A stretch of DNA of 64,000 nucleotides from contig RQSC01000308.1 in the NCBI GenBank assembly GCA_013416795.1, positions 1 to 64,000 on the forward strand, written 5' to 3'. A program made the translations under genes and the position numbers. Source of the DNA: Prasinococcaceae sp. CCMP 1430. Lineage: Eukaryota > Prasinodermophyta > Palmophyllophyceae > Prasinococcales > Prasinococcaceae. Of this stretch, positions 1-64,000 are shown piece after piece. The number at the start of each line of letters is the position of its first letter. The first letter of the stretch is position 1. The notes beneath the pieces are model-generated. The model saw only the letters and a program-made list of their open reading frames with translations, was not told the DNA's origin and searched no databases.

Positions 1-686
1 CGCTCGGGGCGGGTGGAGCGGCGGAGGCGGCGCCGCGGCGGCAGTTCCTGGCGGTGGCGCCGCTGCGCGCGGAGGATATCGAGGCGGAGGAGAACGCGCG
101 CGGCGGCGGCGGCGAGCGCTGGTTCGGCGGGGGGACCGCGCGGTCTGGCCGCTCGCCGGGCCATGATGCGCTCGTGGAGGCCGCCGCAGCGCTCAAGCGC
201 GCCGAGGCGGAGGCGCGCGCGGGCGTGCTGGGTGCCGGTCCGGCGCGCAGGGCCGCGCAGCTGCGGCCCGTGCGCGCGCTGCTCGAGACCATGGGTCGCG
301 CGGTGGTGGGCGTCGAGGACCAGGCCGCGCTCATCGAGGCGGACCTCGAGGAGACGCGCGGGGTGATGGCGGCCATCGACGCCGAGCACGCGCGCGCTCG
401 GCGCGCGTACACATCGGAGCTGCTGCGCCAGCTCGGCGGCATCGAGCGCGCCGCGCAGGGCGTCGACGACGAGCCCGACGCTGCCCGTGGCATGCTGCAC
501 GCTCTCGAGGAGCGACGGGCCGGCGGGGGGGGGGAGGGCGATGCCGCCGCGCCGAGCGAGCCGGCCGCCGGCGGTGGCGGTGGCGAGGAGGTCCGAGAGG
601 AGCCCGGCGAGGGCGCGCAGGCCGACGCGGCGCGAGATGAGCCCGCGCAGGATACGCGGCGCACTGTAACGTTCGCGGAAAAGTGA
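1..686 (+). CDS. Alanine-rich coiled-coil protein, C-terminal part
   Basis: The frame is open from the window edge and ends with TGA at 684-686, so only the C-terminal part is visible. The first possible start inside is a GTG at 54, which I do not believe is the real start. The visible 200+ residues are rich in Ala, Arg and Glu. A helical stretch in the middle (around 250-470) looks like coiled coil, followed by a Gly/Glu-rich tail ending TVTFAEK. I recognise no family. It converges on the secreted-repeat gene, with 96 bp between the stops. Coding is supported by a long open frame with consistent acidic/helical composition; function is unknown. Confidence 0.5.
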   Translation, partial: LGAGGAAEAAPRRQFLAVAPLRAEDIEAEENARGGGGERWFGGGTARSGRSPGHDALVEAAAALKRAEAEARAGVLGAGPARRAAQLRPVRALLETMGRAVVGVEDQAALIEADLEETRGVMAAIDAEHARARRAYTSELLRQLGGIERAAQGVDDEPDAARGMLHALEERRAGGGGEGDAAAPSEPAAGGGGGEEVREEPGEGAQADAARDEPAQDTRRTVTFAEK

Positions 687-782
687 AGTCGGTGTTTAAA
701 CGTGTGTTGGGAGGGCGCGCGTTGCTGCCGCGCATGCCTTCACACACATCTCTCTCCTCTCAGCTGACCCTCGTTCTGACGT

Positions 783-1397
783 CTAGTACCTGCTGGGGGT
801 GCGCACGGGCGCGTCCGTGGGCGTCACAGGTTCGATGGGCGCCTTGGTCGGGGGCGGGGGGCAGACGCACTCGGCCATGCCGTCCACCACGATGCACTCG
901 CAGCCGGGGTCGCAGGGGTCCGGCTTGCAGGGGTTGGGCGGCCTGGTTGGGGCGTCGGTGGGCGGCTCCACGGGCGCCTTGGTGGGGACGAGCGGCTCGA
1001 TGGGGGCGTCCGTCGGCGTGATGGGCGACTTGGTCGGGGGCGGGGGGCAGATGCACTCGGCCATGCCGTCCACCACGATGCACTCGCAGCCGGGGTCGCA
1101 GGGGTCCGGCTTGCAGGGGTTGGGCGGCCTGGTTGGGGCGTCGGTGGGCGGCTCCACGGGCGCCTTGGTGGGGACGAGCGGCTCGATGGGGGCCTTGGTC
1201 GGGGGCGGGGGGCAGACGCACTCGGCCATGCCGTCCACGTCGATGCACTCGCAGCCGGGGTCGCACGGGTCGGGGCGGCAGGGGTTCAAGGGTGCGATGG
1301 GCGCGTCCCGCGGCGGACGCACCGGCTCATCGCGTCCCGAGGCGGCCGCGCTGCCGGCGACCGCCAACACGAGGAGGGCTGAGAGGATGCGTGACAT
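783..1397 (-). CDS. Secreted protein with three Cys-rich repeats and Pro/Thr spacers
   Basis: This reads as a 204-residue secreted protein. The ATG at 1395-1397 opens a clear signal peptide (MSRILSALLVLAVAGSAAA). Three near-identical modules follow, each with the pattern NPC-x4-C-x3-C-x-C-x8-C-x-C, separated by Pro/Thr spacers of the type PPPPTKAPIEP. The even, six-cysteine spacing suggests small disulfide knots, and the spacers suggest O-glycosylated stalks, as in algal cell-wall or scale proteins; that role is inference. The start was chosen because the longer frame upstream lacks a signal peptide at its N-terminus. The long plus-strand open frame over the same DNA is a codon-bias shadow. 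I recognise no named family. Confidence 0.75.
   Translation of the reverse strand: MSRILSALLVLAVAGSAAASGRDEPVRPPRDAPIAPLNPCRPDPCDPGCECIDVDGMAECVCPPPPTKAPIEPLVPTKAPVEPPTDAPTRPPNPCKPDPCDPGCECIVVDGMAECICPPPPTKSPITPTDAPIEPLVPTKAPVEPPTDAPTRPPNPCKPDPCDPGCECIVVDGMAECVCPPPPTKAPIEPVTPTDAPVRTPSRY
849..1290 (-). repeat. Tandem coding repeats inside the secreted Cys-rich gene
   Basis: Three copies of the same coding module lie in tandem. The same landmark recurs at 871, 1057 and 1222, giving spacings of 186 and 165 bp. The 21-bp difference is one extra in-frame seven-residue spacer block. The first two copies are nearly identical at DNA level over about 150 bp, which points to recent duplication or gene conversion. 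Confidence 0.85.
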
Positions 1398-3500
1398 GGC
1401 TGGTCGACGGGGGTGGTGCTCCCGGGGTGCGTGGTGTGGCATGCCCGGCGCGGCCCCGCCGCCCACCCGCCGCCGCGCGGCGGCGGAGTCCGGTCGGCGC
1501 GCGGACTTCCGTGTGCAAACGCCTCTCTTCCCCTACCCGGCGCGCGCGCCCGCGCAGGCACGCGCGCGCCAGCGCGCACCCGCGCATCTTTACGGTCACA
1601 ACCTTCTAAAAGGGTCTATTACGTACCTCAAAGAGCTCTCAAAATGACGCAAAAACGCCCTCGGAGCGGGTTCGGGTTCCGCGCGCCGCCGCGCCGGCTG
1701 CGGCGGCTGCGGCGGCTGGCCGGCTCGCCCCCTTTTTTTTCCGGAGCGCTTTTCGGAGCCTTTTCGGAGCTTTTTATCGGCGATAAAAAAAAACAAAAAA
1801 GGAGGCCGTGACTGGCCGACTGCACGCGCCCGTGCGCTCGCGCCGCGCCAGAAATAATGGCGCAGGATTGCGCAAGCGCACATGCGTAAACGAGTGAAAC
1901 GCGCGGAACAGGAGCGATTTCGTGGAGGAGTTCTGCGAGATCGCGGACGCGCGCCCACGTCACGCAAGCAGCCCTGGTCGTGTATCACGTATTCACGTGC
2001 ATTTTCGCGCGCGCGCGGCCGCGATACGCGCGCGTTTCGGCCGCGCGGGGCCGCGAAATCGTCGTGTCCGCGCGACTGTAAAATCGGCGGAATTGTTTGG
2101 ATTTGGTCCGGCGGTTGCCGGCGAACGCGCGCGGCGCGCGCCCGACACGCGCGCGCGGTACACGCCGCGCCGCAAGACTAACCGACCCCGCGCGGGCGTC
2201 GAACGCTTGCGTTTTGATGGCCGAAACCCAACCCAACCCCGCGCGCGCGCCTGCAGCAGACTCGTTGACAGCGCGCTGACTTCCTCACGAACCTCCCCCA
2301 CCCCAACCCCAGTTACCCCACTCCACCTCACTCCGAAGCAGACCGGGGCATCGCAGCGCAACCTGCGCGCCTCTCCCGGGACTCGCCAACCAACCAACCA
2401 ACGGTCGAAGCGCAAACACACCCGGCCAACCAACTCGCGGAGGAGTGAATGTGTACTGCATGCCATGCAATGAGTAGTACAGGAGAGTACTGTCTGTATC
2501 TATCTCCGCGCCGGGATGCCCGGGTTTGGACCCAGGGGGCTCCGAAGCCCCGTGCGGGAACGTGGACAGGTTTGCCACGTGTGTCTGCGCGCCGCCCCGC
2601 CTCGTGGCCACATATCTGCGCCGACCGGATCGCGCGGCCGGAAAAACGGTTGACCGGCGGATAGTTTGCTCGCGGCGGGCGCCGCCCGACCGGAGGACGT
2701 GTGTGTTACGAGCGGCCGCCGCGCGCGCGGCGGGCGCGGGGCGGGCGCAAGCGTGGCGGGGCGGAGGGAGGGATGGGGGGTAGGGCAGGCACTGCCAGGC
2801 AGGGTTTGCTCGGCCGCGCGCGCCGCTGTCGCCGTCGCCGGGACGACGTGTGTCGAGCGTCGAGGCGCCCACGTCGGGTGGAGGAGGCTGACGTGGCGCG
2901 TTTGTCGGGGTTGCCGTACGCACGCGTCGGACCCGCGCCGCGTGTGTGGGGACGGGGAGACGTGACCCGCGCGTGATGAGTGCACACACGTTGCTCAGGT
3001 TTGATGCGCCGATCACGTCGCGCGTTCGGCGTGCGAGCGCACATTGCTGTAGTGCTCACGACGTTCCTTCCCACCCTTCCCCCTCGCGGCCCATTCGAAT
3101 CTGCGCTGGCACGAAGTCGGGACCCGCGCGTGGGTGTGCGCGCACGTGCCGCGCACATCGAGGACTCCATGCACTTGCACGGAGAAGTGCGTGCGCTCGG
3201 CACACGCTCGCGCGCGCAGGCGATACTTGCTGCGATACTTTTCTGCACCCAGTGCCTTTCATCTAATGCCGCCGCGCGTGCAGTACTGGCGATCAGATTT
3301 TTCCGGACTGGCGGCGGGCACACGCACGTATCGATCGCGCCCGCACGTGAGTCATCGCCCGGGCGACGCGCGCGCCGCCTCGCTCACGTGCACATTGCAC
3401 ATCGACGCGCCACTCGGCCGCCGGCGGTCAGCGCGTCCTCACCGGCCACCTGCAGCAAAAAGCTCGACCCCTGCCCGTCACCCCCCGAGGAGAGGCAAGC
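1398..3500. other. Intergenic region between divergent genes; no gene seen
   Basis: I find no convincing gene in these 2.1 kb. Open frames here are Arg-rich and typical of non-coding GC-rich DNA. An AT-rich patch at about 1725-1800 holds T and A runs. A motif AGGGTCTATT is at 1611-1620 (see the promoter-motif finding). A short CCAA tandem run lies at about 2387-2402. The region must contain the promoters of the secreted-repeat gene (left) and the propeller gene (right). Confidence 0.5.
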
Positions 3501-5463
3501 ATGCGCAGCGCCGCGCTCTGCACGGCTGCGGCACTCGCCGCCGCCGCCGCGACGGTCCCACGCATCATCAATGTCGGCGCCGTCAAAACCGGCGACGAAG
3601 AATTCCGCAATGCGCCGGGATACGTGTACGTGCTCAGCGACGGCAGCGCCGCCGCGGACGACGGCGTGGTCTCGAGCGACGACATGATGGCAACGCCGCC
3701 CTCGATCGACGTCGTCGACCCCGAGACGCTCTCGGTGATCGCGTCGCTGCCCGTCCAGCCTGAGACTTCCTGGGCCGATGCCGTCTACATGGAGAGGTGT
3801 GAGGTGCGACCATGCGCGCACGCGATGCGATGCGCGATGCACGCGTCACGCGCGTGAGCTTGCCGGCGCCCAGACAGAGCTCGCTCGTCGCCAGCGCCGT
3901 GGCGCGTGCCTGACGCCGATCGCGCCCTTCTTCGGCATCGGCATCACCCCAACCCACCCACTCGATGCAAAAAATTGTACATCGCACGCGCGCGCACGAA
4001 CGACAACCACAACGTCTCGTCGTTAAATAGGTCGCTGGCATGCCTGCCGACCAGCTCGTCTTCGCCGCCGATCGCGGCGGCCAGGTGTACGTGATCAACG
4101 CCACAGCTCTCAACGTCAACGACACGGCGAACGCCATCATCACCACAGTCCCGGTCGGCGAGGGGCCTGTCCACTCGTACGCGCTCCCCTCGCGCGACGA
4201 ATTTTGGGTGCACGCGGACGACAGCGGGTGGTTCGACGTGATCTCGCTCGCGAACATCTCCGAGCTGCGCGCCGGCGGGCCGGTGGTCGCGCACGTGGAC
4301 GTGCCCGGGCACGGCAAGCTCCTGGTCGACGCGTCCATGCCAGGCTACCCCCTTCGAGGCTTCGCGAGCAACGTGGCGGAGCCCGCCGTGTACGACCTGG
4401 TGCTGCCCGCGGGCTTCGGCAACGCCACCATCGACGACACCGAGGGCCGCGTCTACAACTTCAGCGCGTACTCGGACGACCCCACGTCGGAGTTCCACTG
4501 CCCCGGCACGCACGGCCTGGCCTACAGCAAGCTCAACGACCACGTCTACGCCACGTGCTCGGACGTCGGGCTCATCGAGATCGACATCGTCGGCGAGGCG
4601 CCGGTCATGCTGCACCGCAACGCGACCGGCGGCCAGGCCTTCACCACCCCGGACGAGCACTACGTCGTCGTGGTCGACAAGACGGGCGACAGCGTCCACG
4701 TCGTCGTCCCCGGAGAGCCGGGCGCCGCGTCCAGCATGGACCTGCCGTCGGTGGACGCGATGGGCGGCAACCCCGACAAGGTGGCCTTCTTCGAGCTGCC
4801 CGACGGCTCCTGGCGCATGTTCGTCTCTCTCACCGACAACTTCCACTCGCTGGTGGACGAGACGGCCGAGGGGGACAGCGGCGTCGGGTGGGTGGACCTC
4901 GACGCGGTCTACGACAACCCCGACGAGGCGCAGAACCTCACCAAGGTCCCCGGCGCGGGCGCCGTGACTCGCAACGGCCCCTTCACCCACCGCGCCATCA
5001 CGACGAGCGGGAGTCGGGTCGCGACGATCACGCACCACCCGATCACCGGCGTGGCGCTGATCGATGGCGTCACCGGCGAGCTCGAGGGCGTCGTGCCCAC
5101 CAACCAGGTCAGTCGCACGCGCGAAGCGCGCGTGCCTCGCGCAGCGCCTGCTTCTGGCCGCGCGGCGTGACGCCTGCGAGCGATGCACACTGACGCGCAA
5201 AGATGTGCTCTCGCACGCGCTCATGCGTCGCCCTTCACCCGCCCCGTGGACAACAGGGGCCCGGGCGCGTCCTGCACGTCCCCGCGGCTGTCCAGACTGC
5301 CGTGTGCAGCGCATGAGACCCACGTCCACACAAGCAAGCAAGGCTCCCTTCCTCTCTCCGCCTCCAGGACTTGATCCGGCCCGGAGAGACCGACCATGGC
5401 GTTAGCCCGTCCTCTACACATACACATGCCACGCGTACACGCGCGCCGCGAGACTACGTATAA
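3501..5463 (+). CDS. Secreted YVTN-type beta-propeller protein
   Basis: The model joins exons 3501-3803, 4031-5107 and 5368-5463 (491 residues); every junction is phase 0. Donors are GTGCGA and GTCAGT, and acceptors end in TAG and CAG. The N-terminus is a signal peptide (MRSAALCTAAALAAAAATV). The rest is a series of beta-strand repeats with motifs such as SIDVVDPETLSVIASLP and GQVYVINAT, typical of YVTN/lactonase-like propellers, which often bind ligands or act as secreted enzymes. Several N-x-T/S sites (INAT, LNVN, NFSAY, NATGG) fit a secreted glycoprotein. No catalytic signature could be assigned. The third exon rests only on splice consensus and open phase, and its Thr/His-rich tail is less certain. 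Confidence 0.7.
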
Positions 5464-5538
5464 GCGACGCGAGAAGAGACTGCCGATCAAGCAGTGCAGC
5501 TCTTTGTTTTTCTTCAGTCACGGACGATCAGCTCGCGC

Positions 5539-6657
5539 TCACTCGAGGATCGCGTACTCGTCGTCATCCCCGGCGCCAAGCAGGGCCAGCGCGTCGTCGT
5601 CCTCCCGCGCGCCCTCGTCCACGGCGCTCGCGCCCGCCGCAGTCTCCCCCGGATCACCAGCGGCGCCGACCGCGCGACTCCCTCGCAGACTTTGCCGCTG
5701 CCCCTGCGCGTGGTCTTGCTCCGGCAGCGCGTGCCGCCGCTCGGCGTCCTCCCTCTCCGCCCTCACCCATGGCATGGCAACCGACGCGTGCGGCGCGCGC
5801 GCGCCGCTGGCGCCAGCGGCGCCAGCGGCGCCAGCAGCGCCATCAAGCTCTGCCAGCCGTCGCCTCCTCGCCCCCGCGTACTCCTCATCCCGCACCTCCG
5901 TGCGCAACCTGGACACCGATGCTCGGCCGTCGCGGGACAGGCGCTCGCCCTCGGCCAAAACCGCCGTCGCGACCGCGGTGCACGCGCCGAGCGAGCCGAC
6001 GAGCGGCATGCGCGCCTGGGCGGCGGCATCGGACGCGGCGCGGATCGCCTCGGCGTACGCCTTGGCAGCGTCGGCAGCCTTGCTCGCGGCGCTCGCCACG
6101 TGCTCCCCCGCGCGCTCGAGCAAGTCCAGGGCCTCCTGCTTCGTGGCATCCTCTCGCCCCACCGCCTGCGGCTCGACGGGCTCGGCGGTGGCGACTGCGC
6201 CCACGAGCAGTGCGTCAGCCTCCATGAGCGCGTTGATGGCCATGCACGCGGGCAGGAGCGAGTCGCTGAGCACGCGCTGCTCGCTCCAGCCCTCGTAGCC
6301 GTCGCTCCCGGCCGCCTCACCCTCCTCCGCCGCGAGCAGAGCTCGTATGGCGCCCATCTGCGGCGGCGACGCGTACACTGCTATGGGCTTCCGTTCGTAG
6401 CCCGTGCGCTGGGTCGCGTAGAGCGCCTGCAACATGTACGCGCTGGCTGCCGCGCGGGCGCGGCGCACGGGCGGCCGCTCGGTGGCCGCTCGCAGCTCGC
6501 CCATCGCCGCCGCGAACAGCCACTGCGTCCACGTGCGCCGCGAGTACGTCGTCCTGTTGTGCAGGTCATGCAGGTAGCCCAACTTGCGCTCGCTCCACAA
6601 GGCAGCGAACTTCGCTGGGTGCACCGCGCCGTCGCCATCGGCCTCTGCCGCCGCGCG
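5539..6657 (-). CDS. Unknown Ala-rich helical protein, 5' exon missing
   Basis: The frame runs from an acceptor at about 6658 to a stop at 5539-5541. The only start codon near the 5' end is a GTG at 6622-6624. Just upstream lie CTGAC and GGCGGCAG, matching the branch point and acceptor of other introns here, so an upstream exon probably exists; I could not place it. The N-terminal part (HPAKFAALWSERKLGYLHD) is well ordered, with aromatic and charged residues. The middle is a long Ala-rich helix, and the end is acidic (DDDEYAILE). I recognise no family. It lies in tandem behind cytochrome b5 reductase and converges on the propeller gene 75 bp away. Confidence 0.5.
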   Translation of the reverse strand, partial: RAAAEADGDGAVHPAKFAALWSERKLGYLHDLHNRTTYSRRTWTQWLFAAAMGELRAATERPPVRRARAAASAYMLQALYATQRTGYERKPIAVYASPPQMGAIRALLAAEEGEAAGSDGYEGWSEQRVLSDSLLPACMAINALMEADALLVGAVATAEPVEPQAVGREDATKQEALDLLERAGEHVASAASKAADAAKAYAEAIRAASDAAAQARMPLVGSLGACTAVATAVLAEGERLSRDGRASVSRLRTEVRDEEYAGARRRRLAELDGAAGAAGAAGASGARAPHASVAMPWVRAEREDAERRHALPEQDHAQGQRQSLRGSRAVGAAGDPGETAAGASAVDEGAREDDDALALLGAGDDDEYAILE

Positions 6658-7105
6658 TCAGCAGAGCGCAGCGCGCAGGCGGGGCCGCCGCGGGCAGTGG
6701 CGCGGGTCTGCGAGCGGCCCGCAGGCGTGTACGCGCCGCGCGCTGCGCGCTGAGCGGGCGCTGCGAGCGCGCCCTGCGCCATCCCCGCGCCCCCTCGTCA
6801 GCGACGTCCCATCGCAGCGCCGCCGCCCTGTCCTCCCTTCCCTCACCCGCCACCGCCGGGCGCCAGCGGGCGCTGCTGTGGCGGCCGCGCGCGGGCGTTT
6901 GCCAAGGCTCGCGCGCTCGACGCGCGGATACCGAACCCTAATACAATCCAACCGCAAAAGTTCGTGGCAAAAACCCGTGCGCACCTCAAAAAGGTCATGA
7001 CTCATAGCATGCGAGCACATGTGACGAACTTACGTGGTGTGGTCGCTGGCGCTGCAGGCGGCGTGGCAGGCGCGCGTCCGGCGCAACTTGTGGTGGCGCG
7101 CCTCT
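6658..7105. other. Region between two minus-strand genes
   Basis: This stretch should hold the promoter and first exon of the unknown gene to its left. A short AT-richer patch at about 6925-7010 contains GAACCCTAAT, a telomere-like sequence. A possible mini-exon ending in GAG before GTGCGCACG lies near 6976-7020 on the minus strand, but its phase does not fit the next exon. Nothing else could be supported. Confidence 0.35.
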
Positions 7106-8420
7106 TCAGAACCTGCGGAGGGAGGGCGGCCGGCGAGAAGCGGGTCAGCGGGGCCAACTGCGGGCGCCATGCAATGGCGGCGAGGCGGACGCGCGCGGCG
7201 CTTGTCGCGCAACGCAGCCGCGCGGCAACGCACTTGGCCACCATGTCGGTGGTGTAGCCCAGCTGATCCAGCACGCTGCCCTCCTTGAGCTCCTCCTCGT
7301 CGCGCGGGCCGCAGAACACGTCGTACATGACCGGCAGGCCACACACCATGACCAGGGTGTCCTCGCTCGGCTTGTGCGCGTACTTCTCCAGCTTGGCCTT
7401 GTCCACCCAGCTGCGGAGGGGGGGCGGCCGGCGAACCGAGTCAGCAGTAAGCAACGCGGGCGCCAGGCAGACTTCCCGCGGGCCAGGCGCGCGCGACGCA
7501 ACGCAGGCGCACGACGACGTACCCCAGCTCGCCATCCCAGCCCTCGATGGGCGCCTGGTCAGGGCTCTCACCCACGACGTTCACGATCTTGATGCGTCCG
7601 CCGGACTTCTCGGCGAGCTCATCCAGCTCGTCCTTGAGCAGAATGTCGGTGGGGCTCCTGTTGCCGTACAGCAGCGTGACCTCGGTGTCGTCGTCGCTCT
7701 GCGCGAGGAGCTGCAGCGCCTGGTACATGGGCGTGATGCCCGTGCCGCCCGCAATCATCGTGATGGTCTTCTTGCCGAAGGGGTACTGCGCCTTGCTGCA
7801 GGGCCGAACGGCGACGAGAGGGTGTGCGTGTTTGGGGCGGGGTGAGCGGAGCGCGGCGGGGGGAGGGCGTCAGCGGCGCGCTTCTCTCGGGGCCGGGATG
7901 GAGCACGATGCGATCGCGCAGCACGCACATGTTGAAGGGGATGTGCTTGAATCCCACCGGCGTGCCCATCTCCAGGCCATCGAGCCACTTCGACACCGTG
8001 CCGTTCTCGTACACCTTGACGAGCAGGTCGAACGAGCCCTTGACGTCGTTGGAGCTCGTCGGGGTGTACGGGCGCACGGCGACCTCGCCCTCAGCGTCGA
8101 AGCCGCGCAGAAGCACGCACGCGCACACCGGCTGGGAGTCGCGCGTCGGGACACACGCGTGGCGGGGTCAGCGCGGGCCACGAGCGGCGCTGGACTCGAT
8201 CGATCAGACGGCGGCGCGGGGCTGATCGGCTGATCGAGCGCTCGCGCTCGGCGGCTCTTCGCCGCGGACGCACCAGCGAGAGCGACTTGCCCTCGGGCAG
8301 GCCGAAGGTGAAAACGGTGCTGTCGTGGTTGTACTTCTTCTTCGACACGAGCGGCACCTCCGCCCAGTCCGTGGGCAGGATGCAGCTCGAGCAGTACTCG
8401 GCGTTCTCGGGGAGCGTCAT
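7106..8420 (-). CDS. NADH-cytochrome b5 reductase
   Basis: FAD enzyme that passes electrons from NADH to cytochrome b5, usually on the ER or outer mitochondrial membrane. Exons in transcript order are 8420-8274, 8131-7929, 7795-7523, 7410-7234 and 7112-7106; all phases match, giving 268 residues. Landmarks in order are KKKYNHDSTVFTF, the FAD motif RPYTPTS, the NADH motif GGTGITPMYQAL, CGLP, and a C-terminal Phe supplied by a 7-nt last exon (G-TTC-TGA). All four introns carry GCTGAC. The usual N-terminal membrane anchor is missing from this model, so either an upstream exon exists or this is a soluble form. The last two introns are copies of each other (see findings). Divergent to the RWD-RING gene. 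Confidence 0.9.
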
Positions 8421-8945
8421 CGAGGACGCGCCCGTGGCCGCCGCGCGCGCGCGCGCGCGCCCCGCGCCCGGATGTTTTCCTGGCTCCGCGGGCGGCCGTC
8501 GGCGCCGGGACGCGGCGGGGCCCCGCCCCGAACCAGGGTCATCCGCCCGCTCCACGCCGGTGCGTCGCAGGTCCAAAACGACGCACGGTCGTGGGCCGCC
8601 CACGCGGGCCGCAACGCGCCCACGTGCTGCGCACGCGCCACCGACCCATGCACATGCACACGCCCGCCCGCCCGACAAGCGCACCGCAACACACAGAGAC
8701 GGCGCAGCGACCTCACATCAACAAGGGGAGCCAGCGCAGCCCCGGCCAGCCCCTGCACGTCTGTGGCCAGACGCCGTCGCGTCACGCAGCCCCAGCCAGC
8801 CAGCAGCAACCTGCGGCCGCGGCCCGCGAGCGAGCACGCGAGCGTGCGCACTGCGCAGTCGGCTGCTGCGTGCTGGCGCTACGCCGTGGGTGCACGTGAC
8901 GTACATGAGCCCCTCACACACGCGCCCATCCGTCCTCCCTCGCAG
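8421..8945. other. Divergent promoter region, cytochrome b5 reductase / RWD-RING
   Basis: Very GC-rich, with a CG-dinucleotide run near 8448-8460 and CA-rich patches near 8640-8700. First exons of either neighbour may lie here, since cytochrome b5 reductase lacks its membrane anchor and the RWD-RING gene lacks an ATG. I could not define them. Confidence 0.35.
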
Positions 8946-10486
8946 CACCCCGGCTCCCCCGTGAGCGCAGAGGCGCCGCACCGCAGGCCCATTGGCGCGT
9001 GAAGGCGACAGAAGNCGGCGGGCCGCGGCCTTCCGATGGTGCGGGCGCGGGGGCGGCCAAGGGGGGCGCGCCTGCGCAGACGCCAGCCCCCGCGCCCGCG
9101 AGCGTGCGGGAGGAGCTTGAGCGCGTGGGCGCCCTGCCGGCGAGGTACGAGGCTGCGCGCGCGTCGCTGGTCACAAATGCGCCTCACCTCGTCCAAGTGC
9201 ACTGCGCGCCATCGCCGCCGTTCAACGAGGCGACGCTGAGCGTCGTGCTGCTTGAGGGCTACCCCGCGGCCGACTGCGGCGCAGTGTGCAGGCTTCGCTC
9301 CAACGCGCTCGACGCGGGCTTCGTGCAGCGCGTGGAGGCGGCCTGCCAGGCGGCCGCGGACGCAGGCGCCGGCGCTTGCGGCCAGGCGCTCGCGGCAGCG
9401 GAACTATTCGCGCGCACCATGGCACGCGCGCGCCTCGCGCCGGCATTCGACGAGACGAGGAAGATCAAAGCGCTGGTGGCCGGCGCGCGCGTCCTCGAGT
9501 CCAAAGGCCAGCTCGTGCTCCCGCTCAGGGAAGGCAAGTACGCGCTACCCGTGCGCGTGACCGTGCCAGCCACCTATCCCGCAGAGGTCCCGCAGATTTC
9601 CCTCGACCGCAGCAGCGCGTGCACCTTCCCCAACGAGTTTGTGGTCTCCTTCCTGGCGCAGGCTGCAAAGAAGGCAGACGCCGTGCATCGCGGAGGCGAC
9701 ACGCAGCCGCCCAAGGGCGATGCTGCCGCAGTAGCCGCCACAGCAGCGGGCGACGGCGGTGGCGACAGAGCGAGCGCACGCGGTACCGCCCACCAGGCAT
9801 CCGTCGTGGCTGCGCATCGCGCGGCCGTGATCAGGTCGAACCAGCAGGAGGTCGCTGCAGCGCAGGCAAAGGAGGCCGCGACCCGCAACGCCAGGGCCGC
9901 GGCCAAAAAGGCCAAGCTGGAGTCAGAGCGCAAGCCATGGCACGCGCCGCTGAACCCGAAAAAGGAGCAGAGAGCGGCGCTCGAGGCCAACGCGAGGCGC
10001 AACCTGCCAGAAGGAGACGAGGCCAGCACCGCGGGGCGACGGCGCAGGAAGGATGCCACCGCCGCGAACGGCAGCGCCGCGAAGTGCCAGCCAGCGTACG
10101 ACCCCTCGCGCACGGACAAGTGTCTCCTGCCTATGGTTCGATTTCTTTACGAAAGTTGCGTGCAGGCCTTGCCGCGGTCAGTCTGCCCCTGCTGCGGCGA
10201 GCGCGTGCTGCCTTCGGACCCCTCGGAGCTCCCCTCGCAGCCTGCCAAGCTACGACCCGAGCGATTGGTCTGTGGGCACTGGTACCATCACCATTGCTTA
10301 GCCGAGTACATTGCCCACCCGCCCTTCGGTAAACGCAAGCTCTGCGCGGATCCGTCTTGCGGCCGAGTGCTTCTGAGCGATGCGTTCAACACCAAGGAGC
10401 ACCACCTCGCAAAGGCGTGGCAGATGAAGGAGGCGCGGGCCAGAGAGATCAAGGACGTCACTGACTTCTTCGCGCTCAAGATATGA
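8946..10486 (+). CDS. RWD-domain protein with C-terminal RING-like zinc finger
   Basis: About 500 residues ending at TGA 10484-10486. The 5' end is unresolved: no in-frame ATG is present, the first GTG is at 8999, and a single N sits at 9015. The start given is a possible acceptor (TCGCAG before 8946). The N-terminal third has an RWD-like fold (YPAADCGAVCRL, then YPAEVPQISLD). A charged helical linker follows, then a RING-like finger: CPCC near 10190, CGHWYHHHC near 10272, and C-x4-C near 10350. RWD plus RING is typical of E3 ubiquitin ligases (RNF14/RNF25-like), so ubiquitin transfer is inferred. The end (ARAREIKDVTDFFALKI) is helical. Convergent with UTP20. Confidence 0.75.
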
Positions 10487-10662
10487 TGAAGTCAGGCGGC
10501 ACGGCGGTAGTCATTCTCCCCCCCCCCCCTCTCTCTGGCAGGCCAACCCGATCGCGACGGGGCTGGCGCTGCAAGAGCGGCACCATCGCGTATCTGGCAG
10601 ACACCACGTCGTTGGTCTTATTATACGCCACTGTATATTACTGTATGTATCTCACAACAATT

Positions 10663-13600
10663 TCAAGCGCCCCGCTGCTCGCGGTACTCCTGGATTTTGC
10701 GCTTGCGCCTGCCGGCCTTCTTCTCCGCGCGCCTGACCTTGCGGCGCGCGTCCGCCTGCGGGTCCAGCAGCGCGCCGAGTGCTCGCTTGCGCTTGCGCGC
10801 GGCCGCGGCGGCCTTCTTGCTGGCGCGCAGACCCGTCACCGCGTCGACGAATGCCTCCGAGCCAAGCACCTCCTGCAGCAGCGACTCCACCTCGCTGCTG
10901 AGCGAGCCAAGCACCTTGGCGAGCGCGGCGGAGGTGTTGTTTGCCGCCTCATATTCAGCCGCCTCCGCAGCCTCCTCCTCGGCCTCCTCGAAGACCTTGA
11001 GCGAGCGCTCCTTGTTCTTCTTGAAGCTGCGCTTGGCGATTTCTGCGGCCTCCTTTTCGGTGGCCGCCTTGGCAACGGTGCGCCCGCGCATGACGGGCTT
11101 GAGCAGGAGCTGCGCATTGGGCACGAGCGCCTCACGGTCCAGCGTGGCGGCCACTCCGGCGACTACCTCGAGCGCGTAGCGCACCTGCAAGTCTGCACCC
11201 TGCGCGGCCAGTCGAGCCACACGAGCCAGCATCCAGCCGAGCGCTGCGCCCACCGCACCGCCCGCGGCGGCCGCGGCAGCGCGCCCCTCATCCTCCTCCA
11301 CGTCCTCATCCTCGACCATCTCCTGCTCTTCGTACGCGTCGCCCTCGCCGTCGGCGACCGCGCCGAACATGGCGTCAGCTGCCACGGCTGGCGTTTCGTG
11401 CAGCAGCCTGGCGAGCGCGATCAGGTTCTTGACACCCTGCTCCGCCAGAGTGCCGCCCTCGACGTCCGTGGACACAGCGCGCAGCTGCGCGTCTGCGAGC
11501 GCGCGCAGCCGCGAGCACGGCGCGCTCCACGCGGCGGAGCGCAGGCGCAAGCCCAGCACGCGCGAGGCCGCCGAGCGCACCCATGTGTGCTGGTGCAGCA
11601 GCAAGCACGGAGCGCACGCGTCCGACCACAACGCCTCGCCCTGCGGAAGCGCCATGGTGCCCGCCGAGCGCGACACGAGCTTCTCCACCAGCAGCAGCGA
11701 AACGTACGCCTCCCGCCACCGTTCGGCGGCCGCGCCGTCGGCTGGCGACATGACGCGCTGCTCAGCCTCCTCGAGGATGGGTCGCAGCGACCTGCGCAGC
11801 GAGTCGACCGTCGGTTTGCTGTTCGACTCGAACATCTCTTGCGAGGCATCTGCAGCCAGGCTGAGAACCTGCATGCCAACGCAGCGAAGCTGCCAGTTGT
11901 CGCTGCCCATCAGCGAGCGCACGGCGGCGCCCAGAGAAGCGCGGCTGGCTGCGCTCGCGCGCGCGAGCATCACCCGCAGCGCAGCGCCAGAGGCGGCACG
12001 CGCGGCAGCGTCGGGGTCCTCGGTGAGGCGCTGCGCGAGCGGCGGCATCATCGCGGGAACCATCTCATCGAGCAGCTCTTGTGGCAACTGACCGGCCACA
12101 CCCTCCAGCGCGCGCGCAGCCGCCACCCTGCCCGTCGGATGCTCGTAGGTGAGGTTGACGAGCAGGAACTCAACGTGCTGGCGCAAGCGCTTGGGCCCAA
12201 GAGGATACTCGAGCAGGAACTGGATGAGCGCGCCGTGGCTCTGCTGGCGCACGCTTGCGTGCTGGCTCTTCACCAGCAGCTCTTGCACGCGTCCCATGAT
12301 GTCGTACACGCTGTCAATGACAACGCGCCGCCCAAGGATCACCCGCAGCAGGCGGAAGGTGGTCGCCTGCGTGGAAGAGTCCTCGATGTCGGTGAAGGAG
12401 CTCTCAAGCAGCGCGCGCAGTTGCGTGTCCGTGGCGTCCCAGCCGCAGTTGGTGTGAAGCAGCGACGTGAGGAGCTTGATGCACTCCTGAGAGAGCGCCG
12501 AAGTCGCCGAAACCCCGCCGCGCAAGAGTGACAACGAGCGCCGTGCAAGCTCCTGCGTATGCCCACGCAGGGTGGGCAGCGGGTAGCGGCACATGATTGC
12601 CAGACACTTGAGCGCCAACGTCACGACCGCGGTCGAGTGCTGCCGCATGCAGCGCGCGAGGACCGGCACGAATGGCGCGAGCAGTTCAAGGCGCGTGGGC
12701 TCCACATCGACCGTGGCCTCCTGCTCGCCGTCTTCTCCGCCGGCCGGCTCGCCAGCAGGAGTGCCTTCGACGCCAGTGCCCTCGTCCGCAGCGTCGGTCG
12801 CCCCCGCGCCGGCGGCGGGCCCAGCCGCGCCAGCTCGTGCACCGCCGCCTCCATGGTTCCGGCCGCGCCCCCCGCCGGTGCCGTGCTTGAGAAAGGTAAG
12901 CAGCATCTGGAGCGCGAACTCGGCTAGCATGGCTTCACCGCTGTTTTTCTTGCCCAGGACGGCGAGGCGTTGCTGCTCGCGCGGCGCCACGCGGCCCTCG
13001 CCGCCTGCTGAAGCGGCAGGCGCATGCGCGTCGAGCAGCGAGTGCACGAGCAGCAGCAGCTCCTGCGGGCTAGCAGTGCGGTTGGCCAAGAAGCCGCGCG
13101 CGAGAGCGCGCAGCATCTCCGCCACGCGCTCGCGCACGCGCGGCGATGTCGAACTCGGCACATAGGACGCGACGGCATCGACCAGACTGGACACAACCGC
13201 TGCGTCCGCACTGAAGTGCACGGAGCGCGCAAGGATGGCCAGCGAGTCGTACGAGCAACACTTGCGCGCCTCCTTGCCTTTTGAGGCGATTTTGCCCACC
13301 TTGCGCTCCTCCGCGGCCAAGCCCATCACGTCCTCGGCAAGGATGGGAACGAGTGGGTCCACACTGCTGTCCAGGTCACCAGGAGCAGTGCTCGGGTCTG
13401 CCGCGACGCGCTCGAGGATGGCGTGCAGCGTGTAGCCGAGCACGTGCAGCTGGTAACCCTTGCGCAGGCTCGTGCACAGCGCAGCGATGATCTGCGGCAT
13501 CTCTCGCGCGCCCACAACCCGCGCGACCCCGATCAGCGCCTCGCGCGCGCTGTCGCGGACGTCAGGCCCGTGGCTCGCGAGCGCATTGGAGGTGGTCTGG

Positions 13601-16600
13601 ATGGCCGCCGCGCGCACGTGTGTGAGCTTGTCGGCCTCCTCAGGCAGCGCCTGCACCACGCGAACGATGGCCATCACTATCGGAGCGCGCACCACACCGC
13701 CCTTGACGTCGTTGATGATGAGCGCCTGCAGACCCGGCAGCACGCCGCGCATGAGACCGGCGGCAATGGCGCCGCGCGGCGTGCCGCACGGCGGCGCCGC
13801 GAGCGGGTAGGCGCTGACGAGTGTCGCCACCGCGCCGACCTGCGCCGCGTCGCGCCTGCTCTTGCCGCCCCGGACGCCCCTCACCAATCGCATGAGCAGA
13901 GTGTGGAATCGCCCCCAGTGCATGCGCCCACACACAGCGCTCAGCGCAGCCACGGCAGCGGCCTTCATGTTGCCGTCCGAGCCGCTCTGCGAGTCTGACA
14001 GGATGCGCGCGCACATGGGCGCCCATAGCCCCGACAGCACGCCCTGCGAAAAGGTCGTCGTGTCCACGTTGCCCCCCTCGACGCCCTCGGACGCGGCGGC
14101 TTGCTGTTGCCTCGCGAGGGCTGTTTCGCCCTCGGCCATACCGCGGCACTCAGCTGCCAGCCGGTGCAGCGCTCGCACGCGCCTGTGTTGTTGCAGGTGG
14201 ACCATATTCAGAAAGAAATCCACCTCCTCATCGTCGCTCAGCAGGCAACGGAGCTGCGTGAATGGAGCGTACGGCAGCTCGAGCGCGCACAGGCGGAGCA
14301 GCGACAGGAACTCATTCTGTGCCTGTGGCGAACCTTTGCGAACAGCGTCCATAGCCGACGGCAGCACCGACGCGAGCATGACACTGTGTAGCGAGCGCCC
14401 AGCGACCGACGCGCTAGCGTTGCCATCAGCATTACCACCGACGTCCTCGCCCACACCATTCGCATCCTCCATGTCAGCGTTTTGACCTACGATTGCGTGA
14501 CCCTCGGGATCGGCAGCACACGCGTCTTCCACGCCTTGAGATGCACCGGCAGCCTTCACGAGCTCCGCCAGCGACGCGCTAGCACTCGCACGGACGGCCG
14601 TGTCGTTGGAGTTGAGGTCGAAGCACGCCTGGTGTGCGAGAGGCAGGACCGCCGCTGGCGCGAGCGAGGCGTATAGCTTGGTGTCCATTTTGCGGTACGC
14701 GCCGATGCGTGCGTCGTAGTCGGGCTCGTCGTCGATGCTTTCGGCGTCGTATGCATTCAGCGCTGCCAGCAGCTCACTGGCCGAGCGCAAGTCAGCGCCC
14801 GCTGCCGGCAGGCACGAGGCGCCGTCGAGCGCCGCCGCGAGCGCCGTGCGGCCCGCACGGTCGGAAATCATTGCAAGCAGGCGACACATGGGCGGCATGA
14901 CGTCGCGCAGGAGATCAGCCCCTGCGTTGGCATCAGCGTCTGAGCCCTTCGCGTGCTCGGCGCTTCGTTTGCACGCGGCAGCGACAACGTTGAGTGCTTC
15001 ACGCACGGTGGCAGAGCCAGCGGCACGCGCGGTCTTGCCAGCGGCCTGAAGTAGCGGCACAGCGGCGCATGCTGTTGCGGCGACATGCTCCGCAGGCATG
15101 CGCGCCGCGAGCGACGCGAGCACGGCGAGCTCACGCACGTACGCCTGGTCGCCACCTCGGCGCGACGCGTGTGCATTGTGCCCACCCGTGCTACTGTTGA
15201 CTGCCGCAGCCGCGCTGAGCCGCGTGCGTAGCTGATCAAGCAGCTGCGATAGCACAGGCTGCAGAAGCTCCGCGCCGAGCTCGCCACCGTCGTGCTCGAG
15301 CAACGCCTCAATGACTGCCAATGCCTCATCCTCGATGAACGCCTTCGAACGCGCCACGTTCACTCCACCCCTCCCTCCAGAAACCTTGCTACCATTGAGG
15401 TGCAAACAGTCTACAATGCGCGGGAGGACGTCCGCACCCTCGGACGCGCCAATGGTCAGGTGCCGCACAAGAGTTGGGTCGGCTGCCAGTGCCGCTGCCA
15501 GCTCAATGACTGGCGGGCACTGCGATCCCTCACCCGCCGCCGCGGTGGCGTCTATCGGCAGACGCACGATGGCATCTCCTGCCGCCGCGAGCAGTGAGTC
15601 GAGGAGCAGCGGCGAGAGCATCTGGGGTTGACGGCGAGCGACGAGCGCCACCAGGCGTAGACACGCCGCGCGACACGCGCGGATCGTTGGCCCGCCGCCG
15701 GCCATCGCAGGCGATGCCAGCTCCTGGTAGCAGCGCACCACAATTGCCATTAGGGCTTCTGTGTACCTCAGTAAGCCCATGCTGAGTGAGTCAAGCAGCG
15801 TGTTCATGAGTCCCAGCGTGCCCAGCAGGCGCTTGGGCTGCACAGCGCCCACCAGCTGAGCGCCCTGCAGCCCCTCAACGAAGGTGTCCCCGGCGTCGAC
15901 GAGCGTAAGCGCCCACGCCTCCCCCATCGCGCGTTGTGGCAGCGATTCGCGCGCCGCCTCGCCGCCAGTGCGCGCGAATGCCGCCGCGAATGGGCGAAGC
16001 AGCAACACCATCACGGGGAGCAGCTCCTCCGTGGAGAGTGAGCTGAAGGCGGTCAGCACGGCGGGCCTCGCCGTGCGCGCGCTCTTCTTCTTTCCCGATC
16101 CTCGGCCGCCCTGCTTGAGCCTCGGCCACATGGCGCGCACGAGCAACACGAGCAGGCAGGCGCGGTCGCTGTCCTCGATGGCACCGCCGCTCGCTCGTCG
16201 CTCGAGTGAGAAGCGCACGAGTTCTTCACGGATACTCGTCGGGTAGAGCATCTTGCGCACGTGCTCGGCGTACGGCACGAGCTCTGGGATCTCAAAGCGT
16301 CCCAAGGCGCCGAGCGCAAGCTCCTGCATCTTTGGCTCGTTGTCGCTCAGCAGCTCCTCCAGCGTGGCGCGGATGGCGCCCGCACGAGCGCTGCTACGCA
16401 ATTTCTTCAGACCACCGATGACGCGCAGCCATTCGCCGAGGCACTCACGCCAGCCACGTGCCGAATATGAGCGCAGGCGTGGCACCTGGCCGCCGTCTGC
16501 GCTGTCGCCAACTACGAACACCAGGAAGAGTTCGGGGATGCGCAGGCCGACCTTCGTCTCCTTGTCATCCTTGACGTTCAGTGACCGTGAGCCCACGATC

Positions 16601-19227
16601 TTGAGAAGCTGCACGACGTGTTTGGGTCCGCACACTGGCGCGTCGAGCTCGCCGCCATTAGCGCCTTCGCGCTCTGCCGCCAAATACAGCTCCTCGCTGC
16701 GCTCCCAAATGCTGGGTGGCAGCTGCTGCTCGACGCCTGCGGGCACAAGCTCCAATTCGTCGGCCTCGTGCTCCCTCTCCCCATCATCGCCCTCGCCATC
16801 CAGCGCGTCGAGTGCCGTGTCGCCAATGAGCTGCACATCGCCAGCGGGTTGACTCCCCTCCCCACCTTCGAGCTCCATCGCAGGAGCCGCGTCAGCGTCG
16901 TCCTCGATGTCCTCGAGCTCCTCACCAACGATGCCTTCTTGCATGAGGTCTGTCTGAGCGCGTTCGAGCTCATCCACAAGCGCCTCCCACCCAGCCGCAG
17001 GGCGCTTGTCGAGCAACGCCTCGTACGAAGTGGCCACTGTCGCCCACATGGGCGAGTAGCGCTGACGCAGCGCTCCTAGCATGAGGGCCGCAAGCGCCGC
17101 CGACAGCGTTTTCGGCAGCCGCCCCGAATTGACGCGTAGTGCCGAGCGTGACACCATTGGCGTGCGCTCGCGCCCGTTGGTAGGCGTCAGCGGGCTGCTA
17201 AACACCTCGAGCCAGTCCTCCAGAAGCGTGGTGTCGTGCGTGTCGTCGCCAGAGTCAGGCTGCTCGAACACACAAAGCGTACGCAGGGTCGCGCGACGCA
17301 GCGGCGCGCAGCCGCTCCGCAGATTGGAGAGCACCCCCGGCAGCCGTCTGCTGAACTCCTTCAGAGTAGTGGCAGCTGCGAGCTTCTTCGAGCCATCACG
17401 CCCCCCGACGCTCTCCGCGGCCATCGCAGAGAGCTCAAACGCGAAGGGGCAGTCGCCACGCCTGAATGCGAGCTCGATGAGGTCCACAACAATTGACTGG
17501 TGCGTGAGCTCCTTCAGGTCGAGATCTTTGGCAGCGTGTGCGATTGCCTCGTAACCCGTCTGAAGCAGCAAGCCAGCGGACGGCTCCTGATGCAGTTGAG
17601 CGAGCGCATCGGCCGTGCCGCGAATGAGCGCGCACAAGCGTTTTCGTTGCGTGTCACTGGTGACAACCCCGCGCCTCGTGAGCAGTGGCAGCGCGCGAAG
17701 TGCAGCCCATGCCCGCGCCTTGCTCGCAGAGTCACTGAAGGCTTGCGTGGGCGCTGCGTTGAGAGCAGCCACCCTCTGCTCGACGCATGCAGCGGCAACC
17801 TTGGGGAGTGGCAGGCCGCCTAGTCCGAAGTCGCGGTGCATGGCATTTGTGAGCGCAAGAAGCGCGTCCTCAGACCCCTCAGCACCGAGCTCCAACAGCC
17901 GTGTCACCAACTCGATAGCGAGCGGGCCGCTCGAGCGCAGCGCGGCGGCGTCCTGCAGACCGAGGAGTGCGATGGCGACGGGCTCGAGCGCTGCGGGGCC
18001 ACACCTCAGCAGCGGCTGTTTCCAGCGGGACGCCACATGAGCGGCGGCGAGCAGGACGGGCTGCGCGGGTGCGGCTGCTTGGCTAGCGCCGAGGCAAGCG
18101 CGCGCGAGGCGCGCGCACGCGGCCTCGAGCACCCCTGCGCCCTCCAAGCCCGCCTCCGCCATCGAGGCCGCACGCTGTAGCGCTTCGTCGCCCAGCTTGA
18201 GGAACGGCGCCAGGTCGTGACAGCGGACGCCGCGGTTGAACTCGAGGGCGGTGGCGGCAAACGCCACACACGACGCAGCGTACGTTGCCTCGCCGGAGGC
18301 ATCCGCCAAAGACGCCCTGGCGGCGTCCACCACCGCAACCCACAGCGGCGCGCCCGCCTTGGGGCTGATGCGCAGCCGCGCGAGAGCGCGCTCGGCGGCG
18401 GCGGCCATCGCCTCGCCACTCCTGCCCATGCCGCACACCTTGGGTCCCAGGAGCACGCGCACAAGCGCGGGCGCGCGGCTGTGTAGGCCTTGCTGCACGC
18501 CCGCCATAGCTTCGCTCACCAGCGCGCCAGCTGCATCGGCCTCAAGCTGCCCCCCCTTGCGACACTCCTTTCGCAACGAGTGTAGCGCTGCAGCGAGCTG
18601 CTCCTGCGGCGCCGAACGCACGAGGAACGCGAGCGCTCCCGCCGCAAACATGCGAATTTCCACGCGGGGATGGAGGCGCAGCGGCGCAGCCGCGCCGATG
18701 ACATCGGCCAGCATGCGCGTGAGCCACCGCCGCAGGTACTTGAACACGAAGCTCAAAGCGGTGAAGGCCGCCTCGACGGCACGCGGGTCTGCGGCCGTCT
18801 CCGAGACGTTGGGCCCACGGCGGTCCGCGACGAGCTCACCGCAGCGCGCGAGCATCGCCGGCACGTGCGGCACGAAGTCGGACTGCAGGTCACGCGCGAG
18901 CATGGCCAGCAGGCTCAGCGCCGGCTCGGGGCACGCGCCCTCATCGGCCTCCGATGCGGGCACACGCACGCGCGCGAGCAGGTCCTCGGCTATCGCATCT
19001 CTGTGGTGCACCACCGACGGGAGCGTGCGGCAGCGTGGCAGCAGCTCGTCGGCGAGCGCCTTGTACGCGGCGCTCACATCGAGCTCTTCCCACTGCGCCA
19101 GTCCCTCCTGTATGAAGCTCTCCGCGCCGTGAGCCGGCTCGTCCCGCACCGGCCCCAGCCGGCGGTACACGTCGACCTCGACGGTGCGTAGCCGCGCCGC
19201 GAACGAGCGGTGGCGGAAGCGGCGCAC
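10663..19227 (-). CDS. UTP20: UTP20/DRIM, small-subunit processome HEAT-repeat protein
   Basis: Huge HEAT-repeat scaffold of the nucleolar SSU processome, needed for 18S rRNA maturation. The frame encodes about 2,850 residues, close to the roughly 2,785 of human UTP20, with no intron over 8.5 kb. Identity rests on the N-terminal pattern RSFAARLRTVEVDVYRRLG, then LARDLQSDF, FKYLRRWL and RMFAAGALAFLVR, which match the family's first HEAT units, and on the basic C-terminal tail RKRKIQEYREQRGA. The codon at 19225-19227 is GTG, and no in-frame ATG exists before an upstream stop at 19486. The true start must therefore be in a short upstream exon or be non-ATG. The many open frames on the other strand are shadows. 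Confidence 0.9.
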   Translation of the reverse strand: MRRFRHRSFAARLRTVEVDVYRRLGPVRDEPAHGAESFIQEGLAQWEELDVSAAYKALADELLPRCRTLPSVVHHRDAIAEDLLARVRVPASEADEGACPEPALSLLAMLARDLQSDFVPHVPAMLARCGELVADRRGPNVSETAADPRAVEAAFTALSFVFKYLRRWLTRMLADVIGAAAPLRLHPRVEIRMFAAGALAFLVRSAPQEQLAAALHSLRKECRKGGQLEADAAGALVSEAMAGVQQGLHSRAPALVRVLLGPKVCGMGRSGEAMAAAAERALARLRISPKAGAPLWVAVVDAARASLADASGEATYAASCVAFAATALEFNRGVRCHDLAPFLKLGDEALQRAASMAEAGLEGAGVLEAACARLARACLGASQAAAPAQPVLLAAAHVASRWKQPLLRCGPAALEPVAIALLGLQDAAALRSSGPLAIELVTRLLELGAEGSEDALLALTNAMHRDFGLGGLPLPKVAAACVEQRVAALNAAPTQAFSDSASKARAWAALRALPLLTRRGVVTSDTQRKRLCALIRGTADALAQLHQEPSAGLLLQTGYEAIAHAAKDLDLKELTHQSIVVDLIELAFRRGDCPFAFELSAMAAESVGGRDGSKKLAAATTLKEFSRRLPGVLSNLRSGCAPLRRATLRTLCVFEQPDSGDDTHDTTLLEDWLEVFSSPLTPTNGRERTPMVSRSALRVNSGRLPKTLSAALAALMLGALRQRYSPMWATVATSYEALLDKRPAAGWEALVDELERAQTDLMQEGIVGEELEDIEDDADAAPAMELEGGEGSQPAGDVQLIGDTALDALDGEGDDGEREHEADELELVPAGVEQQLPPSIWERSEELYLAAEREGANGGELDAPVCGPKHVVQLLKIVGSRSLNVKDDKETKVGLRIPELFLVFVVGDSADGGQVPRLRSYSARGWRECLGEWLRVIGGLKKLRSSARAGAIRATLEELLSDNEPKMQELALGALGRFEIPELVPYAEHVRKMLYPTSIREELVRFSLERRASGGAIEDSDRACLLVLLVRAMWPRLKQGGRGSGKKKSARTARPAVLTAFSSLSTEELLPVMVLLLRPFAAAFARTGGEAARESLPQRAMGEAWALTLVDAGDTFVEGLQGAQLVGAVQPKRLLGTLGLMNTLLDSLSMGLLRYTEALMAIVVRCYQELASPAMAGGGPTIRACRAACLRLVALVARRQPQMLSPLLLDSLLAAAGDAIVRLPIDATAAAGEGSQCPPVIELAAALAADPTLVRHLTIGASEGADVLPRIVDCLHLNGSKVSGGRGGVNVARSKAFIEDEALAVIEALLEHDGGELGAELLQPVLSQLLDQLRTRLSAAAAVNSSTGGHNAHASRRGGDQAYVRELAVLASLAARMPAEHVAATACAAVPLLQAAGKTARAAGSATVREALNVVAAACKRSAEHAKGSDADANAGADLLRDVMPPMCRLLAMISDRAGRTALAAALDGASCLPAAGADLRSASELLAALNAYDAESIDDEPDYDARIGAYRKMDTKLYASLAPAAVLPLAHQACFDLNSNDTAVRASASASLAELVKAAGASQGVEDACAADPEGHAIVGQNADMEDANGVGEDVGGNADGNASASVAGRSLHSVMLASVLPSAMDAVRKGSPQAQNEFLSLLRLCALELPYAPFTQLRCLLSDDEEVDFFLNMVHLQQHRRVRALHRLAAECRGMAEGETALARQQQAAASEGVEGGNVDTTTFSQGVLSGLWAPMCARILSDSQSGSDGNMKAAAVAALSAVCGRMHWGRFHTLLMRLVRGVRGGKSRRDAAQVGAVATLVSAYPLAAPPCGTPRGAIAAGLMRGVLPGLQALIINDVKGGVVRAPIVMAIVRVVQALPEEADKLTHVRAAAIQTTSNALASHGPDVRDSAREALIGVARVVGAREMPQIIAALCTSLRKGYQLHVLGYTLHAILERVAADPSTAPGDLDSSVDPLVPILAEDVMGLAAEERKVGKIASKGKEARKCCSYDSLAILARSVHFSADAAVVSSLVDAVASYVPSSTSPRVRERVAEMLRALARGFLANRTASPQELLLLVHSLLDAHAPAASAGGEGRVAPREQQRLAVLGKKNSGEAMLAEFALQMLLTFLKHGTGGGRGRNHGGGGARAGAAGPAAGAGATDAADEGTGVEGTPAGEPAGGEDGEQEATVDVEPTRLELLAPFVPVLARCMRQHSTAVVTLALKCLAIMCRYPLPTLRGHTQELARRSLSLLRGGVSATSALSQECIKLLTSLLHTNCGWDATDTQLRALLESSFTDIEDSSTQATTFRLLRVILGRRVVIDSVYDIMGRVQELLVKSQHASVRQQSHGALIQFLLEYPLGPKRLRQHVEFLLVNLTYEHPTGRVAAARALEGVAGQLPQELLDEMVPAMMPPLAQRLTEDPDAAARAASGAALRVMLARASAASRASLGAAVRSLMGSDNWQLRCVGMQVLSLAADASQEMFESNSKPTVDSLRRSLRPILEEAEQRVMSPADGAAAERWREAYVSLLLVEKLVSRSAGTMALPQGEALWSDACAPCLLLHQHTWVRSAASRVLGLRLRSAAWSAPCSRLRALADAQLRAVSTDVEGGTLAEQGVKNLIALARLLHETPAVAADAMFGAVADGEGDAYEEQEMVEDEDVEEDEGRAAAAAAGGAVGAALGWMLARVARLAAQGADLQVRYALEVVAGVAATLDREALVPNAQLLLKPVMRGRTVAKAATEKEAAEIAKRSFKKNKERSLKVFEEAEEEAAEAAEYEAANNTSAALAKVLGSLSSEVESLLQEVLGSEAFVDAVTGLRASKKAAAAARKRKRALGALLDPQADARRKVRRAEKKAGRRKRKIQEYREQRGA

Positions 19228-19973
19228 GCGCGCCCGTGGCGCGCCCGCGGCCAGCGCCGCGTCCGCCTCAGCGCGACCGCGGCCGCGGCTGCGGCCGCTC
19301 GCACCCCCTGCCCTCCCCCCCCCGCTAGCGCAGCAGAGGAGGGTCCTCCCCTCAGAGCCCAGGCCTGCCTCTCTCCTGCTCTCACGGAGGGGCCCCTCTC
19401 CCCCTCCCGCGGCAGGCGCCGCGCCCCCCCGGCGGCGTGGGGTGTGGCGTCGGCGGCTGCGGGCAGCGCCCGGCGGCGGCGGCGGCTATAGCCGCCGCTT
19501 GCCGCCGCCCGCTCGGAACCCACTCGGAACCCGCAACGCAAATGCGGAATCCTAATGGAATCCATAATCACTTGTCACGTCCGTCGCTGCGGCGTAGGCG
19601 CGCCGGCGTGCGGGGATTCCGCCACACCGGCCCATCAAAAAGCGTACGGACACAAAAAAACATTTCGGTGAGAATTTCCACCCAAAAAAGAGTGGGCGCG
19701 CTCCGCTCCCCTTGGAGAACGCCATCACCCTTTTTTTTTGTGCGGGGTCGGCGCGCTTGTCGATGTTTTAGGGTTTGACCCTAACCATCCGGAGGTGGCG
19801 GCCTTTCGACCTTTGTGCCAACAGGATGGCATTCAAAAGATCGATGGTTGGGTTTGGGTTTTGAGTGTCGCGACGTGGCCGCCACAGCGCGCGCACGCGC
19901 GCGCCTGCGTGAGGAGGGAGGGGGTGAGGGCAGAGGGCGACGAGGAGCGGGCGGCGGCGTTCGTCGGACAGCG
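19228..19973. other. Divergent promoter region, UTP20 / CIA2
   Basis: GC-rich near UTP20, then AT-richer (about 19500-19860) with A and T runs. The UTP20 start exon probably lies here. A perfect plant-type telo-box sequence is at 19768-19776, immediately followed by GACCCTAACC, giving an imperfect inverted pair. Confidence 0.5.
19768..19776 (+). promoter_or_regulatory. Telo-box-like motif TTAGGGTTT
   Basis: The complement of AAACCCTAA, the plant telo box found in promoters of ribosome-biogenesis and translation genes. Here it sits between UTP20 (ribosome biogenesis) and CIA2. Function in this organism is inference from position and sequence only. Confidence 0.35.
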
Positions 19974-20718
19974 ATGGCGGACAACCCCAACCCGGTGGTG
20001 CACGCCGTCGTGCGCGCGCGCGACGCGCGCCCCGGCCGCGCGCGGCGCAGGGCGCGGCGGCGGCGACAGCGGAAGCGACAGCGACAGCGAGGGCGACCAC
20101 GAGGTGGGAGGCGGGGGCAGGTGCGCGTGCGCGGGTGCGCGCGGGTGCGTGCGGGTGCGTGGGGGCGCCCGTATGAGGGCGCGCGCGGGCGCGTGCACGT
20201 CACGCTTGCCAGTGGGTGGCCTGTTTTGGTGTCGCGAAACGCATGCCACTCTTCGCACGGACGCAAGTCACTGACCTGCCCTCCCGCGCCCCCGTGCTCC
20301 CGCGGCGACGTCGTTGTGGCACAGGGAGGCCATCACACCGGAGGAACTCTTCAGCTACGTGCGTGACATCCGTGATCCCGAGCACCCGTACTCGCTTGAG
20401 CAGCTTCGAGTGATCACCCAGGACGCGGTGGAGGTCGACGACGACATGGGCCGCTGCCGACTGACGTTCACACCGACGGTCGCTCACTGCTCGATGGCCA
20501 CGCTCATCGGGCTCTGCCTGCGCGTGCGGCTCATGCGCGTCCTGCCCAAGCGATTTAAGGTGGATATTCGCGTGGCGCCCGGCTCGCATTCCACGGAGAT
20601 TGCGGTGAACAAGCAGCTGGGGGACAAGGAACGTGTGGCGGCGGCGCTGGAGAATGACAACCTCCGGGGGATGGCCGAGAAGTGCCTGAGCGGAGACGAT
20701 GACCCCATGGCGCTCTGA
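19974..20718 (+). CDS. CIA2/MIP18 (FAM96B) cytosolic Fe-S assembly factor
   Basis: DUF59-family subunit of the CIA targeting complex, which delivers Fe-S clusters to cytosolic and nuclear proteins, including DNA polymerases. Exon 2 (20325-20718) is unambiguous: DIRDPEHPYSLEQL, FTPTVAHCSMATLIGL (with the conserved reactive Cys), PKRFKVDIRVAPGSH, NKQLGDKERVAAALEN. Exon 1 starts at ATG 19974 (MADNPNPVVHA, like the N-x-NP start of plant AE7 and human MIP18) and ends at 20120 before GTGCGC. That end needs the acidic frame (DSGSDSDSEGDHE), one base off from the start frame. A short unrecognised intron or an indel in the CG run near 20010-20045 must lie between. CTGAC precedes the acceptor at 20324. 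Confidence 0.88.
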
Positions 20719-20822
20719 CGCGCGGCTGCGCGTTCACCAAGCGCGCTTCTGTCTACATATTTGTACATGTACAGGACTTTAATACGATCCAAAGAGTCAG
20801 CGGAGCGCGCGGGTAGCGGCTG

Positions 20823-22781
20823 TCAGGCGAGGACGGTGCGCGCGGGAGCCTTGAGCGCGTTCTCCATCTCTGTCAGCCTATCCGAGGAGAACAGGAACCA
20901 CGCAGACCACTCGACAAGCACGCGCAGCGCACGCTGCCTCAGCTGCTCCGTGGCCACGCGGCCGAGCCCCGACTCCGCGATGTTCTTCCCGAGCTCGCAC
21001 ACCGCAACCGGCAGGCGCTTGCAGAGCTCGGTGCGATACGCATCCTGAGCGGAGGACGTGGCGGCCTCTCGCCGGGCGTTGGCGAGAACGTCGCTGCAGG
21101 CGTACATCCCTACGATGCCGGAAAGGGCCCTGTCGGCTCGGAGGCTATCGTCGTCCACATCGTTGCCATCACCACCCTTGGGCTCGTGGCGCAGCACGCG
21201 GCCGGAGACAGCTTCAACAAGGACCGCAGCGACAAATGCCGCGTGTGCTGAAGCGTCGAGCGCGGCCGTCATCACCTCACAAACCGACGATCGCTCGAGA
21301 GTGACCTCGCGCAGCATCGACCGGATGTGCGCGGCCGCGGCCACCGCGCTTTCACCGAACACCGCCGAGTCAGCACCACGCTGCTCATTCTCAGCGGCGT
21401 TCGCAGTCGCATCCGACACCAGCAAGGGCGGGGGCTCCCACTTGGCACCGCCCTCCACCATCACAAACGGATCGGCTTTCCATCGCAGTGCGTGGTCACC
21501 CGCGGCCAGGCTGTACACGCGCCACTTGTAGTACGCGTGCTCCGGCGAGTCCTCGTCGAACAGAAAAGCAAAGAGAGGGTTGGCGGCCTCGCGCGCCATC
21601 ACCTCAACCTCGAAGTTGCCCCCATCCACTGCCACGAAAGAGGCCAGAGCATCGATGATCTGCAGCACACGCTCATCGACCGGGCGGTGGACCGTGATCG
21701 CGTCCACGCCTCCAGATGCCCCAGCACCCGCATCGCCTGCAGCATCCTTGCCATCACTAGCGCCAGCAACGGCAGACTGGACGGCACCGGCGCTGACAAC
21801 ATGCTCTGCTCCTTGAGATGTTCCATCGGCCTTGCCCCGCCCCGCATCCTGCTGCGCCCCCGCAGGCTGAGGGATCGTTCCCGCCCCTCCTGCGAGCGGC
21901 TTGGTCTTCGTGGTCCGCTCGACCGCGACAGCATCGGCCTGCCTGAACTTGGGCACGGCGGGCAGCGCCACTGGCTTGCCCCAGTCGATGCGCACAGCCT
22001 GGTGCCCTCCACCGATGCGGGTGCCCACCAGCGCCCGCATCGCGTCGCGTGCTCCCTCGACCGTCATAAAGGCGACGAAGCCGCTGTTCCACCCTCGGCG
22101 CCGCTCCTCCTCAGAGCGTGGCCACATGACCTTGACGCTCGCGACGTCACCGTAGGCGGCGCACGCCATGCCAAGCATGCGCTCGTCGACGAACGGGTCC
22201 AGGTGCCCGAAGAACAGATTGGTCGTCAGCGACGCGCCATCATGGTGCGAGCCATCTCGAGCGGCGTCGCCGGAGGCGACCGCCGACGCCTGCGGCATCA
22301 CTGCAGCCACCGCCGCCGCACCGCCGACGTGCTGCCGCTCGACCTCGCGCTGCTTGAGCTCCTCAAGGAAGTCGTCCATCGCTCGCCGCTTCTTATTCTT
22401 TGCAGCTGGCATCGATGGAGGCTCCTCCCTCTCTTCATCGGCGTCCGTAGGAAAGCCAGCGAAAGCCTGCGGAGTGCGTTGCTGTGGCTGCTGCCTCGCC
22501 TGCTGTTGCTGCTGCTGCCGCTGCTGCTGCTGAGGCACATATAGCTCCCCTCTCGGCGCCTTCGCGACCCCGCCGCTCACTTCCTTGCCCGCCTGCACCG
22601 TGCCGCCACGCACGAACCCCATCGCCCCCGCGCCGGCCTGCTGCTCCTTCTCGTAGTTGTCGAGGAACTCGCTCATGAACGCGGCATTCTCCTCCTCGTT
22701 GCGGCGGCGCTTTGCCTCCGCCTCCGCCTTCTGCCGCTCGAAGGGCGTCAGCTTGCGCTTGCCGCCGCCGCGCGCCGCCAT
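20823..22781 (-). CDS. U2SURP/SR140-like splicing factor (RRM-SURP-CID)
   Basis: U2 snRNP-associated protein, 652 residues from ATG 22781. Order: charged N-terminal helix (KRKLTPFERQKAEAEAKRR), a Gln-rich tract, an RRM at about 190-275 (NLFFGHLDPFVDERML, then the RNP1-like GWNSGFVAFM), a SURP module at about 370-425 (FEVEVMAREAANPLFAFLF, YYKWRVYSL) and a CID-like helical domain to the end. This matches SR140. The human protein is longer because of a C-terminal RS region, which is absent here. The start avoids reading a poly-G tract as poly-Gly. The gene is intronless and converges on CIA2 with 104 bp between stops. Confidence 0.88.
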   Translation of the reverse strand: MAARGGGKRKLTPFERQKAEAEAKRRRNEEENAAFMSEFLDNYEKEQQAGAGAMGFVRGGTVQAGKEVSGGVAKAPRGELYVPQQQQRQQQQQQARQQPQQRTPQAFAGFPTDADEEREEPPSMPAAKNKKRRAMDDFLEELKQREVERQHVGGAAAVAAVMPQASAVASGDAARDGSHHDGASLTTNLFFGHLDPFVDERMLGMACAAYGDVASVKVMWPRSEEERRRGWNSGFVAFMTVEGARDAMRALVGTRIGGGHQAVRIDWGKPVALPAVPKFRQADAVAVERTTKTKPLAGGAGTIPQPAGAQQDAGRGKADGTSQGAEHVVSAGAVQSAVAGASDGKDAAGDAGAGASGGVDAITVHRPVDERVLQIIDALASFVAVDGGNFEVEVMAREAANPLFAFLFDEDSPEHAYYKWRVYSLAAGDHALRWKADPFVMVEGGAKWEPPPLLVSDATANAAENEQRGADSAVFGESAVAAAAHIRSMLREVTLERSSVCEVMTAALDASAHAAFVAAVLVEAVSGRVLRHEPKGGDGNDVDDDSLRADRALSGIVGMYACSDVLANARREAATSSAQDAYRTELCKRLPVAVCELGKNIAESGLGRVATEQLRQRALRVLVEWSAWFLFSSDRLTEMENALKAPARTVLA

Positions 22782-22891
22782 CGCCGCGCGCGCTGGGGAA
22801 GGCGCGCACAGCTCCGACCGAGGCCTCGGCCGCCGCGCCGCGGCCGCGCGAGCACCAGCGCTGCGCACGCGGTGTGGCATGCCGTCGCCCT

Positions 22892-22942
<51 letters not shown>

Positions 22943-23339
22943 TTCCCGCTTGCATGCTCAGCCGCGCTCGGGGGTACATGCCACTAATGGGGCCAAGCGC
23001 ACGCATTTTGGGTTTACAAGGGTTTATAAAGTTTCCATTTTAAAGGCGTTTTGACACGGACTGGTGAGTGCTGACTTGCGGCAGAGTCGGTTGGCGGAGC
23101 AGCGCTGCCACAGCCGCGCCCCGGCGCACGCGCCCTCTCCTCGGTCCCCTCCACCCTCCCCGTCCCGCCACGCGGGCCCGCAATGGCGGGGCCGCGTGGC
23201 GTCACGTTTGAGATATGCGGCCACAGGTGCGTCGTGCGATGTGGGGGGGCGACGGGCGTCGCGCAGCCGTGCGCTGCCGTGCTTGCGCGCGGGCGGTGCT
23301 GACGCCCGGCGCGGGCGCAGCTACACGCTCTCGCAGGAC
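22782..23339. other. Divergent promoter region, U2SURP / METTL7-like
   Basis: Contains a 50-nt C run (22893-22942) on the U2SURP side and an AT-rich patch at about 23000-23050. The plus-strand frame is open upstream of the METTL7-like ATG, so an earlier start is possible there. Confidence 0.5.
22893..22942 (-). repeat. Uninterrupted 50-nt poly(C)/poly(G) tract
   Basis: A pure run of C on the plus strand, so G on the sense strand of U2SURP, ending 111 nt before its ATG. Run length in an assembly is only approximate. Confidence 0.9.
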
Positions 23340-24137
23340 ATGCTGCGGCGGGGGCGCCCGGCCTCGGCAGCGAAGCGCGCCCGCCGCGCCGCGGCCACGC
23401 TCGCCCTCGTTGTGGCGGCCGCCGCCGCGCCGCGCCACGCGGGTGCTCTCGTGGGTTTGCTGGCGGCCGCGGCGCTCGGCTTCGGCGTGCACAACGAGCT
23501 CTTCCCGGAACGGCGACACAAGATTGCTGGGACGCTCATTCCTATAGCAATGAGAGGCCTCAACAAGGCGATGCGCAATCTGAGGGCGGAATTGCTGAAG
23601 GGCTTGAAGGGTAAGGTCTTGGACGTCGGCTGCGCGTCTGGGCTGTATCTCCCATACGCAAAAGACAAACCTGTGAGCGAGTATGTGGCGCTGGAGCCAA
23701 ACACACACATGCACGGCCAACTGCGAAGTACCGTCGACGAGGCCAACCTGCCCTTCCCTGTGCGCATAACTGGTGGCTTCATCGACGCGCTTGAGGAGGA
23801 GAACGGTACATACGACTGTGTTATCCTTGGCAACGTTCTGTGCGAGGTGCCCTGCCAGGCGTCCTTTCTCAATTCTGTGCGTGAATTGCTCAAGCCCGGC
23901 GGCTGCGTCATATTTTCAGAACACGTGCTCGACGATGACGTGCTATGGCGCCGTGCGATGCAGCACATGCTCGCTTGGTGGTGGTGCGCAGTAAGCGACG
24001 GGTGTCACTGCAACCGCAGGACGATGCCGCAATTGTTGTCCACCTTCGGCGAGGCCAACGTGAAGTGGAGCACTGTGTACGCTGGCTCTTTCCCATGGAC
24101 CGCGCGGTTCGAGCTGGGCGTCGCGGTGCGCCGATAG
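23340..24137 (+). CDS. METTL7/TMT1-like membrane-anchored methyltransferase
   Basis: Class I SAM-dependent methyltransferase of the METTL7 type. These proteins sit on ER or lipid-droplet membranes and methylate thiols or other small substrates; the substrate here is unknown. From ATG 23340 the model has 265 residues. An Arg-rich start is followed by a hydrophobic anchor (ATLALVVAAAAA, GLLAAAALGFGV), SAM motif I VLDVGCASG (about 23618-23645), NVLCEVP, the post-motif LLKPGGCVIFSEHV, and the family-specific tail W-x(n)-SDGCHCNR near 23995. The frame is open further upstream, so an N-terminal extension (plastid or ER targeting) is possible. Convergent with the prolyl hydroxylase 93 bp away. Confidence 0.82.
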   Translation: MLRRGRPASAAKRARRAAATLALVVAAAAAPRHAGALVGLLAAAALGFGVHNELFPERRHKIAGTLIPIAMRGLNKAMRNLRAELLKGLKGKVLDVGCASGLYLPYAKDKPVSEYVALEPNTHMHGQLRSTVDEANLPFPVRITGGFIDALEEENGTYDCVILGNVLCEVPCQASFLNSVRELLKPGGCVIFSEHVLDDDVLWRRAMQHMLAWWWCAVSDGCHCNRRTMPQLLSTFGEANVKWSTVYAGSFPWTARFELGVAVRR

Positions 24138-24230
24138 GCAGCCTACTAGAAGAACAATCTGATTGTGCCACTGTACAATGACGAGCTTGAATGTGACAGG
24201 AGAAGGCCAGCATGCAAGCGCGGGCACACT

Positions 24231-25592
24231 TTACGTGCTCTCCAACCCGCGCCCATGGCACGCGCGCGCGTCGAAGATCCACAGTGTCAAAGCCAGCCGC
24301 TGCCTATGTGGCCCAGTGGGCAGGACCTCGTGCAGCACCTCCCTGCTCTTGAAAAGGACTAGCGTCCCTGCCTCGGGCACCACATCGACGTGTGCGCTTC
24401 CTGGCACGCCGTTGCATCTGTGCAGCCTCAAGCACCCTCCGTCCCTTTCCTCGTCCCATCCCTCATTCGCGTACAGGCAGCACGTCAGCATGCGTCGATT
24501 GCTTGGCACACCTTCCTCCACGGTGCAGTCCCTGTGCGACACGTAAGCAGCACCGCCAGCCGGATAGCACGCGAGCATGGCGCGCTGCGGGCACGCGAGT
24601 GGCCCCAGTGTGCCCGCGCGGTGCATCTCGGCCGCGACGCCCTTCAGCAGGACGACGGCTGCGCTCAGCGCGGAGTAGCCGCTGCGCGCGCATTCGTGCT
24701 CATCGAGCCACGTGATGAGGTCGTGTCGCGTCTTGAGCTTCTTTTGGACGGTTGGGGCCATCGCGCCGCTCGCGGTGAGCCGCGACATGTCCGACGCCAG
24801 CGCCGTTGCGTCCTATGTGTGAGGAAGAGCACGAATATTGTCAGTCGCGCGGGCAGGCATGTGCTTCTCCGCACTGTGGGCGCTGTGAAATCATGCGTGG
24901 CCAATTGCCCTCGCGGAGCGCACCTGTCGTCGCAGAGCGCCGGCGAGAGCAGCGAAGCCTTTCGTCTCGAGCTCATGCGCCGCATCGTGCGAGCGCAGAA
25001 GCTCGCGCGCCGCTGCACACTCGTGGTTGCTGGCCGGCGTGACAATCTCACGGCGGCGAGCGAGCTCGTTGTTGATGGCGAGGACCTTGGAGGCGACAAC
25101 CTGCTCGGTAACGGCCGCTCGCACCATCTCGTGTAGCTCGGCCTTGCGCATCGAGGCGCGCACCGCAGGGCTGAGCCTCTCGAGCGCGAGCGCAGACGCC
25201 CTGGCTATCTCAGAGCGCATGCGCGCCGCCTCGTCTGCACTGAGAGCGCCGCTCACGACATCGCCCACACCGGCGGCCGCCGACTGCGACGCAGGTCGAG
25301 CGCCACTGACGGGAGCACCGTCGCATCCAGCTCCACCTGCCGCGTACGCAGTCGCGTGTGCCGGCGCTGGCGCCGGCAGTGCCACAGCCTCAGGCGTTCC
25401 CCTCCGTCCCATGTCGCCGCTGCGGCCGCCGGCGTCCTCGCTGCTCCTGTTGCCACGCAGTGTCGGCATGCCGCCGCCTCCTGCCACGCAGAGGCGCGGC
25501 GCACCACAGAGCAGTTCATGCAGATTTGCCACCGTCACCAAAGTCGGCCCCATCCCGCGCTCTGCACCCTCTGCACGCGCGCCGGTGCGCAT
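24231..25592 (-). CDS. EGLN/PHD-like prolyl 4-hydroxylase (2OG-Fe(II) oxygenase)
   Basis: Exons 25592-24924 and 24812-24231, joined in phase 0 (donor CAG/GTGCGC, branch ACTGAC, acceptor ATAG), give 416 residues. The catalytic domain shows the Fe(II) triad H-R-D (about residues 316-318) and a distal His in EVLHEVLP (about 384), with an Arg a few residues on for 2-oxoglutarate. CYPAGGAAYVSHRD and LYANEGWDEERDGGCLRLH resemble EGLN/PHD and P4H oxygen sensors. A helical N-terminal region (ELETKGFAALAGALRR) leads into it. ATG 25592 was chosen because the longer frame begins with GTG. Candidate roles are oxygen-dependent prolyl hydroxylation of a ribosomal or regulatory protein (inference). Head-to-head with the cyclophilin gene, 122 bp apart. 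Confidence 0.82.
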
Positions 25593-25714
25593 GCGCTGTG
25601 TGACCGACCACAGGAGCAGCCGCCGCCGTTTCGTTCGCCTGTGCGGTCTCGCCACGTGTCCATCGCACTCTCACCACACAGCGCGCGACGGACGCGGCGC
25701 AGTGCCCAACTACC

Positions 25715-26503
25715 ATGGCGCAGACGAACGCGGGGGGGCGCGGTTACACGTTCGGGGTGAACACGCAGCGCGTGGCCAGCGCCACCGCGCAGTATGTGAC
25801 GCTCGACACGACCGCCGGCGCGATCACGCTTGAGCTCTACGCTGCGCACGCGCCGCGCACGTGCAACAACTTCTTCCAGCTTGCGGCGCGCGGCTACTAC
25901 GACGGCACCATATTCCACCGGATCATCAAGGACTTCATGGCGCAGGTGCGTGGTGGAGCAGGCTCTGCGATGAGGGGCGTCGAGCGAGGCGCTCGGGCCC
26001 TCCCTCCTTCGTGCTGACCCTTCTCGCGTGCGCACACGCGCACCCACGGGCGGCCCCGTAGGGCGGCGACCCTACAGGCACAGGCCGGGGCGGTGAGAGC
26101 GTGTACGGGGGCAAATTCGAGGATGAGATCAATCCACAGCTCAAGCACGTCGGTGCCGGCGTGCTCTCGATGGCAAACAGCGGCAAAGACAGCAACGGTA
26201 CGCACGGCTTCGGCCTCAGCTGGGCGGCCCGAGCTCTCCGCGCCCCTCGCAGGCGCGACGCTCACCCGTACTGCGCACGCCCGCACGCGCGCCACGCACC
26301 TATCTGGGCTCCCCGCAGGTTCACAATTCTTCATCACACTTGCGCCCACGCCGTGGCTGGATGGGAAGCACACCATCTTTGGGAGGGTGAGCGCTGGCAT
26401 GGAGGCGGTCAAGCGCATGGGCGCAGTGCCCACCGGCGCGAACGACAGGCCGACCACCGAAATCAAGATAATCAAAGCCACCGCGCACGCCGAGGCACCG
26501 TGA
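25715..26503 (+). CDS. PPIL1-type cyclophilin (peptidyl-prolyl isomerase)
   Basis: Exons 25715-25945, 26062-26197 and 26319-26503 splice in phase to 183 residues. The protein carries the whole cyclophilin core: [36 protein letters not shown] and [13 protein letters not shown], including the catalytic Arg and the Phe/Gln of the pocket. Short loops and the [15 protein letters not shown] start match PPIL1, a cyclophilin of activated spliceosomes, rather than secreted or PPIA types. The N-terminal 25 residues ([13 protein letters not shown]...) exceed human PPIL1. Intron 1 carries GCTGACC. Convergent with the Mg transporter. Confidence 0.93.
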
Positions 26504-26756
26504 GCGCTCCTGCGAGTGCGCGCGCATGTAATCATCCCCTCCAAGCGCGGTGTAACGCCCAACCACCCACCGGCGCTCTCGGGCGCGCGGGCGAGCGCGC
26601 ATTTCCGCGCGCCTAGAGGGACACACGAGCGCTCGCTGCCTGGCGGCGAGGTAGACTGAGAGCAAAAATGGTTACGTCGGTGTATCAGCAGGTCGCATAC
26701 CGAGGCGACACGCACCGGCCGATGGTCCGCCGGTGATGCTGCGTAGCGCGCTCTAG

Positions 26757-28373
26757 CTAGAGAATCCTGCGCCGCTTGGCCCACGAGTACATCCCGAAGA
26801 ACATGAGCACAGCCCCCACGACTATGCACGCCGTGCACAAGTAGAACGCCACTACCGACATCTCCAGCGTGCTCTGCAAGTTCATGCCGAAAATGCCCGA
26901 GACCAGGGCGCCGACGGCCACTGGCAAGGTGGCTATGGACAAGATGAGCTCCAACCGGTTGATCTCGAAGCGACGGTTTGACAGCGTCAGCGCAATACTG
27001 TCCTCGGTCTCGCGGGCCGCTTCGAGCATGCGCTCGGCCTCCGAATGAAGGGCCTCCAGCCGCTGCGGAGTTCGCGCGCGGGCACGCGAGAGCGCGCGGA
27101 GCATCCGAGCACAAGCGTCAGGTTCGAGCACGAAATCGAGACAGCCCGTGCCACGAAGCGCGCCCCAGGCACAAGGCCCGTCAAACGCGCACGCGCGGGC
27201 GCGCAAAAGCGACGTACGCACCTGCAAGTAGTACTCAAGCAGCATTTCGACCTCCTCCTCCTCCTCCTCCATCTCAAGGACGGCATCCATCACGTCCTCC
27301 GACGTCCTCGCGTCCTCGAGCTTGAGGGCAGTCTCGGACGCCTCGCCACCGCGCGTGACGATGGATATCTGCCGGATGTCCTCGTCCTCCTCGAGCAGGT
27401 CCTCACACAGTTCCTTGAAAGCGTCCACGCGCGACTCGAAGTTCACCAGCTGCTGCTTCACCTGCCTGAGGCTCTCGAGCGCCTCTGGCGTGATCCTTCC
27501 GGGCAGCCCGCGCAGCAGCGAGTCTACCTTTGGCGTCACGCTCATGAGCTCCGCATCGAGCTGCCCCGTCACTGCGAGAAGCGCGGCCTCGATGACCTCT
27601 ATGCCGAACGAGGTGGGCGCGACGTCTTCCGGCAGCGTCTCCACCACGGACTTCAGGCGCGAGGTGATGACATCCAAGAAGTACTGCGCGTCGGCCGAGT
27701 TCGGTTGGAACAGGTACGCGTAATTCGAGCCGACGATCGCACGGATCGACCCGAGGTTGAGCAGCACCACGTTGTCGCGGATGAGCATGGCCGGCGAGGC
27801 GTTGAACGAGGAGAGCGTCGGGTCGATGCGGCGCAGGTCGCGTGGCCGCAGGCCGGTGTCCGCGAGGAGCCTTCTGCGCTGCACCACGTCGTACGACGTC
27901 TCACCGTTCGCGCTGATGGTGATCACCTGGTACACTTGCGAGCGCGCGACCGTCACGGAGCCAGGCACGGCCTTCTCACGGCCGGGCACGGCCTTCTTGC
28001 TGCTACCGTTCCTGACGGCGGTGCCCTCCGTGACGCCCTCAATCTCGCCGCCGACACAAACTTGATCGCCGCCATCGACGCCGCCCGCGTTGTAGGTCTC
28101 CCCCGCGACGACACTTCCGCTGTGGATCGGCGTGTCAACGCCGCCGGCCGCCACCTCTCCGTCGACGACGGGCGCGCGATGGCGCAAGGGCACGCGGCCC
28201 GGCGCCCAACTCAGCCTGCTACTGGGCGCGTCGCCGTCGCCTGCGGGCGGGGCGGGCGGAGCACGCCCCTGGGTGGCCCGCGCCACGCGGCGCACCGTCT
28301 TAGCCCCTGTTCGTCGCCAGGGGCCCACCGCCCGCGCCTTAGCGGCACAACTGCCCGCCGCGCCCGCCTGCAT
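26757..28373 (-). CDS. MRS2/CorA-type magnesium transporter
   Basis: Exons 28373-27222 and 27062-26757 give 485 residues. The C-terminus shows the family hallmark: TM1 ending GIFGMN (the GMN selectivity motif), then TM2 (FYLCTACIVVGAVLMFFG) and a basic tail. Before it lie the long helices (RLEALHSEAERMLEAARETED) that form the cytosolic/matrix funnel. The first 150 residues are Arg/Ala/Gly-rich and look like an organelle transit peptide, so mitochondrial or plastid Mg2+ uptake is likely. The 159-nt intron is in frame without a stop, but its GTGCGT donor, CCTGACG branch and GCAG acceptor show it is spliced; it would break a conserved helix if translated. ATG 28373 is used because 28382 is GTG. 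Confidence 0.9.
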   Translation of the reverse strand: MQAGAAGSCAAKARAVGPWRRTGAKTVRRVARATQGRAPPAPPAGDGDAPSSRLSWAPGRVPLRHRAPVVDGEVAAGGVDTPIHSGSVVAGETYNAGGVDGGDQVCVGGEIEGVTEGTAVRNGSSKKAVPGREKAVPGSVTVARSQVYQVITISANGETSYDVVQRRRLLADTGLRPRDLRRIDPTLSSFNASPAMLIRDNVVLLNLGSIRAIVGSNYAYLFQPNSADAQYFLDVITSRLKSVVETLPEDVAPTSFGIEVIEAALLAVTGQLDAELMSVTPKVDSLLRGLPGRITPEALESLRQVKQQLVNFESRVDAFKELCEDLLEEDEDIRQISIVTRGGEASETALKLEDARTSEDVMDAVLEMEEEEEEVEMLLEYYLQVRTSLLRARACAFDGPCAWGALRGTGCLDFVLEPDACARMLRALSRARARTPQRLEALHSEAERMLEAARETEDSIALTLSNRRFEINRLELILSIATLPVAVGALVSGIFGMNLQSTLEMSVVAFYLCTACIVVGAVLMFFGMYSWAKRRRIL

Positions 28374-30169
28374 GCTGGCCACCAGCGACGGGTGCTAGCC
28401 CCGGCCGTTGGGCGCGAGCGCCGGCGGCTGCCGAGGCAGAGGCGCGCGTGGGCGCGAGCGCACGCACCCGCGCCGCACGCGCACGCGCGCGCGCTTCCGC
28501 GCGTTCCCGCACTCCCCCGCACACCGACTTCTCCGGAGCGCGCGCGCGAAAACCCACCCCCGCCGCGATTCCCGCCGCTCGGCCGGGCCCACAGATGCAG
28601 ATACCACTCACATTTCCATTTCCCCCGTGCAATGCGTGCATGCTCCCCAAAAATAATACTGTAACCCTGCCCTAATAAAAAGAACCCTAACCGCGACCTC
28701 GGTGCAAACATCGGAACGCTCGCTCGCTCCCGCCCGCGGCACCCTCCGGCCACAGCCGATTCAGAGTACAGCAGGACGAGTGTTTCAGACCGGTGCATCG
28801 ATGGATCGATCGGCGGTCCGAAAATCCGGCCGTTGGGTCTGCATCCGGGCGTTGCTCTCGATGGCGCCGCCCGGCCCCCTACACGCGCTCGCTCGTCGAC
28901 GTCCCCAACCGACCAACCAACACCCCAGTCAGTTCGTTTGCCATCGCATCATCGCACAACGGACAGGTTGGTTGGAGGACGGCCGGTCGGTCGGGGGTCG
29001 GAACGGGGTTGGCCGGGGATTGACCCGGGGCTGAACGTTTCCGAGATCCGATCTGTCGGTCGGTCGGTCGGGGGGCAATAGGGGGATTGGTCGGGCGTCG
29101 CTGGGAGGGGATTGGACCGCTGTTGTGCGATGTCATTGCGATACCAAGGCGCGGCGAAAATCCGCGGCGGCGCCCGTGGTCAAACCGCATGCTTTTCGCG
29201 CGCGTTCGAACCGCGCGCGCGCGCGCGCGCGGCGTGCGTGCGCGGCGTTTCGCGGCTTTTTTTTTTTTTTTGGTCATCGTCCACCAAACCGCGCACGCCC
29301 CCGCCCCCTCCCCTGCCGCTCTGCGCGCGCATCTGGGTCCGCGACAGGGTTCGAGCCCTCGCGGCCGCTCCGCCCCGCGAGCGCCCCGCCGGCGCCGACG
29401 CGCGCTCTCCTCCCCTTCCCATAGAAAAAAAGAAAAAAAAAAGATGCGAGCCCGCGCGAAATCAAAATCAAATCGCAGCGTGGGCGGCGCACCTCGGACA
29501 GAAGCTTCCAGCGTCGCGTTGCGCACGTCACGCGTTTGGGCGAGTTTTTACCCCACGGGAGATCTATCCTTTTGACTTTGACTTTGACCTCATCATCATG
29601 CACCGCCTGCCTGTGCCGTGCACGGACCAACGTGAGGCAAAGCGACGGTGCCACAGCCAACCAAAAACACGGCAAAATGGCCCAGTATAATTCCCGAATT
29701 CGATCTGATTGGGGCGCGCGCGCGTGCCCCTTTCGGATCGTCAGACTCTTCACCGCTGGATCATTCGACGGCTTCGATTTTCTGCCTCGGTCGGCTCCGC
29801 AGGCGCGCCGGCGGCACGCACGCATGTGTGATCAGACGGCATCACAGGCGCGGCGCCGCGCCACCAATAAGGGTTCGATGACATAAAGGGTCTGTTGTAT
29901 TCCCGTTTTGAACGCTACGTGACCTGTTTCCGCCGCGGGGGCGCGCGGCGCCGAACGCCCTCGAGGTTCGGGGTTGCGCGCGGGCAGAAAAAAAGATCGC
30001 TGCGGAAAAAGGGCGCGCGCGCCGCCGGACGAGAAGAAATATCTGGGTCGCGGAGCGGCGTCGCCGAAAGCGCGGCGGCGCGCGCGCGGCCGGGTGGCGG
30101 ACGGGCTCGATCGCGGGGTGAATCCGCGGGAGCGCGCGCGCGAAAACGCGAGCGGCGGATCGGTGGCGG
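28374..30169. other. Divergent intergenic region, Mg transporter / PDH E1-alpha
   Basis: Nearly 1.8 kb without a supportable gene. It includes GGTT and GGTC tandem runs (about 28960-29080), a T run at about 29258-29271, an A-rich patch near 29425-29445, a hairpin at 29339-29364 and the motif AGGGTCTGTT at 29887-29896. The first exon of PDH E1-alpha, with its transit peptide, should lie near the right end or in the following gap. Confidence 0.45.
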
Positions 30170-30179
30170 NNNNNNNNNN
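30170..30179. other. Assembly gap (10 N)
   Basis: Ten Ns interrupt the 5' part of PDH E1-alpha. A round number of ten may mean an unknown gap length. Confidence 0.95.
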
Positions 30180-31306
30180 CCGCGCGCGCGGCGCGCGCGT
30201 TCGCGGCGGCCGCGGCGGGCGACGACGCTCCCATCGAGATCGAGCTCATGCGGCCCTTCGTCACGCACAAGTGCGACCCGCCGTCGCAGACCGTCACGAC
30301 GTCGCCTTCGGAGCTGCGCCAGATGTACCGCGACATGTACCTCATGCGGCGCCTCGAAATCGCGTCCGACGTGCTGTACAAGTCCAAGTTCATCCGCGGC
30401 TTCTGCCACCTGTACGACGGCCAGGAGGCCATCTGCGTTGGCATGGAGGCTGCGCTGACCTACGACGACTGCATCATCACCTCGTACCGCGACCACTGCA
30501 CCTACCTCGGGCGCGGTGGCAGCATCGAGAAGGTGTTCGCCGAGCTGCTCGGCCGTGAGACGGGCTGCGCACTCGGCAAGGGTGGCTCGATGCACATGTA
30601 CATGAAGGAGACCAACTTCTACGGCGGGAACGGCATCGTGGGCGCGCAGCAGCCGCTGGGTGCGGGCCTTGCGTTCGCGCAGAAATACAGGGGCATGCCC
30701 AACTGCACCATGACGCTCTACGGCGACGGGGCGGCCAACCAGGGTCAGCTGTCTGAGGCGATGAACATGGCCGCACTGTGGGACCTGCCGGTCGTTTTCG
30801 TTTGCGAGAACAACCACTACGGCATGGGCACCAGCGTGGAGCGCTCGTCTAAGAGCGGCGCGTACTACACCCGCGGCGACTACGTGCCCGGCATGAAGGC
30901 CGATGGCATGGACGCGCTCGCGGTCAAGCAGGCGGTGGCGTACGCCAAGGAGCACTGCGTGAGCGGCAAGGGGCCGTTCGTGCTTGAGCTCGACACATAC
31001 CGCTACCACGGCCATTCCATGTCCGACCCTGGCTCCACCTACCGCACGCGCGACGAGGTGAGCGGCGTGCGCCAGGAGCGCGATCCTGTGGACCGCATCC
31101 GCAAGCTGCTGCTGGAGTACTCGATTGCCGAGGAAAAGGATATCAAGACGTGGGAAAAGGAAATCCGCAAGCAGATCGACGCGGGCGTCGAGTTCGCCAA
31201 GAGCTCCTCGGTGCCGGCGGACGAAGCGCTGTATCAGCACGTGCTTGTGGACCCCAGCGGTATCGAGGCACGCACGGTCTCTGCCGACTTCGCGCCGCTG
31301 CGCTGA
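30180..31306 (+). CDS. Pyruvate dehydrogenase E1 component, alpha subunit (5' incomplete)
   Basis: Thiamine-diphosphate subunit that decarboxylates pyruvate in the mitochondrial PDH complex. The clean frame starts right after the gap and covers the mature protein; the first in-frame ATG is 30248, but conserved sequence ([11 protein letters not shown]) lies before it. Motifs: [20 protein letters not shown], the ThDP motif GDGAANQG...[10 protein letters not shown], and the phosphorylation loop [10 protein letters not shown] with the regulatory Ser. PDH kinase control is therefore likely. The targeting peptide is lost in the gap or an upstream exon. It is the mitochondrial rather than plastid type judging by the HSMSDPG loop (family knowledge). 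The stop at 31306 is 139 bp from the convergent Canopy-like gene. Confidence 0.93.
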
Positions 31307-31445
31307 CTTGGCAGCACGCGCATCGCAGACTCGTGCACAGGGGCGGATTATTCATGGATATGTACAGCCAGCAATTCTGACACGGGGGCGAGCGCACGAG
31401 CGTGCGCGACGGCGCGCACGGGCTCGCGCGCCGACGACGCTCAGC

Positions 31446-31997
31446 TTAGAGCTCGTCGCCATGCGGCGCCGGGCACACGCGCGCGAGGCGCGTGCACAGC
31501 GCATCAGGCACGTCGTCGACGCCGTGGGCGAACACGAAATCCTCGAGCGCGACCCCGTACGCTGCCACCAGCCCCGTGCATGCCGTGCCAAGGTGCGCTG
31601 CCTCCGAGCCCTCCCGCGCGCGCTCGGCGCACGCAGTCGTCACGGCGTCCGTGATGTCCAGCTCGCTGTGCGGGTGCATCAGTCGCCGCCTGCGCCCCGT
31701 GTGCTCCTCCATGAGCTCCTCGGCAGTGCGCACGCCGGCCGCGCGCAGCTGTGCCACCAGCAGCTCTGCGACGCCGCGGCACTCGCCGCACGTGAGCACC
31801 GGCTCGCCGAGCCGCTCCACGCGCGCGCCGAGCGCCGCCGGCGCCGCCACCAGCGCTAGCGCCAGCGTCAGGGCCAGCCGTAGCGCGCGAGGCGACCTCG
31901 CTCGCGCGGCCGGCAGGCCGGCCGGGGAAAGAGGGGCGCGGGGGTGCGGCGAGCGGGCGGCAAGTAAACGGCACGGCGGGGCGGGGCTCGCAGCCAT
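31446..31997 (-). CDS. ER-lumen Canopy/saposin-like protein with HGDEL end
   Basis: A 183-residue protein from ATG 31997. A long N-terminal stretch ends in a strong hydrophobic signal (LRLALTLALALVAAPAALG). The mature part has six cysteines in the order C-x2-C, C, C, C, C (CGEC; TTAC; GTAC; ALC; RVC), the pattern of Canopy/saposin-like helical ER proteins. It ends PHGDEL, a KDEL-like retrieval signal. Canopy proteins are co-chaperones for membrane receptors; that role here is inference. The longer frame to 32198 would overlap the VPS2 start, so I chose the shorter one. Identity as Canopy is moderate; ER residence is better supported. Confidence 0.65.
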   Translation of the reverse strand: MAASPAPPCRLLAARSPHPRAPLSPAGLPAARARSPRALRLALTLALALVAAPAALGARVERLGEPVLTCGECRGVAELLVAQLRAAGVRTAEELMEEHTGRRRRLMHPHSELDITDAVTTACAERAREGSEAAHLGTACTGLVAAYGVALEDFVFAHGVDDVPDALCTRLARVCPAPHGDEL

Positions 31998-32197
31998 GCC
32001 TGCCCTGGTGCGTCGCGCTGCAGCCGGGGCGCGCTGTCTGGTCGGGGGCGGCGCTGCACCAGCCGCTCTCTTGCGCTTTCCCGCGACGCGCATGCTTCCT
32101 GCTTCATCGCGCACGCCTGAGCTCGTCTCTGACGGCAGCCTCGCCCGCCGTTCCTGCCGCGCCGGCCCGACGCGCGCCGCCTCGCGCCGCCATTGCA

Positions 32198-32887
32198 ATG
32201 TCCGTGCGCTCGCTCGCTCAGGAGTGGCTTTTTGGCAAGAAGAAGACGCCCGCGGAGCTGCTGCGCGAGAACAAGCGGCTGCTCGACAAGAGCATCCGTG
32301 AGCTCGACCGCGAGCGCAATGCGATGTCTCGGCAGGAGAAGGCCCTCATCGGGGATATCAAGAAAATGGCAAAGCAGGGGCAGGTGGGCGCCGTCAAGGT
32401 GATGGCAAAGGACCTCGTGCGCACGCGCAAGTCGATAACGAAGTTCTACCAGCTGCGCTCGCAGCTTCAGGGCGTGTCGCTTCGCATCCAGACGCTCAAG
32501 AGCACGCAGACGATGGGCGAGGCGATGAAGGGCTGCACCAAGGCGATGGCGACCATGAACAAGCAGTTGAAGCTGCCCAGCCTGCAGAAGATCATGATGG
32601 ACTTCGAACGGCAGAACGAGAAGATGGAGATGACGCAGGAAGTGATGGGCGACGCCATCGACGACGCGCTCGAGGGCTCCGAGGATGAGGAAGAGGCCGA
32701 GGAGCTCGTCAGTCAGGTGCTCGACGAAATCGGCGTGTCGATGGACGCGTCACTCGTGGCTGCGCCGACGGGGCCCGTGGGTGCGCAGGCGCACGCCGCG
32801 CCAGCCGCGCCGACACCCGTTGCCGAGGGCGCGGACGGTGGCATTGACGACGACTTGCAGGCGCGACTCAACAACCTGAGGCGCTGA
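32198..32887 (+). CDS. ESCRT-III subunit VPS2/CHMP2
   Basis: Snf7-family protein, 229 residues, intronless. ESCRT-III polymers cut membrane necks in endosomal sorting, cytokinesis and repair, and VPS2 recruits the VPS4 ATPase. The start MSVRSLAQEWLFGKKKTPAELLRENKR matches CHMP2A closely, including the membrane-inserting N-terminus and basic helix 1. Then come helices 1-4 (QLRSQLQGVSLRIQTLKST, MNKQLKLPSLQKIM), an acidic hinge (EGSEDEEEAEE) and a C-terminal MIM1 helix (DDDLQARLNNLRR) that would bind the VPS4 MIT domain. ATG at 32198 fits the family's N-terminus exactly. Confidence 0.95.
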   Translation: MSVRSLAQEWLFGKKKTPAELLRENKRLLDKSIRELDRERNAMSRQEKALIGDIKKMAKQGQVGAVKVMAKDLVRTRKSITKFYQLRSQLQGVSLRIQTLKSTQTMGEAMKGCTKAMATMNKQLKLPSLQKIMMDFERQNEKMEMTQEVMGDAIDDALEGSEDEEEAEELVSQVLDEIGVSMDASLVAAPTGPVGAQAHAAPAAPTPVAEGADGGIDDDLQARLNNLRR

Positions 32888-33086
32888 GACGCACCCACAG
32901 TACCATGGCCTGCGAGCGCGGGTTCGGCGCGTCACGGCGCGCCTGCGCCCGCGCGCAGCGAGTGTAAATTTCCTCCCCGCTAGAACGACCAGCGCATGGA
33001 CTCGGTGCGGCGCGCGTGTGCGCACAGATGGGGCATGATATAAAAATGGTGTCGACCTATCTCTCTAGGGCGCGGCTACGCGCTGT

Positions 33087-35799
33087 TCACCGCGCGCTCC
33101 TGGGCTTCCACTCGCACGCCGACACGCCCGTGTCGCCCTCGGCGGCCGCGCCGCCCATCAGCGCCTCCGCGTAGTTGGCACCCCTGCCTTTGGCCGCCTT
33201 GAGCAGCTCGGCCGCCTCGTCGACGGTGAGCGGCTTGGGGCGGTCCCTGTCGGCAGCCACGATGCACAGAAAGCCGAAGGGCTCCGACGCGTTGGGCGCG
33301 CAGCGGAACTTCACGCGCGCGCGTGCGCAGGGACGCGCGCGTATGCGCGCAGGCGGTCGAGGTCAGCATGGCTGTGCGCCTGGGGCGTCGGCGCGCATCG
33401 GACAGAGCGAGCGGGTTCGCGCGCACGCGCGACACGCACGCACGACAGCGCGCTTCCCCTACCTGGTGGGCGTGGTTCGGGGCAGTGTACACGACGTCGC
33501 CGAAGGACAACGGCACGATCTCTGGCCCAAGCTGCGCCTCGCCTTGCCCGCGAATGACCACGACGGTGTGCTGGTGCTCGTGGCGCTCGAGCGTGGAAAA
33601 GCCGCCCGGCGCACATTCGAAGTAACGTGTGTGCTGCGCGGCGCTCTCCCCGCGCTTGCCGATGAGCTCAACGCGCGACACGCCCTTGAATGTCGAGCCG
33701 TCCTGCTTGTATGCCTCAACGGGCACGCCCGACCAGCGGAAACTGCTCGGAGAGAAGCGCAGCACCTTGCTCTTGTCTCCTTCAATCGTGAATGTCGACA
33801 AGCTGCTGAGCATCTCCTCGATCGACCAGTCGTCCGGGATAGGCAGGGGCCTCCTCTTCGCAGGCACAGGCGCCGATGGCGCCTCTCGACGCACGGCACT
33901 CTGCATGAGCTCCCCTACAGCCGCGGCGCCGCCGCCCACGCTTGGCGCGGGCAAGGGGCTCCCGCGGGTCGCGGAGGTACCGCCACCTACGTCTGGCATG
34001 GGGAGAGGGCTCTTCATCGCGGCCGCCCTCGACCAATCGTTCTCCTCGTCGCGGCCCATGACCATGGGCGTGAGCGCTGCCGCCGCCGCCGCGCCGCCGC
34101 CAACGGTCGGTGTTGGAAGGGGACTCTCCAGCGCTGCCGAGGTGCCACCGCCGACGTCCGGCATGGGCAGCGATGGCACCGACGACTCGGCCTCCTCACC
34201 CATCGCCATGCACCTAAGCGCCACCGCTGACAGGCCCTTGCTTGGAGACATCGCAGCGGCGAGGGCGCGCCCGGCGGGCGTCAAGGGGTGGGACTCAGGG
34301 GCGACCGAGCTCAAATGCTGCATGGTTGGCGGCGGCGTGGCCGCCTGGCCGTTCTTGCGCGCGAGCATCGCGCTGGGCGAGGGTGGCGGCGCGTATGGCC
34401 CGTTGCGCCCGGCAGCGTCTGCAAACGCGCGCGCGTTCGCCTCGAGGTCGGGACCCGCCTGCAGTAGCGCGCCGCCGATGAGGAAGAGCGTGTCGTCGCC
34501 GAAGGTCTCGCGCATCTCAGTGCACCTGTGCAGCTTCATGCCACCCGCTGGGCACGGCAGGGCAGGCCTGAATCGGCCCATGGGCCGCCTGCACCCCTCG
34601 GCCACCGCCTGGCACTCGTCGGGAGTGAATTTGAAGCGCCCGCCCGCGTTGGGGAAGATGACCGCGTCAGCGCCCAGAAGGCGCGGGAGCGTGCCGAAAA
34701 GAAAGTCGTGCGTGAAGCCGCCCGCGTCGCCGCTCGAGCCCGACAGCCAGCCGCCGAGCATGGCGGGGTGCAGTAGTATGGGCAGCCCGAAGTTGGGGTC
34801 GGCCGCCAGCTCGCGCATGCAGTCGAAGCCCGTAATTCCCGGCAGGAGCATGATGGCGCCGCAGCCCTGATCCTTGGCGTACCAGGCGCGCTGCAGCACC
34901 TTGGTGCACGGCGCGTTGAGCGAGGGCGCGTACAGGCAGTTGCGCCCGGTCTCGGCGTTGGCGAGCGCAACGGCGCGCGAGCACATGGCCACGCGCTCCT
35001 CGAAGGGCGCCCACACCTGGTCGGCCAGCCCGTGGTCATCCTTGATGATGTCACAGCCGCCGCGCGCAAGCAGGTACGCCATGCGCGCGAGTTCGGCGCT
35101 CGACTTGCCCATGGGCTTGAGCGCCGTCATGAGCAGCGGTGCGCGCGACACGCCGAGCATCTTGCGCAGGCCTTGCACGCCGAAGCGTGCGCCAGGGAAC
35201 ATGTTCGTGTCGGCGAGCAGCTTCGGCGAGAGCGTCACGTCGACCACCGCCACCCCGGGCTTGAGGCTCGTGTTCCCGAAGACCACGTTGAGCCACTGCG
35301 TGAGCTCGTCGCCGGCAGTGTCGTTGGGGTACGCGATCGATACCCTGCGCGCGCGGGAGCAATTGCGTGTGTGAAGAAAGGGGGGGAGGGGGGGGGGGGG
35401 TCGCCGGGAAGGGCGTCAGGTCGCGCATACCGCATCGCTGCTGGGGCACGCCGGCGCGGGCTCGGACGCCCCTGCGCGGCGCGCACCGCTTGCGTGCGCG
35501 CACCTGTACTCCTCGCCCTCGGTGATGGGCGCGATGCGCTCAATCGAGCCCACCACGTAGGGCATCACCTCCTGCACCGCGGTGGTATCCTCAGGGAGCT
35601 CGACGGTCTGTTCGAGGCACGCTTCCCACGCGCGCGCACGTGCGTCGTCGACCGACGACGCCTTGATAGCATAGTCCACCCAGAAGCGCTCGGGATGCTT
35701 GAGGTCGTCGGGCACGCGCGTCGCCGGGTAGCCGCGCACCGCCCCGTCGACGACGGCGCGCATCGCGCCGTCGCTCTCGCCGCCGCGCCCGGTGCACAT
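33087..35799 (-). CDS. RuBisCO-like protein fused to a cupin
   Basis: Exons 35799-35504, 35344-33463 and 33308-33087 join in phase to 799 residues. Residues 1 to about 420 form a RuBisCO large-subunit-like barrel (form IV): LNVVFGNTSLKPG, a loop TALKPMGKS (K about 175), the metal site GGCDIIKDDHGL (K200, D201, D202), then HPAMLGG and GGRFKF. It differs from carboxylating RuBisCO at several active-site positions. A roughly 170-residue Pro/Gly/Ala linker with repeated SPLPMPDVGGG units follows. Residues about 590-799 form a cupin (HEHQH near 687-691, HAH near 723-725). In Rhodospirillum rubrum an RLP and a cupin act in sequence on methylthioribulose phosphate (Erb and colleagues, from memory); the same chemistry in one chain is my inference. 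Both introns carry CTGAC. Confidence 0.9.
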
Positions 35800-36270
35800 G
35801 CCGCCGCCGCGCGTATGCGTGCGCGTGCGCGCGCGCGCGCGAGTCGGCTGCCAGAGGAGAGGGAGAGCGGGCGGTGCGCGGAGCGATGTGAGGGTGAGGT
35901 TGGGTGTGTGGGGGGGGGGGGTTGCAGCCAGGGCGCCGCTGCCGCCACCGCCGCCGCCGCGCGGTGTGACAGGCCAGGCCCGCTCGCCCGGCCGCCGCAC
36001 GCCGGCGAATTTCCCGCCAATCCCCACTTTCGCACCGCGGCCTCAGCCCGCGCGAAAAGCATCTGAGCGCATTCCGTCGGCCGCGAAATTAGTCGGACCC
36101 CCCCCCCCCGCCCCCAGCCGCGGCCGCCGATCGCGATCGGCGCGCTGCACGCGGCGACGTTACTACGCTCAAATACGTGGATAAAATACACACGGGCGAG
36201 CTTCGTTGCCCAGATGCGTTGAGATGCTCGCGCGATGTGAGTTAGATGGGGGCGGGGCGGGGTGGGGTGG

Positions 36271-36434
36271 GGTGGGGTTTAGGTTCCAATCCTCGAATTA
36301 GGGTTTAGTTGAGGGTTTGGTGGGGGGGGTCTTTCATGTTTCAGCGAGGTCTTTCAGCGGCGGCAGCTGCCCGTTTCTATCCGCTCGTCTGTGTACCTCC
36401 GCTCGCCACACACGGCGCGCGCCGCGCTCGCGCC

Positions 36435-36467
<33 letters not shown>

Positions 36468-36512
36468 GGGGTTTAGGTTCCAATCCTCGAATTAGGGTTT
36501 AGTTGAGGGTTT
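36271..36512 (+). repeat. 48-bp exact direct repeat (36271-36318 and 36465-36512)
   Basis: Two identical 48-bp copies, 194 bp apart, upstream of ArgJ. Each starts with GGTGGGG and contains TTAGGGTTT, at 36298-36306 and 36492-36500. Each is preceded by a G-rich run. The second copy ends 17 bp before the ArgJ start codon. Confidence 0.9.
36437..36466 (+). repeat. 30-nt poly(G) tract
   Basis: A pure G run on the sense strand, ending 63 nt before the ArgJ ATG. Confidence 0.9.
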
Positions 36513-36529
36513 GAGCGGCGGCGGGCAGC

Positions 36530-37840
36530 ATGCCCGCCGCGCCGCGGCTGCTGCCGTCGGCGCCGCCGGCGGGCGAAGCAGGCGCGTGGGAGGAGGTCGC
36601 CGGAGGCGGCGTGACCGAGCCTGCGGGATTCTCCGCGGCTGGCGTCGCCGCGGGGCTGCGGTCGAGCGGCAAGCGCGAGGACCTCTCGCTCGTGCTCTCT
36701 GATCGCCCCGCCGCAGGGGCGGGCTGCTTCACGCAGAACCGCGTGTGCGCCGCGCCCGTCACGTACTGCAAGCAGGCGCTCGAAGCGATGGGCTACGAGG
36801 GCGTGCGCGCGGTGCTCACCAATGCGGGTCAGGCCAACGCCGCCACCGGCGAGCAGGGGTGGGAGGACTCGCTCTCCGGCGCGCAGGCCGCTGCCGACGC
36901 GCTTGGCGTGCCCCGCGACGCCGTCATGGTGATGAGCACGGGCGTCATCGGCCAGCGCATCAAGATGGAGCCCTACCTGGCGTCCATCCCGGACGCGGTG
37001 GCCGCGCTGGGCAGCTCGGCCGAGCATGGCACCGCCGCTGCGGAGGCCATCACGACCACTGATCTCGCGCGCAAGCAGGTGGCCGTGCGCGTCTCCCTGC
37101 CCTCGGGCGGCTCCGTCAGCATCGGCGGCATGGCCAAGGGCTCCGGCATGATCCATCCCAACATGGCGACAATGCTGGGCGTGGTGACCACCGACGCGGC
37201 CGTGGCGCCTGAGGCGTGGCGCAAGATGCTGCGCGCCGCCGTCGCGCGCTCCTACAACCAAATTACCGTCGACGGCGACACCTCGACCAACGACACGGTC
37301 ATTGGCCTCGCCAACGGCGCGGCGGCCGAGGGCGGCGTGCAGCCGATCTCCGACGCGGACAGTGCCGACGGAGCGGCGCTCACGGCTGCGCTCACCGCGG
37401 TGTGCGAGGCTCTGGCCAAGTCAATCGCGTGGGACGGCGAGGGCGCGACGGTGCTCATCGAGGCGAGCGTCACGGGCGCCGCCAGTGACGCCGACGCGCG
37501 CGAGATCGCCAAGTCGGTGTGCGGTTCGAGCCTGGTGAAGAGCGCGGTGTACGGTCGCGATCCCAACTGGGGCCGCATCGCCGCGGCTGCGGGGTACGCT
37601 GGTGTGGAATTCGACCAGGCGGACCTGTCCGTTTGGCTGGGCGAGGCGCAGCTCATGAGCCGCGGCCAGCCGCTCGAATTCGACGAGTCGGCCGCAAGCA
37701 AGTACATGGCTGACGCGGGCGACTGCCGCGGCACCGTGCGCATCGGCGTGCGCGTGGGCGACGGCAGCGGCTCGGGCAAGGCGTGGGGATGCGATCTGAG
37801 CTACGACTATGTCAAAATCAACGCCGAGTATACGACGTAG
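36530..37840 (+). CDS. argJ: ArgJ, glutamate N-acetyltransferase / ornithine acetyltransferase
   Basis: Recycles the acetyl group in arginine synthesis by moving it from N-acetylornithine to glutamate. The 436-residue frame is intronless. The enzyme cleaves itself into two chains at an Ala-Thr bond, and the Thr nucleophile is visible in KGSGMIHPNMATMLG (about 37138-37176). Other landmarks are QNRVCAAPV, TNAGQANAATG, STGVIGQ, the oxyanion region, DGDTSTNDT and GRDPNWGRI. The end KINAEYTT is the family's usual short C-terminus. About 20 residues before the conserved core are Ala/Pro-rich and too short for a clear transit peptide, so an upstream targeting exon is possible. Convergent with the DsbD-like gene, 103 bp between stops. 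Confidence 0.95.
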   Translation: MPAAPRLLPSAPPAGEAGAWEEVAGGGVTEPAGFSAAGVAAGLRSSGKREDLSLVLSDRPAAGAGCFTQNRVCAAPVTYCKQALEAMGYEGVRAVLTNAGQANAATGEQGWEDSLSGAQAAADALGVPRDAVMVMSTGVIGQRIKMEPYLASIPDAVAALGSSAEHGTAAAEAITTTDLARKQVAVRVSLPSGGSVSIGGMAKGSGMIHPNMATMLGVVTTDAAVAPEAWRKMLRAAVARSYNQITVDGDTSTNDTVIGLANGAAAEGGVQPISDADSADGAALTAALTAVCEALAKSIAWDGEGATVLIEASVTGAASDADAREIAKSVCGSSLVKSAVYGRDPNWGRIAAAAGYAGVEFDQADLSVWLGEAQLMSRGQPLEFDESAASKYMADAGDCRGTVRIGVRVGDGSGSGKAWGCDLSYDYVKINAEYTT

Positions 37841-37943
37841 TGGGCGGGCGGCGAGCACTAAATATCTGCTATTAGTCATGAGAGCCCTCGCTCCGCAGCG
37901 CCTGCGAGGTGCTCGGGCTATTCTATCGCCTCCGTGCGCGCAC

Positions 37944-40532
37944 TCAGAGGATGAGGCTGACGGCGCACCCCACAGCGGCGTAGGTGAACGCGATGCCCGC
38001 GGCATAGCACAGCGCGCGGAGGACCACGCCCATCCGCCCCACGTTGCCGCTGCCCGCGAAGAGCGCCAGCGTGGTGGGCACCAAGGGGTACACACATGGG
38101 CTCAGGGACGCCAGCAGCCCCCAGGGATAGCACAGCATCACTGTGATCGCTCGCTCTGTGGGCGACGCCTTGCCGCAGTCATCAGGCGAGTCCGCCTGCG
38201 GCGTGCCAGACGCGTGTCCGCGCAGGGGTCAGCAGACGCGAGCATGCGAGCGTCAGCGTGCGCGCGCGGCGCAAGCGGTGGCGCTGGCAGGGACGCACCT
38301 CCGGATCGAGCCCCTTTGCCGCGCGCTCGAGCACCTCGTTCAGCCTCGCAGCCGACAGCTTGCCACGCAGCACCGTCTCTGGTGGTGTGCGGCGCAGATC
38401 GCCTTCACCCGCTGCCATGGTGGTCGCTCGCACAATCACGTACGCCGGCATGCCCCCCGCGCCCCATATCTGATCCTTCAGGGTCGCGCATTCGCTCTGC
38501 CTGTTCGTGGAGTCACACTTGACGCTAACAAAGTCGGCGTCCAGCGTGGAGACGACATCGGCGTCCGCCAGCGTCGTGTAATCGGCGAAGCGGCAGGTCA
38601 CGCACCAGTCAGCGTAAAAATCTACAAAGAGCCCCTTTCCAGCCTCGACAGCGCTTTGCGCGCCCTCGTGCGGGTCAGGCTCCCACGCAATGGCGCTCGG
38701 GGGCGGATCCAGCAGCCGTCCGGGTGCGCGCGAGAATGGCTCCCCTGTGACAGCAAAGCCCCACACGGCAAAGAATGCAACAACGCATGCGATGAGCAGC
38801 GCGGCGGAAGAGAGGAGCGACCGCGCCGTGAGCTCTCGACGGCGCAGCACGGGCAGGCGGCGCTGCCACTTTCGCGGCCTCGTGGCCTCAAGAGCGATCA
38901 TCTCGTCCAGCGGGAGCTCCTCGACCGCGACCCTCCGCAGCAGCGCGCTGCACACAATGAAGACAGCCCAGGCGCCGAAGGAAGTGGCCATCGCGGCGAA
39001 GGCCAGCGTCGCACCGCCGTCCGTGCTCACCAAGAAGTAGGCCGCGCTGATGAGCACGATGAAGCCTGAGTGCACCTTCAGCCTGTCGAGCCACGGACCA
39101 GGCTCGGGCAATCGCGTCACCAGTCCGCTGGCGACGGCCGCGAGAAGCAGTATCGTCGCCAGGCCCATCCCAAAGAGGAACAGCCCCGCCGCGCCCACCA
39201 CGTAGTCGCGCGAGGTGGCGACATACACAAGCACGGAGGCGGCGAAGGGCCCCACGCAGGGCGAGACCACCAGACCGAATGTACAGCCGCGCGCCAGCGC
39301 ACCGAGATAGGTGACGCCGGGCTGTTCGGGGGATCGCTGGGAGCGCGCTTTGGAGACGTCGCCCGCCTGTTCAACGTCCTCTGTGTCCGCCTTGACGCCT
39401 CCTCCCGCGGTAGCCGCGCCCTGTCCCGGGACCAGCCTTTTGAGGATGAAGTTGGGGACCTTGAGGTCGAACAGGCCCCACATTGACAATGCCATGAGAA
39501 TGAGGATGGAAAGAACCACACCCAGCACGGCTGGCTGCGCGAGCACTTGGCCGACGTCCGCTGAGCGCGCGCAGCTCTCAAAAGTGCCGATGCCGTCATC
39601 GCGGCTGACGTCACCGCCAGGCAGCCCGCTACCAGCGTCGCCGCCCTCGTCACCCACGCCAAGCAGTGCGCTCAGATTGCCAGAGCGCGTGGCCAGCTCA
39701 TACGCCTCCAACTCAGAAAGAGTCGCCACGCGAGTGAGATCGGCGTGGATGTCGTACGCAGGCACGCCCGGCGTATCCAGGAGGTACTGGTGCCAGCACA
39801 AATTTGGGCTGCACGAGGAGAAGGCAACCTCCAGAGGCAGCGTGAGCGTTGCGGCCAAAAGGTCGTCTGTGGCATCGGAGACGTTCGCGGGAGCAGCGGC
39901 CATGGTGCTGGACGCATTGACGACGGCCGCTGCGCGCGTGCACATGCGCGTCAACTCGTCAGTCGGGAGTAGAGCGCGCGACGCTTGTTCGCACGTACCG
40001 CGAAATGAAGTTGAGAGCGCGCGTGCATGCGGACGAGCGCGCGGCAACACACACCTCGGAGCTCATCGACGTCTGCAACCTCGCCCACGAGTACCCCAAC
40101 CACCTGTCCGGGTCCCTTGTACTTCGTCGCGTCATAGCTGAAAAAGCGACTCTCGAAGCGCTCCACCAGGGGTAACGGGAAGGTGGCGAGCGCATCAGCC
40201 AGGCCCGCATCGCCGTATGCAGGCGCTCCGATGCGCGCGGCGCGGGCTTCGGTATACGAGTAGCACTGCGGCGCCTCCTCGTTGGAGCAGTCACGTGGCC
40301 CGTAAATGTGGCAGCCCTGCGGCATGCGTAGCCGCACCCACGCCACCACGCGCGCCGCGCCGCCGCTCTCCGAAGCAGCGTAGTATGCGCCGCCGCCATC
40401 GGCGGCCGTCACGCACTCGGCCTCGGCCTCGTACGGTTCGTAGCCCTCTTCGGAGCAGGCGCGCTGCGCCAGCACCGCAGCTAGCACGAACGCCAGCGCC
40501 GCGCATCGCGCGGGCATGCGCGCGCACCGCAT
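37944..40532 (-). CDS. DsbD-like transmembrane thiol:disulfide interchange protein with permuted membrane segments
   Basis: Exons 40532-40055, 39929-38299 and 38195-37944 join in phase (1, 0) to 786 residues. Order: signal peptide (ALAFVLAAVLAQRACS); a DsbD-alpha-like domain whose Cys pair is in SSCSPNLCW (about residue 200); helices equal to DsbD TM3 onward (QPAVLGVVLSILILMALSMWG, then SPCVGPF with the second membrane Cys near 381); a thioredoxin-like domain with WCVTC (about 598); and last, SPCVYPLVPTTLALFAGSG plus one more helix, which equal DsbD TM1-TM2 and normally come before TM3. All redox cysteines are kept but the order is changed. Both introns have GTGYGT donors and CTGAC. DsbD moves electrons across a membrane to reduce extracytoplasmic thiols; location (ER or plastid) is uncertain. 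Confidence 0.85.
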
Positions 40533-41154
40533 GACCGCGCCGCGCCGCGCCAGCGCCAGCGCCGCCGCCGCGCTGCTACGCCACGCGCATGGCGTGTGCC
40601 TCGCCACACGCGCACGCGCGCGCGCGCGTGGCACGCACCCGGCGCTTCGGGGAATCCCTTAACCCCCTTAAGGGGTGCACCCGTTTTCGACCGGAGAAGC
40701 CGCAAAACTGAACCGGATTAAGCCATACTTGTAACCCGGTGACATGCGTTTCGATCCGGGTCTACGCGCGGGGCGAGTAATTGCAATTTGCTCGCGCGTT
40801 CCCCAAGCGTGCGGACTCGGCACGGCACTGGAGGGCAGGCGCCCCCTCCCGCCTCCCGCCCCCCACTGCCCGCTCTCCTCCAGCGCGGCGCACCGTTCGA
40901 CCCAATCCTCGCGCGCGCCCAGCGATCCGACGGCCAGGCGCGCGCGGCCCCTCCCAGTGCGTGGCGCGCTCGCAGCACAGAGCGCGCACGCGCGCGGGCT
41001 GCCGCCCACCGCTGCCTGGCGCGCGTGGGCGCGTGCTCCTCCTCTCCCCCTTCTGCCCTTGCGTGTGCGCGGTCGCGCCGTCGCAGCGGCGGTGGTTTCG
41101 ACGGCGATAGGCGCTGCGGTGATACGCGCGCGGCGACTGCCACGCTTGGCACAC
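40533..41154. other. Divergent promoter region, DsbD-like / WW protein
   Basis: Contains a CG-dinucleotide run (about 40612-40630) and a perfect 12-bp palindrome CCCCTTAAGGGG at 40664-40675. The plus-strand frame is open from 40744, but its Arg/Pro-rich content looks non-coding. Confidence 0.45.
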
Positions 41155-42432
41155 ATGTCGGAGGTCGAGGGGTGTCCTGGTTGGTGGGAGTACGAGTCAG
41201 AGGAAGGCGTCCCGTACTTTTTCAACGACGAGACCGAGGAGACGCGCTGGGAGCACCCCTCGCTCGCGGGCGACGGCGGGAGGGTGGCGGGTGACAGCGG
41301 TGGTAATGAAAGCGGTGGCGAGCATGCGCTCGACTTGAGCGGTGCTGTAGCGGGGTCTGAGACGCAGCCGCGAGCGCAAGAGGATGAGTGGGTAGTGGGC
41401 GATGGCGGCGACGGTGGCAGCAGCAGCGGCGATGGCGATGACAAGATGACACAGTTCAAACAGGCTGTCGGCATGCTCAAGTCGCGCGGCGTCTTTGGTG
41501 GCGTCCGGACAGAAGAAATGCGGAGCATTAAGCCCACGCGCAACCGCTTGAGCTCACAATTTTCCGAGTCGAGGGCCATGCTTGCCAAGCTGGGCATCCT
41601 CGACGCGCCCAGTGGCACGGCGGCGCGCGCGGAGATCGAGCAGCGCGTTCCAAACGCTATCACGGAGGAAGACGAGTACGCAGAGAAACCAAAGGGCGAC
41701 GAGGAGCAGGAAATGCCCGTGATCACAGAGGGATTCCGAGACGATGAGGAGGTGGACGCGTTGTCAGCGGTGAAGGCCTCGTCCGCGGCGGAGGCTTCCC
41801 CAGCGCCGGCCACCACCGCCACGTCTAACGTCACCAAGTGGGAGCCCATCGGCGTGGAGGCTGTGTCATTTATTTGCTTCGACGTCGACGAGCGCACGGT
41901 CACAATGCCAATGTGGGCGGCAGGCACCCATGGCAATCTGCAGGTGGGCATGGTGGTGCTCGCCTGGGAGGGCCTGGTGACGTGGGGCCCCACCTCCAAC
42001 GATCCTTTCCTGATCCCCTACGAGAACATGGTCATGTGGACGCTCGACCCGACCGATGCTGCGCTCGACATCACCATGGAAGGCACCTTCGATCCCACGG
42101 CACGGAAGCTGAAACTGCTCACTGGCGAGGTCATCGATCTGCGCGTGTGCCTGCCCACGCCCACCGTGGCCTTCGAGCTCTACAAGTCGCTGAAGGAGGT
42201 GTGCACGCGCGTGGGCAAGGAGAAGCGTGCGCAGCTCGATAAGGAGGCGCTCAGGAGGACCAAGCTGATGGCGGACAAGGTCAAGACACTCGCACTGGCA
42301 GGCATGTCGGGCCGCCAGCGACGTTTGTCCGTCAACGTGAGCGCAAGCGACGCCGCTGCTGACGACGTCGCCGTCGCTGTCAATCAGGCCGCCATACTAA
42401 AGCAGGCCAGGCGGCAGCTCAACGGACAGTGA
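41155..42432 (+). CDS. WW-domain protein with conserved C-terminal domain
   Basis: 425 residues from ATG 41155. A WW domain opens the protein: WWEYESEEGVPYFFN...RWEHP, with both Trp and the central aromatic pair, so it should bind proline-rich ligands. An acidic, Gly/Ser-rich linker follows. The C-terminal part (about 41830-42240) reads as a compact domain (FDVDERTVTMPMW, VVLAWEGLVTWGP, FDPTARKLKLLTGEVIDLRV). A basic helix (EKRAQLDKEALRRTKLMADKVK) ends it. The alternation of strands recalls a PH- or GRAM-like fold, but I cannot name the family. The longer frame upstream lacks a credible start. Convergent with NAA40. Confidence 0.75.
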   Translation: MSEVEGCPGWWEYESEEGVPYFFNDETEETRWEHPSLAGDGGRVAGDSGGNESGGEHALDLSGAVAGSETQPRAQEDEWVVGDGGDGGSSSGDGDDKMTQFKQAVGMLKSRGVFGGVRTEEMRSIKPTRNRLSSQFSESRAMLAKLGILDAPSGTAARAEIEQRVPNAITEEDEYAEKPKGDEEQEMPVITEGFRDDEEVDALSAVKASSAAEASPAPATTATSNVTKWEPIGVEAVSFICFDVDERTVTMPMWAAGTHGNLQVGMVVLAWEGLVTWGPTSNDPFLIPYENMVMWTLDPTDAALDITMEGTFDPTARKLKLLTGEVIDLRVCLPTPTVAFELYKSLKEVCTRVGKEKRAQLDKEALRRTKLMADKVKTLALAGMSGRQRRLSVNVSASDAAADDVAVAVNQAAILKQARRQLNGQ

Positions 42433-42580
42433 GGCCCCCTCAGCTTCGGGGCGCGTGTGGGCCATGCCAGTGCGCGGATGCACGATTGCCGCTCACGCGT
42501 TGGCAAGGGTGGTACTGTACAGCTTTCGATCACAGGAGGTGGCGGCGGTCGCACAGCACGCTGCTCATGCTTGGAGACGC

Positions 42581-43376
42581 TCAGCGCGCGCGTGCTCGGC
42601 GCGCCCGCGTGCTCGCGCGCTCGGGCACACTACTGAGGGCCTTGGCCATCGCTGCGACCCCGAGCGCCTGCTCGAGCGTCGGCTCGAGGTCCTTGCTAAG
42701 GATCTGGTACGCGTGCTCGCCGGTGTTGCGGCCATCGGCGCGTGGTGCGATGCGCATCTCAGGGAAGTGCTCCGGCGAGCTCGCGTCCACAGCGTAGCCC
42801 AAGCGCGACATGTAAAAACGCGCGGCCCGCGGGTTGTCGCGAAAGACGGTGAGCATGCAGGCACGCATCCCCGCTCCGGCTGCGGCTCGCTCGGCTGCGC
42901 GCATGAGCGCCTCCCCGACGCCGCAGCCACGCGCGTCCGCGGCCACATGCGCCTCGTACACGTAGCACACCGGCGTCGGCTCATCGTTGCGTTCCTCCTC
43001 CACAAATCGCACGAGCACGAAGCCGGCGTACGGCGGCCCCGTGCGCGACGCCTCACCCTCGCACTCTGGCGTCGCGTCAGCCCCGGAAGTTGCCTCGGCG
43101 ACGAGCAGCCTCGAGTCGGCGTGCCGTATCTCGGCGAGCTTGGCCGTGTCATCCCACCCCCAGGTCGCCTCGTGCAGCGAGCGGATGCTCTCGTGCATGA
43201 GCTCGAGCGCCCAGCGCGCGGCCGCGACGCGCTCGGCCTCGCCCAGCCACCGCACGGCGTGGCCTTCGACCCCCCCCTTAGCCCCTGCGGCCTCCGCGAG
43301 GTCCGCCGCCGACATCGCGTTGGCCACGCGCAGCACGAGCGCACAGCGCTCGCCCGCGCGCCGCCGCTTCGCCGCG
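42581..43376 (-). CDS. NAA40/NatD histone N-alpha-acetyltransferase (5' end in gap)
   Basis: GNAT-family enzyme that acetylates the N-terminus of histones H4 and H2A. The frame enters from the N gap and stops at 42581-42583. It aligns with NAA40 over its whole visible length: WALELMHESIRSLHEATWGWDD in place of the human WAFDLTKTN...SEWGW, YVYEAHVAADARGCGVGEAL (acetyl-CoA loop), MLTVFRDNPRAARFY, and the end SSPEH...YQILSKD. The basic N-terminal helix (KRRRAGERC) just before the gap also matches the NatD N-terminus, so little is missing. A 30-residue Arg/Ala tail follows the domain. Head-to-head with POLA1; the shared promoter lies in the gap. Confidence 0.85.
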
Positions 43377-43701
43377 NNNNNNNNNNNNNNNNNNNNNNNN
43401 NNNNNNNNNNNNNNNNNNNNNNNNNNNNNNNNNNNNNNNNNNNNNNNNNNNNNNNNNNNNNNNNNNNNNNNNNNNNNNNNNNNNNNNNNNNNNNNNNNNN
43501 NNNNNNNNNNNNNNNNNNNNNNNNNNNNNNNNNNNNNNNNNNNNNNNNNNNNNNNNNNNNNNNNNNNNNNNNNNNNNNNNNNNNNNNNNNNNNNNNNNNN
43601 NNNNNNNNNNNNNNNNNNNNNNNNNNNNNNNNNNNNNNNNNNNNNNNNNNNNNNNNNNNNNNNNNNNNNNNNNNNNNNNNNNNNNNNNNNNNNNNNNNNN
43701 N
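43377..43701. other. Assembly gap (325 N)
   Basis: Covers the divergent starts of NAA40 and POLA1. Confidence 0.97.
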
Positions 43702-46700
43702 CGGCGGCCGCCCGTCGCGGCGCAACGCGTCGCGCGCCGAAAAGGCAAAGGCGCTGCTCGGGGGGCTCGCGGCCGCGCGAGCGGGCGGCGTGACGCGCGT
43801 GGAGCAGTACGAGTACCAGGAGGAGGAGGACGTGTACGACGCGCTCAACGACGAAGAGTACGCCAAGCACGTCGCGGAGAAGCGCCAGCAGGCCGCGGGA
43901 TTCGTCGAGGATGACGACGGGTTCGGCTACGCCGACATCGGCGAGGAGGAGGACTGGGGAGCCGGCGGTGGCGTGAGCGCGGGCGGCGAGAGCGGCCGCG
44001 CGCGCGCGCAGAAGCGAGCGCGCGCGCAGGAGGCGGCGGCCGCGCGCAAGAAGGCGGCCATGCCGCAGCCCACCGAGCGTGGCCGCATCAGTCGCCTGCT
44101 CGCCGCGAGCGCTCGCGCCGCGCCAGCGAAACGCAAGGCTGCTGCTGGCGTGGACGACAGCGATGCGCTGCTCGAAGATATCCTTAGCGGCCTGGGCACC
44201 GACGCCGGGGACAAGGCCCGGGTGCGCCAGCAGACGCTCGAGCGCAAGGCCAAGATGGCGGCCGCTGGCTCGATTCCAATCGTGCAGCCGAAGGCGGCGG
44301 TGACGGCAGCGGCACTCACTGCGACGCCGCCCAAGCGCGGCGCCGCGGCTGCTGCCGCACGCTTCGCCAAGTCTCCATCGCCCCTCAAGGCCCCAGCACC
44401 TGCCAATGGCCAAGCCATGGAGGAGCCGCCTGATGGGGCCGAGCCCGCAGATCCTCCCGCGTCGGCTCCTGAGACGCCGGCCGCGCCTGCTGCCGCTGAA
44501 CCCTGTGCTGAGCCCGCCGCCGCTCAGCCAGCGCCGGCCGGCGATGCGCAGCCCAGCGCGGCGAAGAAGGCCAGGGTGACCTTTGCGACGGAGGCGGCGC
44601 CCACCGAGAGGGAGTCCGCATGGAAGGCCGCCTGCGACGCCCAGGGGGCATCGCAGGCGCGCGCCGCCGCTGCGGCCGAGGAGGAGGCCCGCGTGGCCGC
44701 GGCGACCACCACCGCCAACAGCAATGACCTCCCCCTCGACGAGGATGGCACGCTCCCGTTCTACTTCACGGACGCCCATGAGGAGATTTTCTCGCCGGGC
44801 ACGGTCTACCTTTTCGGCAAGGTGCCCGTTCAACGCACCTTCGTGAGCTGCTGCGTGGCCGTGCGCAACCTGCAGCGCTGCGTCTTTGTGGTGCCGCGGC
44901 AGGGCATGCTCAGCACGCCCGACATTGCCGAGGCACACGCCGCGCTGCAGAAGCAGCAGGCGGATGGCGACGAGGCCGCTGTGAAGGACGCCAAGCGCAC
45001 GCTCAACATGGCCCTGCACGGCGCGAGCGCACCCTTCAAGGATGAGCTGCGCGCGGCGCTTAACAAGGCAGGCATCGACCAGTACAAGATCAAGTTCGTG
45101 CGTCGCACGTACTGCCTGGAACGCGACGATATCCCCAATGGCGAACAGTGGGTAGTCAAGCTCACCTACCCTGCCAGCAACAACGCGCTCCCAAGTGACC
45201 TCAAGGGCGAGCACATCGCCGCCGCGCTGGGGACGCACGCGAGCGCCATCGAGAACCTGCTCGTCAAGAGGCGCATCATGGGTCCGAGCTGGCTCGCGCT
45301 GAGCAACGCGGAGCGCGTCAACGGCATCAAGGCGAGCTGGTGCACGCTCGAGGTCGACCTCAAGGACAAGAAGGACATCTCCAGCAAGCCCGCCAAGCAC
45401 CGTGCCCCGGCGCCCCTCGTGGTTTGTTCGGTCAGCCTGCGCACAATCGTTAATCCGCGCACCAACGCATCGGAGATCGCGGCCGCGAGCCTCATTACCG
45501 CCGGCAGCGTGCGCTGCGACACGACGACTCCGCGTGCCGAGTGGAACACGCCATCGTATCTGCGCCAGCAGACGCTCGTGCGCCGCCTGGATGGGATGGC
45601 GTTCCCGCACGGCTTCGAGAAGAAGGTGTCCGAGGAGAACAGTCGCGGCATGGGCCGCGTCCTCGAGGCGTGCGCGTCCGAGCGCGCCCTCCTGGTCATG
45701 CTGCTCGCCAAGATCGAGAAGCTCGACCCGGACGTCATCGTGGGCCACAACGTGGCCGGCTTCGACCTGGAGGTGATCATGCAGCGCATGCAGGTCAACA
45801 AGGCCCCGCACTGGAGCCGCATCGGCCGGCTGCGCCGCTCGAAGTTCCCGAAGCTTGGCGCCCCAGGCAGCTCGACCTTCGGCTCCGGTGCGTCGCCAGC
45901 CCTCATGTCGTGTGTGGCTGGCCGCCTGCTGTGCGACACCTATCTCGGTGCTAAGGAGCTCTTGCACGAGGTGAGCTACAGCCTGAAGGCCCTCTCGGAG
46001 ACGCAACTCGGCGAGACCAAGCAGGATATGCCGCCGTCAGAGGTGGTCAAGTCGTACGAGGAACCCGCGAAGCTGGTGGCTCTCACCGAGTCAGGCGTCA
46101 AGGACGCGTGGCTCTCACTTGCACTGATGTTCCACATGAACCAGCTGCCGCTCACCAGGCAGTTGACGGAGCTGTGTGGGAATGTGTGGTCGAAGACGCT
46201 CGGTGGGCAGCGTGCCCAGCGCATCGAGTTCCTGCTGCTGCACGAGTTCCACGCGCGCAAGCACCTGGTGCCGGACCGCCTGCCGAAGTCCGAACGTGAG
46301 CGCGTCGCCAGGGCTGCCGGCCTGAAGCGCAGCGGCGATGACGACTTCGACATGATGCCTCCCGACGACATCGAGGCCGACATCGGCGGTGGCGGTGGCA
46401 CCGGTAAAAAGAGCGCGCGCCGTCGCCAGAAGGCGCAATACGCCGGCGGCCTCGTGCTTGAACCAAAGAAGGGCCTCTATGACGACTTCGTCATCATGAT
46501 GGACTTCAACTCGCTGTACCCATCTATCATCCAGGAGTACAACATCTGCTTCACCACTGTGCCGCTTGCGCGCGCGGCCACTGAAGAGAATGAGGAGGGC
46601 GCCGCCGAGGGCCCGCCGCCTCTGCCCGACGCCGATCTCCCTCCAGGCATCCTGCCGCTGACCATCAAGAAGCTGGTGCAGCGCCGCCGCGAAGTCAAGA

Positions 46701-48548
46701 ACCTCATGAAGAACGAGCGCGATCAGGGGGCGTACCAACAGCTGCATATCAGGCAGCTGGCACTCAAGCTGACAGCCAACTCGATGTACGGCTGCCTCGG
46801 TTTCAGCAACAGCCGCTTCTACGCCAAGCCGCTCGCCATGCTGGTGACTTCGCAGGGCCGCGAGATCCTCCAGAGCACGGTGGACCTCGTGCAGATAAAC
46901 ATGGGTCTGGACGTGGTGTACGGTGACACAGACAGTATCTTCGTGCACACCGGCAAGTCTGAGCTGCAGGATGCGTACCATATCGGGAACCAAATCAAGC
47001 GCGAGTCCAACCGCCGCTTCCGCCTGCTCGAACTCGAGATCGACGGCGTGTACAAGACTATCCTGCTGCTGAAGAAGAAGAAGGTGCGAGCTCTGATGGA
47101 CCTGCGCGTGCAAGCGTCGCCTGCGCCGCTCGAGTGTGCTCTGACACGACGCGCATCTGCCCCGCATCCATGGCCATCACTCCCCGGCCGCCGGCGCCTC
47201 GCAGTACGCCGCGCTCAAGGTTGAGCCTGTCAAGGGCGGTGGCTACACCACGTCGATGGAGATGAAGGGCCTCGACATCGTGCGCCGTGACTGGTGCCCG
47301 CTGTCAAAGGATGCGGGCAAGTTCGTGCTTCGCGAGGTGCTGTCGGGCAAGGCGCGTGAGGATGTCGTCGAATCGATCCACGCGCACCTCGAGCGCGTCA
47401 AGGAGCAGATGGACGGCGGCAGCGTGCCCCTGGGCAAATACATCATCACCAAGGCGCTCACCAAGGATCCCAAGGAGTACCCTGATGCACGCAACCAGCC
47501 GCACGTGCAGGTGGCGCTTCGCCGCCGCGCGCAGGGTCGGCGTGAGGGCACCAGTGCCGGCGACACCGTGCCGTACATCATCTGCACGGCCGAGTCCATT
47601 GCCAAGCTGGAGGCTGGGCAGACGGAGGGCGGCGAGGACGCAACGGCGGCAAAACCCAAGGCGGGCGGTTCGCTGGCGGAGCGCGCCCGCCACTTCGAGG
47701 AAGTCAGCAAGTCGCAGGGCGCGCTTGAGGTCGACGTGGAGTGGTACAAGACGCAGCAGGTGCACCCCGTGGTGAGCCGCCTGGTTGCCGTGATCGAGGG
47801 CACCGACGCTGCGCGCATCGCGCACTGCCTCGGCCTTGACTCCTCGAAGTTCAACACCGCCACCGTCGGTGCGAGCGCCGCGGCTGACGACGGCATGGAC
47901 GCGCTCTTCCTCGACGACGACGCGCTGTACGAGAGCTGCGACAGGCTTGACCTTAGGCCGAGCATGGAATCCGTGCCGTCGCCGTTTCCGGGCGCCCGCG
48001 CTGTGGCACTCGGCGCTTCGGCCAGCGGCGACGACCGCGCGGCATGCGCGCGCACCGTGGAGGGCATCTCGGCGGCCGCGCTGGCCAACCAGGCGGCGCT
48101 GGCGGCGCGCCGCGTGGCGAGGGAATACTACGATGGCTGGCTGCGCGCCGACGACGAGGCTGTGCGCTACCGCACCCGCAACGTGTGCAGCCGCACAGAA
48201 GCGGGCGCCCCGCCCGGCTCGCTTCCCGCGGTGCAGGCACACCAGGTGGCGCTCCTCGGCGGCGCCGACGGCCCGCGCGTGTGCCGCGAGCGCTCCGAGT
48301 CGTCACTCTTCCGCCAGCTGCGCGCGTGGGAGCGCGCACTCGACCCGGCGCGCGCCGTCGAGGCGCTGCCGCAGGAAATGCAGGCGCAGGGGCGTGACAA
48401 CCTCGCACGCCACCGCGCGGCGCTCGACGCAGGCAGCCGCGCCGTCGGCCGCGTGCTCGGCGCGAGCGCGTACAACTGGGTGAGCCTGGGTAGCCTCTTC
48501 CCGACGGCGCTCTTCACCCCCGCCGCCGCGGGTGCACAGGTGTGCTAG
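43702..48548 (+). CDS. POLA1: DNA polymerase alpha catalytic subunit (5' end in gap)
   Basis: B-family polymerase of the primase-polymerase complex that starts Okazaki fragments. Exons 43702-47083 and 47205-48548 (phase 0; donor AAG/GTGCGA, CTGAC, GCAG) give about 1,575 visible residues. The N-terminal region has the family's YEYQEEEDVYD and DDGFGYAD blocks. The exonuclease fold lacks catalytic acids, as usual. Polymerase motifs are intact: A (DFNSLYPSIIQEYN), B (KLTANSMYGCLGFS) and C (YGDTDS). LLKKKKYAALKVE is conserved across the splice junction. The C-terminal domain keeps landmarks such as EYYDGWL and the final YNWVSLGSLF, but the eight zinc-ligand cysteines are replaced (see findings). 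The N-terminus is lost in the gap. Confidence 0.95.
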
Positions 48549-48943
48549 AGGAGGCACTAATTGTCGCTGTGCGCTCCTCGTAACGCTCTCTTCTGTCTCC
48601 TGGCGCGCGCGTCACGTCATTGTCTCCACAGCGCCCGCACACCTTTCACGCGAGCGCCGCCGCCGCACGCGTGCGCGGGCACGGAAGAGGAGGGAGCGTG
48701 CCGTGGGCGAGCCGCTGCTGCTGCTGCTGTTGTTGCTTGTTGTACATTAATGCTGCGGAAGGGGGTCGTGGGTGCGCGTAGCCTCGCGCGGGGGTGGGCG
48801 ATGGCGAGCGCGCGTGCATGCCTTCGTGTGCGCTGTAGGCTCGGCACGACTGCGCGTGGCGCAGCAGCTGCCTCGCCACTCGGGCACGCGAGGGAACCCC
48901 CTCGCCTTTTCTCCCTCGCGAATCGCACATGCCATCACTGCCC
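48549..48943. other. Tail-to-tail intergenic region, POLA1 / DUF1279
   Basis: Holds a CTG/TTG triplet run at about 48713-48738, followed by TTGTACATTAATG, a likely 3'-end signal area. No gene seen. Confidence 0.5.
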
Positions 48944-49438
48944 CTACTCGCCGTCTACCTCATCCTCGACCTCCTTGCCGAGTGCCTTTGCAACGATTGG
49001 CGTGAGCGCGACCGTCGGTGGGAATCGGATTGGGCTGGCGGCTTTGTGCGCGACGTAGGCGAGCGCGGCGGTGCCAGCGCGCTCGCCGCTGCCACCGGCA
49101 CCTACATCGATGCCCACGCGCGATAGAAGCGCCGCCACGTCCACGCCGTTGCTCACCAGTACGTAAAAGAGCGAGAAGCTCACCAGCGAAAGCGAGATGG
49201 ACGTGATGAGGTACGCGCTGCCGTAGCGCTGCAGGAGCTCCTTGGCGTTGCTCACCTTGGTCGAGCCGTCGTCGTCTTTGCTGGTGAGCGACTGCCAGAG
49301 GCCCGCCTCCAGGCCGTATTTCTGCGTCGTTTCATCGGCGCTCGCGCCGCCACTCTGGCCCCCGCCGCCCTCGCCGTCGCCGCCGGCCGCGCGCAGACGC
49401 TGCCCGCCGTGGGCGCCGCGCGCACGCGCTCTGGTCAC
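48944..49438 (-). CDS. DUF1279 (FAM210-like) membrane protein, 5' exon missing
   Basis: The 164-residue frame contains a DUF1279 domain: AKELLQRYGSAYLITSISLSL, a membrane helix (SLVSFSLFYVLVSNGVD), then AYVAHKAASPIRFPPTVALTP. DUF1279 proteins (FAM210A/B in animals, plastid/mitochondrial forms in algae) sit in organelle membranes; their biochemical role is poorly known. The 5' codon at 49436-49438 is GTG, and no in-frame ATG lies between it and an upstream stop, so the targeting sequence is on an unseen exon. The visible N-terminus is Gly/Arg-rich. Convergent with POLA1; divergent to the NTF2-like gene. Confidence 0.78.
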   Translation of the reverse strand: MTRARARGAHGGQRLRAAGGDGEGGGGQSGGASADETTQKYGLEAGLWQSLTSKDDDGSTKVSNAKELLQRYGSAYLITSISLSLVSFSLFYVLVSNGVDVAALLSRVGIDVGAGGSGERAGTAALAYVAHKAASPIRFPPTVALTPIVAKALGKEVEDEVDGE

Positions 49439-49500
49439 CGCGGGCGCGCATGTGGCCCTCGCGTGCGCGCACGCGCGCGCGCGCGCGCTAAGACCTAAAT

Positions 49501-49510
49501 AGGGTCTACT
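49501..49510 (+). promoter_or_regulatory. Promoter-motif candidate AGGGTCTACT
   Basis: Lies between the divergent DUF1279 and NTF2-like genes. Similar 10-mers are at 1611-1620 and 29887-29896, all in long divergent intergenic regions and on the same strand. Confidence 0.3.
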
Positions 49511-49683
49511 TCACACACGCACTTGAATCCCATTCACCCACACTTTATCCGCACACGGCGCTCTAAAAACCTCAAATCCGCGCCGACTCCGAGTGGATGA
49601 CGGGCGACGACCCCCTTCGAAACTTCGTGTCAATTTCGAATCCGGCGCCTCGAAGCTCTCGAAACCTCAACCTCAACCGCTGA

Positions 49684-50562
49684 GGGGACGCGCGTGGGCG
49701 CGCCGGAGCGCGGCGCGGCGGCGGGCGGGGGGGCGCGCGGACCTCTCCTCCCCCCCAAGGCTCCCGCCCCCTTCTTCGCCCCCGTGTCTCGCCGGGCGCC
49801 CGCAGGCGGGCGAGCGGCGCGCGGCGCGGCGTCCGGCGCGCGGCGCGGGCGCAGCAGCTGGAGGAGCAGGGTCAAGACGCGCGGGAGAGGCGCGTGGAGA
49901 CCATCAAGGCAAGCGCACCCTTCGTCGACGATGCGGCGTGCTGGGCGCGCTCAGTCGCCTTTGAGACGGTGCTCGGCGGCGACTACGGCGGAGAGGCGCC
50001 GGCGGACGCGCGTGACGTGCCCGGCGGCTCGCGCTTCTTGCAGCGCCTGAGCGGTGACCGCGCCCGCGCGGCGGCGCTGGCGCCGCGCGAGCGGCTCAAG
50101 GCCGCTGGGGGCCAATTCAAGGTCGTGTCCACGTTTATGCCGGAGCCAACCAAGCTGCTCGTGCGCTGGACGTACACCGAGAAGGGAGATGACGCAGCGG
50201 TGGTGGAGGGCAGCACCACGTACCGACTCACGCGCGACGGCGGTGCGATCGACAACGTCGAACACACATGGCAGGTGCGGCGTGAGGGCCTCGGGGAGAT
50301 GGACGTCTTTAACGTTGCGCTGCGACAAGCGCGCCACCAAAGGCCGCCGGACGCTTCCGTGTTTGCTTGGTTCGCGCCGGCCGTCAGGCTGGCCGCATGG
50401 GAGGCCTTGATGGAGGACCCCGACTTTGGTGGGCAGCTCGTGCGATCGGAGCTCGACGACCTCACCGATCAGGCCATCATCGCCTTCGTGGCGCTGATGC
50501 TGTCGTTCGTCCTGCTCTTCGGCAAGGTCGGCTACCTGCTCGTCACCGCCCGCGGCGGGTGA
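49684..50562 (+). CDS. NTF2/SnoaL-like protein with C-terminal membrane anchor, start unresolved
   Basis: The frame is open from the stop at 49681 to TGA 50560-50562, but has no ATG; the first GTG is at 49894. An exon start at one of the CAG sites near 49850-49857 is likely. From about 49906 it reads ASAPFVDDAACWARSVAFE, then a cone-like beta region (FKVVSTFMPEPTKLLVRWTYTEKG, TYRLTRDGGAIDNVEHTWQV) typical of NTF2/DUF2358-type proteins. A helical part and one membrane helix (IIAFVALMLSFVLLFGKVGYLL) end it. In algae such proteins are often plastid-targeted, and the Arg/Pro-rich upstream part would fit a transit peptide. Family assignment is by pattern only. Confidence 0.5.
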   Translation, partial: GDARGRAGARRGGGRGGARTSPPPQGSRPLLRPRVSPGARRRASGARRGVRRAARAQQLEEQGQDARERRVETIKASAPFVDDAACWARSVAFETVLGGDYGGEAPADARDVPGGSRFLQRLSGDRARAAALAPRERLKAAGGQFKVVSTFMPEPTKLLVRWTYTEKGDDAAVVEGSTTYRLTRDGGAIDNVEHTWQVRREGLGEMDVFNVALRQARHQRPPDASVFAWFAPAVRLAAWEALMEDPDFGGQLVRSELDDLTDQAIIAFVALMLSFVLLFGKVGYLLVTARGG

Positions 50563-51395
50563 CCAACCTCCCGCCAGCACGAGCGCGCCGGCACGCGCGC
50601 GGCTGGACCAGTGTTACTTTGTACCTTACTACCATCCCTTCGCCGCCCCGTGCCCCCCCTCCCCGCCCCCCGTGGGCCCGCCGCGTGCTGCGCACCCCCT
50701 CAGCGCGCACCCCCTCAGCGCGGCGCCGCAGACCGCCGCTGCAGACCGCCGCTGCCGCCCGCGCCGCCCGCGCCGCGCCGCCTTATCTTTTTATCCAAAA
50801 GGGGCGTGTGCGGGACCCTCCATCCTCCACCGGACTTTCGGTTAACCCCAAATCCGATTGCTCGCAAGCCGCTCGACGGCAGGCGAGGAATTGGCGAAGT
50901 GGCGAATTCCGCGGGGATGCATATGAAAGTGAAAGCGTCAAAAAAAAAGCGTCACATTGATATATGGGACGCGCGCACAACACACCAAAAACATAATTCG
51001 CGGCGCAAAAACCTCCGGAAACTGCGCCGAGCCGTCACATTGAAACTTCAAATGTGCAATTTGAAACGCTTTCACGACACGCGCAGAATTGCAAACGCGC
51101 TGTGCCAAAAGCCCCCCCCCCGAAACGCCGGAGACTGATTCGCGTCGGTCGCGCCCGCACGTCAAAACGCGTGTGTTTTTTTTTTTTTTTGGCGGGAAAA
51201 GGGCGCGCGAGCGCGTGTGTGATGCGCGCGCGGCGCAGCGGGTGTGTGGGTGGGCGGGGGGACGGGTGGTGTGCGCGTGGGGCTGCGCGGACAGCGCTCG
51301 GCGGCGCGGGGCGCGCCGGTGCCGGTGGCGGCGCGGCGCGAAGCGAGGCGACCGCAGGGAGCGCACGCTATCGAGCGAGCGAGAACGGTAGCGGC
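50563..51395. other. Intergenic region upstream of the EEP nuclease
   Basis: Contains an AT-rich island (about 50780-51090), an A run near 50940-50948 and a T run at about 51177-51190. Open frames here are Arg/Pro-rich and not convincing. Confidence 0.45.
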
Positions 51396-52526
51396 ATGGG
51401 CGCTGGCGAGGACACGGTGGGGAGCTCGCGCGGCGGCGGTGCCGCCGCCGGCGGCGGCACTCAAGCCACGCGTCTCTCCGTGCTCACATTCAACGTTCTC
51501 GCGCCGTGCTACAAGCGCGTGGGCCCGCCTGTGCCCCGCGAGCCTCTCGAGGCATCGCTCGGCGCGCCGCGGCCGCGGCGTGCGCGCGAGGCGTCCGACC
51601 CCGCCACGTGGCTCGCCCGCCAGCGCGCGTGCATCGCCGAAATCGAGGCCGCGCGCGCCGATGTGTGCATGCTGCAAGAGTTCCAGCTCGACAACGCGGA
51701 CTTCGTGTCGCTCTACGAGGACGCCTTTGCGCACACCTACGAAATGTTCTACGCGCGTCGGCCGGGCAAGGCGGACGGGCTATGCACCATGGTGCGGCGG
51801 GAGGCGCTGCGTGTGGTGGGTGGAGGGGCCCACAGCGTCACGCTCGTGCCGAAGGGCGACCGCGTGGCGACCATACTCGCTGTGCAGAGGCGCGGGGACG
51901 CCCGCACGGGCACGGGCGAAGGCGGGGCGGCGGGTGCGCCCACGCTGCTGCTGTGCAATACACACCTGTCTTTCAACCACGGCAAGCTGTGGGACAGGCG
52001 CGTGCGGCAAATGCAGGCTGCCGCACTGACGGCCGCACTGCGGCGGCGCGACGCCGAGCTTGCGGCCGCGGCTGGCGGCGGCACCGGCGTGGCGGACGCG
52101 TACGTCATCGGCGGTGACTTCAACGGCGATCGGGAGGAGTTCGTGTTCAAGCACATGATCGGCTGGGGCTACGAGGACGCCATGGGAGTCACCTGCAGCA
52201 CCGACGGCGGTGTGGTGACACATCTCACACACAATGGCGACGCCATCGAGGCGGACTACTTTTTCGTCCTGGACCGCGGCGACACTCGCGGCGGCGGCGT
52301 GACCAAAGGCGAGCCCCGCAGCCGCGCGGTTGCCTTCGCCTCGAGCGAATTGCTGCCCCAGGGGCTGAGCAACACCGCGTGGCCCGACGAGCATGCCTAC
52401 TCTATGAGCGACCATCGTCCGCTGAAGGCAGAGCTCGACTGGCTGAGCGCCTCCGCGCCTGTCGACACGGACGATGCGCGCGCTGGACAGGTGGTACCAG
52501 CCGAGGCCGCGCACGCCGTCTTCTAA
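51396..52526 (+). CDS. EEP-family nuclease/phosphatase (CCR4/nocturnin-like)
   Basis: Endonuclease/exonuclease/phosphatase fold, 376 residues from ATG 51396, intronless. Active-site pieces appear in order: LTFNVL (Asn), LQEFQ (Glu for metal), KGDRVATILAV, CNTHLSF (His), GGDFNGDREEF (Asp and Asn) and MSDHRPL (Asp-His). No leucine-rich repeats precede it, so it resembles the short CCR4-like/nocturnin group rather than full CCR4. Substrates could be poly(A), NADP(H) or phospholipids; the sequence does not decide. The frame is open upstream, but the ATG is the first good start after Arg-rich, GC-biased sequence. Tail-to-tail with the KH gene across an 820-bp spacer. Confidence 0.8.
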   Translation: MGAGEDTVGSSRGGGAAAGGGTQATRLSVLTFNVLAPCYKRVGPPVPREPLEASLGAPRPRRAREASDPATWLARQRACIAEIEAARADVCMLQEFQLDNADFVSLYEDAFAHTYEMFYARRPGKADGLCTMVRREALRVVGGGAHSVTLVPKGDRVATILAVQRRGDARTGTGEGGAAGAPTLLLCNTHLSFNHGKLWDRRVRQMQAAALTAALRRRDAELAAAAGGGTGVADAYVIGGDFNGDREEFVFKHMIGWGYEDAMGVTCSTDGGVVTHLTHNGDAIEADYFFVLDRGDTRGGGVTKGEPRSRAVAFASSELLPQGLSNTAWPDEHAYSMSDHRPLKAELDWLSASAPVDTDDARAGQVVPAEAAHAVF

Positions 52527-53346
52527 GCACCGACGGAGAAAGATGGAAGGGGAGGGAAAGAACGGGTGGGTGGCGAGAGTTTGTGAGAGAGGGGAGAGGA
52601 CGGAAACTACACCCACCATCAGACTCTGATGGCAAAAGCGCATGCACGCGCGCCCAAAAAGCTCACAAAACACACACAAAACACACACACACACGACACA
52701 GGGACACACAAACCCGTACCACACACACACACATGCGCGCGCGCGTACACACACACGCGCACACATGCACACTCGCACACGCGCACACACGCACACACGC
52801 ACACACACAAAGACACGCCCCGTACCAAAACACACACACACGCGCGCGCGCGCGCACGCACGCACACACAAAGACAACAAACCTGTCTTCATGCGCTGCT
52901 CTTGTATATACCATTGTTTGCACACGTTCGCCTCAGGCTCGGGCGCACGAGCGTCCGCTCTTAGTCCCGCCAGCGAGCGCGCCTGGCCGTGTGCGCCACT
53001 GGTTGCTGGCCGATAGGATTATTTACGTACGCTGCGAGAGGCCAACTCGGATGCCTCTGACGCGCAAACTGGCGCGCGGTGGTGGCAGCGCCCGCTCGCC
53101 GCCTCTGCATTCGCCGGCGTCCGCCTGCCCCTCTCTCGCTCTCAGACTGGTCTTGGAAGACCGAATATGTAGGTCTCAGGGGAATGAGATGTCATTAGTG
53201 TCCTTGAGGATGGGATGGTTGTTGGGCGTGGACGCATTTCCGGGCGGGGATGCTTCAGAGCGAGGGCGCGCGCAAACGCAGGATAGTCGGGTTTGGGCAG
53301 TGGCAAGTGCCTTGGGACTGGCCCAGGTGGGCGGTGTGAGCCTCGC
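52527..53346. other. Tail-to-tail intergenic region, EEP nuclease / KH protein
   Basis: Contains the CA microsatellite (about 52664-52878). From about 53140 onward the DNA is less GC-rich. No gene could be supported. Confidence 0.5.
52664..52878 (+). repeat. (CA)n microsatellite
   Basis: About 215 bp of imperfect CA/ACAC repeat broken by GCGC and AAAG interruptions. Open frames on both strands here (Thr/His-rich, Val/Cys-rich) are artefacts of the repeat. Confidence 0.9.
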
Positions 53347-56211
53347 TCACATGTTTGAAGTGGGGCCCGGTGCGGCGCTCGCGACGGTGACCGGCGATAC
53401 AACACGTGTAGGCGCCACCGCCGCCGCTCCTACGTCCACCACAGTGTCGTAGACCGCAGGCACGGCCGCGTCGGACGCGCGCTGGCTGACAGGTGAGGCG
53501 AGGCGCGCTCCACGCTGCCCGAGTAGGCCGTCGATCATCTGCTGGGCTGCTGCAACCTGCACAAGCGTGCCAGTCATTTCGACCATGCGCTTGGTGGCCC
53601 CGGGGGTGGCCTCATGCATCTTGACGCGTGCGCCCGAGAGCTCGCGGACTTGTCGAATGTTAGAGCCGCCACGGCCGATGATTGAACCCGAGGCCGCAGC
53701 GGGCACCGCCACCGTGACGGTCACGACGTCGCTGCCCTCGTCGCCCACTTCTGGCGCAGCGTCAGCGGCCAGGCCCACACCGCGCAGCGCGGTGACGGTT
53801 TCGAGGCCGCGCGAGGCTGGCGCGCAACCGGCGTTCTGCACACCCTCAGGGGTGGTCGGCACCGCCGGCGTCGGCGCCGCGGCTTTGCGTGCACCGTCCC
53901 TCGCTGGGCTGGCGCGCAGGCGCGTCGAGATCTCATGGAGGGCGGCGCGGGCCGCCGGCAGCGTGCCGACAATCTGGACGAGCTCATCGCCGTGCAAAGC
54001 GAGCGACCACGGCACCTGCTCGGGCGGCAGTACCCGGATCTGTGCACTCGTCTCCTCGCGCATCTGCTGGATGATAGCACCGCGCTTGCCCAGAAGGCAG
54101 CCGATCTGCGACGCAGGCACCAGCAGTCGCGTCGTGGTGAGGTGTGTGTTGTCGCTTGCGAGGCCTCCTTCCCCTGTTCGTGCGTCATTGGCAGCGCCAG
54201 CACCAGCGCCGAGAGCAGCCTCCTTGGCCCCCTCACCATCGTGGTCATCTTCGTCGTCGTCTTCGTCGCCCTGCATGAGCCGCGTGTGAACGCGGAAGAG
54301 ACCTTCCTGCACGGCGCTGAACGGCATCTCGGCATCGTCTGGCGCTGAGATCACGATCACCCGCTCGTCGCAGCCGGAGACGTGACCGGTGATCTTGAAG
54401 CGCGCGCCGGTTTCCTCGCGCATTTGCTGCACGATAGACCCCCCCTTGCCAATTACCACGCCCACGCGCGACACGGGGCACAGGATACGGAAGCAGGCCT
54501 CGCCTGATCCCGCCGGCGGCAGCGAGTACAGCGCCGAGCCACCAGGGGAGGGGTGCGCGGAACTGCTGGGCTTGTGATGGGGCTGGTGGTGCGAGTGGTG
54601 GCTGTGGGATAGGTGTGGAAGCGGATAGCCCATGGCATCAACGGCATTCGCGGCGCTGTGGGCGGTGTGCATGCCCATGGACCTGCCCGCCCCGCCAGGG
54701 GCGACATGGTGGCCCTGCTGCTGCCTGTGGCCGTGCTGCGGCGGCGGCACGCCGGCCGCAGCGGCGAGTGCGGCAGTGCCCGTCTTCGGTGGGTTGGCCC
54801 GCAGAAGCTGTGTGATGTCCTGCAGTGCCGCGCGCACGCGACCCACCTCGCCCGACACTTGTAGCACGTCGTCGTCCTCCAACGCGTGCGCGTGCGGGAG
54901 CGGGTGCTGCTCGCGCGAGAGCACCCGGATATGGGCGCCGCTCTCCTGGCGCATGCGCTCAATCACCGAGCCACCCTTGCCCAGCAGGCAGCCGATCTGC
55001 GATGCTGGTACGATTAGGCGGGTGCAGGTCTTGTCCTCCTCGCTGGAGACGTCCTCACCGGATGTGGCATTGGCGCTCGCGGTGCCCTCCTCAGCGCCGG
55101 CATGCGGATGCAAGGCGCCGGGCGCTACCATGACGGCCGCTGCAGGAGGCACAAAGTTCGCAGCTGCGGCCGTAGCCGGCGCGGTCCCGGGAACGCCGGC
55201 AGCGGCGGGCACCGAAACGCCGCCGTCACCCTCCACGATGCGCGTGTGAATGCGGAAGAGCGCCTCCTGCGCCGCGCTCCAAGGCGCCTCAGGCTCGTCC
55301 ACCGCCGCGATGCCGATCACGCGCTCATCCATACCCTCCTTCGCCTCGCCGAGCTTGATGCGTGCCCCAGTCTCCTCTCGCAGCTGGCGGATGATACAAC
55401 CACCCTTGCCCAAGACGGAGCCGGCGCGCGAACTCGGGCAGAGCATGCGGAAGACCGTCTCCACCGGGGCAGGCGCCGCCGCCGCTGCTGGTGCCGCGAC
55501 CGCGGCATGCTGCGCCTCCGCGGCGAACGCCTGCAGCGCGGCGGCAGCCGCGACCGCCCCACCGTCCCCGAACGACCCAAGAGAGCCCAGCGAGGCCGAG
55601 CCCATGCCGTGGCCCATCATGTGCGCCGCGTGCGCGTGCTCAGGCGTTGGCTGGTACGTATGCTTCATCGCGCCCATGTCGGCCGACACGCCCGGAAAGT
55701 GGTATGCATGCGGCGGCGCAGCGGCGGCGTTGGCGACCGCAGCGAGCGATGCCGCGTGGTAGTGTTGGGCTTGTAGTTGCGCCTGCTGCTGCTGCGCGGC
55801 CTGCTGCTGCGCAGCGACAGCGGCCGCCGTGCTGAAGCCGTCCCAAGACACCTGCGGCGCTGGGACGCCTGCAGAGGCGGCCAGGGCCGCCGCAGAGTTT
55901 GCCGCCGCCGCTGCTGCCGCCGCTGCCGACGACGGCGATGAGGGCCCATGCCCGCCACTGTTACCGTCGCCATCGCCCACCACCCTAGCGTCGGCCATTG
56001 CACCCCCGTCAGCTACCCCCACCGCGCTTGCGGTCGGGACCTGCGGCACAGGGGCGGCTGCCGGGGCTTGCGCTGCCGCCTGCCCTGCCACTGGCGATGT
56101 CACGGCCGCTGGCGCCGCCGGCGCCCCCGCGGGAGCAGCAGCGCCGTCGCCGCCGAGTCCGGCAAACTGCGCGCTTAACACGGCGGGGTCAAAGCCCGCC
56201 GCCGCCTCCAT
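53347..56211 (-). CDS. Five-KH-domain RNA-binding protein
   Basis: 954 residues from ATG 56211, intronless. An Ala/Gln-rich N-terminal 240 residues precede five KH domains at about residues 250, 394, 569, 690 and 830. Each shows the V/I-IGxxGxxI core: SVLGKGGCIIRQL, CLLGKGGSVIERM, VVIGKGGSIVQQM, CLLGKRGAIIQQM and SIIGRGGSNIRQV. Domains 1/3 and 2/4 resemble each other, pointing to an internal duplication of a KH pair, with the fifth set apart. The layout is like plant HEN4/RCF3/PEPPER proteins that act in pre-mRNA processing; that role is inference. The longer frame would read a poly-G tract as poly-Gly and was rejected. Tandem with the ERV1 gene upstream. Confidence 0.9.
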   Translation of the reverse strand: MEAAAGFDPAVLSAQFAGLGGDGAAAPAGAPAAPAAVTSPVAGQAAAQAPAAAPVPQVPTASAVGVADGGAMADARVVGDGDGNSGGHGPSSPSSAAAAAAAAANSAAALAASAGVPAPQVSWDGFSTAAAVAAQQQAAQQQQAQLQAQHYHAASLAAVANAAAAPPHAYHFPGVSADMGAMKHTYQPTPEHAHAAHMMGHGMGSASLGSLGSFGDGGAVAAAAALQAFAAEAQHAAVAAPAAAAAPAPVETVFRMLCPSSRAGSVLGKGGCIIRQLREETGARIKLGEAKEGMDERVIGIAAVDEPEAPWSAAQEALFRIHTRIVEGDGGVSVPAAAGVPGTAPATAAAANFVPPAAAVMVAPGALHPHAGAEEGTASANATSGEDVSSEEDKTCTRLIVPASQIGCLLGKGGSVIERMRQESGAHIRVLSREQHPLPHAHALEDDDVLQVSGEVGRVRAALQDITQLLRANPPKTGTAALAAAAGVPPPQHGHRQQQGHHVAPGGAGRSMGMHTAHSAANAVDAMGYPLPHLSHSHHSHHQPHHKPSSSAHPSPGGSALYSLPPAGSGEACFRILCPVSRVGVVIGKGGSIVQQMREETGARFKITGHVSGCDERVIVISAPDDAEMPFSAVQEGLFRVHTRLMQGDEDDDEDDHDGEGAKEAALGAGAGAANDARTGEGGLASDNTHLTTTRLLVPASQIGCLLGKRGAIIQQMREETSAQIRVLPPEQVPWSLALHGDELVQIVGTLPAARAALHEISTRLRASPARDGARKAAAPTPAVPTTPEGVQNAGCAPASRGLETVTALRGVGLAADAAPEVGDEGSDVVTVTVAVPAAASGSIIGRGGSNIRQVRELSGARVKMHEATPGATKRMVEMTGTLVQVAAAQQMIDGLLGQRGARLASPVSQRASDAAVPAVYDTVVDVGAAAVAPTRVVSPVTVASAAPGPTSNM

Positions 56212-56338
56212 CACCCGCAGCGCGCCCGTTCTGGCCCCGTCCTGCCCCGCCGCCCTCGCTGCGCCCGCCCCCCAAAGGACTCCGATCGCGCGACCGATCG
56301 CGCGCCGCACACCAGCGCGACGACCGCTGCCCTCCCTT

Positions 56339-56385
<47 letters not shown>

Positions 56386-56854
56386 ACGGACCCGTCCGCG
56401 CGGCGCGCGCGGGCGAACGCGCGGCCCGCGGCGCGACGGACCAATGGGCACGCCGACCTGGATCTGATTTTATTCAGCTTATATTGGCCATCGATTTTTT
56501 TTTCGCCGCGCGACACGCTCCCTTATTGCAGTCGTTGTTCGCGTGCCGCCCGTGCACCCCTGCGTGGCCCGCCGTCGGCGAGCAGTGGCTGCCGCTCGAG
56601 TCGCCGGGTGGCCTCGTGCCAGAGCTCGCGGCGGGGTGCGGGGCAATCTTCGGGCCCACAAGCGCGGCCCTCGCCCCCAAGCCGGCGCGGATCTGAGCGC
56701 AACGGTGGGGGCCGCATTTGTAACGGTGTTTCACTCGCACGTGCATGCGCTTTCTCACACGCGGGCCGTCGCCCTGCTGCAGATGGTGCTGGGCGCACAG
56801 CGCGTGCGCGAGCTCGGCCCCTCGGCATCGCTCGTGCAACTATGCTCCCCACGT
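56212..56854. other. Upstream region of the KH gene
   Basis: Holds the 46-nt C run (G on the KH sense strand) and an AT-rich patch at about 56465-56530. It also carries the 3' flank of the ERV1-like gene. No other gene seen. Confidence 0.5.
56340..56385 (-). repeat. 46-nt poly(C)/poly(G) tract
   Basis: A pure C run on the plus strand, hence G on the sense strand of the KH gene, ending 128 nt before its ATG. Confidence 0.9.
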
Positions 56855-57808
56855 TTATAGCGCAAGCTTGCCAGCATTGGGGGCAGCGCCACTTGTGGTT
56901 CCCTCCTCCCCTGTGAGCGCACATGCGCTACCCCCGTCGTCGCCCGCCTCGCCCTCCGCACACTCGACACCACCCCAGCGCTGCGCGGCGCGCGCGCAAT
57001 TAAACTGCGGCTTGCCAAGCGCCGCATTGACGCGGTTGTGCGCAGCGCATGCCCACGCGCGCAGCGCGGGGCCGCTCGTCACGTCTGGGGGGAGCTCTGC
57101 AGCGCCCAGCACCCAGCGGGCGTTCGTGCGCGGTGCGCCCGGGGAGCGCGGTGCGAGTTCGTCAGCGCAAATGAATCACACGAGCGATCGCGCGCCAGCA
57201 ACAGCTCATGAGCGCGCACAGCATTTCGCTCCCACTCGCCGCAGCTGGTACGCACCTTTGAGTAGCTCACCAAAGTGTTTGGCGCAGTGTGCGCACGGAT
57301 ACACATGCTGCAGCGCTAGGATGAATTCTTTGGCTGCTCGCCGCTGGGCGCGCGTCGGCGCGTCGGGCCACTGTGCAGCCATCGTGTGCAGCAACAGCCA
57401 GGTCGCCTGCCCGAGTTCCTCCCGGCTCACGCGCCCGCCGCCTCCATCCCCGTCTCCGCCCCCTTCTCCACCATCACCGCCACCTGTGGCATATATTGTG
57501 CTGCTGTGACTGCCTTCGTCGCCAGGTGCGACGCCGATGTCGGGCTCGGCAACAGCGGTAGCAGCATCAGTGCCGCCGCCAGAGCCGGCACCCTCGTCTT
57601 CAGCAGCGTCGCCATCGCCCCCCATGCGGCTAGCTGCGCCGCCGGCGCACGCCGCCGGGGCCGTCACGAGCGCCGCTGCGCCGGCGCCCACCACGATCGC
57701 GGCGGCGCTCCGCCGTGCACGTCGTGCATGCCGCGGCTGTCGACCGTGCGGCAGCACGTGCACGCGAGCCCCGAGCCAGCGCGGGGGCACGCCTCCAGCA
57801 GACGCCAT
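56855..57808 (-). CDS. ERV1/ALR FAD-linked sulfhydryl oxidase
   Basis: Flavoenzyme that makes disulfides and passes electrons to oxygen or cytochrome c, classically in the mitochondrial intermembrane space. Exons 57808-57256 and 57096-56855 join in phase 1 (264 residues; GTGCGT, GCTGACG, GCAG). The domain reads ELGQATWLLLHTMAAQWPD, then the redox CxxC in YPCAHCAKHF, and the FAD-binding WACAAHNRVNAALGK followed by FNC (second structural Cys). The N-terminal 140 residues are Arg/Ala-rich, then a hydrophobic stretch (AAAIVVGAGAAALVTAPAA) and a Gly/Asp-rich linker. No second CxxC shuttle pair is seen in the N-terminus. The window also holds a DsbD-like reductase, but I see no direct link. Tandem between the KH and transporter genes. 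Confidence 0.88.
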
Positions 57809-57982
57809 TGTCCTTCCCCTCAAGGAGCGCCGGAGCGCGTACGCACCCGTTGACGTGCGACACGGCGCGGCGCGCACACAGTGGCGCGCGGCGCGCGCAC
57901 AGTGGCGCACGCACGTCACGGGCAACCAGTAAAAAATTAAATTCATTCATTATCCGCCACACGCGCATCGCCCCGCCAGCCT

Positions 57983-59389
57983 TCACCCGAGCGCCGAGAG
58001 CCACCCCCAAACGCCGCCAACTGAGCTCGCATGCGGAGAGGGCGGGGGCGGGCTGGGCGGCGACGCTACGACGTGACCCATCGACTCGTGCCAAGCTGTG
58101 TGCGCCTCCTCGGTCGCAACCACGAGATCCTCGGGCCGGTACGGCACCACAAGCTCCATCACCGTGTTTGCCGTGCCCGCGACCATGCCGAGCGTGCCGA
58201 CCAGGATGAGCACAGCATCGGCGGCGAGCTCCCATCGCGTCATGCGCTTGACGCCCACCACCTTGATGTGCAGCACCGCCGGCAGAATAAATGCCAGGCT
58301 GCCGCAGCACACCGACCCCACCAGCGAAATAAAAATTGAGAAGCCGGGCACGAACATCGCTGTGAGCACCAGCAACCCAACCACCGCCACTCGTCGAAAC
58401 GACGCGGCGTGCGCGTTTGCCGCCTCAGCCGCCTCCTCTTTCACTTTCACCTCCTCCATGTCCTCTGGAAGGAGCTTGTAGTTTGCCTGCGCGCGCTCCA
58501 AGATTTCCCAGACCGGCACCATCATCACCGGAAAGGTGAATAGCAAGCCTATCGACATGCTCACCTTAACCGCCGCCGTCAAACCGTCGTCAGGCATGTT
58601 CAGTGTCACGATGTCGTTGGTGTCATCACCGAACGCCGCGTAACCGATGGCGCCAAAAGCGATGAAGAGCATGGTGATGATGCTCAGTGCGATCGTGAGC
58701 GTGCTAACGAACTTCTCGGGCTCTGCCATCGAGCTCTCGAGCGGCAGCATCATGCCGATACCCTCGAAGCAGTAGATGAAGACGCCGAAGAGGAAGGGCA
58801 GCGTGCCGATGTTTGACCATTCCGAGCGCTCGAGCGTGTCCGCACTGAGCACCGCCGCGATGTCGTTGCGAAATATGACGACGAGCCCGAACAGGTTGAG
58901 CACGTCGGCGACGAGCGAGAAGGGCGCGAGGCGCGTGAGGCTCTTCACGAGGCTCAGTGAGACCAGCGCCGGCACCATCGCAAAGATGAAGCTCGAGGGG
59001 GGCCACGCGCTTATGCTGGACAGATTCTTCCCGATGAAGACGAGGTACGCCACGCAGAAGCCCGTCTGCGAGAGCACGAGCAGCGTGTTGACCACCGTGC
59101 GCCCCGCCTGGCCGAGCGCGGCCGCGGCGACGTCGCCATACGTCGCGCACGCCTCGTGGCGCACCTCCACCAGGAAGCGGCGCGTGCGCACGAGTGTCAG
59201 GATCGCCCACCACGACAGCACCGCGATAAATATGAGGAAGAGCGCGCCCTCGACGGTGCCGCTCTTGCGGAACGCGAACGGCAGGCCGAGCATGCCCGCG
59301 CCAATGAAGGCGATAAAAATGTTCGACAGCGTCTTCCCGACCGAGCTCTTGGCGCCTCCGGGCGCCGCGCCATGGCCGCCCTTGCCCAT
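57983..59389 (-). CDS. Amino-acid/proton transporter (AAAP/SLC36-like)
   Basis: 468 residues from ATG 59389, intronless, about eleven hydrophobic helices. The first helix (KTLSNIFIAFIGAGMLGLPFAFRKSG) is the family signature of amino-acid/auxin permeases, including G-x-G-M-L-G-L-P. Also present: TYGDVAAAALG, FGVFIYCFEGIGMMLPLE (helix 6) and IGYAAFGDDTNDIVTLNMP. The latter is close to SLC36/AVT vacuolar-type carriers with their conserved glycine-phenylalanine-glycine turn. It should move small neutral amino acids with protons across a vacuolar or plasma membrane. The Pro/Ser-rich C-terminal tail (SPPSPPPPSP) is unusual. The frame upstream of this ATG is Arg-rich and was excluded. Confidence 0.9.
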   Translation of the reverse strand: MGKGGHGAAPGGAKSSVGKTLSNIFIAFIGAGMLGLPFAFRKSGTVEGALFLIFIAVLSWWAILTLVRTRRFLVEVRHEACATYGDVAAAALGQAGRTVVNTLLVLSQTGFCVAYLVFIGKNLSSISAWPPSSFIFAMVPALVSLSLVKSLTRLAPFSLVADVLNLFGLVVIFRNDIAAVLSADTLERSEWSNIGTLPFLFGVFIYCFEGIGMMLPLESSMAEPEKFVSTLTIALSIITMLFIAFGAIGYAAFGDDTNDIVTLNMPDDGLTAAVKVSMSIGLLFTFPVMMVPVWEILERAQANYKLLPEDMEEVKVKEEAAEAANAHAASFRRVAVVGLLVLTAMFVPGFSIFISLVGSVCCGSLAFILPAVLHIKVVGVKRMTRWELAADAVLILVGTLGMVAGTANTVMELVVPYRPEDLVVATEEAHTAWHESMGHVVASPPSPPPPSPHASSVGGVWGWLSALG

Positions 59390-60382
59390 CGCGCGGGCGC
59401 GAGGCTCCGTTTCTTCCCCGCCGCCACCCGCCGCCGCCCCTGGGAGGGGGCGGTGGTCCCTGGGGTGGGCGAGCGCGCCCCGCGGCCGAGCGCGCGCTCT
59501 GTGGCGGCGGGCATTTTGCGCGCCAACAGCAGTGACCGCGCCGCTCTTTGTACCGCGCCGCCGGCCTCCCAATTCGCGGCCTGAAATTTCGTCCGCGGCG
59601 CGGGCGCGACGCGCACCCCGCGCGTCCAAAAAAAAAACGCCCCTCCGTCGCGCACTCCGGCCGGTCGCGGGGCGGCTGTTGGCGTTGGCACTTCCGCGCG
59701 GCTGGCTCGAAAGCCTCCATCGACCGATCGGTGTCAGCCCGTCCCTCAGCCAGGAGTTCAAAACGCACTCAATCAAACGGAAGCATCGCCAAAGGCCAAA
59801 ACTCCCCACGAGTGAGTTCCGAAGCCGAACCAGATCCAGCCGGCGCCCGCGCCGCGCGCCGCGCGCGCCGGGGTCGACGCTGGACCCGGGCGTAGATCCG
59901 CCTGGCGGGGGACACGACACCCATAATCGATCGATCAATCTCAATCAGCCGACACCAATCGAATGGCCGAAGAGCACAACCGCGCTCGCACAGCACCAGC
60001 CAACAAACAAATGACCCGTCACTATCAATCCAAGCTCGCGGAAAGTGTCTATGAGTAGCGCGGGTAAAACTGGGCGCCCTGGCGAAGCGGCGCGCGCTGG
60101 AACGATTTTTAGCCGGGCGTACATCCGCGTGGCGAGGCGAACGATTTTTTTGGAGACCTCTGCACGGTAAATCGCGACCATTGGCAGGGTGGCGATATCT
60201 CTCGCCGGCGCGGCGCGCGCGCGCGCGCATGCGAAGAGACCTGCGGCGGTGGGTTTTGATGGGGAGATCTGATCTCCGGGCCGCGGCCGCGCGGCTGCTG
60301 CGGCCGCTGCGGGGCGGCGGCGGGCCAGAGCGCGAGTGCCGCGCGCGCCGGGGCCGGCGAGCGCGCCGGGCGCGAGCCCCCA
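59390..60382. other. Divergent intergenic region, transporter / mL60-like gene
   Basis: About 1 kb without a gene. GC-rich next to the transporter, AT-richer at about 59750-60180 with an A run near 59627-59636 and T runs near 60110 and 60150. Clustered GATCGATC-like palindromes occur near 59715-59735 and 59925-59940. Confidence 0.45.
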
Positions 60383-60777
60383 ATGCGCGCGTCGCAGGCA
60401 GCTGCTGCAGTCTTCAAGAAGACCGGCGGGCTCGTGTGGAAGGTGCGCCCCACGCGCGTGCGCGCAGGCGCGCGCTCCGGCGCGTAGGGCCAGCGGGTGG
60501 TGGCGGTGGCGGCGGTGCGCGCACGTGAGGCACCCGCGCCCCGGGACTCAAGAGCGGCCACGCTAACGCGCCCTTTTGCGCCTCTCGCGCGCACGCGCGC
60601 TCGCAGACCATCCCGAACACGCAGACGCGCAAGGCGAATCGCCGCCGCGCCATCACTGAGACGAACGAAGTGCGCCGGCGGTGCGGCGAGGCGCTCAAGA
60701 GCTGGTGGGCGGCGCAGCAGACGGCCTCGCCAGGCGCGGCGGCCAGCGCCGCGGCTGCCACCCCAAAGCCGCGGTAG
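60383..60777 (+). CDS. Small mitochondrial ribosomal protein mL60 (MRPL31)-like
   Basis: Two short exons, 60383-60442 and 60607-60777, give a 76-residue basic protein. Exon 1 reads MRASQAAAAVFKKTGGLVWK and ends at AAG/GTGCGC; exon 2 starts after CTCGCAG with TIPNTQTRKANRRRAITETNEVRRR. The combination GGL(V/L)WK, then T-x-TRK-x-N-x-RR-x(2)-T, matches the start of fungal mL60/MRPL31 (GGLLWKIPWRMS...), a mitochondrial large-subunit protein. CTAAC, a variant of the local branch point, lies in the intron. The stop at 60775-60777 is only 5 nt before the next gene's ATG on the same strand. The gene is too short for a standard open-frame scan; support rests on the in-phase splice and motif. Confidence 0.65.
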
Positions 60778-60782
60778 TGCCG

Positions 60783-60883
60783 ATGGCGCCACGCGTGGCA
60801 TCAGCGACGCGGGCAGTGGGGCGGGCGCGGCTGGCACGTGATGTTGGGCGAGCGCAGCGGGCGGCGGCCGCTGCGCGGGATGG

Positions 60884-60914
<31 letters not shown>

Positions 60915-61883
60915 CCATGGTGGCAACAATACGCGGCCAAGGGCGCGCGCGACGCTAAGCCGAAGCGTGTGCAGTTCGGTGTTGGTGGCCGCGCCCGCGC
61001 GAAGGCAGCGCGGCCGGAGGGAGGGAAGCCGCTGAGCGAGTACATGTCCCTTAGCTTCGACGACTACAACCTGCTCGATCCCGAGCTGATCTCGCGCGTG
61101 GACCTTTCCGAGCCGCTGGCATCCGATGCCGAGGAGGCTGCCATGTTCCGCTTCACGCTGCCGCTGGATACGCTCGTCCAGATGCCATGCAGGCCCGAGA
61201 TGGACGTGCTTGCGGAGCGGCTGTGTGATGAGAAGGGCCTGCGATTGTCGTGCCTTCGCGCGACCATCACCGGTGATGTGGCGCCCCTTGCGGAGCTACC
61301 GGCGCCCGCCGTCGAGGATGAAGAGCGCGGTGGCGGGCCGGTCGACGCCATCACCCCAGGCGAGACGGCCACGGTGGAATCCGCGGGCGCGAAAGCAGCC
61401 GGAGCTGACGAGAAGACCGACTCGACGCCGGGTGGCCGAGGTGCGGAGAGCAAGCTCGAGGTCTGGCAGCCACCCGATAGCGGCGAGTCGGATGGCGAGC
61501 AAGCTCCCGGGAGCGAAGCGGCGCCGGGAAGGATGTCCGACCCCGTCCTGCGCAGGCGCATCGCAGACTTTGACGAGGCGTTCGAGCTGGATTGGTCGGT
61601 GCACATCGAGTGGGGCGAGAGCCACCTTCGAAGCAGGCTCAGATCGAGCTGCGCCGTGCTCGTGCCCCCGCCCTTCTCGGCGCCGCCGCGGCCGCTCATC
61701 GGCGGCGCGCTCACGGCAGCCGGCCGCACCGTGGTTGGCATCCTGCTTCCGCGCGTGCTGCAGGAGGTCGCGCGCGACTACCAGCGCTGGGCGCTGGGCG
61801 GCGAGCGCGTAGCGCGCAGCGGCGCGCTCACCGAAAGCGAGATGCTGCAGCAGAACTCGCAGCTCAGCAAGCCCGGCCGGTAA
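60783..61883 (+). CDS. DUF1997 plastid-type protein
   Basis: 366 residues from ATG 60783. An Arg/Ala-rich start and a ten-Gln run suggest a targeting peptide. The DUF1997 core follows: LSFDDYNLLDPELISRVD, FRFTLPLDTLVQMPCRPEMDVL and LRLSCLRATITGD. After an acidic insert (about 61300-61540) comes the second half: FELDWSVHIEWGE, LVPPPFSAPPRPLIGGAL and GILLPRVLQEVARDYQRW. The family is shared by cyanobacteria and plastid-bearing eukaryotes and has no firm biochemical role. The large acidic insert is unusual. It follows the mL60-like gene by 5 nt, so either they share a transcript or the promoter lies inside that gene. Convergent with the desaturase. Confidence 0.75.
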
Positions 61884-61969
61884 CGATTTTCCACCCATGT
61901 TCTCCCACGCAGCAGCCACCACCCTTTCAAAGCATCCCCACATTAACTTACACTGGGCGCCTCGCTGCC

Positions 61970-63364
61970 TCATGCCGAAACTGCCTCCGCTGCGGCGTCC
62001 TCGAGTATGCGGTTGGCCGTGATGGCCGCGCTCATGAGCACGAGCGGCACGCCGTTGCCTGGCCGAGTGGACGCGCCGACGAAGTACAGCCCATGCACGT
62101 CCTCGTCGGCGATGGGCCCATTCTCCGGCCGGAAGTACGCGAGCTGCGGCAGGCCGTGCGCCAGGCCGAACGCGGCGCCGTACTTGAGGTTGTACATCTT
62201 TTCCCACACGGCCGGCGTGTACACGAACTCGTTGGCGATGGCGTCGCGCACGCTCACGTCCTCGCCGCCGCCCACCGGCGTCACTCTGACGCCTGCCTCG
62301 TCCAGCCGGCGCAGGATGGCCTCGCGCCCACTCTCGACCATCGCGTCCCAGTCCACCTTGCCCGCGGCGGTGCCGTTGCCCGCCACCTCCTGCGCGTTGC
62401 CCACGGGCAGCAGCACCATCACACTCTCGCAGCCCTCCGGCGCGCACGTCTCGTCTGTGTGGGCGGGCTTGTGCACGTAGAAGTTGGGCTTCGGGCACCT
62501 GCCGCTGGCGGCAATGTCACCCGCCTGCGTGGCGCGCTGCCACGCCTCCTTGGGGTCGTCGCTCAGGAAGATCGAGTGGTGCAGCAGCTCGCTGCACTTG
62601 CCACTCACACTCCAGTTGAATGAGATGACGCCCGCGCTGTACTCCTTGCGCTCCAGCTCAGCGCTGCGCTGCCGCGCGAGTTCGCCCTCGACGAGGTCGT
62701 CGTACACGTAAGGAACGTCCGGGTTGGCCACCACCACGTCGGCCGCCACGAAGTCACCAGACTCGAGCTCGACCCCCTTGGCTGCGCCGCCCTCCACCAC
62801 CACGCGCTTCACCGGCGCGCTGGTGCGAATCTCCACCCCCGCCTTGCGCGCTGCGTCCGCGAGCCCGTCGCGCATGCGCTGGAAGCCGCCGACAGGATAC
62901 CACACTCCGTCGGTGAGCTCGGTGCCCGCGAGCAGCGAGAACGCGCCAGGAGCGTTGTAGGGCGAGAGGCCCACGTACAGATCCTGGAAGGTGAACAGCG
63001 AGCGCAGCTTCTCGCTCTTGAAGAAGGCGCGCAGCGCGAGGTCGTGCGGCAGCACGAGCTGCCACGGCGGCACCTTCGCGAGCAGCGGCGCGGCGATGGA
63101 CGGGTCGGCCATCGCCTGCAGCGACTTCATGTCATTCTCGATGATGCCGCCGCCGATCTGGAACATGGCGCGCGCCTTCGCCAGCCACTCGAGGTACGCG
63201 AGCCCCGCACCGGGCTCGACGTCATCGAGCTGCTTGCTCATCTCATTGACGTCATACTTGAGGTCGAGCGCGTCGCCGTCGCCGAAGAACACGCGGTACG
63301 CCGGATCAACCTTGCGCAGCTCGGTGGGAAGGTCCATGCCAAGCGCCTCGAAGGCCTCCTCGTA
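61970..63364 (-). CDS. CrtI-type carotenoid (phytoene) desaturase, N-terminal exon(s) missing
   Basis: C-terminal 464 residues of a FAD-dependent CrtI-family desaturase. The exon starts at 63364 after CCCCGCAG, with a GCTGACG branch upstream. Family landmarks: YEEAFEALGMDLPTELRK, DLYVGLSPYNAPGAFSLL, GVWYPVGGFQRMRDGL, GVISFNWSVSGKCSELLHH, and the C-terminal FAD motif HGLYFVGASTRPGNGVPLVLMSA. The last reads like bacterial/fungal CrtI (VGASTHPGTGVPIVL), not plant PDS or CRTISO. The N-terminal GxGxxG nucleotide-binding part is not in the window. A single N at 63657 and a change in composition just beyond make the join upstream doubtful. In algae PDS/ZDS normally do this job, so this is an extra desaturase. 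Confidence 0.85.
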   Translation of the reverse strand, partial: YEEAFEALGMDLPTELRKVDPAYRVFFGDGDALDLKYDVNEMSKQLDDVEPGAGLAYLEWLAKARAMFQIGGGIIENDMKSLQAMADPSIAAPLLAKVPPWQLVLPHDLALRAFFKSEKLRSLFTFQDLYVGLSPYNAPGAFSLLAGTELTDGVWYPVGGFQRMRDGLADAARKAGVEIRTSAPVKRVVVEGGAAKGVELESGDFVAADVVVANPDVPYVYDDLVEGELARQRSAELERKEYSAGVISFNWSVSGKCSELLHHSIFLSDDPKEAWQRATQAGDIAASGRCPKPNFYVHKPAHTDETCAPEGCESVMVLLPVGNAQEVAGNGTAAGKVDWDAMVESGREAILRRLDEAGVRVTPVGGGEDVSVRDAIANEFVYTPAVWEKMYNLKYGAAFGLAHGLPQLAYFRPENGPIADEDVHGLYFVGASTRPGNGVPLVLMSAAITANRILEDAAAEAVSA

Positions 63365-63657
63365 CTGCGGGGCAGGCGGGCCACGAGGGTGATGCGCATG
63401 GGGGCGCGCGCGCGTCAGCCCGCGCACGAGAAGTGCGCTCACAGCGAAGTGCTGCTCTGCGTGCGCGCGTCGTCGCGCGCGCAGGATCGGCCCGCGCCCC
63501 CGAGCGCCATGCGCGCGAGCTCCCGCGCAGAGGCTGGGCGCGGAGCGAGGGCCGCCGGCCCAGTCTCGCTCGCCCCGCTCCCCCTGCCAGCGGGACCCCG
63601 CCTGTGCGCATCGCCCGCGCACCCGGCGCGCCGCGAGCTTCCGCGCGGCGCCGCGCN
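63365..63657. other. Intron or gap side of the desaturase gene, ending in a single N
   Basis: Non-coding by composition. Holds the acceptor and branch point for the desaturase exon (CTGAC at about 63412) and a possible GTGCGC donor on the minus strand near 63622. The N at 63657 may mark a low-confidence base or a join. Confidence 0.4.
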
Positions 63658-64000
63658 TCGTGTACACGAGGAAGCTATTTGCGTGAGCGACCATGCCCTT
63701 GCCACACCCCTTTTGATTCGGCCCGCAGGTGCAAGAGCTGCTCACAGAGGCATTGCCCGGCAGGCAAGGCGGTCGAAAGTGCCCGTTGCGCGCAAATACC
63801 AGCGCCTCCTCGAACCGACGAGTATAGCCGTCGGGGTGAGATGGCAACACCTTGGCTTCGTGGTTCAAGAACTCCACCTTTTCTGTATCAGGACGCTGCG
63901 CAATCACCGCCGCCAGCACCGTCGGCAGAGCGAATGCTGCCGACGCAGGGGTGTCAACGGGCCTCGGCAGGGCGTCTGCGGCCAGTGGCTCGGCGGCTGA
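63658..64000 (-). CDS. Unassigned open frame reaching the window edge
   Basis: Minus-strand frame open from the window edge to the N. Its composition differs from everything nearby: less GC-rich third positions and residues such as EKVEFLNHEAKVLPSH, EEALVFARNGHF and CTCGPNQKGCGKGM. It does not look like the CrtI N-terminus. The Cys cluster C-x-C-x5-GC could be a zinc site. It may be an exon of another gene or a mobile-element fragment. I recognise no family. Confidence 0.35.

Follow-up and report, generated by a model that had tools for sequence, protein, structure and literature searches.

A Predicted Circularly Permuted DsbD-Type Disulfide Reductant Carrier in Prasinococcaceae sp. CCMP 1430

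Introduction

Among the closest known counterparts of the protein reported here is bacterial DsbD, with which it has in common an N-terminal lumenal domain with a CX4-5C motif, eight transmembrane helices with one cysteine in TM1 and another in TM4, and a thioredoxin domain with a CXXC motif. In DsbD and CcdA, the TM1 and TM4 cysteines accept electrons from cytosolic thioredoxin. CcdA is unpermuted and has neither a fused alpha domain nor a fused thioredoxin domain; the likeness to our protein lies in the six-helix core, and the C-terminus of P0002, a relative described below, matches residues 5–60 of CcdA 5vkv (E 0.013). Carriers of the ScsB/TsoB type have the same domain content, and P0120, named by its source as suppressor for copper-sensitivity B, is among the matches listed in our protein search, but the relatives that were found have the standard order.

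A circular permutation of helix order also separates two families of membrane disulfide carriers in the oxidative arm, VKOR and DsbB, and PMC4555120 presents that case as the first report to relate distant helical membrane proteins in this way. In that case two distant four-helix families are compared, whereas here the permutation falls within one recognizable domain family and concerns a reductive carrier.

Here we describe a gene in a window of 64,000 nucleotides, the whole stretch of DNA that was analyzed (contig RQSC01000308.1, positions 1 to 64,000). A first-pass annotation had proposed that its product is a natural permutation of a DsbD-type carrier, with TM1-TM2 moved behind the thioredoxin domain. 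This proposal is upheld by P0002, which evidently comes from another species and is permuted too. We consider it quite probable that the locus is a nuclear gene of an alga, probably a green one, and that it encodes a transmembrane carrier of disulfide reductant, of the DsbD type, with a circular permutation in the module formed by the membrane part and the thioredoxin domain. The carrier differs from bacterial DsbD in the position of TM1-TM2, in an alpha domain that DsbD_N does not recognize, and in being encoded by a eukaryotic gene with predicted introns.

Gene Model and Splicing

Judged from reading frames and splice signals, positions 40532–37944 of the minus strand form a three-exon gene of 786 residues free of internal stops (Table 1). 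The splicing was inferred from the fit to P0002, because many GT-AG pairs leave the frame open (at least 20 frame-preserving pairs for intron 1 and at least 23 for intron 2, among those listed). Without splicing, the exon 2 frame hits a stop at 38182. The joined product of exons 2 and 3 matches P0002 over the junction with a length difference of 2 residues; the last exon (38195–37944), as the first-pass annotation had it, joins in phase 0 with the splice signals that it described, and the whole reads as one protein. For intron 1, the acceptor at 39867 is closer to P0002 in length than the one at 39930 and drops 21 residues including two sequons, and it may be the true acceptor.

GC content is 63–71% in 4-kb steps across the window. 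The assembly, of 24.5 Mb, has 22 LHC-domain matches and a partial match to the RuBisCO small subunit (32 of 97 positions) in sequence of 67% GC, which suggests that rbcS is nuclear, as in the green line. The gene has a convergent neighbor of the ArgJ family (36515–37840, plus strand; PF01960, E 6e-144), and roughly 100 bases separate the end of that frame from the stop codon of our gene. Upstream lies a divergent open frame (40735–42432, plus strand) whose match to the WW domain stays below threshold (23.8 bits; cut-off 26.9). Elsewhere in the window, 10663–19485 of the minus strand hold a reading frame of 2940 codons without interruption.

Table 1. Features of the permuted gene and its predicted product, in window coordinates.
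Feature	Coordinates	Strand	Remarks
Exon 1	40055..40532	-	Start codon, signal-peptide-like N-terminus (~1-28), first part of alpha-like lumenal domain; aligns with P0002 residues 4-161
Intron 1	39930..40054	-	GT...AG, 125 nt; alternative acceptor 39867
Exon 2	38299..39929	-	Remaining alpha-like domain, TM3-TM8, thioredoxin domain; aligns with P0002 residues 152-665
Intron 2	38196..38298	-	GAG|GTGCGT ... CCGCAG|GC, 103 nt, phase 0
Exon 3	37944..38195	-	Linker, TM1-TM2, stop codon; aligns with P0002 residues 660-750, 60%
CSPNLC (residues 199-204), CX4C of alpha-like domain	39796..39813	-	Where DsbD-alpha has its active site
TM3, MALSMWGLFDL motif	39472..39528	-	Profiles and hydropathy
TM4, SPCVGP, predicted shuttle cysteine C384	39217..39300	-	Profiles and hydropathy
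TM5-TM8 and loops	38749..39201	-	TM7-TM8 loop arginine-rich, predicted cytosolic
Thioredoxin (gamma) core, WCVTC	38428..38631	-	PF13899 (Thioredoxin_7), E 8.9e-12, above the Pfam cut-off
TM1, SPCVYPLVP, predicted shuttle cysteine C737	38082..38159	-	Placed after the thioredoxin domain
TM2, C-terminal helix	37947..38027	-	Last segment of the protein

Domain Order of the Predicted Protein

The order along the predicted chain is signal peptide, alpha-like domain (CX4C), TM3-TM8, thioredoxin domain (WCVTC), TM1-TM2 (SPCVYPLVP) and stop, and motifs, hydropathy and the split DsbD_TM profile bear out both this order and the cysteines that had been read at first pass. By hydropathy, the chain has a hydrophobic segment at its N-terminus, six helices within residues 294–553 and a C-terminal pair within 720–786, with no extra helix between the N-terminal segment and TM3. 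The DsbD_TM profile (PF02683) has 219 positions and a family cut-off of 27.1 bits. On exon 2 it matches with positions 72–115 and 114–215 (86.5 bits, above the cut-off), and on the exon-3 frame with positions of about 4–69 (E 2.3e-8, 34 bits, also above it). The pieces 114–215 and 4–69 each exceed the cut-off alone, while the piece 72–115 (24.8 bits) does so only jointly with its neighbor. The profile is thus met in the order 72–215 and then 4–69, with one copy of each in the contig (C81), as in a circular permutation, and a search with DsbD_TM gave no second TM1-2 stretch among those scored in the contig. A sub-profile for TM1-2 matches residues 721–784 (E 2e-14, reckoned for 300 sequences), and the thioredoxin sub-profile matches ahead of it, at residues 593–660. 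In both the window protein and P0002 the chain ends right behind TM2, and the alpha-like domain lies outside the rotated module, having kept its N-terminal position.

One candidate for a degenerate TM1 ahead of TM3 was rejected: MAFFT paired the TM1 motif of another relative (P0003) with DTPGVPALG of P0002, and we read this pairing as chance because the matching stretch of the window protein has no hydropathy peak.

The predicted protein therefore has the membrane features of DsbD, namely a DsbD_TM match above the cut-off and a cysteine in TM1 and in TM4, together with the gamma feature, a thioredoxin fold with CXXC. It departs from DsbD in order, which is TM3-6, thioredoxin, TM1-2 in both the window protein and P0002 in place of alpha, TM1-8, gamma. 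The scores of NCBIfam NF001419 (DsbD) stay below the cut-off of 330 bits, with 133.9 for P0002, 113 for exon 2 and 30.7 for exon 3; this model scores a permuted protein in pieces and so is not independent of the order. The TsoB model, whose cut-off is 805 bits, gives 134.8. Both its order and its NCBIfam scores place the carrier outside DsbD proper.

Relatives with the Same Order

A protein search with query residues 200–786 gave 124 proteins from 7999 scored candidates, of which the best 120 were listed. Among them was P0002 (ENA source), a protein of 750 residues that is 60% identical over the entire searched region, with the same rearranged order and the same TM1-TM2 end; a search of the predicted protein, one of the checks proposed at first pass, thus turned up a second case. 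Its source is evidently a different species, as judged from its identity, and P0002 itself is probably a single unspliced reading frame. Compared exon by exon with the window protein, it is identical at 83 of 148 aligned residues (exon 1), 321 of 498 (exon 2) and 50 of 83 (exon 3), so the relocated part appears about as well conserved as the rest of the protein. Within the membrane, 47 of 70 residues are identical in TM1-2 and 77 of 105 in TM4-6. Compared with the genome, P0002 falls into three adjacent, collinear stretches at this locus (its residues 4–161, 152–665 and 660–750), and it has no other match in the genome among the candidates scored.

The other close relative, P0001, is 99% identical, begins within intron 1 and continues across intron 2 as far as the stop at 38182. 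Evidently this record is a frame that was not spliced, from this species or a very closely related one, and it lacks TM1-2 because its frame ends in the intron read-through. Two further searches with parts of P0002 (8000 candidates scored in each) returned 3 and 2 proteins and no third permuted relative, and a scan of viral contigs for P0002 DNA gave 14 pattern matches and zero relatives.

Order of Parts across DsbD Relatives

To place this order within the family, we scored 122 proteins, the 121 found among the matches listed and the window protein, with sub-profiles built from 119 other proteins, drawn from the first search and from the further search that returned 3 (119 rows for TM1-2, 119 for TM3-6, 118 for thioredoxin and 112 for alpha). 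All 119 other relatives among the matches listed have the standard order TM1-2, TM3-6, thioredoxin; these reference proteins match the sub-profiles by construction, but their order was not imposed. They are bacterial wherever the source names them, most being unnamed. The permuted order TM3-6, thioredoxin, TM1-2 occurs in both of the full-length algal-type proteins, the window protein and P0002.

A genome scan gave a similar result for bacteria. By the best-scoring match per profile, 78 of the best 80 bacterial loci have the standard order, and the remaining two (L031, L083) have no TM1-2 match, their matches beginning near the end of the stored DNA. Counting by first match instead gives 76 of 80, owing to weak overlapping TM3-6 matches ahead of TM1-2 in L027 and L085. 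The permuted order was found in none of the 119 other relatives and in none of the best 80 bacterial loci.

The three algal-type rows group together (100/100) in a tree of 99 rows, where they sit on a long branch next to 86 others. The tree is rooted at the midpoint, and the program warned that long branches meet at the algal-type clade, so it does not allow a bacterial donor to be identified.

Alpha-Like Domain, Cysteines and Structure Models

The CX4C motif of the alpha-like domain is retained in P0002 as CSKDVC, and four more cysteines of the domain are common to the two proteins. In hhalign, the pairing with the bacterial alpha motif covers the CX4C stretch alone and has a probability of 1.3%; Pfam DsbD_N (PF11412) has no match in the window pieces or in P0002, and the alpha sub-profile does not match the domain at E 0.01. 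The domain shows strands in both structure models, at low confidence. Its tie to DsbD_N is weak.

Both membrane cysteines of the shuttle pair that had been recognized at first pass, C737 in TM1 and C384 in TM4, are retained and are present in P0002 too, as are those of WCVTC and CX4C. Two further conserved cysteines are predicted to be lumenal, C279 directly ahead of TM3 and C710 directly ahead of TM1 (in P0002, C241 and C671). A disulfide between C279 and C710, across the new junction, might staple the relocated hairpin beside TM3, which is a guess.

Two models of P0002 were made. The first, which has no alignment depth at TM1-2, has a mean pLDDT of 60.2. The second, for which TM1-2 and everything from inside TM4 to the end drew on bacterial pieces picked after alignment trials, has a mean pLDDT of 58.4; block means rise to 70–84 in TM1-2 and fall in TM3, the membrane part as a whole being of moderate confidence and ranging from 44 to 84 with TM3 at the low end. 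Matches of the models in the PDB are to the thioredoxin domain only, including DsbD-gamma structures, with plain thioredoxins and UAS domains scoring level with DsbD-gamma. The thioredoxin domain is secure, but the structure matches do not distinguish DsbD-gamma among thioredoxin folds.

Topology

In ordinary DsbD, the helices and the thioredoxin domain have the same orientations as predicted here. The first-pass annotation had expected the rearrangement to put TM1-TM2 and the thioredoxin domain in a new topology, and on this point it is not supported: the hairpin has moved from one lumenal position to another, and since an even number of helices was relocated between the two, all predicted orientations are as in ordinary DsbD. 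If the alpha-like domain is lumenal, the six helices TM3-TM8 lead to a lumenal thioredoxin domain, after which TM1-TM2 would traverse the membrane and return. The distribution of lysine and arginine, counted in flanks of up to 15 residues, agrees with this, being 15 of 90 on predicted cytosolic and 5 of 55 on predicted lumenal sides in the window protein, and 17 of 91 and 3 of 54, respectively, in P0002. The predicted cytosolic loops TM3-TM4 and TM7-TM8 are 57 and 40 residues long, a further point of difference from bacterial DsbD. The predicted novelty is one of connectivity, not of topology, in that the thioredoxin domain would be tethered at both ends and TM2 would form the C-terminus.

Proposed Mechanism and Alternative Explanations

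We hypothesize that the module [TM1-2][TM3-8][Trx] became [TM3-8][Trx][TM1-2] behind an unmoved N-terminal signal peptide and alpha-like domain, possibly by tandem duplication of the module and subsequent loss of the first TM1-2 and of the last TM3-Trx. By analogy, the protein is most likely a cytosol-to-lumen disulfide-reducing relay that works like DsbD. Cytosolic thioredoxin would reduce the TM1/TM4 cysteine pair (C737, C384), the pair would hand electrons to the lumenal thioredoxin domain (WCVTC), and this domain might pass them to the CX4C of the alpha-like domain and from there to lumenal or secreted clients. The relocated TM1-TM2 hairpin, with its orientation kept, should retake its usual place in the helix bundle.

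The order of parts might instead have arisen through misassembly, or because a downstream exon that does not belong to the gene was attached, given that the assembly is a draft in 145 contigs and that the splicing is predicted. However, an identical event would then be needed in P0002, an independent record, 60% identical, that shares both the order and the C-terminal end; moreover, scoring brought up no second TM1-2 stretch in the contig and no further genome match of P0002. We regard such an artefact as extremely improbable. Almost as improbable is a split carrier, in which TM1-TM2 would be translated on its own from an ATG at residue 723 (MLCYPWGLL...) and the resulting small protein would associate with a truncated DsbD. 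This ATG does lie in exon 3 near the start of TM1, and unspliced exon 2 reaches the stop at 38182, where the P0001 record also ends. Yet P0001 looks like an unspliced frame, with its start also inside intron 1, whereas P0002 has both parts in one chain of 750 residues, and the spliced linker is within 2 residues of the P0002 linker in length, with its cysteine kept. Loss of electron transport, leaving a lumenal thioredoxin anchored by leftover helices, is conceivable insofar as a permutation might disturb the bundle; the proline-cysteine membrane stretches, both cysteines included, are conserved at or above average relative to P0002, and we hold this loss to be very unlikely.

Each of the two proteins has an N-terminus of about 28–38 residues that is signal-peptide-like by eye, and that of the window protein is hydrophobic by hydropathy. 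Sequons (N-X-S/T) before TM3 number 4 in P0002 against a mean of 0.41 in shuffles (P 5e-5), and 3 in the window protein against a shuffle mean of 0.56 (P 0.012), although use of the acceptor at 39867 would remove two of these three. These features suggest that the protein probably resides in the secretory pathway, in the ER or a membrane derived from it. The same permuted carrier might instead sit in the thylakoid of the plastid and supply the lumen with reductant by a second route, alongside CcdA. To our knowledge, the known eukaryotic DsbD_TM proteins are plastid CcdA, and the N-terminus of P0002, with its AAAQA site, is also readable as a lumen-targeting signal. Against a plastid location stand the shortness and signal-peptide-like look of both N-termini, the sequon enrichment before TM3 and the CcdA-like protein that the genome already has, with which the permuted protein is not needed for the CcdA role, and we consider this location unlikely. 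The CcdA-like protein in question (L005, positions 1513–2532, contig C89) is the only other DsbD_TM protein scored in the genome; it has the standard order by eye and is probably plastid CcdA.

As for the secretory pathway, we put forward tentatively, and with somewhat more doubt than confidence, a fuller proposal in which the protein would be a eukaryotic secretory-pathway DsbD with a permuted core, conveying reductant from cytosolic thioredoxin into the ER, a task for which such a membrane protein has been postulated; the C279-C710 disulfide may hold the hairpin in place.

Implications

Taken together, the sequences indicate that the permutation of this DsbD-type carrier is genuine and common to two evidently different species. 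Natural circular permutation is seldom reported in helical membrane proteins, and no report of a permuted DsbD was found among the titles and abstract starts listed in searches of the open-licence PMC literature; in PMC7197872, "permut" refers to a statistical test. The presence of a permuted DsbD in two such species suggests that the core tolerates a cut between TM2 and TM3 together with the attachment of TM1-TM2 behind the thioredoxin domain. This tolerance bears on the elevator movement of TM1 and TM4 that is postulated for CcdA (PMC7329351).

A DsbD-like apparatus in eukaryotes has been raised as a possibility (PMC4109312), and the mammalian membrane protein for a reductant route into the ER is described as unknown in PMC7197872. 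If the permuted carrier does reside in the secretory pathway, it would be a concrete candidate for bringing reductant into the ER in the manner of DsbD.
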